Assembly (NCBI RefSeq): GCF_905235195.1
Contig: NZ_CAJOKH010000027.1
Coordinates: 1-54,605, forward strand
Reading direction: 5' to 3'
DNA from: an uncultured Methanobrevibacter sp.
Lineage (GTDB): Archaea > Methanobacteriota > Methanobacteria > Methanobacteriales > Methanobacteriaceae
DNA: 54,605 nt
The notes beneath the pieces are model-generated. The model was given only the letters and a program-made list of their open reading frames with translations, was not told the origin of the DNA and ran no database searches. Every line of letters starts with the position of its first letter. Positions within the stretch are counted from its first letter, which is position 1. Position numbers and translations under genes: made by a program. This document shows, one piece after another, positions 1 to 54,605 of this stretch.

Positions 1-437
1 TAAATTTCCAAAATTCAAACTATAATCAATTCAATAACTATAATAATATTATATATAAACTAATATTTAAAAATAAGTATTAAAAATAATTAAAATAAGT
101 TATAAATATATTAAAATTAATATATAAAGAATTAAAATAAAAATAAATAAAATTAACTAAATTGAAGAAAAACGAGTTGAAAAAAAGTAGTGAAAATGAA
201 AAAAAATTCGAAAAAATCTTAAGTTTCTAGCAGTGAAAAATTATATAATTTTATATTAATATCATAATTTTAAAAAAAATGAAAAAAATATATGGTAAAT
301 TTTAAAAAAAGTAATATAGATTATATTTATTTAAAAAAACTCTCATTAAATTATAAATGATTTATAAGAAAAAAGACTGTAATAGAAATAAATGATTTAT
401 AAGAAAACTTAGAAAGACTGTAATAGAGCTAAATGAT
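1..437. other. AT-rich intergenic region
   Basis: No gene is seen on either strand. The stretch is almost pure A/T with short stop-riddled frames. Its only structure is a direct repeat at its right end, listed separately, which reaches the stop codon of pheA. Confidence 0.6.
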
Positions 438-440
438 TTA
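355..440. repeat. 35-41 bp direct repeat, 2.3 copies
   Basis: Two near-identical units start at 355 and 390. Each begins AAATGATTTATAAGAAAA and ends with AGACTGTAATAGA; the second has a few extra bases (CTTAG) in the middle. A third partial unit (AAATGATTTA) at 431-440 runs into the pheA stop codon. The array lies just downstream of pheA and could affect 3'-end formation, but no function is shown. Confidence 0.7.
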
Positions 441-1271
441 TTCAATTAAATGATAAGAACCTAATATTTTAAAAAATGAAGTGTTAGCTTCAATTAGATT
501 AATAATTTTAGAAATATCTTCATCTTCCCTATTTCCTTCAAAATCTATAAAGAAAATATAATCCCCCAAAGCTTTTTTAGAAGGCCAAGATTCAATTTTT
601 GTTAAATTAATATTAAATTCTGCAAATATTCCCAAAATACCATATAACCCACCAGGCTTATCATCACAAAGTGAAAAAGCTATAGATGTTTTATCCCTAT
701 CTGTTTTATCACCATCATCTTTTGATAAAACAATAAACCTTGTTTGATTATTATTAGCATCTTGAATATTTTTCTCTAAAACATCCAAACCATATAATTC
801 TGCAGCTTTTAAAGTACCTATTGCAGATGCATTTTTAAATTTTTTAATATTTTTGGCAGCATGAGCAGTACTGAAAGTAGGATGAATATTAAAATCCATT
901 TTATCAAGATAATTATGACATTGAACTAAAGCTTGTGAGTGAGAATAAACATCTGCAATCTCTTCAAGTTTTACACCTTTAGGAGCAAGTAGATTATGAT
1001 TAACATCCACTATAATTTCCAATGAAATCATTAAATCATAATCATGCAGAAGTGAATCATATGTAATATTAATAGACCCTCCAAGAGAATTTTCAAGTGG
1101 AACAACACCTTTAATACAATCTCCACACTCAATTGCATCCATAACCTCAACGATTGTATCAAAATCCTTTAAGCAAATTTCATCAATGTCTTCACCTAAA
1201 GTTGATACAAATTTACATGTAGCCTCATAGGTAAATGTACCTTTAGGACCTAAAAAAGCAATATTAAAAAT
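438..1271 (-). CDS. pheA: Prephenate dehydratase with ACT domain
   Basis: Converts prephenate to phenylpyruvate in phenylalanine synthesis; cytoplasmic. The N-terminal catalytic domain begins IAFLGPKGTFTYEA and contains PLENSLGG and the NNQTRFIVL segment with the family's essential TRF motif. A C-terminal ACT domain (GGLYGILGIFAEFNINLTKIES) is the usual phenylalanine sensor. The conserved N-terminus lies upstream of the first ATG (1142), so a start there would delete about 43 essential residues. In frame between GGAGG (1283-1279) and IAFLG there is no ATG, GTG or TTG; the best start is ATT at 1271, 7 nt from GGAGG, giving 277 residues, the normal family length. It follows the CBS gene on the same strand with a 61 bp gap. 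Function sure, start inferred. Confidence 0.93.
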   Translation of the reverse strand: MFNIAFLGPKGTFTYEATCKFVSTLGEDIDEICLKDFDTIVEVMDAIECGDCIKGVVPLENSLGGSINITYDSLLHDYDLMISLEIIVDVNHNLLAPKGVKLEEIADVYSHSQALVQCHNYLDKMDFNIHPTFSTAHAAKNIKKFKNASAIGTLKAAELYGLDVLEKNIQDANNNQTRFIVLSKDDGDKTDRDKTSIAFSLCDDKPGGLYGILGIFAEFNINLTKIESWPSKKALGDYIFFIDFEGNREDEDISKIINLIEANTSFFKILGSYHLIE

Positions 1272-1283
1272 AATAAATCCTCC
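1269..1283 (-). promoter_or_regulatory. Ribosome binding site pointing to an ATT start (pheA)
   Basis: On the minus strand GGAGG (1283-1279) is followed by ATTTATT and then ATT (1271-1269). The 7 nt spacing is the same as at dnaK, grpE, argG, cobB, ftr, nnr and many other genes here. The other in-frame ATT codons, at 1274 and 1262, fit less well. Confidence 0.6.
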
Positions 1284-1332
1284 AAAAAAATAAAAAAAGT
1301 AGCTAATATTACTTAAAGTAATAGTAGCAAAA

Positions 1333-2151
1333 TTATTCTATTTCTGCAACAAGAGCAAGTAAATCGGTTTGTGTAATAATACCAATTACTTCCTTATTAT
1401 CATTTACAACAGGATATCCATTAAATCCTGTTTCCATCATTTTACCTGCAACATCCGCAATAGTATCCTCACTAGAAACAGCTGAAACATTTCCTGACAT
1501 AATATCATCAACATATAAATTTTTAATTTGTGTTTTTTGATATTTTTCAGGAGTGTGTTTTTTAAAGTCCATTAAAGCTCTAATAATATCCTTAGAAGTA
1601 ATTATTCCAACAAGTTCACCCTTGTCCCCAGTTACGAGTAACCTACCAATTTTATTATCAATAATTACACGCCTTGCATGGATTAATCTGTCTTCAGCTG
1701 AAACAGAAATAATGTTTTTAGACATTACTTCCCCAACAGTAACCCTTTCATAAGGCCTACCAACACATAAACTAACAAAATCTGCTTTAGAGACAATACC
1801 TATCATCATATCCTCATCTTGAACAGGAACAGAACCAATACCATTTTCAAGCATAATATTTGCCACATCAACTAAATCCATTGTTTTATCTACAGATATA
1901 ATATCTTTTACCATAACAGAGGATATGTGTAGTTTAGATGGAGATAATTTATCAACTTTAGAAGAACCTAATTTATTTGCAATATCCCTTTCAGAAACAA
2001 TACCTACTAATTCTTTTTCATTGTTTTGATTAGTATTGACTACTGGTAATCGGGATATTTTGTTTTTTCTAAGTAATTTTAAACCATCTAAAAGATTTTG
2101 ATCTTTATCAATAGTTATTAAATCTTCAGACATAATATTTTTAATTTGCAT
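1333..2151 (-). CDS. Protein with four CBS domains
   Basis: A 272-residue soluble protein built entirely of four CBS modules (about residues 7-60, 78-130, 142-195, 215-270), each with the typical GIVSERD / GIITSKD / GIITQTD end. CBS pairs (Bateman modules) bind adenosyl ligands such as AMP, ATP or SAM and sense energy state. There is no catalytic or channel domain, so the partner cannot be read from the sequence. The ATG at 2151 follows GGGAGATG with 7 nt spacing. It sits between pheA and a second four-CBS protein on the same strand; the pair may be related by duplication, although their sequences differ considerably. Methanogen genomes carry many such stand-alone proteins, often misnamed as IMP dehydrogenase-related. 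Confidence 0.85.
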   Translation of the reverse strand: MQIKNIMSEDLITIDKDQNLLDGLKLLRKNKISRLPVVNTNQNNEKELVGIVSERDIANKLGSSKVDKLSPSKLHISSVMVKDIISVDKTMDLVDVANIMLENGIGSVPVQDEDMMIGIVSKADFVSLCVGRPYERVTVGEVMSKNIISVSAEDRLIHARRVIIDNKIGRLLVTGDKGELVGIITSKDIIRALMDFKKHTPEKYQKTQIKNLYVDDIMSGNVSAVSSEDTIADVAGKMMETGFNGYPVVNDNKEVIGIITQTDLLALVAEIE

Positions 2152-2264
2152 ATTAACATCTCCCTATTTTATGGATAAAATTTAAATCGAAAAAACAATC
2201 AATAAAATTTCCCAATAATTATAAAAAAATTAAAATTAATTATTAAATAATAATAAATAAAAAT

Positions 2265-3212
2265 TTAACTTGAATTAATTGCTTTTAAAATATCTCTTTC
2301 AGTGATAATTCCAACAACTTGTTCATTTTTAACTACTGGAACACCACCAATATTAAAGTTTTTCAATAATTCAGAAAATTCTCCTAGCCTAGTTAATGGT
2401 TCAACAGTTTTTGCACCTTTAGACATAATTTCACTAATTTTGAAATCTTCTAATATTTCACTAGCATTGATTGAAGTCATTTGGGAGAATAATTTTTTAT
2501 CAACAAAGAATTTTAAGATATCATTACTTGTTACAATTCCTCTTAATTTTTCAGGAGTTCTATCCGGAATATCTTCATCTTCACTTACAATAGGTAATCT
2601 TCTGAAACTATTTCTTACCATGAATTTAGTAACATAATCAATAGATGTACCCGGTGTTACAGTAATAACATCAGTAGTCATAAAGTCTTGAACCAATTCA
2701 TCAGTTAAAACTCCTGCTAATGCTAATGCAAAATCTCTTTCAGTCACAATACCTACCAATTTTTCATCTTTATCGACGATAGGCATTGCACCAACATGGT
2801 TATCTACCATAGCTTTAACAGTTTCACGGATATTGGATTTATGATTCATAGTAATTGGACCACGAGTCATAATCTCTTTAACAGGTTCATTAATTGCAGA
2901 GAGATAATTATCATCACATTTGTATTTAATGATATTGTATTTATCTCCACCACCTAAGAAATTTAAAATATCCATACTTGTTACAATTCCTAAAAGTTTT
3001 CCAGAACCTGGATCAGTAACAGGTATTCTTCTAAATTCGTGTTCTATCATTATTTTTGCAGTACCACTAATAGATTTAGTAGGAGGAACTGATATAACTT
3101 CTTTTTTAGCCAAAGTCATAATGTCCCCATCATGTTCAGATAGATTTGTTTCACGTTCAACAGATCCTTTATCTCCAGACCTTTTTAAGTTTTTTGCGTT
3201 TACATTTTTCAT
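2265..3212 (-). CDS. Second protein with four CBS domains
   Basis: A 315-residue soluble protein with an N-terminal basic tail and four CBS modules, ending GIVTSMDIL, GIVTERDFAL, GIVTSNDIL and GIITERDIL. The role is presumably ligand (adenylate or SAM) sensing; no effector domain is present. A longer frame from GTG at 3221 exists, but GAGG at 3220-3217 lies properly spaced (8 nt) before the ATG at 3212, which gives the start MKNVNAKNL. A 113 bp AT-rich gap separates it from the downstream CBS gene. Function beyond ligand binding is unknown. Confidence 0.85.
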   Translation of the reverse strand: MKNVNAKNLKRSGDKGSVERETNLSEHDGDIMTLAKKEVISVPPTKSISGTAKIMIEHEFRRIPVTDPGSGKLLGIVTSMDILNFLGGGDKYNIIKYKCDDNYLSAINEPVKEIMTRGPITMNHKSNIRETVKAMVDNHVGAMPIVDKDEKLVGIVTERDFALALAGVLTDELVQDFMTTDVITVTPGTSIDYVTKFMVRNSFRRLPIVSEDEDIPDRTPEKLRGIVTSNDILKFFVDKKLFSQMTSINASEILEDFKISEIMSKGAKTVEPLTRLGEFSELLKNFNIGGVPVVKNEQVVGIITERDILKAINSS

Positions 3213-3544
3213 AGAACACACCTCATATTTTTTAAAACTTTAAAATTATTATTCTGATTAATAATTAAAATCTAATTTTTAGTTAAATTATAAAGCTTAA
3301 CTTTTTAAAATAAAACCCATAAATCCAATCATTATATGAATTAAATTATTTAAAAATCAGAGAATATGAATAATTAACAATATTATTTAAATAAAAATAG
3401 TATTAATTTTTTTAATCATCTTTTTAAATATACAATATTATTTTAAATAAAATTTCCTATTGAGTTTAGAGTTATAGAAGTAAATGCATATAAATTTTTT
3501 TATATCATTTAAAAATAATACTATTAATTAAATTATAATTATTA
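3213..3544. other. AT-rich intergenic region
   Basis: Separates queE from the CBS gene, both on the minus strand. It should contain the promoter of the CBS gene and the 3' end of the queE transcript. No structure, repeat or small frame stands out. Confidence 0.5.
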
Positions 3545-4246
3545 CTACTCGATATTCATAAATTTATGTAATTGAGGAATTGTTAAAACATCCATATATT
3601 TACCTATAAGTTGTGAAATTTCAAATATGAGTTTTTTATCCTCATTCCATAATTCAATTGGACTTACAGGTTGAATAACAATTGACATACTCTGATTTTT
3701 ATTAATATCATTTTTCAATTTCTTAGCTAATTTTTCAATTGTACTTAATTTTGAATCTGGAAGTACAACTAGCTTACAATATACTTTTATGGATTTATCC
3801 ATTAATATATTTACTGATTTGATTTCATTAAATAAAATCTTTTCAGCGTAATTGTTATTAAAATGTTCTTCTAATTTAATATCCAAAGAAACATAATCTA
3901 AATTGTCTAATTTGTCAATCTCATTAGGTAAGGTACCATTTGTTTCAAGAAAAGAAGGAATATCAATTTTATTTATAACATCATTTATAAAATCTGCATA
4001 AAGTAAAGGTTCCCCACCTGTAAAAGATACTGAATGTAAGTCATCTGTTTTTAATTCATTTATCCTAGAAACAACATAATCCACTGTTTTTAATGTGCCA
4101 TTTTCACTTGATTTACTAATAGCAGTATCACAATAATTACAGTCTAAATTACAACCTGCAAATCTGACAAATATTTGCCTTCTACCAACTAAAAGGCCTT
4201 CCCCTTGAATACTAGAGAATATTTCTACAATAGGAGCTTCTAACAT
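3545..4246 (-). CDS. queE: 7-carboxy-7-deazaguanine synthase (radical SAM)
   Basis: Radical SAM enzyme that turns 6-carboxytetrahydropterin into 7-carboxy-7-deazaguanine, an intermediate of preQ0, the precursor of archaeosine in archaeal tRNA. The N-terminus has the QueE signature FSSIQGEG (residues 10-17) and the cluster motif CX3CX2C at C32, C36 and C39 (CNLDCNYC). SFTGGEPLLY is the SAM-binding GGE motif. Length 233 residues is normal. The ATG at 4246 follows AAGG with suitable spacing. It lies 55 bp downstream of queD on the same strand, its pathway partner, so the two are probably cotranscribed. Confidence 0.93.
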   Translation of the reverse strand: MLEAPIVEIFSSIQGEGLLVGRRQIFVRFAGCNLDCNYCDTAISKSSENGTLKTVDYVVSRINELKTDDLHSVSFTGGEPLLYADFINDVINKIDIPSFLETNGTLPNEIDKLDNLDYVSLDIKLEEHFNNNYAEKILFNEIKSVNILMDKSIKVYCKLVVLPDSKLSTIEKLAKKLKNDINKNQSMSIVIQPVSPIELWNEDKKLIFEISQLIGKYMDVLTIPQLHKFMNIE

Positions 4247-4301
4247 AATAATTCCTTAATTTATTTAATAATTTATTAAAATTATAAAAAGCAAATTTAT
4301 T

Positions 4302-4814
4302 TTATAATTCTTTTGTAAACATTGCACCTTGACCAATACCTTCATTTACACAAGCTGAAATTGATTTAATATTAGTTTTGTCTTTAAGTGCATCAGACAA
4401 TTTTTGAACAAAATATTCGGATAATGATTCTGCAGAAGTATATTTTAAAGGAAGCAATACACAATCTTCTTTAGGTATAGTATATCCTTTAGAATCAATT
4501 TTAAATTGTACAGAACCAAATTTATCAAAACTTTCCATAGATAAATTCTTTTTATCCAAATCCTTAAAGTCCATATTATCATTAAAAATTGGTATTAAAA
4601 ATTTATGATCCAAACTGTTACATAATTCATTTACAATAGGTTTAATATCTTTAAAATCAACAACAAAATCAAATTTCCCTTCTTTTTCTCCTTCAATTTC
4701 AATATCTACAAAATAGGAATGGCCATGAATACAACCACATGTTTCATGAGTGGGGATTAAATGTGCTGCTGAAAATCTTAAATTTGCATTAATCCCATTA
4801 ATTAATATTTTCAT
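4302..4814 (-). CDS. queD: 6-pyruvoyl/6-carboxytetrahydropterin synthase family (QueD)
   Basis: Makes 6-carboxy-5,6,7,8-tetrahydropterin from dihydroneopterin triphosphate, the step before QueE in preQ0/archaeosine synthesis. Zinc ligands are visible as H18 (FSAAH) and H30/H32 (CIHGHSY), with catalytic cysteines C26/C28 in THETCGC. The C-terminal half ends with [11 protein letters not shown]. At 170 residues it is longer than bacterial QueD because of an insert around residues 75-110, as is common in archaeal members. It is followed by queE. Start at ATG 4814 is 9 nt from GGTG, a looser fit than elsewhere. Three tandem repeats lie upstream of it. Confidence 0.9.
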
Positions 4815-4882
4815 AATTATACACCTTTCTATTATTAAATAATCAATATAAAAATTTAATCATTACTAAAATAATTAATAAG

Positions 4883-5006
4883 ATTTAATTAAAAAAACCT
4901 ATAAGTTGATTTGAATAAATAAATAATATTTAATTAAAACCTATAATATGAATTCAAATAATTAAATATTTAATTAAAAAAAACCTATAAGTTGATTTAT
5001 ATAATT
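4883..5006. repeat. Three tandem copies of a 40-45 bp AT-rich element upstream of queD
   Basis: Units start at 4883, 4928 and 4968. Each opens ATTTAATTAAAA and continues with ACCTATAAGTTGATTT or, in the middle copy, ACCTATAATATGAATT. They fill the space between the DUF366 gene and queD, both on the minus strand, so they lie in the likely promoter region of queD-queE. They are too regular to be background AT richness. Confidence 0.7.
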
Positions 5007-5012
5007 AAAAAA

Positions 5013-5612
5013 TTAAAATCCTAATAATTTTGTTTTACTAATATCTAAATAAATATTTTCTAATTCCTCAATATAAGATACAATTACATCAGAGATAAAA
5101 TCTAATATATTATCTTCATCAAAGACAATATTTCCTTCATTATCTTTAATCTCAAATAAACCTATGGTTTCAACATCAACAGGAGTTCCACTATCACGAA
5201 TATTTAATGCAAAATGAATTTTCATTGAACTTATAGAAGATGATGCTATACAAACACTTAATTTTCTCCCATCAATATAAATATCATCCCCATTACGATT
5301 AAGAAACACTCCTAATTTAGATAATTTTTCATAAAATATTAAAATTAATAATCTTTGACGTAAATATGCAATTTCCATATTAGCAGGTTGACAATCAAAA
5401 AATTCGGCTATTACATGAAACATTTCATCCGATTTTATCTCCGTACCAATATCAGCAAAATCTTTAATATTTTCTGGAATAATATTCATTGGACCTCTCC
5501 ATGAAATTATTGAAGAGCCCTTAATATTAAATTCTCTAAAAGCCCATAATGGATCTATTTGACTACCATCATATGGAAATTTCTCATTAATATGTTTATG
5601 TAAAATTGACAT
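5013..5612 (-). CDS. DUF366 family protein
   Basis: A 199-residue cytoplasmic protein that I match to DUF366, an archaeal family of unknown function. Visible landmarks are YDGSQIDPLWAFREF near the N-terminus, SWRGPMNI, the central LRQRLLILIFYEKL helix and the C-terminal EDNILDFISDVIVSYIEELE helix. No signal peptide, membrane segment or known catalytic motif is seen. The frame can begin at GTG 5621, but the ATG at 5612 is better because the GTGAT before it reads as its Shine-Dalgarno sequence. It lies upstream of queD-queE on the same strand, separated by the tandem repeats; a link to deazaguanine metabolism would be inference only. Confidence 0.75.
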   Translation of the reverse strand: MSILHKHINEKFPYDGSQIDPLWAFREFNIKGSSIISWRGPMNIIPENIKDFADIGTEIKSDEMFHVIAEFFDCQPANMEIAYLRQRLLILIFYEKLSKLGVFLNRNGDDIYIDGRKLSVCIASSSISSMKIHFALNIRDSGTPVDVETIGLFEIKDNEGNIVFDEDNILDFISDVIVSYIEELENIYLDISKTKLLGF

Positions 5613-6611
5613 AAATATCACGATTTCTATAATATTTAGATAAATAAATCTTATAAAATCTAATTAAAAGATATAATCAATAATTATAAATTCAAATTAT
5701 TAATAATTAATCTATTAACTAGAAACTATAATTATTAATAATAAATCATTTTTAACTATAAACTTTAATTTTTAAAAAATTTTTATTATAATACTAAATG
5801 AATTGTCAAATAAAATAATACATAATATAATTATAATTACTATATTATAATATTAATTATTAATTTGTAAATTATAATTTTTAAGGATTATAAAAATTAT
5901 ATTCGTATTTATAAATAATTCATAATAATGAATTTTAATTTAATTTTTAAATTTTAATTTAAAAAAACAATTCAAAAATTAGTTTTGTATAAACCCTATA
6001 AAAATTTTAGTAATAATATTTTTTAATTTTACATATAGAAATAATGTTGATTTTTAAAATAATAATTTATAAAAAATAAAATTTTTAACTAAAAAAATTT
6101 GACCTGCTTATAATTCATTAAATTTATAGATTCAAATTTAATAACGATAAAAAGATATAAAAATACAATTATTCTATTCAAAAAAGATTGATATTAATTA
6201 AAAATTTTTAAATTAAAAATCATAGGAATATTTGGAAAATTTATTAAAAATAAGATAAAAATAAAAATCACACCTTATATAATTAATTTAAGAAAAATTA
6301 TATTAAAATTTAATAATTTCTAACTAAATTTTAAAAAAAATAATAAATTTGAACATTTATGATTAAAAAAGACCTATTTATCCATTATTTTGAATTTAAA
6401 AACATTTATATAAAATTAAATATTAAATTATTATAAACATGTAGAAATGATTGAAAAATTTTAAAAAAAATAGAAATTTTTTTAAAAAAAAATATTAACA
6501 AATTTTATAATTAAAAAATTCAAAAATGCAAATTATTAGTGATTTTAAAATTATATATTAGCTTATGTGATTTTAAAATCAAAGATATGTTGCATTTATT
6601 TGAAAAAAATT
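5613..6611. other. 1 kb AT-rich divergent intergenic region
   Basis: The longest gene-free stretch of the window, between the DUF366 gene (minus) and the adhesin gene (plus). It is mostly A/T with no credible coding frame or RNA. The right end (6524-6600) carries palindromes and repeats listed separately. Confidence 0.55.
6539..6581. promoter_or_regulatory. Pair of operator-like palindromes upstream of the adhesin gene
   Basis: The 13-mer GTGATTTTAAAAT occurs at 6539-6551 and 6567-6579, 28 bp apart. The second copy sits in a perfect 14 bp palindrome, TGATTTTAAAATCA (6568-6581); the first has one mismatch. AAATGCAA (6524-6531) and TTGCATTT (6590-6597) form a further inverted pair enclosing both. 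The position, 40-80 bp before the adhesin start, suggests a repressor or activator site. Confidence 0.5.
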
Positions 6612-6625
6612 GAGGTGTAAATATT
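6612..6625 (+). promoter_or_regulatory. Ribosome binding site pointing to an ATT start (adhesin)
   Basis: GAGG at 6612-6615 is followed by TGTAAAT and then ATT (6623-6625), again 7 nt. A stop codon (TGA, 6611-6613) overlaps the site in the same frame, and no ATG, GTG or TTG occurs before TTG 6644, which is 28 nt from GAGG. Confidence 0.6.
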
Positions 6626-9010
6626 AATATTAATAAAAAAGCTTTGCTTTTAATAATATTTACAATGTTTATTCTTTGTTTTAGTTTAACTACAATTAAT
6701 GCATCAAATGATAATAATACAAATACAAATCTTGTAAATAGTGAGGACAATAGTTTAAGTGTTGAAAATAGCTTAAAACCCACTTACCAAAGTGAATCCG
6801 ATAATTATGACAATACTCCTGTTAGTGAGAATAAATCCAGTGCTTTAAATAAAGAAGTTAATGCTGGAGAAAAGGATAATGTAAATACCTTATCAAATAA
6901 TAAAAAGCAAACAAACGAGGAAGATTCTTCACTTGAAGAAAAATCTAATTATAATATTATAGGAAAAGCTACAATAATTAATGGAACTAATAAAACCATA
7001 AAATATGGTAGTGGGACTTATTATAACGTTAAATTAACCGATAAAGCTAATAATCCATTATTTAATAAATCCATAGTTTTTACCATTAATGGTAAAACAA
7101 TTAATAAAACCACTGATAAAAATGGAATAGCTAAACTATTAATTAACTTATCTGTAAATAAATACCTAATTAGCTACCAATTTTTAGGATGTGAAAATTA
7201 TACTAGTAGTTCAGGCAAATCTACCATTAATGTTGTAAAATCCGAAAGCCAGCTTTATGTATCTAATCGTAAAATACTTTATAAATCTGGAAATAAATTT
7301 AAAATACTACTTAAAGATAAATATGGAAAGGCTTTAGCTAAACAAAAAGTATACATTAAACTAAAAAATAGAATGTATACAAAAACCACAAATGCAAAAG
7401 GATATGCTTATTTAAGTATTAGTGGATTTGCACTTGGAAAATATCCTACAGTAATAAACTATAAAGGTGGAAAAAATTACCATCCTGCAAAAAAAAGTCT
7501 TAATGTTTATATTTATAAAATTAAGACAAAGATAGTTGCAAAAAGTGAAAGCTTCAGATATGGTCTTGGACAAAATTACACAGTAAAATTAAAAAATGAA
7601 AGTGGAAGTCCCATTTCATCAAAAACCATTGTATTGAAAATCAATGGAAAAACCCTTAAATCAAAAACCAGTAAAAATGGAATAGCATACTTTAAAATTA
7701 CAGAAAGTGTTGGAAAATATACTGCACAAATAAGTTCTTACAATACAAATACCTACTACGCTTCAAGCAAAAAAACAACTATTACCGTTTTAAAAGGTAA
7801 AACTTATATCAAATCTTCTGATGTTAATACAACCTATCCGTCAAAAGCTCCAATAACACTTAAATTCCATAATGCTAATGGTAATGCTTTAAAAAATAGA
7901 GAAATTAGTGTTAAAATTAATAAAAAAACATATAAAGGAACAACTAATAATACTGGAGAGCTTTGCTTTAAAATAAATTTAATTCCTGGAACTTACAAAA
8001 CAGTTCTTAGCTATGGAGGAAGTAAAAACTTCCAATCTAGCTCTAAAACTATAACTGTAAAAGTCCATAAAATGAATACATTAATTAATGGTAAATCTGA
8101 AACCATTCTTGAATATAACGATGATTACTATAAAGTAAGTTTAAAAGATAAAAATGACAACCCCTTATCTGGAAAAACCATTACTTTCGATATTTATAAT
8201 TCTGAAAGTACATTAACTTTAACTGGAAAAACTGATTCTAAAGGAATAGCACGAGTTCAAGTTAATACATATCCAGGTAACTACACCATAAGCTATGAGT
8301 TTAAAGGAGATACTTATTGTAATCCTAGTGAAGGTAGAAGTAATTTGACGGTAAATACTGATCCTAGAATGAAAACTAATATAACTGGAGGCCCATTATA
8401 TTTACTTAAAGGTAAAACTGGATACTTTAATATTAAACTTGTTAATGCTAAAAATAATGTAGGAATCGCAAATAAAAACATTACCATAACTTTTAAAAGT
8501 AGAACTTTTACAAGAACTACTGATGGCGATGGAATAGTTAAATTGTTAGTTAATGGTTCTACTACAGGAATACATAATATAAGCTATGAATTTAAGGATA
8601 CAGTTTTTAATGAATCTGGATATCGGAATTCTAAAGGAAAAAGCTTTGTTAAAATCATTGAACTTAAATCTGGAATTACTTTAAAATTAAGCGAGGTTAA
8701 AGCATTAGATCTTCCAACAATTACAGTAAATGCTATGCCTTCCTGTTTACATTGTCATTATGAGATGGAAGCTGGAAGACTTGAATATAAAAATTATACA
8801 ATGACTTTTGTTAATTGGTGTCCATTCTGTAAAAAAATAGGTAAATTAACATGGAACCCTAAACATGTATATGAAGGAGAACTTACATGTGGAAGTGGTA
8901 CAAGTAAAGATCATTATGGAGGAGGCTGTGACGCAGACTTTTGTGGAGTATGTGGTTATGATAAAACTGTTAAGTTACGTGCACAATTAATTAAAGTCGT
9001 CGAAGGTTAA
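6623..9010 (+). CDS. Secreted adhesin-like protein with six Ig-like repeats and a Cys-rich C-terminus
   Basis: About 795 residues. With the ATT start the N-terminus is a classical signal peptide: N-I-N-K-K, a hydrophobic core (residues 7-25) and a likely cut after INA (27). A TTG start at 6644 would lose the two lysines. A polar Asn/Ser/Glu-rich linker follows to about residue 115, then six Ig-like repeats of roughly 90 residues, each with a strand such as YYNVKLTDKANNPL, an INGKT hairpin, TTDKNGIA and a closing YEFKGD strand. The last 90 residues hold CLHC, CPFC and CGVC motifs, a probable zinc-binding module. No C-terminal membrane anchor is present. This architecture resembles methanobacterial adhesin-like proteins thought to mediate surface contact; the ligand is unknown. 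Confidence 0.85.
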   Translation: MNINKKALLLIIFTMFILCFSLTTINASNDNNTNTNLVNSEDNSLSVENSLKPTYQSESDNYDNTPVSENKSSALNKEVNAGEKDNVNTLSNNKKQTNEEDSSLEEKSNYNIIGKATIINGTNKTIKYGSGTYYNVKLTDKANNPLFNKSIVFTINGKTINKTTDKNGIAKLLINLSVNKYLISYQFLGCENYTSSSGKSTINVVKSESQLYVSNRKILYKSGNKFKILLKDKYGKALAKQKVYIKLKNRMYTKTTNAKGYAYLSISGFALGKYPTVINYKGGKNYHPAKKSLNVYIYKIKTKIVAKSESFRYGLGQNYTVKLKNESGSPISSKTIVLKINGKTLKSKTSKNGIAYFKITESVGKYTAQISSYNTNTYYASSKKTTITVLKGKTYIKSSDVNTTYPSKAPITLKFHNANGNALKNREISVKINKKTYKGTTNNTGELCFKINLIPGTYKTVLSYGGSKNFQSSSKTITVKVHKMNTLINGKSETILEYNDDYYKVSLKDKNDNPLSGKTITFDIYNSESTLTLTGKTDSKGIARVQVNTYPGNYTISYEFKGDTYCNPSEGRSNLTVNTDPRMKTNITGGPLYLLKGKTGYFNIKLVNAKNNVGIANKNITITFKSRTFTRTTDGDGIVKLLVNGSTTGIHNISYEFKDTVFNESGYRNSKGKSFVKIIELKSGITLKLSEVKALDLPTITVNAMPSCLHCHYEMEAGRLEYKNYTMTFVNWCPFCKKIGKLTWNPKHVYEGELTCGSGTSKDHYGGGCDADFCGVCGYDKTVKLRAQLIKVVEG

Positions 9011-9012
9011 TC

Positions 9013-9178
9013 CATAATATTTTATTTTTTTATTATTTTTTATTTTAATTTTGTCTTAAATTTTCTTTTATTTCATTTATTTCATTTATTTATTTTTTAT
9101 TTATTATTTTAATATTATTTTCAATTAAGTATTTTTTTATTATATATAATTTAAAACTTAATTAACTTATTTTCATTA
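9013..9178 (+). terminator. Long T-rich tract after the adhesin gene
   Basis: The coding strand becomes strongly T-rich directly after the stop, with many runs of 4-7 T and few A runs, the form expected of archaeal intrinsic termination. The remaining 9179-9384 is plain AT-rich DNA that must hold the promoter of the next gene; I see nothing else in it. Confidence 0.55.
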
Positions 9179-9384
9179 AATCAACTAAATTTTTTATTTA
9201 AATATGATAGGATTCATTTTAAAAAGGTTAATCTTTAATGAATATTGACCATTGATTAGTGTTATCTTATATAATTAATAATTCTATGTATCAAATATTT
9301 AATAAATTATAAAAATAATACTATTATTAAAAATTAATTAAATTTTAAAAGAATTTTTCTAATTATTTAAAGTTATGTGATATG

Positions 9385-10445
9385 ATGGAAGTTAGAACAA
9401 GAGATTTTATACATTCAAAAGACGATTTGTACTTTGCATCTACAAACTACCTACATCCTAAAGATAGAATTATCTCATTTTTAAGATACATACCGGATGA
9501 AAATGGAGATCGGGAAAAAAATGGGAAAAGATATTCTAAAGTAGGTTCCGATGAGGCATTTGCATATTTAAGAGAAAACCATCCTGAATATTTATACCAT
9601 TCGCTAATGTTGATATGATGGGAGTGCCATTAGATAAGGTTGATAAAATTATAAAACCTGAAGATAGACTAAAAACTATAAGAAAAGGACTTGATGAAAA
9701 GGTTTCAAAAGATGTTAGAGAAAAATTAATAGATCTGTCTGACTTTTTCCATTATATTGCAGGAATTGACTATGATTACTTAGGTATTTCAGGTTCTACC
9801 TGTCCAGGTCTACAAAAAGCAGAAATATCCGATTTAGATTTTGTTATATATGGTCTTGAAAACCATAAAAAAGCTATAAACGCCTTTAAAAAATATCATG
9901 ATCAAGAAGTAGAAGTTGGAGAAGATGAAAATAAAAGAAATATAGTATTAAATCCAATCCAAAATGAATTTTGGCAACATTTATATGAAAAAAGGATTAA
10001 AGATGATAGTCTTAAAAAAGAAGAATTCTGCTGGTATGAAGCTAGAAAATTCAATAGAGGAGTTATAAGAGGCACTTTATTTGACATCCTATGTACAAGG
10101 AATATGGATGAAGTTGAAGGAAAATACGGAGATACTAAATATATCCCATTAGGTATTGCTAAAATAGAATGTACTATTACAAATGATCTTAAATCTATGG
10201 ATAATCCTGCAGTATATGAAATTACAGATGTTAAACATTTAGACGGGATTGAAGAGGAAATAACTCACCTTGCATCACTAACCCACACTTATGCAGGAGA
10301 AGTTCTAGATGGAGAAAGAGTTATAGCAAGAGGTAAAGTTGAAAAAGTTATAACTGAAGGTAAAAATCCAAGTTATAGAATACTTGTAGGTTCAACAAGA
10401 GAATCTATTGGAGAGTATATAAAACTTAAAGAAAAACCTGTTTAA
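9385..10445 (+). pseudogene. Nucleotidyltransferase-domain protein broken by a -1 frameshift
   Basis: Two overlapping frames make one protein of about 353 residues. The first (start ATG 9385, preceded by GTGAT) runs MEVRTRDFIHSKDDLYFAS to HPEYLYHS and stops at 9618. The second reads ANVDMMGVPLDKV from 9603 to 10445 and holds a nucleotidyltransferase motif: GISGSTCPG, then SDLDFVIYG. The N-terminal piece has no start of its own in the second frame, so a single-base deletion near 9600-9603, a programmed shift or a sequence error is needed. No slippery heptamer is visible there. I recognise the family as an archaeal predicted nucleotidyltransferase (COG1665-like) of unknown substrate. The second frame could start at ATG 9615 as a shorter protein. 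Confidence 0.65.
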
Positions 10446-11025
10446 GACTCAACCCTATTACACGGTTTTATAATTTTCATATATAAATATTAATACAAAT
10501 TAATGGTCAACAATATTTTAAATTAGAAATTTAAATATAAAGACCATTACAAAATGTTTTATATACTGTAATTAATAATCAGACAAAAAAAACTAATATT
10601 GTATTTAAGAGTAGGTTTTATTATAGTAAATTTTTCTTTTTTCATACATAAATTAAGCATAAAATTATTAAAATAATCATTGATAATTTAACTACTTTTT
10701 CTATTATTATATATAATTATAATTTAATTAATCAATTTACTTTAAATAGAGTAAATAAAGTAATAATTTGTTTTTGAATATGCATATTGAAATCCAAATA
10801 ATAAAAAATTTTATTTTAAAAATATTCATGAATTTAAAATAATTAAAATCTTTGAAAGTATTTTAACTATGAAAAATATTGGTTAAATTATATCTAAACA
10901 AACTAATTACAATTCATTTTTAATTTAAAAAAATAATAAACGTTTATAACTTATATATTTAAATATTAAATAGTTAATATCATTATACGTAAATATAAAA
11001 TTTAAAAAAAATTTGAGTTGATGAT
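10446..11025. other. Intergenic region with a nested hairpin (10501-10549)
   Basis: TAATGGTC (10501-10508) pairs perfectly with GACCATTA (10542-10549), and inside them TTTAAATT (10517-10524) pairs with AATTTAAA (10528-10535) around a three-base AGA loop. It could be a 3' structure of the upstream gene or a small RNA. The rest, to the GTTGATGAT ribosome site at 11014-11022, is featureless AT-rich DNA. Confidence 0.4.
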
Positions 11026-11832
11026 ATGATTAGTTTAAGAAAAATCAAAACATATATGTACTGCCCTATGCAGCTATATTATCAATATAACATTCATGGG
11101 GATATAGAAAATAAAAATTATGAAATAGGTAGAAGCATCAAAGAAATTAGACTAGAAATTCAGGATATAATTCAAAGGAATTTAAAAAGGACAAATAGGA
11201 ATATGAGCGTTGCAGATATTGAAAAAGAACTATTTAAAAATGTAAATTATTATATTAATAATCGAATCAATGAGCTATATGATCCTGAAAAATATGATAG
11301 TGATGATTTAGAAAAGTATAAAAACGATTTAAGTAATGAAACCCGTTATAATATTAAAATTCTTGCACTTAAAGCTAAAAGATATATGAATCTAACCAAT
11401 AAAGAGGGAAATAAAATTTTAGAAATCTTATATCCTACAAGTATGTATAATTATATACTTAAAGATCGGCAATTAAACATTAGTGGTTTAGCCGATAAAA
11501 TTGAAATTATAAATGGGAAATATTTCCCCATTATTTTAAAAGCTTCAACACCCCCAATTAAAGGAGTATGGGAAAACGATTCTATAGAACTTGCATTTAA
11601 TTCCATTCTTATTGAAGAAGAATTTGATACGGAAGTATATGTAGGATTTGTAGAATATGTAAATTTATGTGAAAGACGACCGGTTATTATTGATGTAAAT
11701 CTTAGAAAAAGCTTATTTAGAATCCTTGACCATGTGCGCCAAATCATTATCAATAAAGAGATACCTTGTGTAAAATACGATGAAAATAAATGTGAAAGAT
11801 GTGAGTTTAAAGGCATTTGTCTTGAAGAATAA
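11026..11832 (+). CDS. Cas4/Dna2-like protein of the PD-(D/E)XK superfamily, not near CRISPR
   Basis: A 268-residue protein with the Cas4 layout: an N-terminal cysteine in MYCPMQLYYQY (C13) and three C-terminal cysteines (C256, C259, C265 in CERCEFKGIC) that would bind one 4Fe-4S cluster. The nuclease core is GLADKIEI (D157) followed by PIILKAS; the canonical acidic residue before xK is isoleucine here (I170-L171-K172), so catalysis is doubtful. GVWENDSIELAFNSILIEE is the usual helix with the QxxxY-like motif altered. No cas1, cas2 or repeat array lies in the window, so this is a solo Cas4-like protein, perhaps in DNA repair. Start ATG 11026 follows GTTGATGATAT. Confidence 0.75.
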   Translation: MISLRKIKTYMYCPMQLYYQYNIHGDIENKNYEIGRSIKEIRLEIQDIIQRNLKRTNRNMSVADIEKELFKNVNYYINNRINELYDPEKYDSDDLEKYKNDLSNETRYNIKILALKAKRYMNLTNKEGNKILEILYPTSMYNYILKDRQLNISGLADKIEIINGKYFPIILKASTPPIKGVWENDSIELAFNSILIEEEFDTEVYVGFVEYVNLCERRPVIIDVNLRKSLFRILDHVRQIIINKEIPCVKYDENKCERCEFKGICLEE

Positions 11833-11856
11833 TAAATTTCAATCTAATTTTTTTAA

Positions 11857-12519
11857 TTAAAATTTTCTATTATCTTTATCTAACTTACGATAATCAAAAA
11901 CTGCAGTATCGGCTGCTTGCATTACCGCCATAACTCCTGCTTGAATTGGATCTGTAACAATTAAATCTGAAACTTCAGTAACTCCACCAGGCATATTTAA
12001 ACTGAAAACAGTTAAATCATAAATGCTTTTTACCTTTTTTATCTCTTCAATAATTTCTCCACCCATAATTGAACCTGCAAGTACAAGTACACTAACTCTT
12101 GGAAGCCTTGTTAAAGCATTAACCGCCTCAGCAATAGGTTTTTCTCCTACAACAGGTAAAGTATCAACACTGATTCTTTCACCACGAATATTATGTCTAT
12201 CGGCTTCTGTGATTGCACCTAAAGCAACCTGAGATACTTGAGCTCCCCCACCATAAATAATTACACGTTTACCGAAGACATCCTCTTGTGAGGGATAAAT
12301 TTTTACATTATAAACACTATTTAAATTGTTTAAATCCTGAATTAATAAATTTATATCATCCACATCTTCTAGTTCAATATTAATAGAACCTTTAAAATCA
12401 TTTTCAATGAAAAGATTAAGATAAGCAATATTAATATTATGAGCAGTGATAATTTCAGTTATTTCATCTAAAACTCCTTTTTTCTCTACAGATTTAATAC
12501 TTATTGCATAATTAGACAT
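11857..12519 (-). CDS. ACT domain protein, DUF5612 family
   Basis: A 220-residue soluble protein. Residues 1-75 form an ACT domain ([26 protein letters not shown]), a small-ligand sensor usually for amino acids. The rest carries a conserved [18 protein letters not shown] segment, [13 protein letters not shown] and [18 protein letters not shown], which I assign to DUF5612 of methanogens. It is 113 bp downstream of ehbP on the same strand. The M. thermautotrophicus ehb operon ends with a 17th gene, ehbQ, and this gene occupies that place, so it may be EhbQ; I have not been able to compare sequences. Start at ATG 12519, rather than GTG 12528, because GTGAT then serves as the ribosome site. Confidence 0.75.
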
Positions 12520-12632
12520 CTTAATCACTGTTTATATTTTAATTTCATATAAAGATTGGATTTACTAATATAAAAATTTTTAAAAAAAAAGTAAAGAATT
12601 AATAAAAAAATAATTAAAATGATTTAAAAAAA

Positions 12633-12893
12633 CTATAAATTAGCTTTTATCTTATCTAACTCTGCATGAGCTTTTTTATACATCAAAAGGTAATTATCAT
12701 CATATTTGACTGGTATAACATCTAATCCTAATTTTCTAGTTTCTTTAATCCATTCTTCATTAAAAACAGGAATTTCGATTTTAATAGGTTCATTTGTTTT
12801 ATTTACAACAATTAGGTTTCTATATGGAAAATCCCATTCTACAATATATCCACCTAAACTAATGATATGATAACTTCTTACAACAAATTTCAT
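12633..12893 (-). CDS. ehbP: Energy-converting hydrogenase B subunit P
   Basis: An 86-residue hydrophilic protein with the recognisable EhbP opening [19 protein letters not shown] and the following [18 protein letters not shown]. No cofactor motif is seen. It is the last of the sixteen ehb genes here, 10 bp after ehbO, with GGTG 7 nt before the ATG. Its task in the complex is unknown; the position and sequence tie it to the Ehb peripheral arm. Confidence 0.85.
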
Positions 12894-12903
12894 AGTTTCA
12901 CCT

Positions 12904-13905
12904 TTAAATTAAAATTCCTATAACAATTGCAAGTACACCTATTAAAGTTGAAACAATAACAACTGGTAAAAATTGTCTGTTTGTAAATACTGGTGTAAAT
13001 GCACTTAAAATACCCATAAACAAAGTAAATAATAATGCTACGATTATATATACTAATATATTCCATGAAAAGAGATTTAAAGGGATTCCAAGGAAAAATA
13101 TTGTGAACAATGCAGCAAGTGTAAACATTAATAAACCTTTTGTGAGGTATATTACAGACCTATATTTTGAAATATATTCCATATATGGTCCTTGAATAAC
13201 ATCAGATTCAGCTTCAATTATATTAAATGGAGATTCGTTTAATAAAATAACATAACCTATGAAAAATATAAAAGCCGCAAGTATCCCTTGAGTTGTAAAA
13301 ATAAATGGACCATGAATTTGCTGATATTTAATAATACCTCCAATATACAAACTTCCAGAACAAACTACAGGTACAAATAATGATAAATATAATGGAAAAG
13401 AACCATATGAAATCATTCTAAGAGACCTTTTTGAACTAATATCTTCAATATGTGATCTAACTACATCACTATGGACGGCACCTTTAACTAAATCAGGAAA
13501 TCTCATTGAAAGTGACATAATAGATTTAGATAATGAACCCATAAGGACATATGCTATTTCTTCCACTTTTAATAATCCTATAATAGCAATTACACTAGAA
13601 AGTAATGCAACTGAATACATTTGAGGAGTTATAAATAATAAAACCAATAATACACAAAGGAAACTTAAAATTGGTAATGCTTTATATAATCCAGGTGCAG
13701 GTGAATGTGGCTCTAAATTATCTTTAAACGCAAATTTAATAGGAGCCATAATACCTACAGAGCTTACTGGAGGACCAATCCGTTGTTGAATTCTAGCATG
13801 AACATATTTCTTTTCAACACCCGGTAGGAATGTTCCAATAATAAAACATACAAATAGGGTTACAATTGCACCAATAATTGAATATAAAATTGTAATATCT
13901 GCCAT
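12904..13905 (-). CDS. ehbO: Energy-converting hydrogenase B subunit O (NuoH-like membrane anchor)
   Basis: A 333-residue integral membrane protein with about eight hydrophobic segments, homologous to complex I subunit NuoH and to HyfC/EchB. The landmark is the N-terminal loop [16 protein letters not shown] and the acidic cytoplasmic loop [23 protein letters not shown], which contacts the hydrogenase small subunit and links electron transfer to ion movement. GAGG lies 7 nt before the ATG. The gene begins 17 bp after ehbN ends. Confidence 0.9.
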
Positions 13906-13922
13906 AATAATCCCTCATGATT

Positions 13923-15059
13923 TTATAATTCAATGATTTCAAAAGCTCTATCTGTACATGTAAAACAAGGATCACATTGTACAATACATAACTGTCCATC
14001 AGTAATATGATTTCCAATAGCTGCATATTGCATAGCTGCAATATTGGACATAGAGGGAGTTCTAATAACAGACCCTCTAATTCTACCATTTTCTAATGCA
14101 TATGAATGATAACAAATTCCTCTTGGAACTTCAATATAACTTTGTATAATATCACAATCTATCATCTCCCAAGTTCTATCAGCAATAGGGCCTTTTGGAA
14201 GATTTTTAATTGCTTGTCTAATGATTTTAATAGATTCAAATGATTCAAGAACCCTCATCAAAAGATTTGCCTTAACATCACAAGTATCCAAACTAATTAC
14301 CTCAAAATCAAAATCATCATATTGAGGCATTTCAGTTCTTATATCATAGTCAAAACCACAAGCCCTAAGTGATGGACCTGTAACAGCCAATTTTCTAGCT
14401 TGTTTTGGAGGTAAATATCCAACACCATCAATTCTTGAGTTAACAATAGGGTCAGCTTTAAATCTTTCAGCAAATTTAGTAATATCACTTTCTAACTGGT
14501 CCAAACCAGTTTCAATTTTTAGGATTCTCATTTCATTAAGTTCACATCTAGGTCTGACTCCTCCAATAATAGAAACACCATATTGAACCCTATTACCTCC
14601 AATCATATCAAGTAAATCCATAACAGTTTCTCTAATATAAAATATTCTCATTGAAAAAGTTTCATGACCTAAAACCTCACTTCCATGAGCAAGATAAAGT
14701 AAATGACTATGTAATCTTTCAAGTTCACCCATAATAACCCTAATGTAATTAGCTCTATTAGGAATATCAATATTTAAACCTTTCTCAGCAGTTAAAACTG
14801 AATTCCAAGTATGTGAATTAGAACAAATACCACATATTTTTTCAGTTAAAGCATTTGCTTTTTCTACCGGAAGTCCTTCCATAATCCTCTCTACACCTCT
14901 ATGGTTAACACCAATAGTAATTTCTGCTTCTTGAATGATTTCATCTTCTACAAAAAAACGAACCCTATAAGGCTCTAAAGCAGCTGGATGAACTGTACCC
15001 ATTGAAATTTCAGTTTCAATAAGTTCTCCATTTGGATTAGGTATTTTCTCTTCAATCAT
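13923..15059 (-). CDS. ehbN: Energy-converting hydrogenase B large ([NiFe]) subunit
   Basis: The catalytic subunit, 378 residues. Nickel-iron ligands are C76 and C79 (CGIC, N-terminal) and C365 and C368 (DPCFTC, near the C-terminus). The protein ends only ten residues after the last cysteine ([10 protein letters not shown]), so there is little or no C-terminal extension for a maturation protease to remove, as in other energy-converting hydrogenases. It oxidises H2 to reduce ferredoxin, driven by the ion gradient. HypF, encoded at 47.3 kb, would supply its CN ligands. It lies between ehbM and ehbO in one transcription unit. Confidence 0.93.
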
Positions 15060-15094
15060 TTTAAACTCCCAATTTATAATTTTTAATAATAATT

Positions 15095-15541
15095 TTAATC
15101 AGCATTTAATAATTTTGGTAAAACACTTACAAGACCTGCCAAGATATCTTGAGGCCTTACTGCACATCCTGGGACTTTTGCATCCACTGGAATAATATTA
15201 TCCACAGGACCTTCAATTTCTTCAGAAGGAATATCCCCATGAATATTTTTATAGACACCGCCCATTAATGCACATGAGCCTGCAGCTATAACTAATTTAG
15301 GATCAGGTATGTCATTATAAATTTTAAGTAATGGTTCTTTATTATGATAAGTTACAGGGCCTGTTACAACCAATATATCTGCTTCACGAGGATTCCAAGT
15401 TAAAAATACCTTATACTGTTCTATATCAATTTTAGGTGAAAGAACTGCATTAACTATTTCAATATCACAGCCATTACATCCACCAGTATACACTAACATT
15501 ACATGTATGGCCCTTTGCCTTGAATATGATTTAAGACTCAT
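15095..15541 (-). CDS. ehbM: Energy-converting hydrogenase B small subunit
   Basis: A 148-residue NuoB-like subunit that holds the proximal 4Fe-4S cluster next to the NiFe site. Cysteine ligands are C22 and C25 ([11 protein letters not shown]), the cysteine of [10 protein letters not shown] and that of [11 protein letters not shown]. As in other energy-converting hydrogenases it is short and lacks the medial and distal cluster domain of uptake hydrogenases. GGAGG precedes the ATG by 5 nt. Electrons pass from here to the EhbL/EhbK ferredoxins. Confidence 0.93.
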
Positions 15542-15595
15542 AAAATCCTCCTTAAATAATTATGAATAAATAATTTTTATTTAAATTAATTTTGA

Positions 15596-16081
15596 TTATT
15601 TCTTCTGATTTTTTATTATAGTTTTATCTGATAAGTATTGTGAAATAAATTCAAGTTTATCCTGATGTATTTTAAATGGTTTTTCAAGTAATTCACTAGG
15701 AGAAATATCTACTTCACCAACTGCATTTGGATGTATAGTTCCTTGATAAGCATATAAAGAGTATATTGGGCAAAAATCATGACACCAATAACATACAACA
15801 CATTTAGTACTATCTAATTCTGGAACTTCAGTTTTAGCCCATCCATCTGCTAACCATTCTGATTGATTTAATTTTTTCATACTAACTGCCCCAGTAGGAC
15901 ATACATTTGCACAACCTCCACATCCTATACAAGCATCAGCATCAACTTTTTTTTCAGGTTGAATATTACCATTTAAAACATCATGTCTTAAATTCATATC
16001 TGTTACTCTATCTGTAGCGAAAAAAATCCTTTTAAAGTTAGTGTAAGCTCCAGCCAATATGATTCTAATTAGATTTTCCAT
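15596..16081 (-). CDS. ehbL: Energy-converting hydrogenase B ferredoxin-type subunit L
   Basis: A 161-residue protein with two 4Fe-4S motifs, CIGCGGCANVCP and CVVCYWCHDFCP, about 30 residues apart, flanked by an N-terminal segment (ILAGAYTNFKRIFF) that may pack against the membrane. It resembles NuoI/HycF-type subunits and should carry electrons between EhbM and the polyferredoxin. Its start overlaps the end of ehbK by 17 bp, and the ribosome site GGGTG lies inside ehbK, indicating translational coupling. Confidence 0.9.
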   Translation of the reverse strand: MENLIRIILAGAYTNFKRIFFATDRVTDMNLRHDVLNGNIQPEKKVDADACIGCGGCANVCPTGAVSMKKLNQSEWLADGWAKTEVPELDSTKCVVCYWCHDFCPIYSLYAYQGTIHPNAVGEVDISPSELLEKPFKIHQDKLEFISQYLSDKTIIKNQKK

Positions 16082-17483
16082 TTAAACACCCAACCGTTTT
16101 ATTTTTATTTACGAAATTTCTGTCAAATATAAATGCATTTGATGGACAAATATTTTTACATGCTCCACACTTAATACATTTTTCATCATCTACACTTACG
16201 CTATCACCATTATCAATAATAGCGTCTTGCTTACAAATATCATAACATAATTTACAATAAATACATAATTTAGAATCAACATTATTAAATCCATCAATTA
16301 CTATTTTTTTAGCCAGTGTAGATTTTTCAATAGCATCTGTAGGACAATATATTCCACAAGTTTCACAAAGTATACAATCATCAAGATTTACTTCAATACC
16401 CTCCTTTTTTAGTATTATTGCGTTTTTAGGACATAGCTCTGCACATGTTCCACATGAAATACAATTATTATTAGCTTTACCATCCCAAGTAATGGTTTTG
16501 TATATCCTCGCCTTATTTTCACATACTTTTACACAATTTCCACACATAGTACAGTAACCTTCAAGGAAATATTCTTTTTGAGTATTATTCATTATTAATC
16601 CATTACTATTTATGTGTAAACTTGAAGTTGGACATAAATCTATTGCTTGGTTAAAATTTTCTAATGTATCAACATCACAAGATGGATCATATCTTAATTT
16701 ACCATTAATTCTTTTAAAAGATTCAGTGTCTGATACATCATCACATAAACCACAATTTATACATGAAACAATACTTCCATCATTTTTTTGATTTAATTTA
16801 ATAATACTTATTTTATAATCATTAACTAAAATAGCCTCATTAGGACATGATTTTAAACAATTTAAACATAATGAGCAGTAATCATGATTAATAATTGTAT
16901 CTTTCATAGCTCCTGTAGGACATACATCCTCACAAACATTACAATTATTACAAATACCCCTTTCCTTATCGACTCTTAATTTAATAGCATTTGTAGGGCA
17001 ATAATATTCACATCTTCCACATAAGGTACAATCCTCATAATTAGTAACAAGAGATAATCTTGATACTTCTTTTGAATGTGAAGTCCTATGTGTATTATAA
17101 CTTGGAATAATAGAATCTAAAGATTTAAGATAATTTAATTGTTTATCTTTAATTAAATCAAATCCATCTACTCTAGCATTAATACCACAAGCATCAACAC
17201 ATCTGCCACAACGTGAACAGATTCCTTTGACAATACCATCATCAATTTTAATATTACTTATAGGACAATTAAATTTACAAACCCCACATCCATTACATTT
17301 AACTCTATCAACCACATATCCCCCATACTCATTTTTAAAAATAGCATTATTAGGACATCTTTGATAACAAATTCCACAAGTAATACAACTAAATGCTTTA
17401 TTATTTATTAATCGTATTGCTTCTGTAGGACATTGTTTAATACATTCTCCTAAACCTTGGCATTTATTTGTAGATAAAAACAT
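16065..17483 (-). CDS. ehbK: Energy-converting hydrogenase B polyferredoxin
   Basis: A 472-residue polyferredoxin. I count about thirteen 4Fe-4S motifs. Eleven are regular CX2CX2CX3C units, such as CITCGICYQRC, CNGCGVCKFNC, CTLCGRCEYYC and CIKCGACKNIC. The first (CQGLGECIKQC) has a wider first spacing, and the eighth (CINCGLC) has its last cysteine only about 38 residues later, in AIDLCP. It is an electron wire or store for Ehb. AGGAAG stands 11 nt before the ATG, so translation may be weaker than that of its neighbours. Followed by ehbL with overlap. Confidence 0.92.
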   Translation of the reverse strand: MFLSTNKCQGLGECIKQCPTEAIRLINNKAFSCITCGICYQRCPNNAIFKNEYGGYVVDRVKCNGCGVCKFNCPISNIKIDDGIVKGICSRCGRCVDACGINARVDGFDLIKDKQLNYLKSLDSIIPSYNTHRTSHSKEVSRLSLVTNYEDCTLCGRCEYYCPTNAIKLRVDKERGICNNCNVCEDVCPTGAMKDTIINHDYCSLCLNCLKSCPNEAILVNDYKISIIKLNQKNDGSIVSCINCGLCDDVSDTESFKRINGKLRYDPSCDVDTLENFNQAIDLCPTSSLHINSNGLIMNNTQKEYFLEGYCTMCGNCVKVCENKARIYKTITWDGKANNNCISCGTCAELCPKNAIILKKEGIEVNLDDCILCETCGIYCPTDAIEKSTLAKKIVIDGFNNVDSKLCIYCKLCYDICKQDAIIDNGDSVSVDDEKCIKCGACKNICPSNAFIFDRNFVNKNKTVGCLNGKSN

Positions 17484-17500
17484 GATATTAACTTCCTAAT

Positions 17501-17758
17501 CTATGAATTCTTATTTGAATTCTCTTTTCTTCCAAATAATAATTTCCCAATAACAAGCCCCAAAGATGCAGAGAAAAAACCTAATGATATTGGAAGATTT
17601 TCGTAAAATGGAAATTCACCTTCAAGACAAGATATGATTAATAAGAATATAAACATGAACAAAAGTGAAGAATAATTAAAATATTCATTTTTCCTAAATG
17701 AAAATCCTACAACCAATCCAAAAATTAAACCTACGATAATTGGACCCCAACTAATCAT
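17501..17758 (-). CDS. ehbJ: Energy-converting hydrogenase B subunit J (small membrane protein)
   Basis: An 85-residue membrane protein with three hydrophobic segments (about residues 3-20, 30-46, 58-74) and a polar end. It overlaps the end of ehbI by 8 bp (ATG inside GATGATTAG). Identity rests mainly on size, topology and order within the ehb cluster. No catalytic motif. Confidence 0.8.
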   Translation of the reverse strand: MISWGPIIVGLIFGLVVGFSFRKNEYFNYSSLLFMFIFLLIISCLEGEFPFYENLPISLGFFSASLGLVIGKLLFGRKENSNKNS

Positions 17759-18242
17759 CTTCTTCTGCCTCCTCAGTTAAAGATTTAAAACCTAAAAATG
17801 CAATTACAACTGCACTTAATCCAACGAATACCTTAAGACCAACTAAAATATTGAAATAAGGTACAGCTCCCGCATTTGTTACATCAGGATAATGGAATAT
17901 ATTGACAATGAAATTTGGTACAACTGAATAGAAATCAGTACCTACATTATATAAAAATGATCCTCCATATACTAATCCAACAAGGCCTATGAAAATAAAG
18001 CCTAATGCACCTAAAGTTTCAATAATAGATATATATTTATGTGAAAGTTCTATAGGAGAGTCATTCAATCCAAATATCAAAATAACTAATATTATTCCTG
18101 ATGCAATCATAGCTCCACCTTGGAAACCTCCACCAGGAGTAATATGTCCACCAAGAACAGTTAATATTCCTAAAGCAATGAAAATAAAAGCTACAGGCAT
18201 TGCAAAAATCTTTAATATAGGACTAATGTCATCATTGGTCAT
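17751..18242 (-). CDS. ehbI: Energy-converting hydrogenase B subunit I (MrpB/MnhB-like)
   Basis: A 163-residue membrane protein with the MnhB hallmark GGHITPGGGFQGGAMIASG (residues 34-52) and four hydrophobic segments, ending in an acidic tail (EEAEEDD). It belongs to the Mrp antiporter-like module and probably helps pass Na+ or H+. I start it at ATG 18242, 6 nt after GGAGG; the longer frame to 18272 lacks a ribosome site. It overlaps ehbH by 11 bp. Confidence 0.88.
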   Translation of the reverse strand: MTNDDISPILKIFAMPVAFIFIALGILTVLGGHITPGGGFQGGAMIASGIILVILIFGLNDSPIELSHKYISIIETLGALGFIFIGLVGLVYGGSFLYNVGTDFYSVVPNFIVNIFHYPDVTNAGAVPYFNILVGLKVFVGLSAVVIAFLGFKSLTEEAEEDD

Positions 18243-18516
18243 TTTTACCCTCCTTAATTCTTCCATAACCAAATATTAAAAGGACAATAACTACTGCACT
18301 AACTAATATTAAAGCTTCTCCTAAAGTATCATAACCCCTCCAATCAAATACAACAAGGGTTACCATATTTGGCTCTATTTGAGTTCCTAAATATGTATAA
18401 ACTTTACTAATACCTGGATCAATTATTTGCCTTAAATCATAAAATGCATCGAATAAACTTACAGTAAATAAAATTACTGCAATAGTGGCAATTATATTAC
18501 GAACTGAACTAGACAT
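18232..18516 (-). CDS. ehbH: Energy-converting hydrogenase B subunit H (Mrp-like membrane protein)
   Basis: A 94-residue protein with two strong membrane helices and between them VVFDWRGYDTLGEALIL, a signature shared with the C-terminal part of MrpA and with MBH/MBX subunits. It starts at ATG 18516, whose A is the last base of the ehbG stop codon, after a GGGG ribosome site; the upstream TTG is unlikely. Part of the ion-translocating module. Confidence 0.87.
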   Translation of the reverse strand: MSSSVRNIIATIAVILFTVSLFDAFYDLRQIIDPGISKVYTYLGTQIEPNMVTLVVFDWRGYDTLGEALILVSAVVIVLLIFGYGRIKEGKNDQ

Positions 18517-18836
18517 TATAATCCCCCCCAATAAAATATACTAACAATGACTCCAAGAGAAACAACAGCATAAAACAACATCTTTTCAATTGAATCATCC
18601 TGCTCTTGGAATAATTTAATACTAATTGGTAAATTAGATAAAATTAAAACAAGGAGAACTAATATAACAACAGCTGTTAAAACTATACTAATATGTCTTA
18701 GAAGTAGTGCTGTAATTAAAGTTGATGAAATTATAATTAACTCAGCTGCAATGGAACCTGAGACATTTTCATTAGTTATTTGATTTTTTGAAAATTTATC
18801 CTTAAAATAATTTAAGAAATCATCATAAAAACTCAT
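18516..18836 (-). CDS. ehbG: Energy-converting hydrogenase B subunit G
   Basis: A 106-residue membrane protein: a charged N-terminus ([18 protein letters not shown]), then three hydrophobic segments. Start at ATG 18836, 6 nt after GGAGG that lies in the end of ehbF; the stop of ehbF and this ATG overlap (ATGA). The role is unknown beyond membership of the Ehb membrane arm, and the letter is assigned by cluster order. Confidence 0.8.
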   Translation of the reverse strand: MSFYDDFLNYFKDKFSKNQITNENVSGSIAAELIIISSTLITALLLRHISIVLTAVVILVLLVLILSNLPISIKLFQEQDDSIEKMLFYAVVSLGVIVSIFYWGGL

Positions 18837-20323
18837 AATAATCCTCCTATACATTGTGAAATAGGATTAGTAACAATTCCTGGATATAAACCTAATATTA
18901 AACAAATTATAAGTAAAACTGCAACAGCGAAAATCATAGATTTAGGAATTGATTCTTTAACGAATTTTAAATCATTTGGTTGGGGTTTTAAGAATATTGT
19001 ATAGAATGATTTAACAAATACAATAAATGTTGCAATACTTATAAGTACGATTATTACTGCTAATTCTGGATAACCAGAAGTTAAAGCAGCCTCAACAATC
19101 ATAAGTTTACTTCTAAATCCATTAAATGGAGGTACCCCTGCCATTGCAAAACCACCTAATAAAATCATTATTGCCATCATAGTGTTTTTACCAATGAGCC
19201 CTCCTAATTTTCTAGTATCTGAAGTATTAGTTAAATAAACAACAGACCCAAGGCCTATAAATAATAATGTAGTAACTAACATTTCATTTACTCCTTGGAA
19301 TAAACCTGCAGTAATGGCAAATTTACCACCAAGGCCAAAACCAAGTCCTACAAAACCTAATTCGCCAACAGATAAATAAGCTATCATTCGTCTAAAGTCT
19401 GTTTGTACTACAGCCATAGATACTCCTAATACCATTGCAATTATAGATATTAAAATCATTGCTCCTTTAAATAAATCAAAATCTCCAAATATTCTAAAGA
19501 TAACAATGACAAATGCAATTAAACTAATTAAACTCATAGCTTGGAGAATACAAGCCCCATATGGTTCAGCTTTACTATATACAGAAGATTTAATTACATG
19601 GAACGGAGGTAAACCTGATGCATATAGCCATCCGAAGAATATTAAACTAAATGCAAATAATAAAACTCCTCTAGAAATAGGAGTTTGAACCAAAGTACTA
19701 ACAGCCAAACTAATATCGGTAATATTTACACTACCACAAATTGCAAGTAATATTGTAATTCCTAAAAGTAAAATTGGTCCACCAATAGAACTTAAAATCA
19801 TATACTTTAATGCGGTTTCATAATTATCCTTTGCACTAGATGCTATAATTATACCTGTTTGTATTAAAGCTGCAATTTCAAAGAAAACATACATATTAAA
19901 TAAATCATCAGACAATATTAATGCAGAAACAGATGCCGTTCCCATAAATACCATAAATAAAAATGGACCAGATGATTTATTCTCAGAATTTAAATATGTT
20001 AATAGAGATAAAAATACAACTATTCCCAAAGCAAAAATAAATACTTTTGCAAGTGGCGTATATGAATATGTAATTGCAGGATGTAAATTATATAATGTTG
20101 AATTTGTTATATATGATGGAAGACCAGCAATATTTGATGAAGCTAATGGTTGATGACCGCCAAAGTAATGTAATCCATAACCGGTTATCAAAGTAAGTAT
20201 TGGCATTCCAATTCCAACAATAAAAGCAATAGCTTTAATTATTTTATTTTTTCCTGCAAATAAGTTTAAAAGTAATGCTGCAATAATCGGAATTATAACA
20301 ATTAAAGGGATCAATTCATTCAT
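18833..20323 (-). CDS. ehbF: Energy-converting hydrogenase B subunit F (NuoN/MrpD-like ion pump)
   Basis: A 496-residue membrane protein of the NuoL/M/N and MrpA/D family with about fourteen helices. Family landmarks are [20 protein letters not shown] (with the conserved helix-5-region Glu), [22 protein letters not shown], and [18 protein letters not shown]. It should form a cation or proton channel whose gradient drives uphill ferredoxin reduction. The GGGGG ribosome site lies inside ehbE, with 7 nt spacing, and the genes overlap by 4 bp. Confidence 0.92.
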
Positions 20324-20709
20324 TGTTCATCCCCCATATCAGATTTATGTTTTAAAATTTCACGAGTACTTAAGCTACCATATTTCTTATATAACACCAT
20401 AACTATAGCCAACATAATAGCAAAAGTACTTGCACCAATAACAATACTTGTTAAAACTAATGCTTGAGGTAATGGATAAGCAGAATTTGTTACAAACCAA
20501 TTTGTGTTCATCCCAGGCATTAAAATAGGAACAACTCCTCCTTTATTAAAACCTAAAGATATAATAAATAGATTTACACCTTCCTCAATAAAAGAAAGTC
20601 CAATAATCTTTTTAATTATATTGTCAATATAAATAGCTGCGAAAATTCCTATAATTATTAATGCTCCAGCAGTAAACAAAGTTAATAATTGCATATCTAA
20701 TAATATCAT
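20320..20709 (-). CDS. ehbE: Energy-converting hydrogenase B subunit E (NuoK/MrpC-like)
   Basis: A 129-residue protein with three membrane helices and the MrpC/NuoK pattern: [18 protein letters not shown] with acidic residues in a helix, then [14 protein letters not shown], which is the closest match to MrpC. It overlaps ehbD by 4 bp and ehbF by 4 bp. Either ATG 20709 or ATG 20694 could start it; the first is kept for the overlap with the ehbD stop codon. Confidence 0.9.
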
Positions 20710-20954
20710 CCATCATCAACTCTTGTAGTTTTTTTAATAGCTAAAGCCGCAAATACTGGGATAATTGCCCCTCCAACAATAACTTGAGTTAAAGCTACAT
20801 CTGGAGCAAGTAATAATTGGAATAATAATGCAACTCCAACACCTGTAATACCAGATAAAATTGCTACTTCCAATAAATCAGTTTTAACAAGTGCTAATAT
20901 AGCACTAACTAAAGTAAAAATAATAATTATTATAAGAATTATAATCTCATACAT
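20706..20954 (-). CDS. ehbD: Energy-converting hydrogenase B subunit D (DUF4040/Mrp-like)
   Basis: An 82-residue protein with two to three membrane helices. The central [30 protein letters not shown] is the DUF4040 signature found in the MrpA C-terminal region and in MBH subunits. The longer frame back to 21026 lies inside ehbC and has no ribosome site; ATG 20954, overlapping the end of ehbC by 8 bp, is the start. Confidence 0.88.
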
Positions 20955-21246
20955 TTTCCTTATCCTCACTTTTATTGATTTTATCTTCACTATATAAATA
21001 TGCATTAGAGATAGTATGAGCAACAAATGGTGTTATTATTAAATATAAAAGTGCTATTAAATATTGGCCTAGACCAATAGATGCAAGAATACAAGCAACA
21101 TCCAAAACACCGAATAAATGTAATCTAACATAGAACACATTGTCCATATTACTATCTAATCTAATTATACCTATTGCTGCTATAAAAATTAAAATAGCTG
21201 CAATAATTATTAAAATAGCTTGTATTACCTCAACTATAAAAGACAT
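20947..21246 (-). CDS. ehbC: Energy-converting hydrogenase B subunit C (MnhG/MrpG-like)
   Basis: A 99-residue, three-helix membrane protein of the MrpG type: [42 protein letters not shown] is 7 nt before the ATG and overlaps the end of ehbB. Part of the antiporter-like module with EhbA, B, D, E, F, H and I. Confidence 0.87.
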
Positions 21247-21247
21247 T

Positions 21248-21508
21248 TTATGTCCTCCTTAAAACAATTGCATAAGCTATAGTACCAACAACTCCTATAA
21301 ATATTAATGGGAATGCAATGTCTTTACAAAATTCAATAGAAAATATATTTCCCATAACAATTAGTAGCATAGCTAAAACTAAATTAATAACAGAACAACC
21401 TATAAGCGCATTAGAAATACCTTCCCTAGCAGCTAATCTTAAAGCTACAATCATCATAAATAAGAGTGCTAAAACTAAAATATATTGTGAAATTATTAGT
21501 ATATTCAT
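21248..21508 (-). CDS. ehbB: Energy-converting hydrogenase B subunit B (MnhF/MrpF-like)
   Basis: An 86-residue, three-helix protein of the MrpF type (LRLAAREGISNALIGCSVINL, then DIAFPLIFIGVVGTIAYAIVLRR). The frame opens at GTG 21517, but GTGAT there fits better as the ribosome site for ATG 21508. It is 36 bp after ehbA and 1 bp before ehbC. Confidence 0.86.
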   Translation of the reverse strand: MNILIISQYILVLALLFMMIVALRLAAREGISNALIGCSVINLVLAMLLIVMGNIFSIEFCKDIAFPLIFIGVVGTIAYAIVLRRT

Positions 21509-21544
21509 TACTATCACATATCAATAATGATTTTTAAAAAAGAA

Positions 21545-21859
21545 TTATTCTAACATTTTTTTAATATACGGTTCAAATGGAATAATATCTTTAGTATCCC
21601 TTGGAGCTATAATTGCTACTTTTATAATTTGATTTTCTGAATCCAAATCTACAGATAAGGTACCTGGAGTTAATGTAATACTATTTGCTAAAATAGTCTG
21701 AGAAACAGTACGTTTTAAATCTGTATGAATATCCACTATAACAGGATTAATACTGTCTTTTTTAAAAACTCTTAAAGCTACATCGATAGTTGCTTTAATA
21801 ATTTCAACTATTAATACCAAAATGTAGAGTATTCCATAAACAACTCTTTTCAAAAACAT
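21545..21859 (-). CDS. ehbA: Energy-converting hydrogenase B subunit A (MnhE/MrpE-like), first gene of the operon
   Basis: A 104-residue protein with one or two N-terminal membrane helices (VVYGILYILVLIVEIIKAT) and a soluble part typical of MrpE: TVSQTILANSITLTPGTLSVDL. ATG 21859 is preferred over TTG 21874, with GGGG about 9 nt upstream. No ehb gene lies further upstream, so the operon promoter should be in the following 100 bp; weak TATA-like sequences occur there, but none is decisive. Confidence 0.86.
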   Translation of the reverse strand: MFLKRVVYGILYILVLIVEIIKATIDVALRVFKKDSINPVIVDIHTDLKRTVSQTILANSITLTPGTLSVDLDSENQIIKVAIIAPRDTKDIIPFEPYIKKMLE

Positions 21860-22443
21860 TTTAAAAAGCCCCAAATTTCTTATAATTTTTAATTATCATG
21901 AAAAAATTCAATGAGTTATACAATAAATTTTCATGAATATAAAATAATATATCATGATTATTAATTATAAATCTTTTGATTTAATTGTTATTTTTTAAGT
22001 AATAAATTTTAGAAATATTGAAAAAAATTACAAAAAATGTTAAAAATAAATAAATAAACTAATAAATATCAAGATATTATTAAAATTTTTACTACTTTGT
22101 TTAAAAAAAGTAAAGCATGATGAAATATGATAAATTATTAAAAATCATTATGAAATTTATAAGGATAGTCAATAATTATCATTGATTAATTGATATTAGA
22201 ATTGCCATAATATCTTTAAATCATCATAAAATTAATAAAAAAAAGATAAGGATACCAATATATCAATTAAATAATATACTCCTTTGATAAAAATATCTGA
22301 TTTTTATTATGTCTCCTAAGCCCCAGAAATGCAAAATTATAAAAGATTAAACAAAAAACAGTTATATTGTTAAAATAATTGGAAATTCTAGAATTTATAT
22401 TATCTTTAATGAAAAAATCAAAAATTAAAAGAATTAAATTCTA
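21860..22443. other. AT-rich intergenic region upstream of the ehb operon
   Basis: It must carry the ehb promoter at its left end. I see no frame, no stable stem and no clear RNA. Around 22310-22335 a slightly richer patch (TGTCTCCTAAGCCCCAGAAA) stands out but folds into nothing convincing. Confidence 0.45.
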
Positions 22444-23085
22444 TTAAGGCTTTTTTTGAGCAATACCCCATCCATTATTAAATACAGCAAAGTTACAATA
22501 ATTAGGATTTCTTTGAACCAACAATTCAAATATTAATTTAATATGAGGAATAGTTTTTTCTTCAAATGGCATATTTTTAACATAGTCAAAATGTTTCATC
22601 TCATTACATTCTGCGAATGTCCAATTAATATCATCAAAGATTATCCAACCACCAGGTTTTAATAACTTATCAACTAATGAAAATGCTAATGCGTCAGTAT
22701 ACCAATCATGAGCTCCATCAATAAAACAAAAATCAAAAATAGGATCGGGGTTTTCTTGTATAAATTTCATTAATCTCCAATTATAAGAATTTTCATAATA
22801 AATTGTAACATATTCTCTTAAGTCACATTTTTCAAGTAATTGTTCGATATTTGGAGAATATTGATCTTTAGCACAATGTAAATCAATAGTAGTTAAATGA
22901 CCTTTGCCGATTTCTTTTAATGTAGAAGCCATGTAACATGAAGAAACACCATGATAAAATCCCAATTCCAATAAATTTGTAAGATTAAATGTTTTAACTA
23001 AATTATCAATAATTTTTGCTTCATATAATTTCATAAATGGAATATCACCAATTAACTCGTATGTTTTTTCTATTTCTAAGACCAC
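22444..23085 (-). CDS. Class I SAM-dependent methyltransferase
   Basis: A 213-residue cytoplasmic protein with a Rossmann methyltransferase core: motif I LLELGFYHGVSSCYMA, an acidic residue ending strand 2 (LTTIDLH), FDFCFIDGAHDWYTDALAF and PGGWIIFDDINW. This is the pattern of the Methyltransf_24 / CmcI-like group that often acts on sugars or small molecules; the acceptor cannot be told. The start is GTG 23085, exactly 7 nt after GGAGG. It stands alone in a gene-poor accessory region, with about 570 and 700 bp of AT-rich DNA on either side. Confidence 0.82.
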   Translation of the reverse strand: MVLEIEKTYELIGDIPFMKLYEAKIIDNLVKTFNLTNLLELGFYHGVSSCYMASTLKEIGKGHLTTIDLHCAKDQYSPNIEQLLEKCDLREYVTIYYENSYNWRLMKFIQENPDPIFDFCFIDGAHDWYTDALAFSLVDKLLKPGGWIIFDDINWTFAECNEMKHFDYVKNMPFEEKTIPHIKLIFELLVQRNPNYCNFAVFNNGWGIAQKKP

Positions 23086-23792
23086 TATATAACCTCCTTA
23101 ATAATTAAATAAGGTGTTAAGTTTTTGTATTGTAAGCAACTATTTTAATATTATTTTTTATATATTTTTTGTCAAATTCTAAGCACACTAATAATAAATT
23201 TGTTAAATTAAAAAATGACTTTAATTTAAAAATAAATTTAAATGTAAATAAAAACAAGGGATTTAGTGATTTAACATCTTACTATGATTAACTTATACTA
23301 AAAATTACATAATTTAGATTGTTGGACAAAATATTTATAAATATTGGGATTTTTAGCGATAATTGAGTTTTAATAAGTGTTCATTTTTATTTAATTTAGC
23401 TATTTTTTATTATATTTTGTTTATTTTAGTTATTTACATATTTTTTGTATATAGTAATCAACGATAAATTTTATATTTCTATTTTAGTTTTTATACAATT
23501 TTTTTTAGACAAAAAAGTATTATTCATAAATTTTATAAACTATCAACAAAATTTACATTATTTTAATATTAAAATTTTATTAACTAATCGAAAAAAAAGA
23601 TGAATTCAAAATTAGGATTAATTTATAGACTAATTTCCTAGAAAAATGAAATTAATATTCAAAAATCAACCGATGCTAAAAGATAAATAAAATCAAATAA
23701 TCTAAATTGATGGAAAATAGTGTTTTAATATTTAAATAAAATTTTATCAGTTAAATTTTTCACATCACAGATAGTAGAAAAAAATAAATAAG
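23086..23792. other. AT-rich divergent intergenic region
   Basis: Lies between the methyltransferase (minus) and the MATE gene (plus). No credible gene, repeat or RNA is seen. No Shine-Dalgarno sequence precedes the MATE start, so that transcript may have a short leader or none. Confidence 0.45.
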
Positions 23793-25595
23793 ATGGCATT
23801 TAAAGTTAATATTAATGAAATAAGAATATTGTATAAAAATATGTATAGAGAATATAAATTTTTAAATAATAAATATAAAAGTATTTTAGTATCTACTATT
23901 TTAGTACAACTATCAGATAAAATAGGTACAGTATTAGACACCATAATAATTGGATTTCTTTTAGGAAGTTTATACCTACCAGCAATAAATATTGTTACTC
24001 CTTTTCTTTTTTTAATAGGATGTATATACACATTATATGGAAATGGAGGAAGCATACTAAGTTTAAAAGCTAAAAATGAATTTGATTATGAGAAAACAAA
24101 TAAATATTTTACATTATCAATAATTGGAAGCGTGCTTGTCAGTTTTGTATATTCTATTTTTATATTCATTTTTGCAGATTTCCTTTTACATGCCCTAAAT
24201 ACTCCTAAAGAAATATTCATTATAAGTAAAACCTATCTGTTAATAATAACAGGTTTTTTCATATTAAATACATATATTAAAGTTCTTTCATTTTTTATAA
24301 AATCTGACGGAGAAGCAAAATTAACATTACGGGCAATACTTATTGCAAATATTTTAAACATAATTTTAGATTTCGTATTATACAAACTGCTTGAACCAAC
24401 AATTACAAGCATTGCACTTGCATTAGTTATAGGATATTTAATAAGTGCAATTTACATTTCAAGATATTATTTCAAAAAAGATGCAAGTTTTAAGTTAGTA
24501 TCCTTAAGTAAAATTTCATTTAAGGATTTCATACAATTTACAATAAGCGCTTTACATTCCACTCCTGAATTAATCGGAAGAATATTCCTCACTGTTAAAA
24601 CATCCGTTATTCTTTATTTATGTGCTACGTTTTTAGGTACATCTGGTCTTTTAGCATATCTGGTATATGATAATGTTGCAACAATTTTTTATTTAACAAT
24701 AACAGGAATAATGAATGCTGCTAATCCAATAATAACTCTATTTTACAATGAAAATGATTACCCTGCTGTAAAATTTATCATGAAAAAAAGTGTTGGGTAT
24801 GTTTTAATAGTAACTCTTGTAATAAGCAGTATACTCATTATTTATCCAGAAATACTACTTAAATTATTCAGTATAACTTCATTAAATCAACAAAAAATTG
24901 TTACAACAACAATAATCCTCACAAGTATTGGATTAATTGGCAAAAACCTCTGTTTAATACTTATAAACTATACTCAATCAATATCCAAATTTAACATTTC
25001 AGCGATTATGAATTTTATGGAGGAATTTGCGTGTCCTCTAATTTTTCTACCTCTATGTATTAGCCAATATGCAGGAATTGGTATTTGGATTGCCATTACA
25101 TTATCTGAAATAGTTACAACATCCATATATCCTCTTTTAGTAAGAAAGTATAAAAGAAAAGATAAAGACAGCTTTGTAAATACCTTGTTAATGGTTCAAG
25201 ATTCAGAATCAATCTACTGGACAATTACAAGAGGAACTTTTGAAGAACTAGATGCTTCTATGCAAAAATCAAATAAAGAGATTATAAAAAGCATTGAATC
25301 AATATTTAGCCGTGATTATTTAATTATTACAAAATCACTAGAATGCATAGCTAAAAATATTTTCAATGAAGAAAAAAACATAAATAAAATTGATATTTCA
25401 ATTATAAATAATAAAGATCAAACAATAATCCGATTAATTCATGAAGGAAATGCATATAATCCATTTGAAAATGAAAAACTATCACAATTTGAGTATATTA
25501 AAAATTTAAAAACCTTCAAATATTCATTTGATTACTACAGACTTTTCGAATTGAATTTCTCATATATTAATATAGATAATTCTGAGATTAAATAG
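23793..25595 (+). CDS. MATE family transporter with an unusual C-terminal extension
   Basis: A 600-residue protein. Residues 1 to about 455 form a MATE (Na+ or H+ driven multidrug/metabolite export) transporter with around twelve helices, including DKIGTVLDTIIIGFLLG near helix 1, GNGGSILSLKAKNE in the first loop and KSDGEAKLTLRAILIANILNI. Typical members are about 450 residues; here some 145 more follow, cytoplasmic by the positive-inside rule. That tail has SLECIAKN, IDISIINN, IRLIHEGNAYNPFE and YRLFELNFSYINI, the order of elements in a HATPase (RsbW-like) fold, with the Mg/ATP residues degenerate. The substrate is unknown. No ribosome site is seen. Confidence 0.85.
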   Translation: MAFKVNINEIRILYKNMYREYKFLNNKYKSILVSTILVQLSDKIGTVLDTIIIGFLLGSLYLPAINIVTPFLFLIGCIYTLYGNGGSILSLKAKNEFDYEKTNKYFTLSIIGSVLVSFVYSIFIFIFADFLLHALNTPKEIFIISKTYLLIITGFFILNTYIKVLSFFIKSDGEAKLTLRAILIANILNIILDFVLYKLLEPTITSIALALVIGYLISAIYISRYYFKKDASFKLVSLSKISFKDFIQFTISALHSTPELIGRIFLTVKTSVILYLCATFLGTSGLLAYLVYDNVATIFYLTITGIMNAANPIITLFYNENDYPAVKFIMKKSVGYVLIVTLVISSILIIYPEILLKLFSITSLNQQKIVTTTIILTSIGLIGKNLCLILINYTQSISKFNISAIMNFMEEFACPLIFLPLCISQYAGIGIWIAITLSEIVTTSIYPLLVRKYKRKDKDSFVNTLLMVQDSESIYWTITRGTFEELDASMQKSNKEIIKSIESIFSRDYLIITKSLECIAKNIFNEEKNINKIDISIINNKDQTIIRLIHEGNAYNPFENEKLSQFEYIKNLKTFKYSFDYYRLFELNFSYINIDNSEIK

Positions 25596-25637
25596 GAAGA
25601 ACGGAATATTTTACTTAATATTTTTTTTATTTCTTAT

Positions 25638-26354
25638 TTAAATTCTGTGTAAAAAACCAATATTAAAATAATGGAAATATACCCCATACTTTACAATGGC
25701 GGTTAAAATTAGAATTATTAAAAGTACTGTTGCCATTTTTTTATGAAATTTTTTATTATATAATGGTAAGAAAAGCTTAACACCTGCAGGTGAAAATAAA
25801 TCAACAATACTATGAGATAATAAACCTAAAAAAATTGATGAAAAAATTAAAAGTTCATTAAAACTAGCAGGATATAAAAATACAGCTAATAAAAATAATA
25901 TAATAAATAGAGGTAATAATTTTTTATTAATGGAAAATAAAGAAATAAAAATTATACATATACTAATTGAAACTAAATTAACATAAGAAAAGGAATTTAG
26001 TATATTTAATTTTAAAATAATATTATATCCTAATTTTATTATAAAAAATAAGATAATTGTAATAAGTGAAATCCCAAAAATGGAATGGGTAAATCCTCGA
26101 TGAGAAGAAAAATAAAATATTAAACCTAGAAGGCATATTAAAATTCCCAAAGAATAAGGTAATTTAAGAATATAGAAAGCTATAAAAATTAAAAGGCCTA
26201 TTATAATAAGTCTATAAACATTATCCATTTTTATTTTATGATCATTATCTGGAATATTTCCACCAATTAATGTTAAAGCAATAGCTATAGGATTTTGGAA
26301 AAATAATAAAGCTAATACTAATGCAACAATACTGTGAATCTTATAATCAGACAT
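25638..26354 (-). CDS. YdjM-like membrane-bound metal-dependent hydrolase family protein
   Basis: A 238-residue membrane protein with six or so helices. The family's conserved metal-like residues are present: H7 (KIHSIVALVLALLF), the D-N-D in GGNIPDNDHK, SSHRGFTHSIFG and LSHSIVDLFSPAGVKL. The family (PF04307, formerly DUF457) is annotated as hydrolase on this basis, but activity has not been shown for archaeal members. GTGAT stands 7 nt before the ATG. It converges with the MATE gene 42 bp away. Confidence 0.8.
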   Translation of the reverse strand: MSDYKIHSIVALVLALLFFQNPIAIALTLIGGNIPDNDHKIKMDNVYRLIIIGLLIFIAFYILKLPYSLGILICLLGLIFYFSSHRGFTHSIFGISLITIILFFIIKLGYNIILKLNILNSFSYVNLVSISICIIFISLFSINKKLLPLFIILFLLAVFLYPASFNELLIFSSIFLGLLSHSIVDLFSPAGVKLFLPLYNKKFHKKMATVLLIILILTAIVKYGVYFHYFNIGFLHRI

Positions 26355-26520
26355 GAAATCACTTAAATACCAATAAACTATATTTTAAAAAAAAATATTA
26401 TTTTAAACTTTCATTAATTAGGTTTTAAATTAGTATTTAAATATTATTAGCCTAGAGCTTATGAAATCTAATATTTGATAAAAACAGATTAATAATAAAA
26501 TTTCATGAAAAATATCTATT

Positions 26521-26669
26521 AAATATAAATTTGATAAATATAACTCTATGAAATATAAGTTTAATAAGTATAACTCTATGAAATATAAGTTTAATAAGTA
26601 TAACTCTATGAAATATAAGTTTAATAAGTATAACTCTTGAAATATAAGTTTAATAAGTATAACTCTATG
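26521..26669. repeat. Five tandem copies of a 30 bp repeat
   Basis: Units begin at 26521, 26551, 26581, 26611 and 26640. Three are identical, starting AAATATAAGTTTAATAAG and ending TATAACTCTATG; the first has three changes and the fourth lacks one A. A sixth degenerate unit starts at 26670. The array sits 28 bp past the stop of the M14-type gene and 170 bp before the YdjM-like gene. There are no spacers, so it is a minisatellite and not a CRISPR. The remainder of 26355-26697 holds nothing else. Confidence 0.9.
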
Positions 26670-26697
26670 AAATATAAAATTAATTAATATAAATCAC

Positions 26698-27474
26698 TTA
26701 TTTAAAAACATCAAAATATGATAAGAAACTATACATCTGGAGTAATGAACGTTGATATGCTCCTTTTTTTAGATAGCCAAAAGGAGATAAAACTTCACAG
26801 GTAACAGAAGGAATACTCGCCAAATTACATTCATCTTCAAGTGCACCGTTATAATTGTCTCCTGCTTTAGGATAATTTAATAATTTACATCCAATATTTT
26901 TTGAGATAAACTGGCCAATATTATAACTTTCAGCTGTTGGATTTAATGATGAGAAAACAGCTTCAATACCGGGAGTACTATTAACACCAGTAGAATGAAA
27001 ATCACCAACTGCTTTAATATTTTGAGATTTAATCAATTTAAATATAATATTGGTTAAAGAACCTTCAACAAGAGTTGACCTATTTAAATCCATGCTCTTA
27101 AAAGATCTGGAATTATGCATTGTTGCATTAGGTGCAACAAAAGGAATTACATAAATAGTCCCATTTAGTTCTTGAGACAATAAATAATTTATTAAATATA
27201 AACTTGCAAGTTGTGGAGGTAGTTCATTACCATGTACTCCACTTACCACCATAAGCTTTTCACCAGTACTACCTATTTTTACTAGTGGTACACCCTTAAT
27301 TGATTCTTTTAAAATATTTTTAAAAAAAGCATTATTTGGAATTTCCTTATATAATCTTTTATTTGCAGAAATATAACCTCCATAAAAATCTGAAGACTTT
27401 AATAACTTAATATCAAAATCATTAACCAAAGTTTGATTATTAAACTTTTGAATTAATAATTTATCTGCATCCAT
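26698..27474 (-). CDS. Succinylglutamate desuccinylase/aspartoacylase-like M14 family hydrolase
   Basis: A 258-residue zinc hydrolase. The zinc-binding HxxE is H81 and E84 in SGVHGNELPP; the third ligand is H160 in GDFHSTG; D129-x-N131-R132 (DLNR) is the substrate-binding motif; CEVLSP near residue 228 supplies the catalytic glutamate. The enzyme should cleave an amide or amino acid conjugate, but the substrate cannot be told. There is no signal peptide, so it is cytoplasmic. GGAG precedes the ATG with normal spacing. It is a single-gene unit followed by the 30 bp repeats. Confidence 0.82.
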   Translation of the reverse strand: MDADKLLIQKFNNQTLVNDFDIKLLKSSDFYGGYISANKRLYKEIPNNAFFKNILKESIKGVPLVKIGSTGEKLMVVSGVHGNELPPQLASLYLINYLLSQELNGTIYVIPFVAPNATMHNSRSFKSMDLNRSTLVEGSLTNIIFKLIKSQNIKAVGDFHSTGVNSTPGIEAVFSSLNPTAESYNIGQFISKNIGCKLLNYPKAGDNYNGALEDECNLASIPSVTCEVLSPFGYLKKGAYQRSLLQMYSFLSYFDVFK

Positions 27475-27866
27475 TATAAAAACTCCAAAAATTAATAAAA
27501 AATTTACATTATAGATAGTTACATCTTAAATTTTAAAAAAATAATTAATTTACAATAAAATTTAAAATACATTGAAACTCTTTTTAGAAAAAATTCTTTT
27601 CTATTATAAATTTTGAAAGTATCCTATTTAAATTAATCTAAATGATTTTTTATAATACTATTTAAAAAAATATATAAAAATATTTAAGTTTAAAAATCGA
27701 AAAAGAAGAGAATTATAATTTAATAAATAAATTGAATAATATTAAGAAATCATTCTAACTTATATTTTTATATAATAAATAAAATATAAATAATATAAAA
27801 CTTATTTTTATATAATCAGTTTTTAAATACTTAAAAATACCATAATAAATTTACATAGGTGATTAG
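27475..27866. promoter_or_regulatory. Divergent intergenic region with the argG promoter
   Basis: Two similar TATA-like stretches occur before argG: CTTATATTTTTATATAAT (about 27760-27777) and CTTATTTTTATATAATC (27801-27817). The second, about 50-65 bp before the ATG, is the better promoter candidate. GGTG with 7 nt spacing follows at 27856-27859. The left part is plain AT-rich DNA. Confidence 0.45.
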
Positions 27867-29042
27867 ATGGAGAAAGTAGTTCTTGCATTCAGTGGAGGTT
27901 TAGACACTACTGTTTGTGTAAAATTATTAGAAGAGGAATATAATTATGAAGTTATTACCGCATGTGTTGATGTTGGTCAACCTGAAGAAGAAATTAATAA
28001 ATCTCAAAATTCTGCAGATAATTTAAATCATGGAAAACATTATGTTATTGATGCAAAAGAAGAATTTGCAAATGAATACATTTCAAAAGGAATAAAAGCT
28101 AATGCGGAATATGAAGGTTACCCATTAAGTACTGCACTTGCAAGACCATTAATTGCAATGAAAATTATTGAAATAGCTGAAAAAGAAGGAGCAACTGCAA
28201 TTGCACATGGTTGTACTGGAAAAGGTAATGACCAATTTAGATTTGAAGCTATAATTAATTCAATGAGTGACCTTAAAGTTATTGCTCCAATTAGAGAATT
28301 GAACTTAACAAGAACTGAGGAAATTGCATATGCAAAAGAACATAATCTTCCACTTCCAAGTGATAAAATTTATAGTATTGATATAAATATTTGGGGAAGA
28401 AGTATTGAAGGAGATATATTAGAAGATCCCTGTAATGAACCACCTGAAGAAATATACGAATGGACCAAATCTCTTGAAGATGCAAATGATACACCTCAAA
28501 AAGTTACAATTGAATTTGAAGAAGGAATTCCAATTGCAATAAATGGAGAAATGATGTCCTTAGTAGATTTAATCTGGAAAGCTAATAAAATAGCTGGAGA
28601 TAATGGAATTGGTAGAGTTGACATTATTGAAAACAGAATTGTAGGTTTTAAATCTAGAGAAAATTATGAAGTTCCTGGAGCAAAATTACTAATTTCTGCT
28701 CATAAAGCTTTAGAAGAATTAGTTTTAACTGTAGATGAGCTAAGATTTGCAGAATATATGAGTACATTATATGCAGATTTAGTATACAAAGCAATGTGGC
28801 AAGAACCATTAAGGGATGATCTTGATCAGGCAATTGACCAAATGCAAAGAAGAGTATCTGGAAAAGTTGTTATGAAATTATTCAAAGGTTCCATCCAACC
28901 ATTAACTAGAAAATCACCTTTCAGCATACATAGTGTTGAACAAATTACCTTTGAAGACAAAGAGACTGATCAAAAAGAAGTTGAAGGTATGATTAAATAC
29001 CATAACTTACAAGGTCTAAACTATCAAAAACTTAATTTATAA
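27867..29042 (+). CDS. argG: Argininosuccinate synthase
   Basis: Joins citrulline and aspartate using ATP, the seventh step of arginine synthesis; cytoplasmic. The N-terminal pyrophosphatase loop [10 protein letters not shown] (residues 7-16), [14 protein letters not shown], the ATP/citrulline site [14 protein letters not shown] and [14 protein letters not shown] are all intact. Length 391 is normal. GGTG is 7 nt before the ATG. It stands alone, transcribed away from the M14-type hydrolase gene. Confidence 0.97.
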
Positions 29043-29082
29043 TTTTTAAACTTTATTTCTTTTTTTATTTTTATTTTTAATG
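29043..29082 (+). terminator. T-rich terminator after argG
   Basis: Just after the argG stop the coding strand has several T runs (TTTTT, TTTATTTC, then TTTTTTTA and TTTTTATTTTT), as expected of archaeal intrinsic termination. Confidence 0.5.
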
Positions 29083-29197
29083 ATTTACATCCAATAAATT
29101 ATTTTTAAGGACTACTATTGATTTAAATATTTTTATATATTATTATAAATCAATAAAATTATTATTTATAATAAAAAATAATAAAAAAGGTAAAATT

Positions 29198-29935
29198 ATG
29201 GATTCAAATGAAAGAATAAATAATTTGGCTAAAATAATTGAAAATTCCAAAAAAATTGTATTTTTTGGTGGTGCAGGAGTTTCAACTGAAAGTGGAATAC
29301 CGGATTTTAGAAGTGCAAATGGAATCTATAATCAAAAGACTAAAAATTTACTTTCTCCAGAAGAAATAGTCTCACATACATATTTTATAAACCATACAGA
29401 AGAATTTTACAATTTTTATAGAGAAAATCTTATCTTTAAAGATGCCAAACCTAATAATTGTCATATAGGACTAAAAAAATTAGAAGATATGGGTAAATTA
29501 AAGGCAATTATTACACAAAATATTGATGGTCTACACCAGAAGGCTGGAAGTGAAAATGTCTTCGAACTTCATGGAAGTGTTTATAGAAATTTTTGTACAG
29601 GTTGTAATAAAAGTTATGGGATTGAAACGATTATAGAAAATGAAGGAATTCCTAGATGCGAATGTGGAGGAATAATTAAACCTGATGTGGTTCTTTATGA
29701 AGAACCATTAAATAGAACCATTATGAACATTTCAATTGACCATATAAGCCATTGTGATACTCTAATAATTGGAGGAACATCACTTGTGGTGAATCCTGCA
29801 AGTAGCCTAATACAATATTTTAATGGAAAAAATCTAATTTTAATTAATAAAAGTGAAACCCCATATGATTATATGGCAAATCTTGTAATAAATCAGCCTA
29901 TAGGAGAAGTATTTTCCCAAATTCTTGATTTATAA
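29198..29935 (+). CDS. cobB: NAD-dependent protein deacylase, sirtuin family
   Basis: Removes acyl groups from lysines using NAD+. Intact motifs: NAD-binding GGAGVSTESGIPDFRS (residues 24-39), TQNIDGLHQKAGS, the catalytic histidine in FELHGS, and a zinc site CTGC plus CECG about 20 residues later. GGTSLVVNPA closes the NAD pocket. Length 245 fits the short prokaryotic class III group. In archaea targets include chromatin proteins such as Alba; here the target is unknown. GG lies 7 nt before the ATG. It converges with sfsA, 3 bp between the stops. Confidence 0.94.
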   Translation: MDSNERINNLAKIIENSKKIVFFGGAGVSTESGIPDFRSANGIYNQKTKNLLSPEEIVSHTYFINHTEEFYNFYRENLIFKDAKPNNCHIGLKKLEDMGKLKAIITQNIDGLHQKAGSENVFELHGSVYRNFCTGCNKSYGIETIIENEGIPRCECGGIIKPDVVLYEEPLNRTIMNISIDHISHCDTLIIGGTSLVVNPASSLIQYFNGKNLILINKSETPYDYMANLVINQPIGEVFSQILDL

Positions 29936-29938
29936 AAT

Positions 29939-30643
29939 CTATTTATCTAAACTAAAGTCTAAAGACTTATCATCAATTTTAACCTCATCTAAAGTATTAA
30001 TAGATTTATAAACTAATATTTCAACACCTTCACTATTAACTCTTTTTAATGTTTCGGCAAATTGAGGATCATTTTCCCAATTAGGTCTAAAGTAGTCTCC
30101 TGCAGGATGTTGTATTAAAAAGAATACAACAGCTCTATGACCTTCTTTTTTAAGTTTTAAAAGTTCCCTTAAATGTTTAGAACCTCTTTCAGTAGGTGCA
30201 TCTGGAAACTGTGCAATACCATCTTTAATTAAGGTTACCCCTTTTACCTCACAATAACAATCCTCTAGAGATCCATCATTTAATGTTTTTTTAAGATAAA
30301 TATCTATTCTAGAATTATGGAAAGTTTTTTCAGATGAAATTTCACTGTAACCTTGAAGCTCTTTTATTTTACCTTCATTGATTGCTTCAAAAACGACCCT
30401 ATTTGCATCTTGAGAGTGTAAAGAAACTAGCTCACCCTTGTTTACAACAAAAATTAGAGAGTATTTTGTCTTACGTTTAGGATTGTCACTTACACGAAGA
30501 AAAACTTCAACTCCCTCAATTAACAGCTCCTTACATCGGCCAGTATTTGGAACATGAGCTTTAACTTCTACACCTTCAAGTTCACAAATAGCTATAAAAC
30601 GGTTAGGTCTACTTTTAAAAATAGCTTTTAAATATTTTGACAT
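29939..30643 (-). CDS. sfsA: SfsA family DNA/RNA nuclease
   Basis: A 234-residue protein with the N-terminal OB-like part RFIAICELEGVEVKAHVPN followed by TGRCKELL, and the nuclease core HNSRIDIYL and CYCEVKGVTL (D and ExK of a PD-(D/E)XK fold). DAPTERGSKHLREL is another family motif. First named sugar fermentation stimulation protein in E. coli; the nuclease role is a later family assignment. It is 16 bp downstream of nnr on the same strand and probably cotranscribed with it. Confidence 0.92.
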   Translation of the reverse strand: MSKYLKAIFKSRPNRFIAICELEGVEVKAHVPNTGRCKELLIEGVEVFLRVSDNPKRKTKYSLIFVVNKGELVSLHSQDANRVVFEAINEGKIKELQGYSEISSEKTFHNSRIDIYLKKTLNDGSLEDCYCEVKGVTLIKDGIAQFPDAPTERGSKHLRELLKLKKEGHRAVVFFLIQHPAGDYFRPNWENDPQFAETLKRVNSEGVEILVYKSINTLDEVKIDDKSLDFSLDK

Positions 30644-30659
30644 TTTACCCCTAATTACA

Positions 30660-32219
30660 CTATTTAATTATATTTGCCATTAATGCACCAAGATACTCAG
30701 TAATATCACTTGCTGAAAATCCATACCCTTGTTTATTAAATGCTAAATCTCCTGCCCTACCATTTAAGTAAAGTGCAAGAGCTGCTGCATCAAAAGTATT
30801 TAATCCCTGTGAAAGTAAACTTACAGCAATACCAGATAATGCATCACCCGTACCTCCAACAGTCATACCAGGATTACCTGTTTTATTGATTCTAAATTGA
30901 TTACCCTTTAAAACTAAATCATATTTACCTTTTAAAACAACAGTTGACTTAACAGATTTTGTAATATTTTGTATAGATTCAATTTGATTATTGATAGATA
31001 CATAGTCTAAATCCTGAGACAAATTATTAATAGAATCTAAATCAATACCCTTATTATTAATTACACTATTAAAGAATGTTTTAAATTCAAATAAATGAGG
31101 AGTAAGAATAATATCCTCTCTATCCTTGATTAATTTTATATCGACAAGTTTTAAAGCATCAGCATCTAAAACAATTGGTTTCTTAATTTTATGTACAAGT
31201 ATATTAAATAATTTAGCAGTTTCATCATTAATTGATGAACCGGGACCAATTAAAACTGCATCAACACCATCTACAAGTTCTAGAATATCATCTAAATGTT
31301 CACTTGACAGGTAATCTCCACTTAAACCTTTAACGATTAAATCAGGAGATAAGGATTTAATCGGTAAACTTGCAGAATTTGGACAAGCCACATAGACTAA
31401 ATCAGTACCAGAAGATATTGCAGACATTCCTGAAATAGCTGGAGCCCCTGAATAATCATTACTTCCTCCAATAATTAATATTTTACCATGAACTCCTTTA
31501 TAAGAAGAAGGCAATCTGTTTTGAATTTTAACCAAGTCTCCATATCCAACAAATATTTCAGCCTCTAATGGGATACCAATATCACAAGTAACAATGCCTC
31601 CTACAATATCCTCATTTGCTATTTTAACACCTGTTTTTATTCTATGGAATGTTATAGTATAATCGGCTTTGATTGACAAATCATATACCTCACCTGTTAA
31701 TGGATCCAGGCCTGAAGGAACATCAACAGCAATTTTAATTCCTTTTGCATTGTTTATTGTTTCTATTGCCCTACGCGCTTTATCTCTTAATTTGCCTTTA
31801 ATACCCGTTCCAAGTATTCCGTCAACAAGTACTGCCTCACCCTCTAAATCAATATTATCAAAATCAGCTAAATCATTTATATAATGAATTTTAAGTGAGG
31901 AAATTCTAGGTTGCATATTTAAAAGTACTTCTAAATTTGCCTTTGCATCTTTTGATTTAATATTATCAAGAGTATTTAATGAATATATTTCAACTTCAAA
32001 TCCCCTATTTAACAAATATCTTGATGCTACAAAACAATCTCCACCATTACCTCCAGAACCTGCAAATAGTAAAATTTTAATTGGATAGGAATAATTATAG
32101 GTTACAATTTTAGCAATCTCATCTGCTAAGGATTTTCCTGCTGATTCCATTAAACAAATCCTATTAATACCTAAATATTCACAATTTAAATCTGTTGCTT
32201 CCATATCTATCGGATTCAT
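30660..32219 (-). CDS. nnr: Bifunctional NAD(P)H-hydrate epimerase/ADP-dependent dehydratase
   Basis: Repairs hydrated NADH and NADPH. Residues 1 to about 215 are the epimerase (YjeF_N) with AGSGGNGGDCFVASRYL and IKIAVDVPSGLDPLTG; residues about 225-519 are the dehydratase (ribokinase-like YjeF_C) with KILIIGGSNDYSGAPAI, VLIGPGSS, LDADALKLV, LTPHLFEF and the catalytic NPGMTVGGTGDALSG. Both domains are complete. GGTG is 7 nt before the ATG. It is the first gene of a two-gene unit with sfsA. Confidence 0.95.
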   Translation of the reverse strand: MNPIDMEATDLNCEYLGINRICLMESAGKSLADEIAKIVTYNYSYPIKILLFAGSGGNGGDCFVASRYLLNRGFEVEIYSLNTLDNIKSKDAKANLEVLLNMQPRISSLKIHYINDLADFDNIDLEGEAVLVDGILGTGIKGKLRDKARRAIETINNAKGIKIAVDVPSGLDPLTGEVYDLSIKADYTITFHRIKTGVKIANEDIVGGIVTCDIGIPLEAEIFVGYGDLVKIQNRLPSSYKGVHGKILIIGGSNDYSGAPAISGMSAISSGTDLVYVACPNSASLPIKSLSPDLIVKGLSGDYLSSEHLDDILELVDGVDAVLIGPGSSINDETAKLFNILVHKIKKPIVLDADALKLVDIKLIKDREDIILTPHLFEFKTFFNSVINNKGIDLDSINNLSQDLDYVSINNQIESIQNITKSVKSTVVLKGKYDLVLKGNQFRINKTGNPGMTVGGTGDALSGIAVSLLSQGLNTFDAAALALYLNGRAGDLAFNKQGYGFSASDITEYLGALMANIIK

Positions 32220-32350
32220 TATCTCACCATTATAATATATTTAGACCTTTAAAACTAAATATCATACCATATAAACAATACTTATTATAATATTTATTAT
32301 AATATTTATTATAATACTCATTATAGTACTTATATAATATTTATAATATT
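32220..32350. repeat. 12 bp tandem repeat upstream of nnr
   Basis: From 32282 the unit TTATTATAATAT repeats: two exact copies, then TTATTATAATAC, TCATTATAGTAC and a shortened TTATATAATAT. It lies about 60-120 bp before the nnr start, where promoter elements are expected. The rest of the gap to 32577 is AT-rich without features. Confidence 0.6.
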
Positions 32351-32577
32351 AAAATTAAAGAATTTTTAAAAAAAATTATTTAAAAATGTTTATTTGAAAT
32401 AAAATATTATTGAATATTTTTTTAAATGAAATATTAATTAAATATATTATTTATTATTATTATAAAAATAAATAAGTATAAACTATTAAACAATATATAC
32501 ACTTAAATTAATAATTTTTTAAGTTAATTTATAAATGACATTAATTCTATAAAAAAAATTGATTAAAAAGGTGTAAA

Positions 32578-33436
32578 TTGCCTTTAAAAAAAGATAATTT
32601 AAAATTTATACTGAAAAATCATAGTTTTATAATAATAGGATTAGTATTTAGTTTAATTGTATTTATTTATGGAATTATTGTTCTATGATTATTCTAAAAC
32701 TAAATAGTATTGATTCCATTTATTATACGGTTATTACTGTTGAAACCGTAGGATATGGAGATAAACACCCTACAACATATATGGCAAAAATATTTACTTT
32801 AACTTTATCATTATTAGGGATAGAAATTATTACTTATATATTTAGTACTATTTTTGAAAATGTTTCTAATGAAATAAAAAGAAGGCAAGTGAGATGAATA
32901 GAAAAAGGGATAATATGGATTGTTTCAAGAGCAAGTAAAAAAGAAAACATTGAAAGATTATATAATGCAGGTGCAAATAAAGTCATATCTCCAGAAACAA
33001 GTGGGGAAACAGAAATATTTTTATCCGCTGTAAAACCTAATCTAATAAGGATTACAGATTCAAGAAAAAGGGGACAATTTGAAGAAGGAATTTATATTCA
33101 TTTAAAACATGACTGTGCAATTGAAATGATTGAATATCACTTTCCAGGAATTTAAAAACCTTTTACTATTGATGTAGGGTTTAAAACTAAAGAAGATTTA
33201 ATTGAATATCTTAAAACAAATTAAAAAATAAAACTTCAAAATGCCTTAAACAGTATAGAAAAATTATCAAATTGAATAACTTCACAATTAATAAGTGGGC
33301 TAATTTTAAAGCATTAGAAGAAGCTATAAAAGAATTAAAAGCAAATAATTTGATTTATGGAGTAAACCTTACTGATAAAGAAATATTAAATATAAATAAC
33401 AAAAGAATAAATCAAATAGAGTATACGGAAGAATAA
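32578..33436 (+). pseudogene. Decayed RCK-type potassium channel
   Basis: Remains of a two-helix K+ channel with a cytoplasmic RCK (TrkA-like) domain. GGTG and TTG 32578 start helix 1 (IIIGLVFSLIVFIYGIIVL), which runs into TGA at 32686. One frame over, from 32685, come the pore with the filter TVGYGD and helix 2, ending at TGA 32895. Past that stop, in the same frame, IWIVSRASKKENIERLYNAGANKVISPE matches the second half of an RCK N-domain, while the NAD-binding GxGxxG half is missing. Further stops (33153, 33222) and another frame change before a last piece (NKWANFKALEEAIKEL) follow. One deletion of roughly 75 codons, two frame changes and several stops make function unlikely. Confidence 0.85.
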
Positions 33437-33570
33437 TAAATATTAATAAAAATAAGTAATACTAAATAAAAAAATATCCGAATAAAAAAAATCAAACATT
33501 AATTAGAAATAATAATATAATCTAAAAAGTAAAAAAAAGTAAGAAAAATAGTTATAGATTTATACAACTA

Positions 33571-34452
33571 TTATAATTCTTTTAATTTGATTTGGTAAGG
33601 ACCTAAATCCCCACCATAGTTTCCTGCACCAATTTTTAAAACACCATGTGCAGTACAAGCAGCTTCAATACCTGCTTTCATTGCAGCTCTAACAGATTCT
33701 TCATCGACACCATCAATAACGATTTCAACCATACCAAAAACATCATCAGGTAATTCAGTGTCAACAACATCTTTTAAAGTTACACATTCTTTTTCATTGG
33801 TAGAAGCACTTAAAAATTTATATTTAGAACCAACTTTAGAACCAGAAGCAACCATTCCACCAGGGAAAGGAGTTATTACACCTGGAACAGCTTTAATAGC
33901 ATCAGCAGCAATTTCAGCAGCTACTACAGCTGAAAGTTGACTATCTGCCATGATAAAGAAGTTTCCTCCAGCAACACCATCTTTGAATCCCATAGTATCT
34001 TCTACTAAGAATTCACCGGACATAATAGGAATAACATGCATTTTTCTTCCATCCATTTCTTTTTCAGATTGGTATCCGTCACCAAAGAACTTAAGTTTGC
34101 TTCCAGTAGCAAATGAGTCTTCCCCATCAAGAGCATTAAAAGCTGCTGCAGTAGGAGCAGTTAAAACACATTGACCAATCCTATTCATGATTTCTTCATC
34201 TAAAGCTTTTTTAGACATATGACAAATCATAATAGCAAAACCTGGTCTTCCATCAGGAGATTTAGTTGGAGGTACATAAGTATCAATACCTGCTTCTGCA
34301 GGACATCCAATTACAGAACAAGCATATCCTGTAGCTTCAGTAGCTGTAATTTCTGCTAAATGTTTAGTAGCAGCAGTTATAATAATTCTTGAGACTTTTA
34401 TTCCAAAACCTTCAGCAAAGGTATCTTCAATTTCTACACCATTATTTTCCAT
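33571..34452 (-). CDS. ftr: Formylmethanofuran--tetrahydromethanopterin N-formyltransferase
   Basis: Moves the formyl group from formylmethanofuran to tetrahydromethanopterin, the second step of CO2 reduction to methane; cytoplasmic homotetramer. The sequence begins [20 protein letters not shown] and shows [52 protein letters not shown] and a C-terminal [14 protein letters not shown], all typical of Ftr. Length 293 is close to the usual 297. GGTG is 7 nt before the ATG. Transcribed alone; the other genes of the pathway are outside the window. Confidence 0.96.
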
Positions 34453-34726
34453 TATTTCACCTAATTTAAATTAGATTATAGAATATAATCTTATAATTTT
34501 AAATATATTTTAATAATAAAATAAAGTTTTCTATTTATTTATGATTATTTATTTTTAAAAAAATTACTTAAAATTAAAATTCAGTGATAAAAATTAAAAA
34601 ATTAATAAATAAAATAAAGATATAACCTATTTAGATTAAAATTTTAATGACGAAGCATATAAAATAAATCAGCCGATTATAAGTTTAATAAAAAAAGTAA
34701 AAATAAAAAATAAAAAAAGTGTGATT

Positions 34727-35827
34727 TTATTTTTTCAAATTCTTATTTAATGATTTAATATTCTTTATAGCCTCATTTTGATCTTCTAATGTGGATACAT
34801 TAGGAGTTTCCTCTTCTTTCTCAGCATTTCCATCTAATACATTCACGCCGTAATAAGGTATTGTAAGGGCACCAATAAATGTTGTCATCCAAAAAGAAAT
34901 TAATCTTTCAACTAATGTTGCAGCAGCGCCAATATTAGATGGTATACCTGTAGATGCAAAGAATACAATCATAGTTCCATCAATAATACCTACACCCCCA
35001 GGCAATATTGGAATAAATCCTATAAGTACAGATAAAATAAATACCTCACCAATCATTATAGGTGATACTGGATAACCAAATGCCATAAATATTAAACATA
35101 CCCTTGTAATTTCCAAAATCCATATTAAAAATGATATTGGAAAAGCTTTGTATAATAAGTTTTTATCTTTTACCATTAAACGCATTGAATCCTGAAAACC
35201 AACAATAGCTTCAACTAATCTTTTTTCTCGAGTTTCTGTATTTTTCTTGGAAAACTTGTGAAGTAACCAAACAAGCCATTTTGTAACTTTAGCCCCAAAT
35301 CTATCATTAATAGACATGTAAACAATAGCAAAAACAACTGCAACAACAATTATAACAGCTATAGTTAAGAATATGACAACTGTTAAACTAAGAGTATCGT
35401 GGATTATTAAACCTACAATTGTTAAAAGTGCAAGTAAAATAAAAGGCAATGTATCCATTGCTCTATCAACAATAACAGTTGCAAATGATGATTCAAATGG
35501 AATACCTGTTTCTTTTGTTAAGACATATGCTCTAACAGGTTCTCCCCCACCACGACCACTAGGAGTAATATTGTTAACTGCTAAACTTAACATGAGCATT
35601 GGAAAAGTTTTTTGAAAACTTAGATTAATATTAACAGATTTATTGATTAATTGCCATCTTAGTGTAAATAAACCATAAACAAGAAATTGAATTAATACTG
35701 CAAGTAAAACATAATAAACATTAGCATATTGAAAGGCGTACATAACTTTATCTACACCTACAAAGTATATCATTACAAGCAATATTAATAATCCAAAGAC
35801 TAAAAAGATTAAAGACTTATATTTCAT
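34727..35827 (-). CDS. Flippase-like integral membrane protein (UPF0104 / LPG synthase TM family)
   Basis: A 366-residue protein with about eight to nine helices, ending in a polar charged tail. It belongs to the family that includes the membrane part of lysylphosphatidylglycerol synthase and archaeal AglD-like proteins (PF03706). The key loop GRGGGEPVRAYVLTKETG and FIPILPGGVGIIDG are conserved. It probably handles a lipid or polyprenyl-linked substrate; the soluble transferase domain of true MprF is absent. GG stands 7 nt before the ATG. Upstream lies a 460 bp divergent gap to trkH. Confidence 0.85.
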   Translation of the reverse strand: MKYKSLIFLVFGLLILLVMIYFVGVDKVMYAFQYANVYYVLLAVLIQFLVYGLFTLRWQLINKSVNINLSFQKTFPMLMLSLAVNNITPSGRGGGEPVRAYVLTKETGIPFESSFATVIVDRAMDTLPFILLALLTIVGLIIHDTLSLTVVIFLTIAVIIVVAVVFAIVYMSINDRFGAKVTKWLVWLLHKFSKKNTETREKRLVEAIVGFQDSMRLMVKDKNLLYKAFPISFLIWILEITRVCLIFMAFGYPVSPIMIGEVFILSVLIGFIPILPGGVGIIDGTMIVFFASTGIPSNIGAAATLVERLISFWMTTFIGALTIPYYGVNVLDGNAEKEEETPNVSTLEDQNEAIKNIKSLNKNLKK

Positions 35828-36286
35828 TATAAAACCCTATTATCAAAGCTTCAAATATTAAATTAAAATGTTTTAAAATCAAAATTTTTAAAATGAATAA
35901 ATAAATAAATAATTTAAAACCATCTCTTCAAATACTATTAAATAAATTTTAATAGTAAAATTAAAAACTTTAAAAATAAATTATGTTAATTTATAAAAGT
36001 TTAAAATTAATTAATAATTATTTATACTCTCAATTTATATATATATTTATTTAAAATTATCTAAGTCTTTAAAAAAATTATGTGAGAATAGATTATTAAA
36101 TATAATTTTTAAGGCACTGCAAAAGGTATCTATAATAAAAATGTTTTATAATAGATTAAACTTAAATAATATCCAAATTGGAAATAAATAAAGAATATTA
36201 GATTATTTAAAACATTTATATATATAATTTATAAAAAAATAGATAAGATTTAAATATTATCATATATAATTTTAAAATAGATAAAA
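35828..36286. other. Divergent intergenic region with a likely trkH promoter
   Basis: ATATATAA at 36262-36269 is about 21 nt (centre) before the trkH ATG, and no Shine-Dalgarno sequence precedes that ATG. This fits a leaderless or nearly leaderless transcript. A second TATA-like run lies at about 36216-36228. The rest is AT-rich DNA without features. Confidence 0.45.
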
Positions 36287-37741
36287 ATGAAATATATAAA
36301 TTTTAATGACTGTAAAATCATTTTCCATTACCTTGGAAAAGTAATGCAAGCAGTAGGAGTTGCTTTTTTAATACCAATAATAATTGCAATCCTTTATAGA
36401 GAGTTTAATTGCATTTTTGGATTTATATTAGTCAGTATCTTTTCTTTAATACTTGGAACTATTTTTAATAAGATTCCGATTGTATCATCAAAAATGAGAT
36501 TGAAACACGCAATGATAATTTCTTCACTTGCATGGTTATGGGCAAGTATTTTAGGTAGTCTTTTAATGTTTATAATATTAAAACTCCCATTGATTGATGG
36601 AATCTTTGAAAATATGTCAATGTGGACCGGTACTGGATTAACTGTTTTTACAAATATTGAGGCTCTGCCAAAATCAATACTATTTTTAAGAAGTTTTGAA
36701 GGATGGTTAGGAGGTCTTGGAATTGTAATTATTGCAATTGGAATACTTATAAGATCAGGTAATGCAGCAAGCAAACTTTACAAGTCTGAAGCAAGAGAAG
36801 AGCGTATAAAACCAAGTATTGTAAATACCATGAACAAAACAATTGAAATCTATTTAATTTATACATTATTTGGAATTTTTTTGTATGTACTTGCAGGAAT
36901 GCCCTTATTTGATTCTGTAAACCTGTGTTTCTCCATGATATGTACTGGAGGAATGAGTATTAAAAATCAAAATATTGGTTTTTACCATAACAATATAATC
37001 TACATTATTAGCATGCTTATAATGATAATAGGTGCTATAAGTTTCCCAGTCCATTACAAAATATATTTTACAAAAGGAAAATCCTTAATTAGAGATATAC
37101 AATTTAAAACTATGATTTTTTTAATATTAGTAAGTTTAATTATAATTTACGGATTAACCAGAATAATGAATATTGATATTTTATTTACAATAATATCTGC
37201 TATCACCAGTACAGGAGCAAATACCGTTCCATCAAATATTATGATGAACTGGGCAAGAATAAACCTTTTAATTGTATTATTGCTTATGATTATTGGAGCT
37301 TCAAGTGGATCTACTGTAGGTGGAGTAAAAATTATCCGTGTTATAACTGTAATAAAATCATTGGGTCAAACTGTCATAGGAATTTTATCTCCAGAAGGAC
37401 GAAAATTCCCGGTTAAAATCCAAGGAAAATCAATTACAGATAAAGATACAAAAGAAGCAAGTTCTTACATTATCTTATATTTAATAATCATACTTTTAAG
37501 TTGGATTGTTTTAATGGGATATGGTTACAATGATTTCAACGCATTATTTGAGATTACATCTGCAATAGGTAACAGTGGTTTAAGTTCAGGTTTGACAAAT
37601 CCAGGATTACCAGTATTAGTTAAACTTGTATTAATTTTTGATATGTGGGTTGGAAGACTTGAAATAATACCAATATTAGTAAGTATTTACGGTCTTTACG
37701 ATTTAATAAAAATAAATAGAAAACACAAAAAGAATGTTTAA
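36287..37741 (+). CDS. trkH: TrkH family potassium uptake protein
   Basis: A 484-residue membrane protein of the Trk/Ktr/HKT superfamily, with four pseudo-repeats of helix-pore-helix. Filter-like loops are visible as TGTGLTVF, CTGGMSI, TSTGANTV and IGNSGLSSG, each with the key glycine. It imports K+, gated by the TrkA protein encoded 189 bp downstream on the same strand. No ribosome binding site is seen at the ATG (leaderless start likely). Common in methanogens as the main K+ uptake route. Confidence 0.93.
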   Translation: MKYINFNDCKIIFHYLGKVMQAVGVAFLIPIIIAILYREFNCIFGFILVSIFSLILGTIFNKIPIVSSKMRLKHAMIISSLAWLWASILGSLLMFIILKLPLIDGIFENMSMWTGTGLTVFTNIEALPKSILFLRSFEGWLGGLGIVIIAIGILIRSGNAASKLYKSEAREERIKPSIVNTMNKTIEIYLIYTLFGIFLYVLAGMPLFDSVNLCFSMICTGGMSIKNQNIGFYHNNIIYIISMLIMIIGAISFPVHYKIYFTKGKSLIRDIQFKTMIFLILVSLIIIYGLTRIMNIDILFTIISAITSTGANTVPSNIMMNWARINLLIVLLLMIIGASSGSTVGGVKIIRVITVIKSLGQTVIGILSPEGRKFPVKIQGKSITDKDTKEASSYIILYLIIILLSWIVLMGYGYNDFNALFEITSAIGNSGLSSGLTNPGLPVLVKLVLIFDMWVGRLEIIPILVSIYGLYDLIKINRKHKKNV

Positions 37742-37929
37742 AACAAATAAATATTAACAATACTGAAAAAGCCTAAATTCTTTTAATATTACTATTTTAA
37801 AAAAAAGAAAGTTTTAAAAAAAGATGTGAATAAAATTTTATACAAACTATTATATGTAAAATTATAATATATTTATAATATAAATTATAATAATTAAAAA
37901 ATAAATTTAATTTTGTAATAGGTGTTATT

Positions 37930-38577
37930 ATGTATGTAATTATTGTGGGTGGAGGGCGTGTAGGTCTTTCACTAGCATCTTTGCTTATAGATGACGGATA
38001 TGATATTACACTTTTAGAAAATAATGAAGTATTAGCTAGTAATGCATCAACAGAGTTAGATGCATTAGTAATATGTGGTAGTGGTACTGATATTAAAATT
38101 TTAGAAGAAGCAAATATTCAAGAAGCAGATTTCTTTGTTGCAACAACAGGTAATGATGAGACAAATTTACTTAGTTGTATTCTTGTAAGAGAATACGGAA
38201 TTCCAAAAATTATTTCACGTGTAAGTAATCCAGATTACGAAGAGGCATTTAAAAAAATAGGAATTGACGAAGTTATTAACCCAGAGCGAACTGCAGCAGG
38301 ATATTTAGAAAAAATTATTACAAGACCAAATGTTGCAGATTTAACTGCTTTTGGCCAAGGTGACGCTGAAATTCTAGATATGATTATTACAAATAACAAA
38401 GTAATTGGTAAACAAATATATGAAGTTTCACCTGATGACGATTATATTATTATTGCAACATATGAAGATGGAAAATTAGAAATTCCAAAACAAGATGACC
38501 TTTTAACAAAAGGTGAAAAAATTTCAATTCTTGTAAAAAGAGACGCAATAAAACGAACAGAAAGGAAATTTGAATAA
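37930..38577 (+). CDS. trkA: TrkA family potassium channel/transporter regulator (NAD-binding)
   Basis: A 215-residue cytoplasmic protein: RCK N-domain with the dinucleotide site [13 protein letters not shown] (residues 7-19) and an acidic strand end (LLEN), followed by an RCK C-domain (residues about 140-215, [20 protein letters not shown]). It forms a gating ring on TrkH and responds to NAD(H) or adenine nucleotides. GGTG 7 nt before the ATG. It follows trkH, and the 189 bp gap means it may have its own promoter as well. Confidence 0.93.
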
Positions 38578-38999
38578 TATTTACTTAGTACTTTTATTTA
38601 TTAAATTATTTATTTTATATTATTTAAATCATAAAGCCATTAATAATTTAGTTAAAATTTTTTAATGACTTTTTAAATTTTTTTATAATAAAATTTTAAA
38701 GTTCTTAAAACTTAGTTATTTTAAATAATGAAATTTTAAACCTTTTACTAACTATTTTTACGAAATAAAACTTTAAACTTTATAATAACTTACTTATTTT
38801 TACTAATAAAACATTAAAGTTTTTAATTATATATTTTTTAGCTTAATTATTGATTTGAATATATGAATTTTAATAAAAATCAGAATTTTATTAATCAAAT
38901 CTATTACAAATTTATTTTAATTAAATAAAGTTATAATAAAAAAATAGTTATTAAACACTTTAAATAATAATAATAATAATAAAAAAGTTTATAAAAAAG
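38578..38999. repeat. Intergenic region with about three degenerate 40 bp repeats
   Basis: Between 38693 and 38811 three related units can be aligned: they begin ATTTTAAAG/ATTTTAAAC/CTTTAAAC, continue with an AACTTA-like core and end in TATTTTTA with AATAAA. The copies start near 38693, 38733 and 38771. The rest of the gap between trkA and tRNA-Trp is plain AT-rich DNA. Confidence 0.4.
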
Positions 39000-39155
39000 T
39001 GGGGTCACAGGGATTTGAACCCCGATCCTGGGATTTCTCTTGTCTCAGTACTCCAATTGATCATCACTAGTATCAATTTATACTGTCAGACTACGCGTTA
39101 ATTTTCTTCAAAGACAACTGGAGTCCCAGATGATGCCAGGTTACACTATAACCCC
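39000..39155 (-). tRNA. tRNA-Trp (CCA), interrupted by an 83 nt intron
   Basis: Acceptor strands GGGGTTA and TGACCCC pair fully, with discriminator A. The D arm has GTAACCTGGC, the T arm CGGGGTTCAAATCCCTG. The anticodon stem is TGGGA / TCCCA and the loop begins CTCCA, giving anticodon CCA. Exon 1 is 39155-39118, the intron 39117-39035 and exon 2 39034-39000, spliced after position 37, the canonical archaeal site. The mature tRNA is 73 nt without CCA. It is transcribed on the same strand as the tRNA cluster 1 kb to the right. Confidence 0.93.
39035..39117 (-). ncRNA. Box C/D guide RNA inside the tRNA-Trp intron
   Basis: The intron ends pair as TTGTCT / AGACAA. Inside, in order, lie a box C-like TTGAAGA, box D' CTGA, box C' GTGATGA and box D CTGA. 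Upstream of box D, TTGGAGT is complementary to the anticodon loop; the fifth nucleotide before box D falls on C34, which predicts Cm34 of this tRNA. The same arrangement is known from haloarchaeal and other euryarchaeal tRNA-Trp introns. The D' guide (ending GCGTAGT) has no match that I can see in this tRNA. Confidence 0.8.
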
Positions 39156-39330
39156 ATACAATTAAATTGCCAATATATCTGACAACATGAAATATTATAT
39201 TATAAATAATATTTAAATGTTTGTATAAAATAAATAAATTTTGAATAAAGCTAAATAAATTATTTTTAAAATAAGGAATTTATATTAAAAATAGATGAAA
39301 TTAAGATAAAAACAATGATTATAAAGAAAA

Positions 39331-39741
39331 TTATTGGAATTTAACTTGTTTATCTAAACCAGTAATTTCATCAATTTCAAAACCATGTTCTAATGCATAG
39401 TTTTTTTCAACTTTATAATTATTTTTCTTAGTTCTTTCAATTTTATCTGGAGGTAAAAATAACCATTTAGTGTATTTGAACTTAACTCCTAAATAAGGGG
39501 ATGCACCAAAAATTTCACAAAATTCCACAAGAGCATCGATTTGAGGATAGTCAATATAAAGTTTATCTTTTATAGTGGTTTTAACTTCAATTGCAAGATA
39601 TAATTGACCATTTCCTGCAACAACATCTGGAAGTGGCCTTTTTGTTGCACCACCAGAAGCAGGAGCCCTCATAGCAGCAAAATTTCTATCCCATAATTTA
39701 TGTACTAAATCCCTTTCTTCAGCTGAACCTTTCTTAGGCAT
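39331..39741 (-). CDS. hjc: Archaeal Holliday junction resolvase Hjc
   Basis: A 136-residue nuclease that cuts four-way DNA junctions in recombination repair. The catalytic PD-(D/E)XK residues are E9, D39, E52 and K54, in SAEERDLVHKLW, LPDVVAGNG and LAIEVKTT; AAMRAPASGG is the signature of the family. Length is normal. It lies between tRNA-Trp and the tRNA cluster, all on the minus strand, as a single gene. Confidence 0.95.
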   Translation of the reverse strand: MPKKGSAEERDLVHKLWDRNFAAMRAPASGGATKRPLPDVVAGNGQLYLAIEVKTTIKDKLYIDYPQIDALVEFCEIFGASPYLGVKFKYTKWLFLPPDKIERTKKNNYKVEKNYALEHGFEIDEITGLDKQVKFQ

Positions 39742-40224
<483 letters not shown>

Positions 40225-40256
40225 AAGTGAAAAATATTAATATTTTAAGCAGATTA

Positions 40257-40339
40257 TGCGGGAGCAGGGATTCGAACCCTGGTAGACCTGCGTCAACAGG
40301 TCCTAAGCCTGTCCCCTTTGGCCGCTCGGGCACCCCCGC
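40257..40339 (-). tRNA. tRNA-Leu (TAG)
   Basis: Class II tRNA with a long variable arm. Acceptor GCGGGGG / CTCCCGC, discriminator A, D arm CCGAGCGGCC, anticodon stem ACAGG / CCTGT with loop CTTAGGA (anticodon TAG, reads CTA/CTG), T arm CAGGGTTCGAATCCCTG. Confidence 0.95.
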
Positions 40340-40387
40340 ATCGGAAAAAAAGAGACAATCCCCTTAAAAATCAACATAAAATAAAAA

Positions 40388-40462
40388 TGCTCCGTTCGGG
40401 ATTCGAACCCGAGTCTCCGGCTCGAAAGGCCAGAATGATTGGCCGGACTACACCAACGGAGC
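40388..40462 (-). tRNA. tRNA-Glu (TTC)
   Basis: Acceptor GCTCCGT / ACGGAGC, discriminator A, anticodon loop CTTTCGA (TTC), T arm CTCGGGTTCGAATCCCGA. In Methanobacteriales this tRNA also serves tetrapyrrole synthesis and the GatDE pathway is for Gln; here it is only one of five clustered tRNAs. Confidence 0.95.
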
Positions 40463-40494
40463 ATGTGAAAAAAGAACTTATTAAAATTTTGTAA

Positions 40495-40568
40495 TGGGCC
40501 CAATGGGGTTCGAACCCATGACCTTCCGGTTATGAGCCGGACGCTCTACCTGGCTAAGCTATGGGCCC
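40495..40568 (-). tRNA. tRNA with CAT anticodon (elongator Met or Ile2)
   Basis: Acceptor GGGCCCA / TGGGCCC, discriminator A, anticodon stem CCGG pairs around CTCATAA (anticodon CAT), T arm CATGGGTTCGAACCCCATT. It lacks the AGC-type acceptor of the initiator. CAT occurs in elongator tRNA-Met and in tRNA-Ile2, whose C34 is changed to agmatidine in archaea; I cannot decide between them from this sequence alone. Confidence 0.9.
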
Positions 40569-40572
40569 AAAG

Positions 40573-40645
<73 letters not shown>

Positions 40646-40740
40646 ATAGGAAAAAACCCATCTCAACCAAGTAACATAACCGCACATCCAAAGATGTCAA
40701 TTACAAAACTTCAAAGACATAATGATTTATGATTGCATAG

Positions 40741-40753
40741 TATATAAAGGTTT
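40741..40753 (-). promoter_or_regulatory. Archaeal promoter (BRE/TATA) of the tRNA cluster
   Basis: On the minus strand CAAAACC is followed by TTTATATA (40748-40741), a near-ideal BRE plus TATA box. Transcription should begin about 25 nt downstream, near 40720, leaving about 75 nt before the first tRNA. That leader is far richer in G/C than other intergenic DNA here and contains a perfect stem ACATC-TTTG-GATGT. The remaining 40754-41196 is AT-rich DNA without features. Confidence 0.65.
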
Positions 40754-41196
40754 TGTTAAACAACAAAATTTAATAAAAAACTCGTGTTAATACAATATTT
40801 AATAACTATAATAACTTAGAATATTATCATATATAAAGATTTAGAAATTGAAATTTTAAAATAAAAATAAATCATAAAAATCTTAAATAAAGATAAATAT
40901 TGAATTAAATTAAAATTTAATTCATTATAATGAATATTAAACAAAAATATAAATTTTTAGAATTAATTTTGCTAAAAAAAGAAAATATTTTTTTATGGAT
41001 TTTTATTGGAAATTTATAATTTTAAAAAATATAAAAATAAAAAAATATTGAAAAAAAATATTAAAAAAATATTATAAAAAATTAAAAGGAAATAATTACA
41101 ATTTATTAAATTTAATTAATAAAAAAAATTAAAAGATAAAATAATTAAAATAAAAATAATAATTAAAGAAAATGAAAATAAAAAAATTAAGATAAT

Positions 41197-42198
41197 ATGA
41201 ATAATAAGAAAATAGATAGTTCAAATGTGTTAGATTTAATTAAAAAAGCAAATGAAATAAGTCTTAAAAATCATTCAAACACAATTAGTCTTGAAAGAGC
41301 AATATTTCTATCTTGGTATTGTGATAAGGGAGATTGTGCATTTTGCTATATGAGCACACAAAAAGAAAAAATTCAGGACCCTACTAAAGCAAAAAGAAGA
41401 ATTCCAAATATATTAGCTGAAGCTGAAATGTGTAAAAGGTTAGATTGGAATATAGAATTTTTATCTGGAGGGTATGAAAGCTTTAAAAATGATGAAATTA
41501 GAGACATTGCTTCTAATATTAAAGATATTACTGGTCAAAAGGTCTGGCTTAATACAGGAATTACAAATGAATTAGATATTTTTGGTAATGAAATTAATGG
41601 AATTACTGGTGCTGTTGAAACAGCAACCCCCTTATTACATGATAAATTATGTCCAAGTAAACCTTTAGAAGATATTAGTGAAATGTTAGATAAGTCTAAA
41701 AGCTTAAATTTTAAAAATGCAATTACCATCATATTAGGTCTTGGTGAAACCCTTGATGATTTAGACTATTTAATCCAATATATTAAAGATCATAAAATTG
41801 ATAGAGTAATATTTTATTCTCTTAATCCTCATAAAGATACTATTTTTTCAAATTCCACACAACCGGCATCCCTTTATTATGCTGAAGTTGTCTCAACAAT
41901 TAGAATACAATTTCCAAAAATTGAAATAATATGTGGAACATGGACTGATAATTTAGCAAATATTGGTATTTTAATATTAAGTGGAGCTAATGGTATAACT
42001 AAATTTCCTCTTTTTAAAATGTTTGGAACTAAATATGGTAAACGAGTCGAAGAAGAGATAAAATGGAGTGGAAGAAATATCAAAGGTACATTTACAGATA
42101 AAGACAAATTAGGACCTGAAAAAAGCCAATATGACGTGAAATTAGATAAATATATTAAAAGATATATTAATGAATCATTAAAAAATAAATATGATTAA
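41197..42198 (+). CDS. Radical SAM protein (BioB-like)
   Basis: A 333-residue enzyme with a 4Fe-4S/SAM motif CDKGDCAFC, that is CX4CX2C, a slightly unusual spacing (classical CX3CX2C; HmdB CX5CX2C). After it come FLSGGYESF (the GGE-like SAM motif), a TIM-barrel with ITGAVETATPLLHDKLCP and ILGLGETLDDL, as in the BioB/HydE/PylB group. The reaction is unknown; a methanogen cofactor pathway is possible. No Shine-Dalgarno sequence precedes the ATG. It stands upstream of gatB with a 330 bp gap. Confidence 0.82.
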   Translation: MNNKKIDSSNVLDLIKKANEISLKNHSNTISLERAIFLSWYCDKGDCAFCYMSTQKEKIQDPTKAKRRIPNILAEAEMCKRLDWNIEFLSGGYESFKNDEIRDIASNIKDITGQKVWLNTGITNELDIFGNEINGITGAVETATPLLHDKLCPSKPLEDISEMLDKSKSLNFKNAITIILGLGETLDDLDYLIQYIKDHKIDRVIFYSLNPHKDTIFSNSTQPASLYYAEVVSTIRIQFPKIEIICGTWTDNLANIGILILSGANGITKFPLFKMFGTKYGKRVEEEIKWSGRNIKGTFTDKDKLGPEKSQYDVKLDKYIKRYINESLKNKYD

Positions 42199-42519
42199 AA
42201 AAAAAAGATAATATTAGTAAAAAAAATGATTACTATTTAATTTTTAAAATTATAATCCTAATTTTTTTAAATATAAAATATATGATAAAATCAAAACATA
42301 TAATCTAAAAACCAATTAAAAATACTTTGTTTTGAAAATAAAGAACTTTTAATTTAAAATTTCAATATTACTAAGGTTTCTATATTAATATAATTTATTT
42401 TAAAATATCTTAAGAAATATTTATTAATAAAATAAAATAAAAGTTAACTATAATATAAGAATTAAAATCTTCTAAATTCAAATTTATAAAAAGATTATTA
42501 AAATATCCAAAAAAGTTTT
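42199..42519. other. AT-rich intergenic region upstream of gatB
   Basis: Contains no frame, stem or repeat that I would support. Its right end leads into the gatB ribosome site. Confidence 0.45.
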
Positions 42520-42534
42520 GGAGGAATTACTATT
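42520..42534 (+). promoter_or_regulatory. Ribosome binding site pointing to an ATT start (gatB)
   Basis: GGAGG (42520-42524), then AATTACT, then ATT (42532-42534): spacing 7 nt. The in-frame ATG at 42541 is 16 nt from GGAGG, too far for normal pairing. Frame ATT-ATT-AAT-ATG continues directly into the conserved N-terminus. Confidence 0.5.
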
Positions 42535-43896
42535 ATTAATATGAAATGTGGACTTGAAATTCACGTACAACTTGAAACTGAATCAAAGTTATTCTGTAAT
42601 TGTCCAACTAATTATAAAGAAGCACCGGCAAATACTAATATTTGCCCAGTATGCTTAAATCAACCTGGAGCTAAACCATTTCCAACCAATGAAAAGGCTT
42701 TAGAAAATGCCTTAATGATTTCATTAATGTTAAACTGTAATATTGAAAAAGATATAGCTTATTTTATGAGGAAACATTATGATTATCCAGATTTACCTTC
42801 AGGTTATCAGAGAACTTCTATTCCAATTGGATATGAAGGAGAATTAAATGGTATAAGAATAAGAGAAATACATATGGAAGAAGATCCAGGTCAATTCAAA
42901 CCTGATAAAGGTATTGTGGATTTTAATCGTTCAGGAATTCCATTAATTGAGATTGTTACAGAACCAGATATTCACTCTCCAGAAGAAGCTCGTAACTTCT
43001 TAAATCAATTAATCAGAGTTTTAGAATATAGTGGAGGAGCTCGTGGTGAAGGTACTATGAGAGCTGATGTAAATGTTTCCATTGAAGGAGGAAACAGAGT
43101 GGAAATGAAAAACATCAACTCTATTAAAGGTGCATTCAAAGCATTAAAATTCGAAGTAATAAGACAAAAAAATCTTATGAAAAGAGGTATGGAAATTAAA
43201 CAAGAAACCAGAGCTTACCTTGAATCACAAATGATTACCGTATCCATGAGATCAAAAGAAAATGCTGATGATTATAGGTTTATACCAGACCCCGATTTAC
43301 CACCTATGGAAATATATGATGAACAAGTTGTTGAAATTTCAAAAACCATGCCAGAAGCTCCTCATAATAAAGCAAAAAGATTTATAGCAGATTATAATCT
43401 TGATGAGGAAACTGCAACAACCTTAACTTCAGAACTTGATTTAGCTGATGCATTTGAAGAAGTTGCAATTAAAGTTGATCCTGTATTTGCAGGTTACTGG
43501 ATGAAAGATGAACTTAAAAGAGTTTTAACCTATAATAAATTTGATTTTTCAAACAGTGGAATTTCAACTGACGATATAATTGAAATTATAAACCTGCTTA
43601 AAAATAATGAAATTACAACAAAAGCTGGTCAAAGAATTGTAGAAAAAATGCCTAATAATGAAAAATCACCTAAAGAAATTGGTGAAGAATTAGGTTTAAT
43701 CGGTATTGTTCAAGAAGATGCGGTTTTAGAAGCTGCAAAACAAGCAATTGATGAAAATCCAAAAGCAGTTACTGATTATAAAGAAGGTCAGAAAAATTCA
43801 ATTAACTTTTTAGTTGGACAGGTGATGAGACTTACAAAAGGTAAAGCTGATCCTAGTGAAACTGTAAAAATCTTAAAAAGCTTAATAGATGAATAA
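42532..43896 (+). CDS. gatB: Asp-tRNA(Asn)/Glu-tRNA(Gln) amidotransferase subunit B
   Basis: The kinase and tRNA-binding subunit of GatCAB, which in archaea of this kind makes Asn-tRNA(Asn) from Asp-tRNA. MKCGLEIHVQLETESKLFC, CPVCLNQPGAKP, RKHYDYPDLPSGYQ, EEDPGQFKPDKGIVDFNRSGIPLIEIV and GEGTMRADVNVSI are intact, as is the helical YqeY-like tail (VGQVMRLTKGKADP). 451 residues from ATG 42541, 454 from the better placed ATT 42532. The CBS-ParB gene follows 15 bp later and hisE after that, a probable operon. gatA and gatC are outside the window. Confidence 0.95.
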   Translation: MINMKCGLEIHVQLETESKLFCNCPTNYKEAPANTNICPVCLNQPGAKPFPTNEKALENALMISLMLNCNIEKDIAYFMRKHYDYPDLPSGYQRTSIPIGYEGELNGIRIREIHMEEDPGQFKPDKGIVDFNRSGIPLIEIVTEPDIHSPEEARNFLNQLIRVLEYSGGARGEGTMRADVNVSIEGGNRVEMKNINSIKGAFKALKFEVIRQKNLMKRGMEIKQETRAYLESQMITVSMRSKENADDYRFIPDPDLPPMEIYDEQVVEISKTMPEAPHNKAKRFIADYNLDEETATTLTSELDLADAFEEVAIKVDPVFAGYWMKDELKRVLTYNKFDFSNSGISTDDIIEIINLLKNNEITTKAGQRIVEKMPNNEKSPKEIGEELGLIGIVQEDAVLEAAKQAIDENPKAVTDYKEGQKNSINFLVGQVMRLTKGKADPSETVKILKSLIDE

Positions 43897-43911
43897 AAGG
43901 AGGTTTGTTTA

Positions 43912-44733
43912 ATGTCAAAAAAAGCATTGGTTAAAGATTACATGACAAGTAAGGTTATAAGTATAAAAAAAAATACTAAATGTTCAGATGTTATACAAAC
44001 TATGAAAGATACTGGACACGATGGTTTTCCAGTTGTTGATGACGATGGATTTATTGTTGGAATTGTTACAACATTTGATTTACTTCTTAAAGACTGGAGC
44101 GAAACTATTAATGAAATTATGTCTGTAGACGTAGTTATTGCAAGAGAAGATATGGCATTAAATGATGCATCTAGAGTAATGTTTAGACAAGGAATCTCTC
44201 GTATGCCAGTAACTGATAAAGATGGAAAATTAACTGGATTTTTAACCAATACAGATATTGTAAGATCACATATTGAAAGATCCACACCAAATAAAGTCAG
44301 TTCTTTTAAAGATACATTAGAACAATTGTATGATGTTGATGCAAAAATAAAGCAAATGAAAGTCCCAGTTGAAAAAATCAGACCGACACAAGATAGAATC
44401 TATGCTGATGAGTTAGATGGAAGGACATATGAACTTAAAAGAGGATTAGCAGAACCTGCAATTGTAGTGCATACAGGAGAACGTTGGATTTTAATTGATG
44501 GGCATCACAGAGCAGTGGCATCTGTTAAAATTGGATGTGAAACTATTGACTCCTATGTAATAGAACTTAATAAGGAAATTAAGTTAGGTGTTGAAAGAAC
44601 TGCAGATAAAAGTGGAATCAAAACACTTAATGACATACACATTATAGATGATGACCAACACCCATTAATTGCCATTACTGAAAGTATTAAAAAAAGTAAA
44701 GATAAAAAAATTGTAGGTAAAAAAATTAACTAG
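43912..44733 (+). CDS. Two CBS domains fused to a ParB-like domain
   Basis: A 273-residue protein. Residues 1-120 are two CBS domains (GIVTTFDLL; GFLTNTDIV), an adenylate or SAM sensor. Residues about 138-215 are a ParB/sulfiredoxin-like domain: VPVEKIRPTQDRIYADELDG, LAEPAIVVHTGERWILIDGHHRAVAS, where the DGHHRA motif matches the nucleotide-binding GxxRR-type box of ParB N-domains. No ParB DNA-binding helix-turn-helix domain is evident. The combination is conserved in methanogens and annotated as partition-like, but a CTP- or ATP-dependent kinase or nuclease role is equally possible. GGAGG is 8 nt before the ATG. It sits between gatB and hisE. Confidence 0.85.
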   Translation: MSKKALVKDYMTSKVISIKKNTKCSDVIQTMKDTGHDGFPVVDDDGFIVGIVTTFDLLLKDWSETINEIMSVDVVIAREDMALNDASRVMFRQGISRMPVTDKDGKLTGFLTNTDIVRSHIERSTPNKVSSFKDTLEQLYDVDAKIKQMKVPVEKIRPTQDRIYADELDGRTYELKRGLAEPAIVVHTGERWILIDGHHRAVASVKIGCETIDSYVIELNKEIKLGVERTADKSGIKTLNDIHIIDDDQHPLIAITESIKKSKDKKIVGKKIN

Positions 44734-44742
44734 AGGCCTTAA

Positions 44743-45033
44743 ATGACTGATGATAAAATCTTAAGAGAAGTATATGAAACACTTGAATCAAGAAGAGATA
44801 ATCCTATTGATTCCTATACTTCCAATATTATGCAAGACAGTTCTAAAAAAGCTGAAGATAAAATTTTAGAAAAAGTTGCTGAAGAATGTGGTGAATTTAT
44901 AATTGCTTCTAAAAATAATGAAGAGATTGTTTGGGAAGCAAGTGATTTAATATTCCACACTTTACTTTTACTTGTCTATAAAAATGTAAAATTCGATGAA
45001 ATTTTAGAAGAATTTGAAAAACGTAGACACTAA
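44743..45033 (+). CDS. hisE: Phosphoribosyl-ATP diphosphatase
   Basis: A 96-residue all-helical enzyme of the MazG/HisE superfamily, which hydrolyses PR-ATP to PR-AMP in histidine synthesis. The metal-binding EEXXE-type residues are [12 protein letters not shown] and [16 protein letters not shown] (the EASDL box). Length is normal. GAGG lies 6 nt before the ATG, 9 bp after the previous stop, so it is cotranscribed with gatB and the CBS-ParB gene. Other his genes are not in the window. Confidence 0.93.
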
Positions 45034-45048
45034 AACTTTTTACCTTAA

Positions 45049-45077
45049 TTTAATTCATTTTAATAAATGAATTTAAA
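45049..45077. terminator. Bidirectional hairpin terminator between hisE and the GNAT gene
   Basis: TTTAATTCATTT (45049-45060), loop TAAT, then AAATGAATTTAAA (45065-45077) form a stem with one bulge, between two convergent genes 61 bp apart. Confidence 0.5.
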
Positions 45078-45094
45078 GAATTTAAAAAAAAGAA

Positions 45095-45712
45095 TTAAAA
45101 TACATATTCCATATTATATGTTTTTTTCATATGGGAACCATATTGAAATTTCTTTTTATCGAATACTTTAAAACCCAAAGATTCATATAATTTTAATGCT
45201 TTATTGTTTTTTAAATCAACATCTAAAACAACACGTTTATATCCTAACTCTTTTGCTTTATCTAAAACATGTTGAAGGATTGCACGACCTACACCTTTAC
45301 ATCTATCAGATTTTGTTGTTGCAATTTCTGCAATATATAAATCTTCTTCGTTTACTTTAGATAAGGTTTTTTTATCAATATATTTTACCATTGTAAAACG
45401 TGTAGCGCTAACAAAATCAAGATTTTTAAATAAATAGTATACTTCTTTTAAAAAATTAAAGTTTTTTCCACAGGAAACAAGAATTATTCCGAGTAATTTG
45501 GAAGGGTCTTCTTTATTGAAAATTACATATAAAGGAAAATCAGAACTATTTTTAAATAATGGATATTCAGCGAATAATTTTTTCTCAATAGCTGAAATAG
45601 CATTTTCTTTAGATTTAAATACGCGTCTAAAAATCCTTAAATCAACATCAAATACTAATTCTGCAACTTGACGTGTATCATGGACATTTGGATCAAAATC
45701 CTCGAATATCAT
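45095..45712 (-). CDS. GNAT family N-acetyltransferase
   Basis: A 205-residue protein with a C-terminal GNAT domain: YIAEIATTKSDRCKGVGRAILQHVLDKAKE holds the acetyl-CoA pyrophosphate loop (Q/R-x-x-G-x-G/A as RCKGVGRA), followed by VVLDVDLKNNKALKLYESLGFKV, the typical final strand and helix. The substrate (amine or protein N-terminus) is unknown. The frame runs back to 45790, but ATG 45712, 6 nt after GAGG, gives MIFEDFDPNVHDT and is the start. Convergent with hisE. Confidence 0.82.
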   Translation of the reverse strand: MIFEDFDPNVHDTRQVAELVFDVDLRIFRRVFKSKENAISAIEKKLFAEYPLFKNSSDFPLYVIFNKEDPSKLLGIILVSCGKNFNFLKEVYYLFKNLDFVSATRFTMVKYIDKKTLSKVNEEDLYIAEIATTKSDRCKGVGRAILQHVLDKAKELGYKRVVLDVDLKNNKALKLYESLGFKVFDKKKFQYGSHMKKTYNMEYVF

Positions 45713-46166
45713 ATGTACCCTCATTAAAATACGAATTTGAAAAAAAGTATAATATAAATAATATTTTAACTTATACTTAAATATTACCATATGAATTTAT
45801 TTATGAAATTGAAATTAGAAGATTAATTTTCTATAAAAAAATACTTATGATTTAATTTATAAAAAATAAAACCTTTAAAGGGGTAAAAACTAATAATAAA
45901 ATAAATAAGCAATAACTGATAAAAGGTAATATTCTAAATAAAAATAATTTAATAAAAAAATTATCATCAAGCTGATATAAAAAAATATTTAAAAAATTTG
46001 TAATAAATGAGGGCGGGACACGATTATATTTGGTCAAAAATCATTATAGTTTTGTATAAAAATATATTTAAAAATTAAAAAATATTTAATATTAAAACAG
46101 ATATAATTGTTTAATTAGATTTTTCTAAAACCTATTCATGACCCATCCTCTAAATTAAAAAAAATA
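45713..46166. ncRNA. Possible small RNA in an intergenic GC island (46009-46150)
   Basis: Most of this gap is AT-rich and empty. At 46009-46019 GAGGGCGGGAC stands out strongly from its surroundings, and at 46140-46150 GACCCATCCTC can pair with it over about nine of eleven positions, counting one G-U. The two would close a 142 nt RNA whose inner part is AT-rich. GC islands of this kind in very AT-rich archaeal genomes often mark RNA genes. No known family is recognised, and the strand is undecided. Confidence 0.25.
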
Positions 46167-46970
46167 TTATTTTTTGCAAAATGTTTTTAATATTGTTACT
46201 GCATATACAGCTGCTCCAAACCCATTATCAATATTTACAACAGATATTCCTGGTGCACATGACTGTAACATAGAATTTAAAGCTGTTTTTCCTCCTTCAC
46301 CTACACCATAACCAATAGAAGTAGGAACTGCTATGATTGGAATATTAACTAAACCAGCAATTACTGAAGGTAATGCTCCTTCCATACCCGCACATATAAT
46401 TAAAATTTTAACATCCTCTTCTATCATATGTGCAATTTGAGGAAATAACCTATGAATACCTGCAATTCCAACATCATAAGAGTTTAAAACATCTACTCCA
46501 CATTCTTCCAATATAACTTTTGCTTCCTCTGCAACAGATATATCAGATGTGCCCGCTGTAATAATTCCTACTTTAGAGCTAAATTTCTTTTTATCTTCCA
46601 AATAAGTCTTATTTGAAATAATTAGTATTCTAGCTTTTTTATTATATGTGAAATTATAATTTTCCCTTAAAAATGATAAATCATCAGCTAATCTAATATA
46701 AGTTTCATTGTTAAGACGAGTAATTAATAGATTTTCTTTAATATCACAGTCTTTATAATAAGTTTTTAATATTTCAAGCAAATCATCATAGTCTTTAGTA
46801 TCTGCAAGTATAGCTTCTGGAAAACCTGTTCGAGTATTACGGTTAACATCTAATTTAGCAAGACCACTGACTTCAAGAATTGTATCTACCTTAATCTTTT
46901 TTTCACATTCTTCAATAGTGATTTTTCCACTTACAAGATCATTTAACACCTTTTTCATACTAACATCCAT
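46167..46970 (-). CDS. larB: LarB-like protein (PurE-related carboxylase family)
   Basis: A 267-residue protein. The C-terminal half (from about residue 130) is PurE-like: VGIITAGTSDISVAEEA, DVGIAGIHRL, CAGMEGALPSVIAGLVNIPIIAVPTSIGYG. The N-terminal half is the LarB-specific region (VSGLAKLDVNRNTRTGFPEAILAD). In bacteria LarB carboxylates and hydrolyses NaAD in synthesis of the nickel-pincer cofactor of lactate racemase; many methanogens keep larB homologues, where the final enzyme is not clear. larC and larE are not in the window. Transcribed alone. Confidence 0.9.
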   Translation of the reverse strand: MDVSMKKVLNDLVSGKITIEECEKKIKVDTILEVSGLAKLDVNRNTRTGFPEAILADTKDYDDLLEILKTYYKDCDIKENLLITRLNNETYIRLADDLSFLRENYNFTYNKKARILIISNKTYLEDKKKFSSKVGIITAGTSDISVAEEAKVILEECGVDVLNSYDVGIAGIHRLFPQIAHMIEEDVKILIICAGMEGALPSVIAGLVNIPIIAVPTSIGYGVGEGGKTALNSMLQSCAPGISVVNIDNGFGAAVYAVTILKTFCKK

Positions 46971-47306
46971 ATTTGAAAATTTAAATAATATTCAATGTTG
47001 AAATATTAAATCTATAATATTAACTAAATTTATTAAGAAATTATTAATTTATAAATAAATTATCTAATTTATCTATTAATACTAATATAATTATATTTAT
47101 ATTTATTATATATTTAGAACTTATAATTTAATAATTTATAAAAATTTATAAATATTTTCAAAAATATTATAATTAATATTATTATTTAATCTAATTTATA
47201 TTAAGGGCTTATAATTAATTTAATAATAAATTAAAATAATTCTTAATAATTAACTTAATTCTTAATAAAAAAAAGTTTAAAAATATTAGTAGTAATATGG
47301 GGTAAA
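46971..47306. other. AT-rich divergent intergenic region (larB / hypF)
   Basis: Holds the promoters of both genes but no clear TATA box can be singled out among the many AT runs. No RNA or repeat is seen. Confidence 0.4.
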
Positions 47307-49667
47307 ATGATTCAAAAAAAGATTTTAGTTTCTGGAATAGTTCAAGGAGTAGGTTTTAGACCTACAGTCTATAGAATAGCTAAAAAATTAAATTTAAATG
47401 GAACTATTAGAAACCTTGGAAATATTGTAGAAATAATATTAGAAGGAGAAGAATATAATCTTTCTAAATTTAAAGATACATTATTTAAAGATCTTCCCCC
47501 AATAGCTAAAATCGATACTTACAATGAACAAAATATTACAGGTAATTTAAACCGTAAAAACTATAATGAATTTATAATACTTGAAAGTGAAGATGCATAT
47601 GACGGTACCAGTGTCATTCCCCCTGATGTTGGAATATGTGATAATTGTCTTGATGAAATTACAGACCCTACAAACAGACGATACAAATATCCATTTAATG
47701 CATGCTGTGATTGTGGAGCTAGATTTACTGTAATTGAATCAGTACCCTATGACAGAGATAAAACAAGTATGGATGACTTTCCATTATGTGATGAATGTGA
47801 AAGAGAATATAAAAATCCTCTAGATAGACGTTATCATGCAGAGGCCATGTGCTGTGAGGAATGTGGACCTTCACTTAAATTATATGATAAGAATAAAAAT
47901 CCCCTTGATTGTGATGATATTTTACGTGAAACTGCAAAACTTCTTGAAGAAGGTAATATTATTGCACTTAAAGGGATCGGTGGAACACATCTTGTATGTA
48001 AAGTTACAGATGAGAATGTTGTTTTGAATTTGAGAAAGCGTTTAAATAGACCAGCTCAAGCATTTGCAGTAATGAGTCCAAATATAGAAACTGTAAAAAA
48101 ATATGCTCAAATTAGCCCACTTGAAGAGGAAACTCTTAAATCAAGCGAAAAACCTATTGTTGTTTTGAAAAAAAATAATGAATATTTCTTTGCAGATTCA
48201 GTTGCGCCTATGTTACACACTATTGGTGTTATGCTCCCTTATACACCTTTACATCATTTACTTTTTATTGAAAATGAATTGATTAATGGAGATCCTGCAT
48301 ACATTATGACTTCTGCTAATGTACCTGGAGAACCTATGATGATTAATAATGAAAGTATTCTAAATGATTTAGAAGGAATTTACGATTATGCATTAGTTCA
48401 TAATAGACGAATTATCAATAGATGTGATGATTCTGTTGTAAAATATAGAAATAATAAACTTTCATTTATTCGTCGTTCAAGAGGATATACTCCTAAACCA
48501 TATGCTATCTCTAAATCAATAATAGACTTAAATGAAAAAATTAAAGATGCTAATATTTTGGCCCTTGGACCTGAACTTGATGTAACATTTACAATATTAA
48601 ATCATGGTATGGCTTATTTGTCACAACATATTGGAAATACTAATAAGTATAAAACTTATGAATTTTTAAAAGATGCAATCAAGCATATGATGGAAATTAC
48701 TAAAACTAAAACTTTTGATTTAATTGCATGTGATATGCATCCTCAGTTTTTTACAACAAAACTTGCAGAGGAATATAGCCAGTATTATGATGTAGACTTG
48801 ATTAAAGTTCAACATCATCATGCCCATGGTATTAATCTTTTAAATGATAATGACTTAAATGAGCTTGTATTTATTGCATCTGATGGTGTGGGTTATGGTA
48901 GTGACAAAACTGCATGGGGAGGAGAAATATTATATAGTGATGTTAAAAACTTTGAAAGGCTAGGATCTCTTCTTGCCCAAAGAATGCCTGGAGGAGATTT
49001 ATGTACAAAATACCCTTCACGTATGTTAATGTCAATATTATTAAATGAGGACAGTTATGGTAAAAAATATAGTGATATGGAAATTATTAAATTAATGAAA
49101 GAAAACTATTCTCATTACTTTAAATATGGTGAAAGTGAAATCGACATGGTGTTAAAACAGTTAAGCTCCAATTTAAATGTTGGTCTTTCATCAAGTACCG
49201 GTAGAGTTCTTGATTCAGTATCTGCTGCCCTTGGAATATGTGGGAGTAGAACATATGAAGGTGAAGCTGCAATGAAACTTGAAGCTGCAGCTTATGGCTC
49301 ATCTAAAAACATTGAAATACCATATAATATTGAAAAAATTGATGGTATATATAGACTTAATACTACAGACATTTTAAAAGAAGTTATTGATTTAAGATTT
49401 AAAGGAGAAAATATAAAAGAAATAGCATCAGCAGCACAAAGAACTATAGCAGAAGGTCTATCTGTTATGGCGATTAAATCAGCAGAAGATAAAAATATTT
49501 TAAACATTGGTGCCACAGGAGGAACATTATACAACGAAGAGATTACCTTAACTTGTAAAAATATCCTTGAAAAATCAGGTTATAATTTTATACAACACAA
49601 AGGCTCTTGTTGTGGAGATGGATCTGTATCCTTAGGTCAATCAATTGTAGCAAGCCAATACCTATAA
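47307..49667 (+). CDS. hypF: Carbamoyltransferase HypF ([NiFe] hydrogenase maturation)
   Basis: Converts carbamoyl phosphate for transfer to HypE, the source of the CN ligands of NiFe centres. Domains in order over 786 residues: acylphosphatase-like (1-90, SGIVQGVGFRPTVYRIA), two zinc fingers (about 108-190, CDNC...CDCGARF and CDEC...CCEECG), YrdC-like (about 205-385, GIGGTHLVCKV, KRLNRPAQAFAVM) and Kae1-like C-terminal domain with VQHHHAHG and ATGGTLYNE. All are complete. Start ATG 47307 follows GGGG. It would serve Ehb encoded at 12.6-21.9 kb and the methanogen's other hydrogenases. Confidence 0.96.
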   Translation: MIQKKILVSGIVQGVGFRPTVYRIAKKLNLNGTIRNLGNIVEIILEGEEYNLSKFKDTLFKDLPPIAKIDTYNEQNITGNLNRKNYNEFIILESEDAYDGTSVIPPDVGICDNCLDEITDPTNRRYKYPFNACCDCGARFTVIESVPYDRDKTSMDDFPLCDECEREYKNPLDRRYHAEAMCCEECGPSLKLYDKNKNPLDCDDILRETAKLLEEGNIIALKGIGGTHLVCKVTDENVVLNLRKRLNRPAQAFAVMSPNIETVKKYAQISPLEEETLKSSEKPIVVLKKNNEYFFADSVAPMLHTIGVMLPYTPLHHLLFIENELINGDPAYIMTSANVPGEPMMINNESILNDLEGIYDYALVHNRRIINRCDDSVVKYRNNKLSFIRRSRGYTPKPYAISKSIIDLNEKIKDANILALGPELDVTFTILNHGMAYLSQHIGNTNKYKTYEFLKDAIKHMMEITKTKTFDLIACDMHPQFFTTKLAEEYSQYYDVDLIKVQHHHAHGINLLNDNDLNELVFIASDGVGYGSDKTAWGGEILYSDVKNFERLGSLLAQRMPGGDLCTKYPSRMLMSILLNEDSYGKKYSDMEIIKLMKENYSHYFKYGESEIDMVLKQLSSNLNVGLSSSTGRVLDSVSAALGICGSRTYEGEAAMKLEAAAYGSSKNIEIPYNIEKIDGIYRLNTTDILKEVIDLRFKGENIKEIASAAQRTIAEGLSVMAIKSAEDKNILNIGATGGTLYNEEITLTCKNILEKSGYNFIQHKGSCCGDGSVSLGQSIVASQYL

Positions 49668-49907
49668 AAAAAATACTGTTTTTTAAGTTAAAAAATAGCT
49701 CTTAAATAATACTATATATAATATATATTAATTATATTTAGAAAAAATTAAAACTTTATAGTAAATTACTAAACTTTTTTATATTTGTTTATAAATTATT
49801 TATAATAAAAATTGTAAAGCAACTAGAAATCTAATTTTAAAAAAAAAGAAAATGAATAATCTAAATTTTTTATTAATATTTAGATTAATTTAGCGTTTAT
49901 AAATAAA

Positions 49908-50447
49908 TTATTTATGATTAAATTTATTTGTTTGATTGTAAGTACGTTCTAAAATATACTCTGCTCTTTCAAGTAGGTTATTATATAAACGAATTTGACT
50001 TTTTAACTCTTCAACTGCTTCATAATGCCCTTGATCTATTTTTTTCTCTAAATTTAATAATTTAGACCATTCATCTCCAGAAGGTAATTGTTTTTGGTTT
50101 AATCTATCCTCTGAGACATTAACATTAAAGACATTATGAGTAATAGTTATATTAACTGTAATGTCATTAGGCATATCATAGTATTTACGGGGTCTACCCC
50201 GAGTTATTTTTTTATAAGAGGAAGTTAAAAGTCCTGCTTCTTCCATTGCTCTTAAATGTTCGATAACAGCTTTTTGACCTATATTTAATTGATTAGTTAT
50301 TTCACTAACGAACATAGGTTCTTCCCTTAGTAAATTAATGATTTCACGCCTTGTACGTGAGCCCATAATATCCAAAATATCTTCCATATCAACATCATCA
50401 GAGTGATTATTATTTTCAATATTTTGATTTTCATCTATTTGTCTCAT
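49908..50447 (-). CDS. ArsR-like winged-helix transcriptional regulator
   Basis: A 179-residue protein: an acidic N-terminal tail, a winged helix-turn-helix (residues 25-95: ILDIMGSRTRREIINLLREEPMFVSEI, then IGQKAVIEHLRAMEEAGLL and the basic wing TRGRPRKYYDM), and a C-terminal coiled-coil (NLEKKIDQGHYEAVEELKSQI) for dimerisation. It resembles archaeal ArsR-family regulators. It is divergent from grpE-dnaK-dnaJ, with 298 bp of repeat-rich DNA between, so regulation of the heat-shock genes is plausible but unproven. ATG 50447 is used, not TTG 50450. A TATA box centred 29 nt upstream and no ribosome site imply a nearly leaderless mRNA. Confidence 0.82.
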   Translation of the reverse strand: MRQIDENQNIENNNHSDDVDMEDILDIMGSRTRREIINLLREEPMFVSEITNQLNIGQKAVIEHLRAMEEAGLLTSSYKKITRGRPRKYYDMPNDITVNITITHNVFNVNVSEDRLNQKQLPSGDEWSKLLNLEKKIDQGHYEAVEELKSQIRLYNNLLERAEYILERTYNQTNKFNHK

Positions 50448-50471
50448 CAAAATATAGTATATATCGAAAGG

Positions 50472-50527
50472 TTTATATAACTTTTGGTTACTAAAAGATA
50501 TATTGAGAAAGATAACTTTTGGTTACT
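50472..50527 (-). promoter_or_regulatory. Promoter of the regulator gene with a 16 bp direct repeat
   Basis: On the minus strand TTATATAAA (50480-50472) is the TATA box, preceded by the purine-rich CCAAAAG as BRE. The 16-mer AGTAACCAAAAGTTAT overlaps both (50492-50477) and is repeated exactly at 50527-50512, 35 bp upstream. A protein bound at the inner copy would compete with TFB/TBP, as expected of autoregulation. Confidence 0.6.
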
Positions 50528-50554
50528 TTAATATTTTAGTTTGTAAATTTCTTT

Positions 50555-50660
50555 AATACAATAGTTATTTGTAAACTAATGTCCTATATATTCATATTTT
50601 TAAAAACTAAAATAATAAAGTGCAAATAGAAATTATCTTTTAATAATTAACTATTGTATT
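50555..50660. repeat. 13 bp perfect inverted repeat between regulator and grpE
   Basis: AATACAATAGTTA (50555-50567) and TAACTATTGTATT (50648-50660) are exact inverses, 80 nt apart. Between them TTTGTAAA occurs twice (about 50540 and 50569) in near-palindromic surroundings. The right arm lies about 90 bp before the grpE start. Operator or long hairpin; function unknown. Nothing else is seen in 50448-50745. Confidence 0.5.
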
Positions 50661-50745
50661 GAGGAAATAATAAAAATATGAAAAATATAATTATTTTAAC
50701 AAGATAATAATTGTTAATTTATAATTAAATAAAAAAGGTGACCAT

Positions 50746-51318
50746 ATGGCTAATAAAAAAGAAGATAAAAATCTTGAAGAAGAAACAAATAATTCCTCTC
50801 CAGAGCCACAAGAAATTGAGGAAGAAGAAACCATTCAAGATGAAGAAGATTGTGAAAATAAATTAGCTAAAATGGAAGAAGAACTTAACAAGAAAGATGA
50901 AGAACTTCGTGAATATGTTGCTCACACACAAAGACTTCAAGCAGATTTTGAAAATTTCAAAAAACAAAGTGAAAAACAAAATCAAAAAATCATAAAATTT
51001 GCAAATGAAAATTTAATAAAACAAATTTTAGACAGTTATGAAGATATTGAAAGAGCACTTACAAAATCTAATAGCGAAAAAGAATTGAAGGAAGGATTAG
51101 ACTTAATTTATCAGAAACTTACCGATGTTCTTAAAAAAGAAGGTCTAGAAAAAATTCCGACAGAAGGGGAAAAATTCGACCCATTTAAACATGAGGCATT
51201 AATTGTTGAAAATGATCCTGATGTTGAAAATGGATATATAATTGAAGAACTTATGAAAGGATACACCCTTAAAAATAATGTTATTAGATACTCAAAAGTA
51301 AAAGTTTGTAAAAAATAG
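50746..51318 (+). CDS. grpE: Nucleotide exchange factor GrpE
   Basis: Releases ADP from DnaK and so drives its cycle. 190 residues: acidic disordered tail (1-40), long dimerising coiled-coil (40-85, [35 protein letters not shown]), then the four-helix and beta-wing part with [10 protein letters not shown] and the closing [20 protein letters not shown] 7 nt before the ATG. First gene of grpE-dnaK-dnaJ; the 215 bp gap to dnaK, AT-rich and empty, may contain a second promoter. Confidence 0.95.
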
Positions 51319-51533
51319 CTAATTAACATATATAAAATTAATTTAAAATTTACATTTATACTTTATAATTAAAAATAAGATTTAAATTTATTAAAATTTT
51401 CAAATTATCAGATTAAAATAAAACTTACTTAACTTAACTAAAGAAAATTAAAATATAATCTTGAAAATTCTTTAATAAATTAAATATTTAATATATAAAA
51501 ATAAACTAATGAAAAAATAAAATAGGTGATACT

Positions 51534-53411
51534 ATGGCAGACGATAGTAAAAAAGAAAAAATTATTGGTATTGATTTAGGTACAAGTAACTCAGCAGCAT
51601 CTGTTCTTATTGGAGGAAAACCAACTGTAATTCCTTCAGCAGAAGGTGCAAGCCAATACGGTAAAGCTTTTCCAAGTTATGTAGCATTTACTGAAGATGG
51701 ACAAAGATTAGTCGGTGAACCGGCAAGAAGACAAGCAATTACTAACCCTGAAAATACTATTAGTGCAATTAAAAGAAGTATGGGTACTGATAGGAAAGTA
51801 AATATTCAAGGAAAAGAATACAGCCCACAAGAAATCTCTGCTTTCATTTTACAAAAAATTAAAAAAGATGCTGAAACATTCTTAGGAGAACCTATTGAAA
51901 AAGCAGTTATTACTGTACCAGCATACTTTGATGATAACCAAAGAACTGCAACTAAAGATGCAGGAACCATTGCAGGATTAGATGTAGTAAGACTTGTAAA
52001 TGAACCTACTGCAGCAAGTTTAGCATATGGTATTGACAAACAAAGTGATGATGAAGTAAACATTATGGTATTCGATTTAGGTGGAGGTACCTTAGATGTA
52101 ACCATTATGGAATTTGGAGGAGGAGTATTTGAAGTAAAATCCACTAGTGGAGACACCAAATTAGGTGGAACTGATATGGATAATGCAATTATGAAATTCC
52201 TTGCAGACGAATTCAAAAATGAAAATGGTATCGACTTAATGGAAGATGATCAAGCAGTGCAAAGACTTAGAGAAGCTGCAGAAAAAGCAAAAATCGAACT
52301 TTCAACCACCTTAACCAGTCAAGTAAACTTACCATTCATTACTATGAAAGATGGGGAAGCTAAAAACTTAATTAAAGATATTTCCAGAGCAAAACTTGAA
52401 CAATTAGTTGATCCTATTGTAAAAAAATGTTCTAAACCAATGGAACAAGCATTATCAGATGCTAAAATGTCAAAATCTGACATTAATAAAATTATTCTTG
52501 TTGGTGGACCTACCAGAATGCCATGTGTACAAGAATTTGTTGAAAAATACATAGGTAAAAAAGTAGAAAGAGGAATTGATCCTATGGAATGTGTATCTAT
52601 GGGAGCAGCAATACAAGGAGGAGTATTAGCTGGTGAAATTAAAGATTTAGTTTTACTTGATGTTACTCCATTATCATTAGGTATTGAAACTTTAGGAGGA
52701 GTATCTACTAAACTTATTGATAGAAATACGACAATTCCTGCTAAAAAATCACAAATCTTCTCTACTGCAGCAGACAACCAACCTTCTGTAGATATTCACG
52801 TTGTTCAAGGTGAAAGACCTATGGCAAATGATAACACTACACTTGGTAGATTCCAATTAGTTGGAATTCCACCTGCACCAAGAGGAGTCCCTCAAATCGA
52901 AGTTACATTCGATATTGATGCAAATGGTATAATTAATGTATCTGCAAAAGATAAAGGTACTGGCAAAGAACAATCCATAACCATTACTTCAAGTACAAAA
53001 TTATCTGATGAAGAAATTGAAAGAAAAGTCAAAGAAGCAGAAATGAATGCTGAAGAAGATCAGAAAAAACAAGAGGAAATTGAAGTTAGAAACAATGCTG
53101 ACTCAATAATCTATACAGCTGAAAAGACTGTTGAAGATTTAAAAGACCAAATTGATGCTGAAGCTAAAGAGAAAATCGAAGGTTTAGTAGCAGAACTAAG
53201 AGAATTAATAACTGGTGATGACATTTCTGCTATTAAAGAAAAAAGCGATGAATTAACTAAAGAAATTCAAGAAATTGGTGCAAAAATCTATCAAGAAGCA
53301 GCTGCACAAGAGCAAGCTCAACAAAAAGCTAATGGCGAAGCAAAAGATGCTGGTGCAGATTCTGCAGATGACGATGATACCATCGATGCAAATTATGAAG
53401 TAAAAGATTAG
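51534..53411 (+). CDS. dnaK: Molecular chaperone DnaK (Hsp70)
   Basis: ATP-driven chaperone, 625 residues. ATPase domain 1 to about 380 with [12 protein letters not shown] (usually DLGTTNS), the phosphate loop [21 protein letters not shown]; linker [14 protein letters not shown]; substrate-binding domain and helical lid; acidic C-terminus DANYEVKD, similar to the bacterial EEVDD-type end. Among archaea only some mesophiles have DnaK, thought to have come from bacteria by transfer. GGTG 7 nt before the ATG. Cotranscription with dnaJ may be limited by the hairpin downstream. Confidence 0.97.
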
Positions 53412-53421
53412 TTAAATTATT

Positions 53422-53457
53422 AGAAAAATTGTTTTTAAAAAAAAAACAATTTTTTCT
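53422..53457 (+). terminator. Hairpin terminator between dnaK and dnaJ
   Basis: AGAAAAATTGTTTTT (53422-53436) pairs with AAAAACAATTTTTTCT (53442-53457) with one bulged base, followed by a short T-rich stretch. It starts 10 nt after the dnaK stop and could end or attenuate the transcript before dnaJ. Confidence 0.55.
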
Positions 53458-53510
53458 ATTTAATTTATAATCAACTTTTTTTTAGAATTATTTGAATTTA
53501 AGGTGAATAA

Positions 53511-54605
53511 ATGGCAGATAAGCGAGATTATTATGATATTCTAGGTGTAGATAAGAATGCTGATGAGAAGGAAATTAAAAAAGCATACCGTAAATTAGCA
53601 ATGAAATACCACCCAGATGTAAGTGATAGCGAAGATGCTACTGAAAAATTCAAGGAAATAAGTGAAGCTTATGCTGTACTATCTGATTCAGAAAAACGTA
53701 GCAAATATGATCGTTTCGGACATGCAGGCATGGAAGGATTTTCTGCTGAAGACATATACCAAAATGCAAACTTTGAAGATATTTTTGAAGACTTTGATTT
53801 AGGAAATATATTTGATATGTTTGGATTTGGTGGAGGAAGAAGAAATAGATCCCAACAAAGAGGTCCGCAAAGAGGTTCAGATATTTACACCCAAATTGAG
53901 ATTACACTTGAAGAAGCAGCAGTTGGAATTAAAAAAGACGTGACTATTCGCCACGATGAAACCTGTCCCGAATGTAATGGTAAAAAAACAAAACCTGGAG
54001 TTGAACCTGAAACTTGTCCAGAATGTAATGGAACCGGGCAAGTAAAAGAAGTAACTAATACATTACTTGGTCAAATGATGAGTGTAAGACCATGTAGAAG
54101 ATGTGGAGGAACTGGTCAACTTATTACAGACCCATGTACTAAATGTCATGGAAAAGGTACTGTAAGAGAACAACAAACAATAACAATTGATGTTCCCCCA
54201 GGTATTGATGATGGAGACCGTTTAAGAGTCGCAGGTGCAGGTAATGCTGGAGATAGAAATGCTCCTTCAGGAGATCTTTTAATTTCAATAAATATAAGAA
54301 AAAACAAAGAGTTTGAAAGAGAAGGATCTAGTCTTTACTATAATCAAGAAGTAAGTATTGTTCAAGCAAGTTTAGGAGACAAAATTGATATACCAACAAT
54401 TTATGGAAATGAAATTTCTCTTACCATACCTCCTGGAACTCAAGGTGGAACAACATTTAAAGTACGTAATCAGGGTATGCCTTTAAGAGGCCGTGACATG
54501 AAAGGTCATATGTTTGTGAAAATAACTGTTGTAATACCACAAAATCTTAATAAAGAGCAAAAAAAATTACTTAGAAAATTTGCTGAAGTTAGTGGTGAAG
54601 ACATT
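53511..54605 (+). CDS. dnaJ: Molecular chaperone DnaJ (3' end outside the window)
   Basis: Hsp40 partner of DnaK; 365 codons are visible and the gene runs past the window edge, probably missing only about 10-25 residues. J domain residues 4-66 with HPD at 34-36; a Gly/Phe/Arg-rich region; zinc domain with four CXXCXGXG-type repeats ([32 protein letters not shown]); then the C-terminal substrate-binding beta domains ([34 protein letters not shown]). GGTG 7 nt before the ATG. Third gene of the chaperone set. Confidence 0.96.

Follow-up and report, generated by a model that had tools for sequence, protein, structure and literature searches.

The window, i.e. the whole stretch of 54,605 nucleotides analysed here, comes from an uncultured Methanobrevibacter sp. 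and carries near its left end, on the reverse strand, pheA, which encodes a prephenate dehydratase with a PDT domain and a C-terminal ACT domain (PF01842, E=8e-11). Upstream of pheA lie two CBS-domain-like genes (1333-3221, reverse strand; named from sequence without a family search), the nearer of which directly adjoins pheA; its end precedes pheA also in relatives of the same genus and of genus g5 (genera and genomes are given below by g- and G-numbers). The forward strand carries gatB and a gene encoding an adhesin-like protein. The features discussed are compiled in Table 1.

The pheA frame is open from stop to stop (1337..438, reverse strand). The in-frame codons 3' of the Shine-Dalgarno sequence (SD) are TTT ATT ATT TTT AAT ATT, and from ATT 1271 onward the gene reads TTT AAT ATT GCT TTT TTA GGT CCT AAA GGT ACA TTT. 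Neither ATG nor GTG nor TTG is present in this frame from the upstream stop to ATG 1142, which lies 43 codons past ATT 1271. In the leader, taken from the stop codon of the upstream gene to position 1228, ATG and GTG are absent in all frames and the few TTGs are all out of frame. PF00800 is matched from 1262 onward over nearly its whole length (profile positions 1-179 of 181), including the N-terminal GPxGTF segment (E = 3.7e-55 to 1.1e-54), and the solved prephenate dehydratases 4lub, 2qmw and 3mwb align from PheA residue 3-4, upstream of ATG 1142. In a comparison with G002, the nearest relative, the 120 bases that precede ATG 1142 have identities of 0.83, 0.93 and 0.65 at the three codon positions, and dN and dS of this segment (0.15 and 0.66) are close to those of the remainder of pheA (0.13 and 0.60), indicating that the segment upstream of ATG 1142 is coding. 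The preliminary description had stated that pheA lacks a canonical start and that an ATT stands 7 nt from GGAGG, at the spacing used by other genes. The scans of frame and leader agree with it exactly, and the remark on spacing holds, since the SD-to-start distance in 316 ORFs of this genome peaks at 7-8 nt. Pairing of the pheA SD with GGTCCT, which would sequester it, was modest (z = -1.9). Judged from sequence alone, pheA of this Methanobrevibacter-group genome seems to begin at AUU 1271; the N-terminus is unmapped.

Table 1 Features of the window at and around the near-cognate start codons
Feature	Position	Strand	Remark
pheA (prephenate dehydratase, PDT + ACT) read from ATT 1271	438..1271	-	stop codon 438-440
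Shine-Dalgarno GGAGG of pheA	1279..1283	-	from sequence; relatives have GGAGG/GGGGG/GGTGA at the same place
Putative AUU start codon (ATT) of pheA	1269..1271	-	7 nt 3' of GGAGG
Conserved PDT N-terminal segment (IAFLGPKGTF...), lost with a start at ATG 1142	1143..1262	-	
ATG 1142, first canonical in-frame codon of pheA	1140..1142	-	ORF listing: 438..1142; expected choice of a gene finder that accepts only ATG/GTG/TTG
Probable ATT start, adhesin-like protein	6623..6625	+	N-terminus (M)NINKKALLLIIFTMF, GAGGTG SD
Shine-Dalgarno GGAGG of gatB	42520..42524	+	
Putative ATT start codon of gatB	42532..42534	+	9 nt before first canonical codon ATG 42541
gatB (GatB_N + GatB_Yqey)	42532..43896	+	Pfam

The start of pheA was then read in 106 genomes of Methanobacteriales from 19 genera by an automatic tally, from which the calls for g12 and for two g19 genomes were struck after visual inspection (g19 was read as TTG); G082, G138 and a couple of calls within g5 are ambiguous. 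The arrangement SD-N7-ATT was found at the start codon in 4/4 genomes of the same genus (the own genome, G001, G002 and G003), and about 60 of the 106 genomes, from 11 of the 19 genera, had ATT or ATA at SD spacing: g1 (4/4), g2 (2/2), g4 (3/3), g5 (39/44), g6 (1/1), g7 (2/2), g8 (1/1), g9 (2/2), g10 (1/16), g15 (1/1) and g16 (4/4). ATG, GTG and TTG were completely absent between the in-frame stop and the PDT domain in 45 genomes, often with a TAA in the same frame only a few codons upstream. In many g5 species the ORF opens with TAA GGG GGT TTA AAA ATT ACA TTA ATT TCA TTT or a near-identical sequence and, therefore, few codons are left as a possible pheA start. The genomes of g18, inferred to be Methanothermobacter-like, have CTG at the pheA start; three of the eight, with about 50% GC, lack a subsequent ATG, leaving CTG only. 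ATG was found in g3, g11, g13, g17, most of g10 and several g5 species, and TTG in g19 and g20; the ATG-started versions show that PheA can do without a near-cognate start. In a distant archaeon (G060:C32), the pheA match contains one internal TGA.

Could translation of pheA start elsewhere? ATT 1274 and ATT 1262 are likewise in frame, but ATT 1274, replaced by CTT in G002, follows the SD by 4 nt, ATT 1262 follows it by 16 nt, and only the column of 1271 is ATT at 7 nt in all four genus members, so that initiation at one of these or another neighbouring near-cognate codon is very improbable. Even less credit can be given to a product that starts at ATG 1142 behind a non-coding or pseudogenic upstream frame: ATG 1142 is the first canonical start, but it has no SD at start spacing, its use would cost the PDT domain the first 40 residues, the upstream segment is under purifying selection and is aligned by the solved relatives, and relatives with an ATG-started pheA have this ATG near the position of 1271. 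Because the assembly is a draft in 107 contigs, an ATG masked by an assembly error, or a gene shifted in frame from a different start, had to be considered as well. Against this, the feature recurs in many species whose genomes were assembled independently, some of them as a single contig, and no ATG or GTG exists in any frame of the leader; we regard such an artefact as next to impossible. Recurrence over genomes together with the switching of codons argues for a conserved yet evolving feature, neither an assembly error nor a peculiarity of one genome.

A second gene in the same window, gatB, has GGAGG 7 nt before ATT 42532 and 16 nt before ATG 42541. All of the 45 SD-bearing gatB genes examined in the order have an in-frame ATT (39), ATA (5) or ATC (1) at SD spacing, with a gap of exactly 7 nt in 43 of them, whereas the distance from the SD to the first ATG, GTG or TTG is 13, 14, 16, 19, 25 or 34 nt. 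The gatB SD keeps a fixed distance to ATH and not to ATG. The pattern includes Methanothermobacter-like genomes with a GC content near 50% (0.506 in the sample of G047), in which the ATT of gatB is not favoured by composition, and the same arrangement was seen by eye in G049, beyond the 45 genes. As a putative near-cognate start, gatB is the stronger and the cleanest case; the ATG a few codons downstream could be used instead. The gatB matches of G040, G042 and G044 contain one in-frame stop, possibly a mere run-off of the alignment at the gene end.

The bare pattern GGAGG-N7-ATW is not diagnostic, since it gave 150 hits versus 68 in the reversed control, many apparently in-gene Gly-Gly codons, and gene-anchored scans were therefore used. 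In the own genome, about 780 kb of 1.89 Mb were sampled, comprising 510 gene-like ORFs. A canonical start with an SD was present in 388 of the sampled genes and missing in 121. In these 121 genes, the in-frame codons 6-8 nt downstream of an SD measuring 5 nt or more were ATT in 9 of 20 cases (background 0.097, binomial P = 4.7e-5). One of the nine ATT hits (1187) sits inside pheA and is not a start; without both pheA hits, ATT at this spacing amounts to 7 of 18 (P = 1e-3). Convincing cases in the own genome are pheA, gatB, rrp41, an ARMT1-like gene, csm1/cas10 and the genes for an adhesin-like and a pseudomurein-peptidase-like protein, and near-cognate starts make up about 1-2% of the genes. 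Five other long start-less ORFs of the sample (L121 14964-15455, L109 12423-12740, L116 7236-6901, L113 15076-15432 and L122 12578) were rejected as probable fragments or frameshifted genes.

Two of these cases are backed by orthologue columns. The ARMT1-like gene has ATT in g1 (4/4) and g10 (2/2) in the alignment column that holds ATG, GTG or TTG elsewhere. The exosome gene rrp41 has ATC or ATT after an SD of the GAGGTG type, and g5 genomes whose SD contains no GTG have ATG at that position; elsewhere, a GTG start inside the SD cannot be fully excluded. The adhesin-like protein contains Big_3_5, Big_1 and MG4 domains; the alternative TTG 6644 of its gene has no SD, and with it the positively charged end of the signal peptide would be lost. 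As for csm1/cas10 of the CRISPR type III system (L232 15490-18021, reverse strand), the sole SD-spaced start is ATT (AGGAGGTG-TTTGAT-ATT), and the upstream GTG falls within the SD. One in-frame stop was seen in the ARMT1-like gene of G001, G003 and G023, again possibly only alignment run-off at the gene end.

In 200 kb of the Methanothermobacter-like genome G047, three cases were found: pyrG with CTG, a gene for a PHP-domain-like protein with ATT and one for a secreted protein with ATA. All three codons stand where the protein or its signal peptide is expected to begin; the genes were named from sequence and not by family search. The pyrG-like gene (CTP synthase by sequence; L349 15252, forward strand) has CTG where the initial Met is expected. 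Sampling of 400 kb of G023 (g5) yielded one further case in 249 genes, ATT in a surface protein gene, and these differing yields indicate that the frequency of near-cognate starts varies within the order. In the outside control G051 no case was found, which is weak evidence because few SDs are used there. The preliminary description had inferred a real AUU start in pheA, and this receives strong comparative support, with ATT or ATA kept across many genera while the neighbouring codons change. The inference would have been refuted by homologues that all start with ATG, without any ATT in the lineage, which is not what was found: some genera have ATG and most have ATT or ATA. Its further suggestion that such starts may be routine in this lineage is borne out by gatB, rrp41, the ARMT1-like gene, csm1, the surface-protein genes and the Methanothermobacter-like sample. 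Its alternative suggestion, a throttle on phenylalanine synthesis, is plausible but purely inferred.

We consider it highly likely that PheA is made from AUU 1271, probably at lowered output, as one case of a habit of near-cognate initiation in Methanobacteriales. The best reading of the sequences is an order-wide habit in which AUH (and CUG) codons with a strong SD would serve as starts of about 1-2% of the genes, and this habit would be a larger finding than the pheA start itself. In the proposed mechanism, the strong SD would put AUU in the P site and the initiator Met-tRNA (anticodon CAU) would accept the third-position mismatch, for which, as we infer, the SD compensates. In this way, translation would start at AUU, AUC, AUA or, in higher-GC genomes, CUG, each with a strong SD at standard spacing. 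As the most likely outcome, we infer that translation would run at a reduced and fixed rate, which may respond to aIF1 or to the supply of initiator tRNA; there are no rate data. The strong SD, its standard spacing and AUH or CUG at the start column are what the sequences themselves display. Since archaeal aIF1 acts against initiation complexes on codons other than AUG (PMC6237735 and references therein), AUH starts should be weak and aIF1-sensitive. The genome has a single aIF1 gene, which starts with ATG, arguing against self-control via aIF1 as known for infC; a loop of this type, with an AUU-started aIF1 gene, was rejected for this reason.

What the near-cognate starts are for is a separate question, and the two answers considered both accept the AUU start. 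They may merely be tolerated, a strong SD making AUH almost equal to UUG, so that they drift without regulatory meaning. This is a serious possibility, if one we doubt somewhat more than we credit it: pheA alternates between ATT, ATA, ATG, TTG and CTG among genera, the ARMT1-like gene uses ATG, GTG, TTG or ATT, and some of the affected genes, encoding surface proteins and Csm1, share no common theme. However, gatB has AUH in every SD-bearing case examined, including the genomes with about 50% GC, and pheA keeps ATT or ATA in most of the 44 g5 species despite changing neighbour codons. Moreover, in a published survey of 36 prokaryote groups AUG-to-AUU switches amounted to only 1.6e-5 of the ancestral AUG starts (PMC5622118), a rate so low that repeated and retained AUU starts are unusual; we infer that this survey, built on annotated starts, would miss cases like pheA. 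The other answer, to which we give nearly even chances, is a deliberate throttle or switch, in which the poor start would keep the output of PheA and GatB low and responsive to initiation fidelity, like infC or Streptomyces sigR. It is favoured by the deep conservation in gatB and pheA, by the precedent of a non-canonical start that sets protein ratios via IF3 (PMC5472188) and by the discrimination of aIF1 against non-AUG complexes (PMC6237735), but expression data and any evidence of a varying aIF1 level are lacking and the aIF1 gene itself starts with ATG. In sum, the order-wide conservation in gatB argues for selection, the switches in pheA partly for tolerance. It appears unlikely at present that Methanobacteriales possess a conserved translational regulon in which archaeal initiation fidelity (aIF1 or initiator tRNA) acts through the near-cognate starts of at least pheA and gatB and, in some branches of the order, probably also of rrp41 and pyrG; if true, archaea would have their own counterpart of the IF3-sensitive genes, with members in amino-acid synthesis and in the tRNA charging that depends on the amidotransferase.

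Archaeal GTG and TTG starts share the SD spacing and, presumably, the initiator Met-tRNA with the AUH starts, which differ in having the mismatch at the third codon position and in lying outside the set of codons used by gene finders. Near-cognate initiation has also been retained by evolution in the conserved non-AUG uORFs and proteoforms of eukaryotes. Eukaryotic non-AUG cases mostly give uORFs or extended isoforms. In pheA, by contrast, an SD sets the near-cognate codon, and the enzyme would have no other start. The start of bacterial infC, encoding IF3, is ATT in E. coli and ATC in Streptomyces (PMC5472188), and like those of pheA and gatB it is a conserved, poorly annotated near-cognate start with a third-position mismatch. 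Yet infC encodes a fidelity factor and is autoregulated, whereas pheA and gatB encode enzymes, in an archaeon whose aIF1 gene is ATG-started; autoregulation of the infC type, for which the gene must encode a fidelity factor, does not apply to PheA and GatB. Streptomyces sigR (GTC start, IF3-repressed), likewise a gene outside the initiation machinery with a misannotated non-canonical start, is a precedent for control of the protein level (PMC5472188). It differs in the class of codon, in the bacterial factor and in being experimentally shown, while the evidence for pheA and gatB is comparative only.

In the open-access literature searched, no report of AUU starts in archaea, methanogens, Methanothermobacter or Methanobrevibacter was found; reports elsewhere are possible. 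Gene finders usually assume ATG, GTG or TTG starts (PMC5472188), and with this assumption about 1-2% of the genes of these methanogens would get wrong N-termini. The catalytic domain of PheA would appear to be cut short, from which a pseudogene or an auxotrophy for phenylalanine could wrongly be inferred. At the same time, one orthologue with AUU, AUA, AUG, UUG or CUG according to species, mostly behind a strong SD, offers a natural test system for the fidelity of archaeal start-codon selection.

The region between the nearer CBS-domain gene and the pheA SD (1284-1331, reverse strand) contains a hairpin (GCUACUAUUACUU...AAGUAAUAUUAGC) followed by T7-A-T7, which abuts the SD. A leader-peptide attenuator, suggested by an upstream frame reading FFYFF, was rejected: no start codon is available in the leader, and the T-tract is terminator-like. 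Hairpin and T-tract 5' of pheA look like the terminator of the upstream gene, so that pheA may need read-through or a promoter concealed in this region. The T7AT7 tract recurs at the same place in relatives, and so does, in several g5 species, a TATAGT...ACTATA hairpin.
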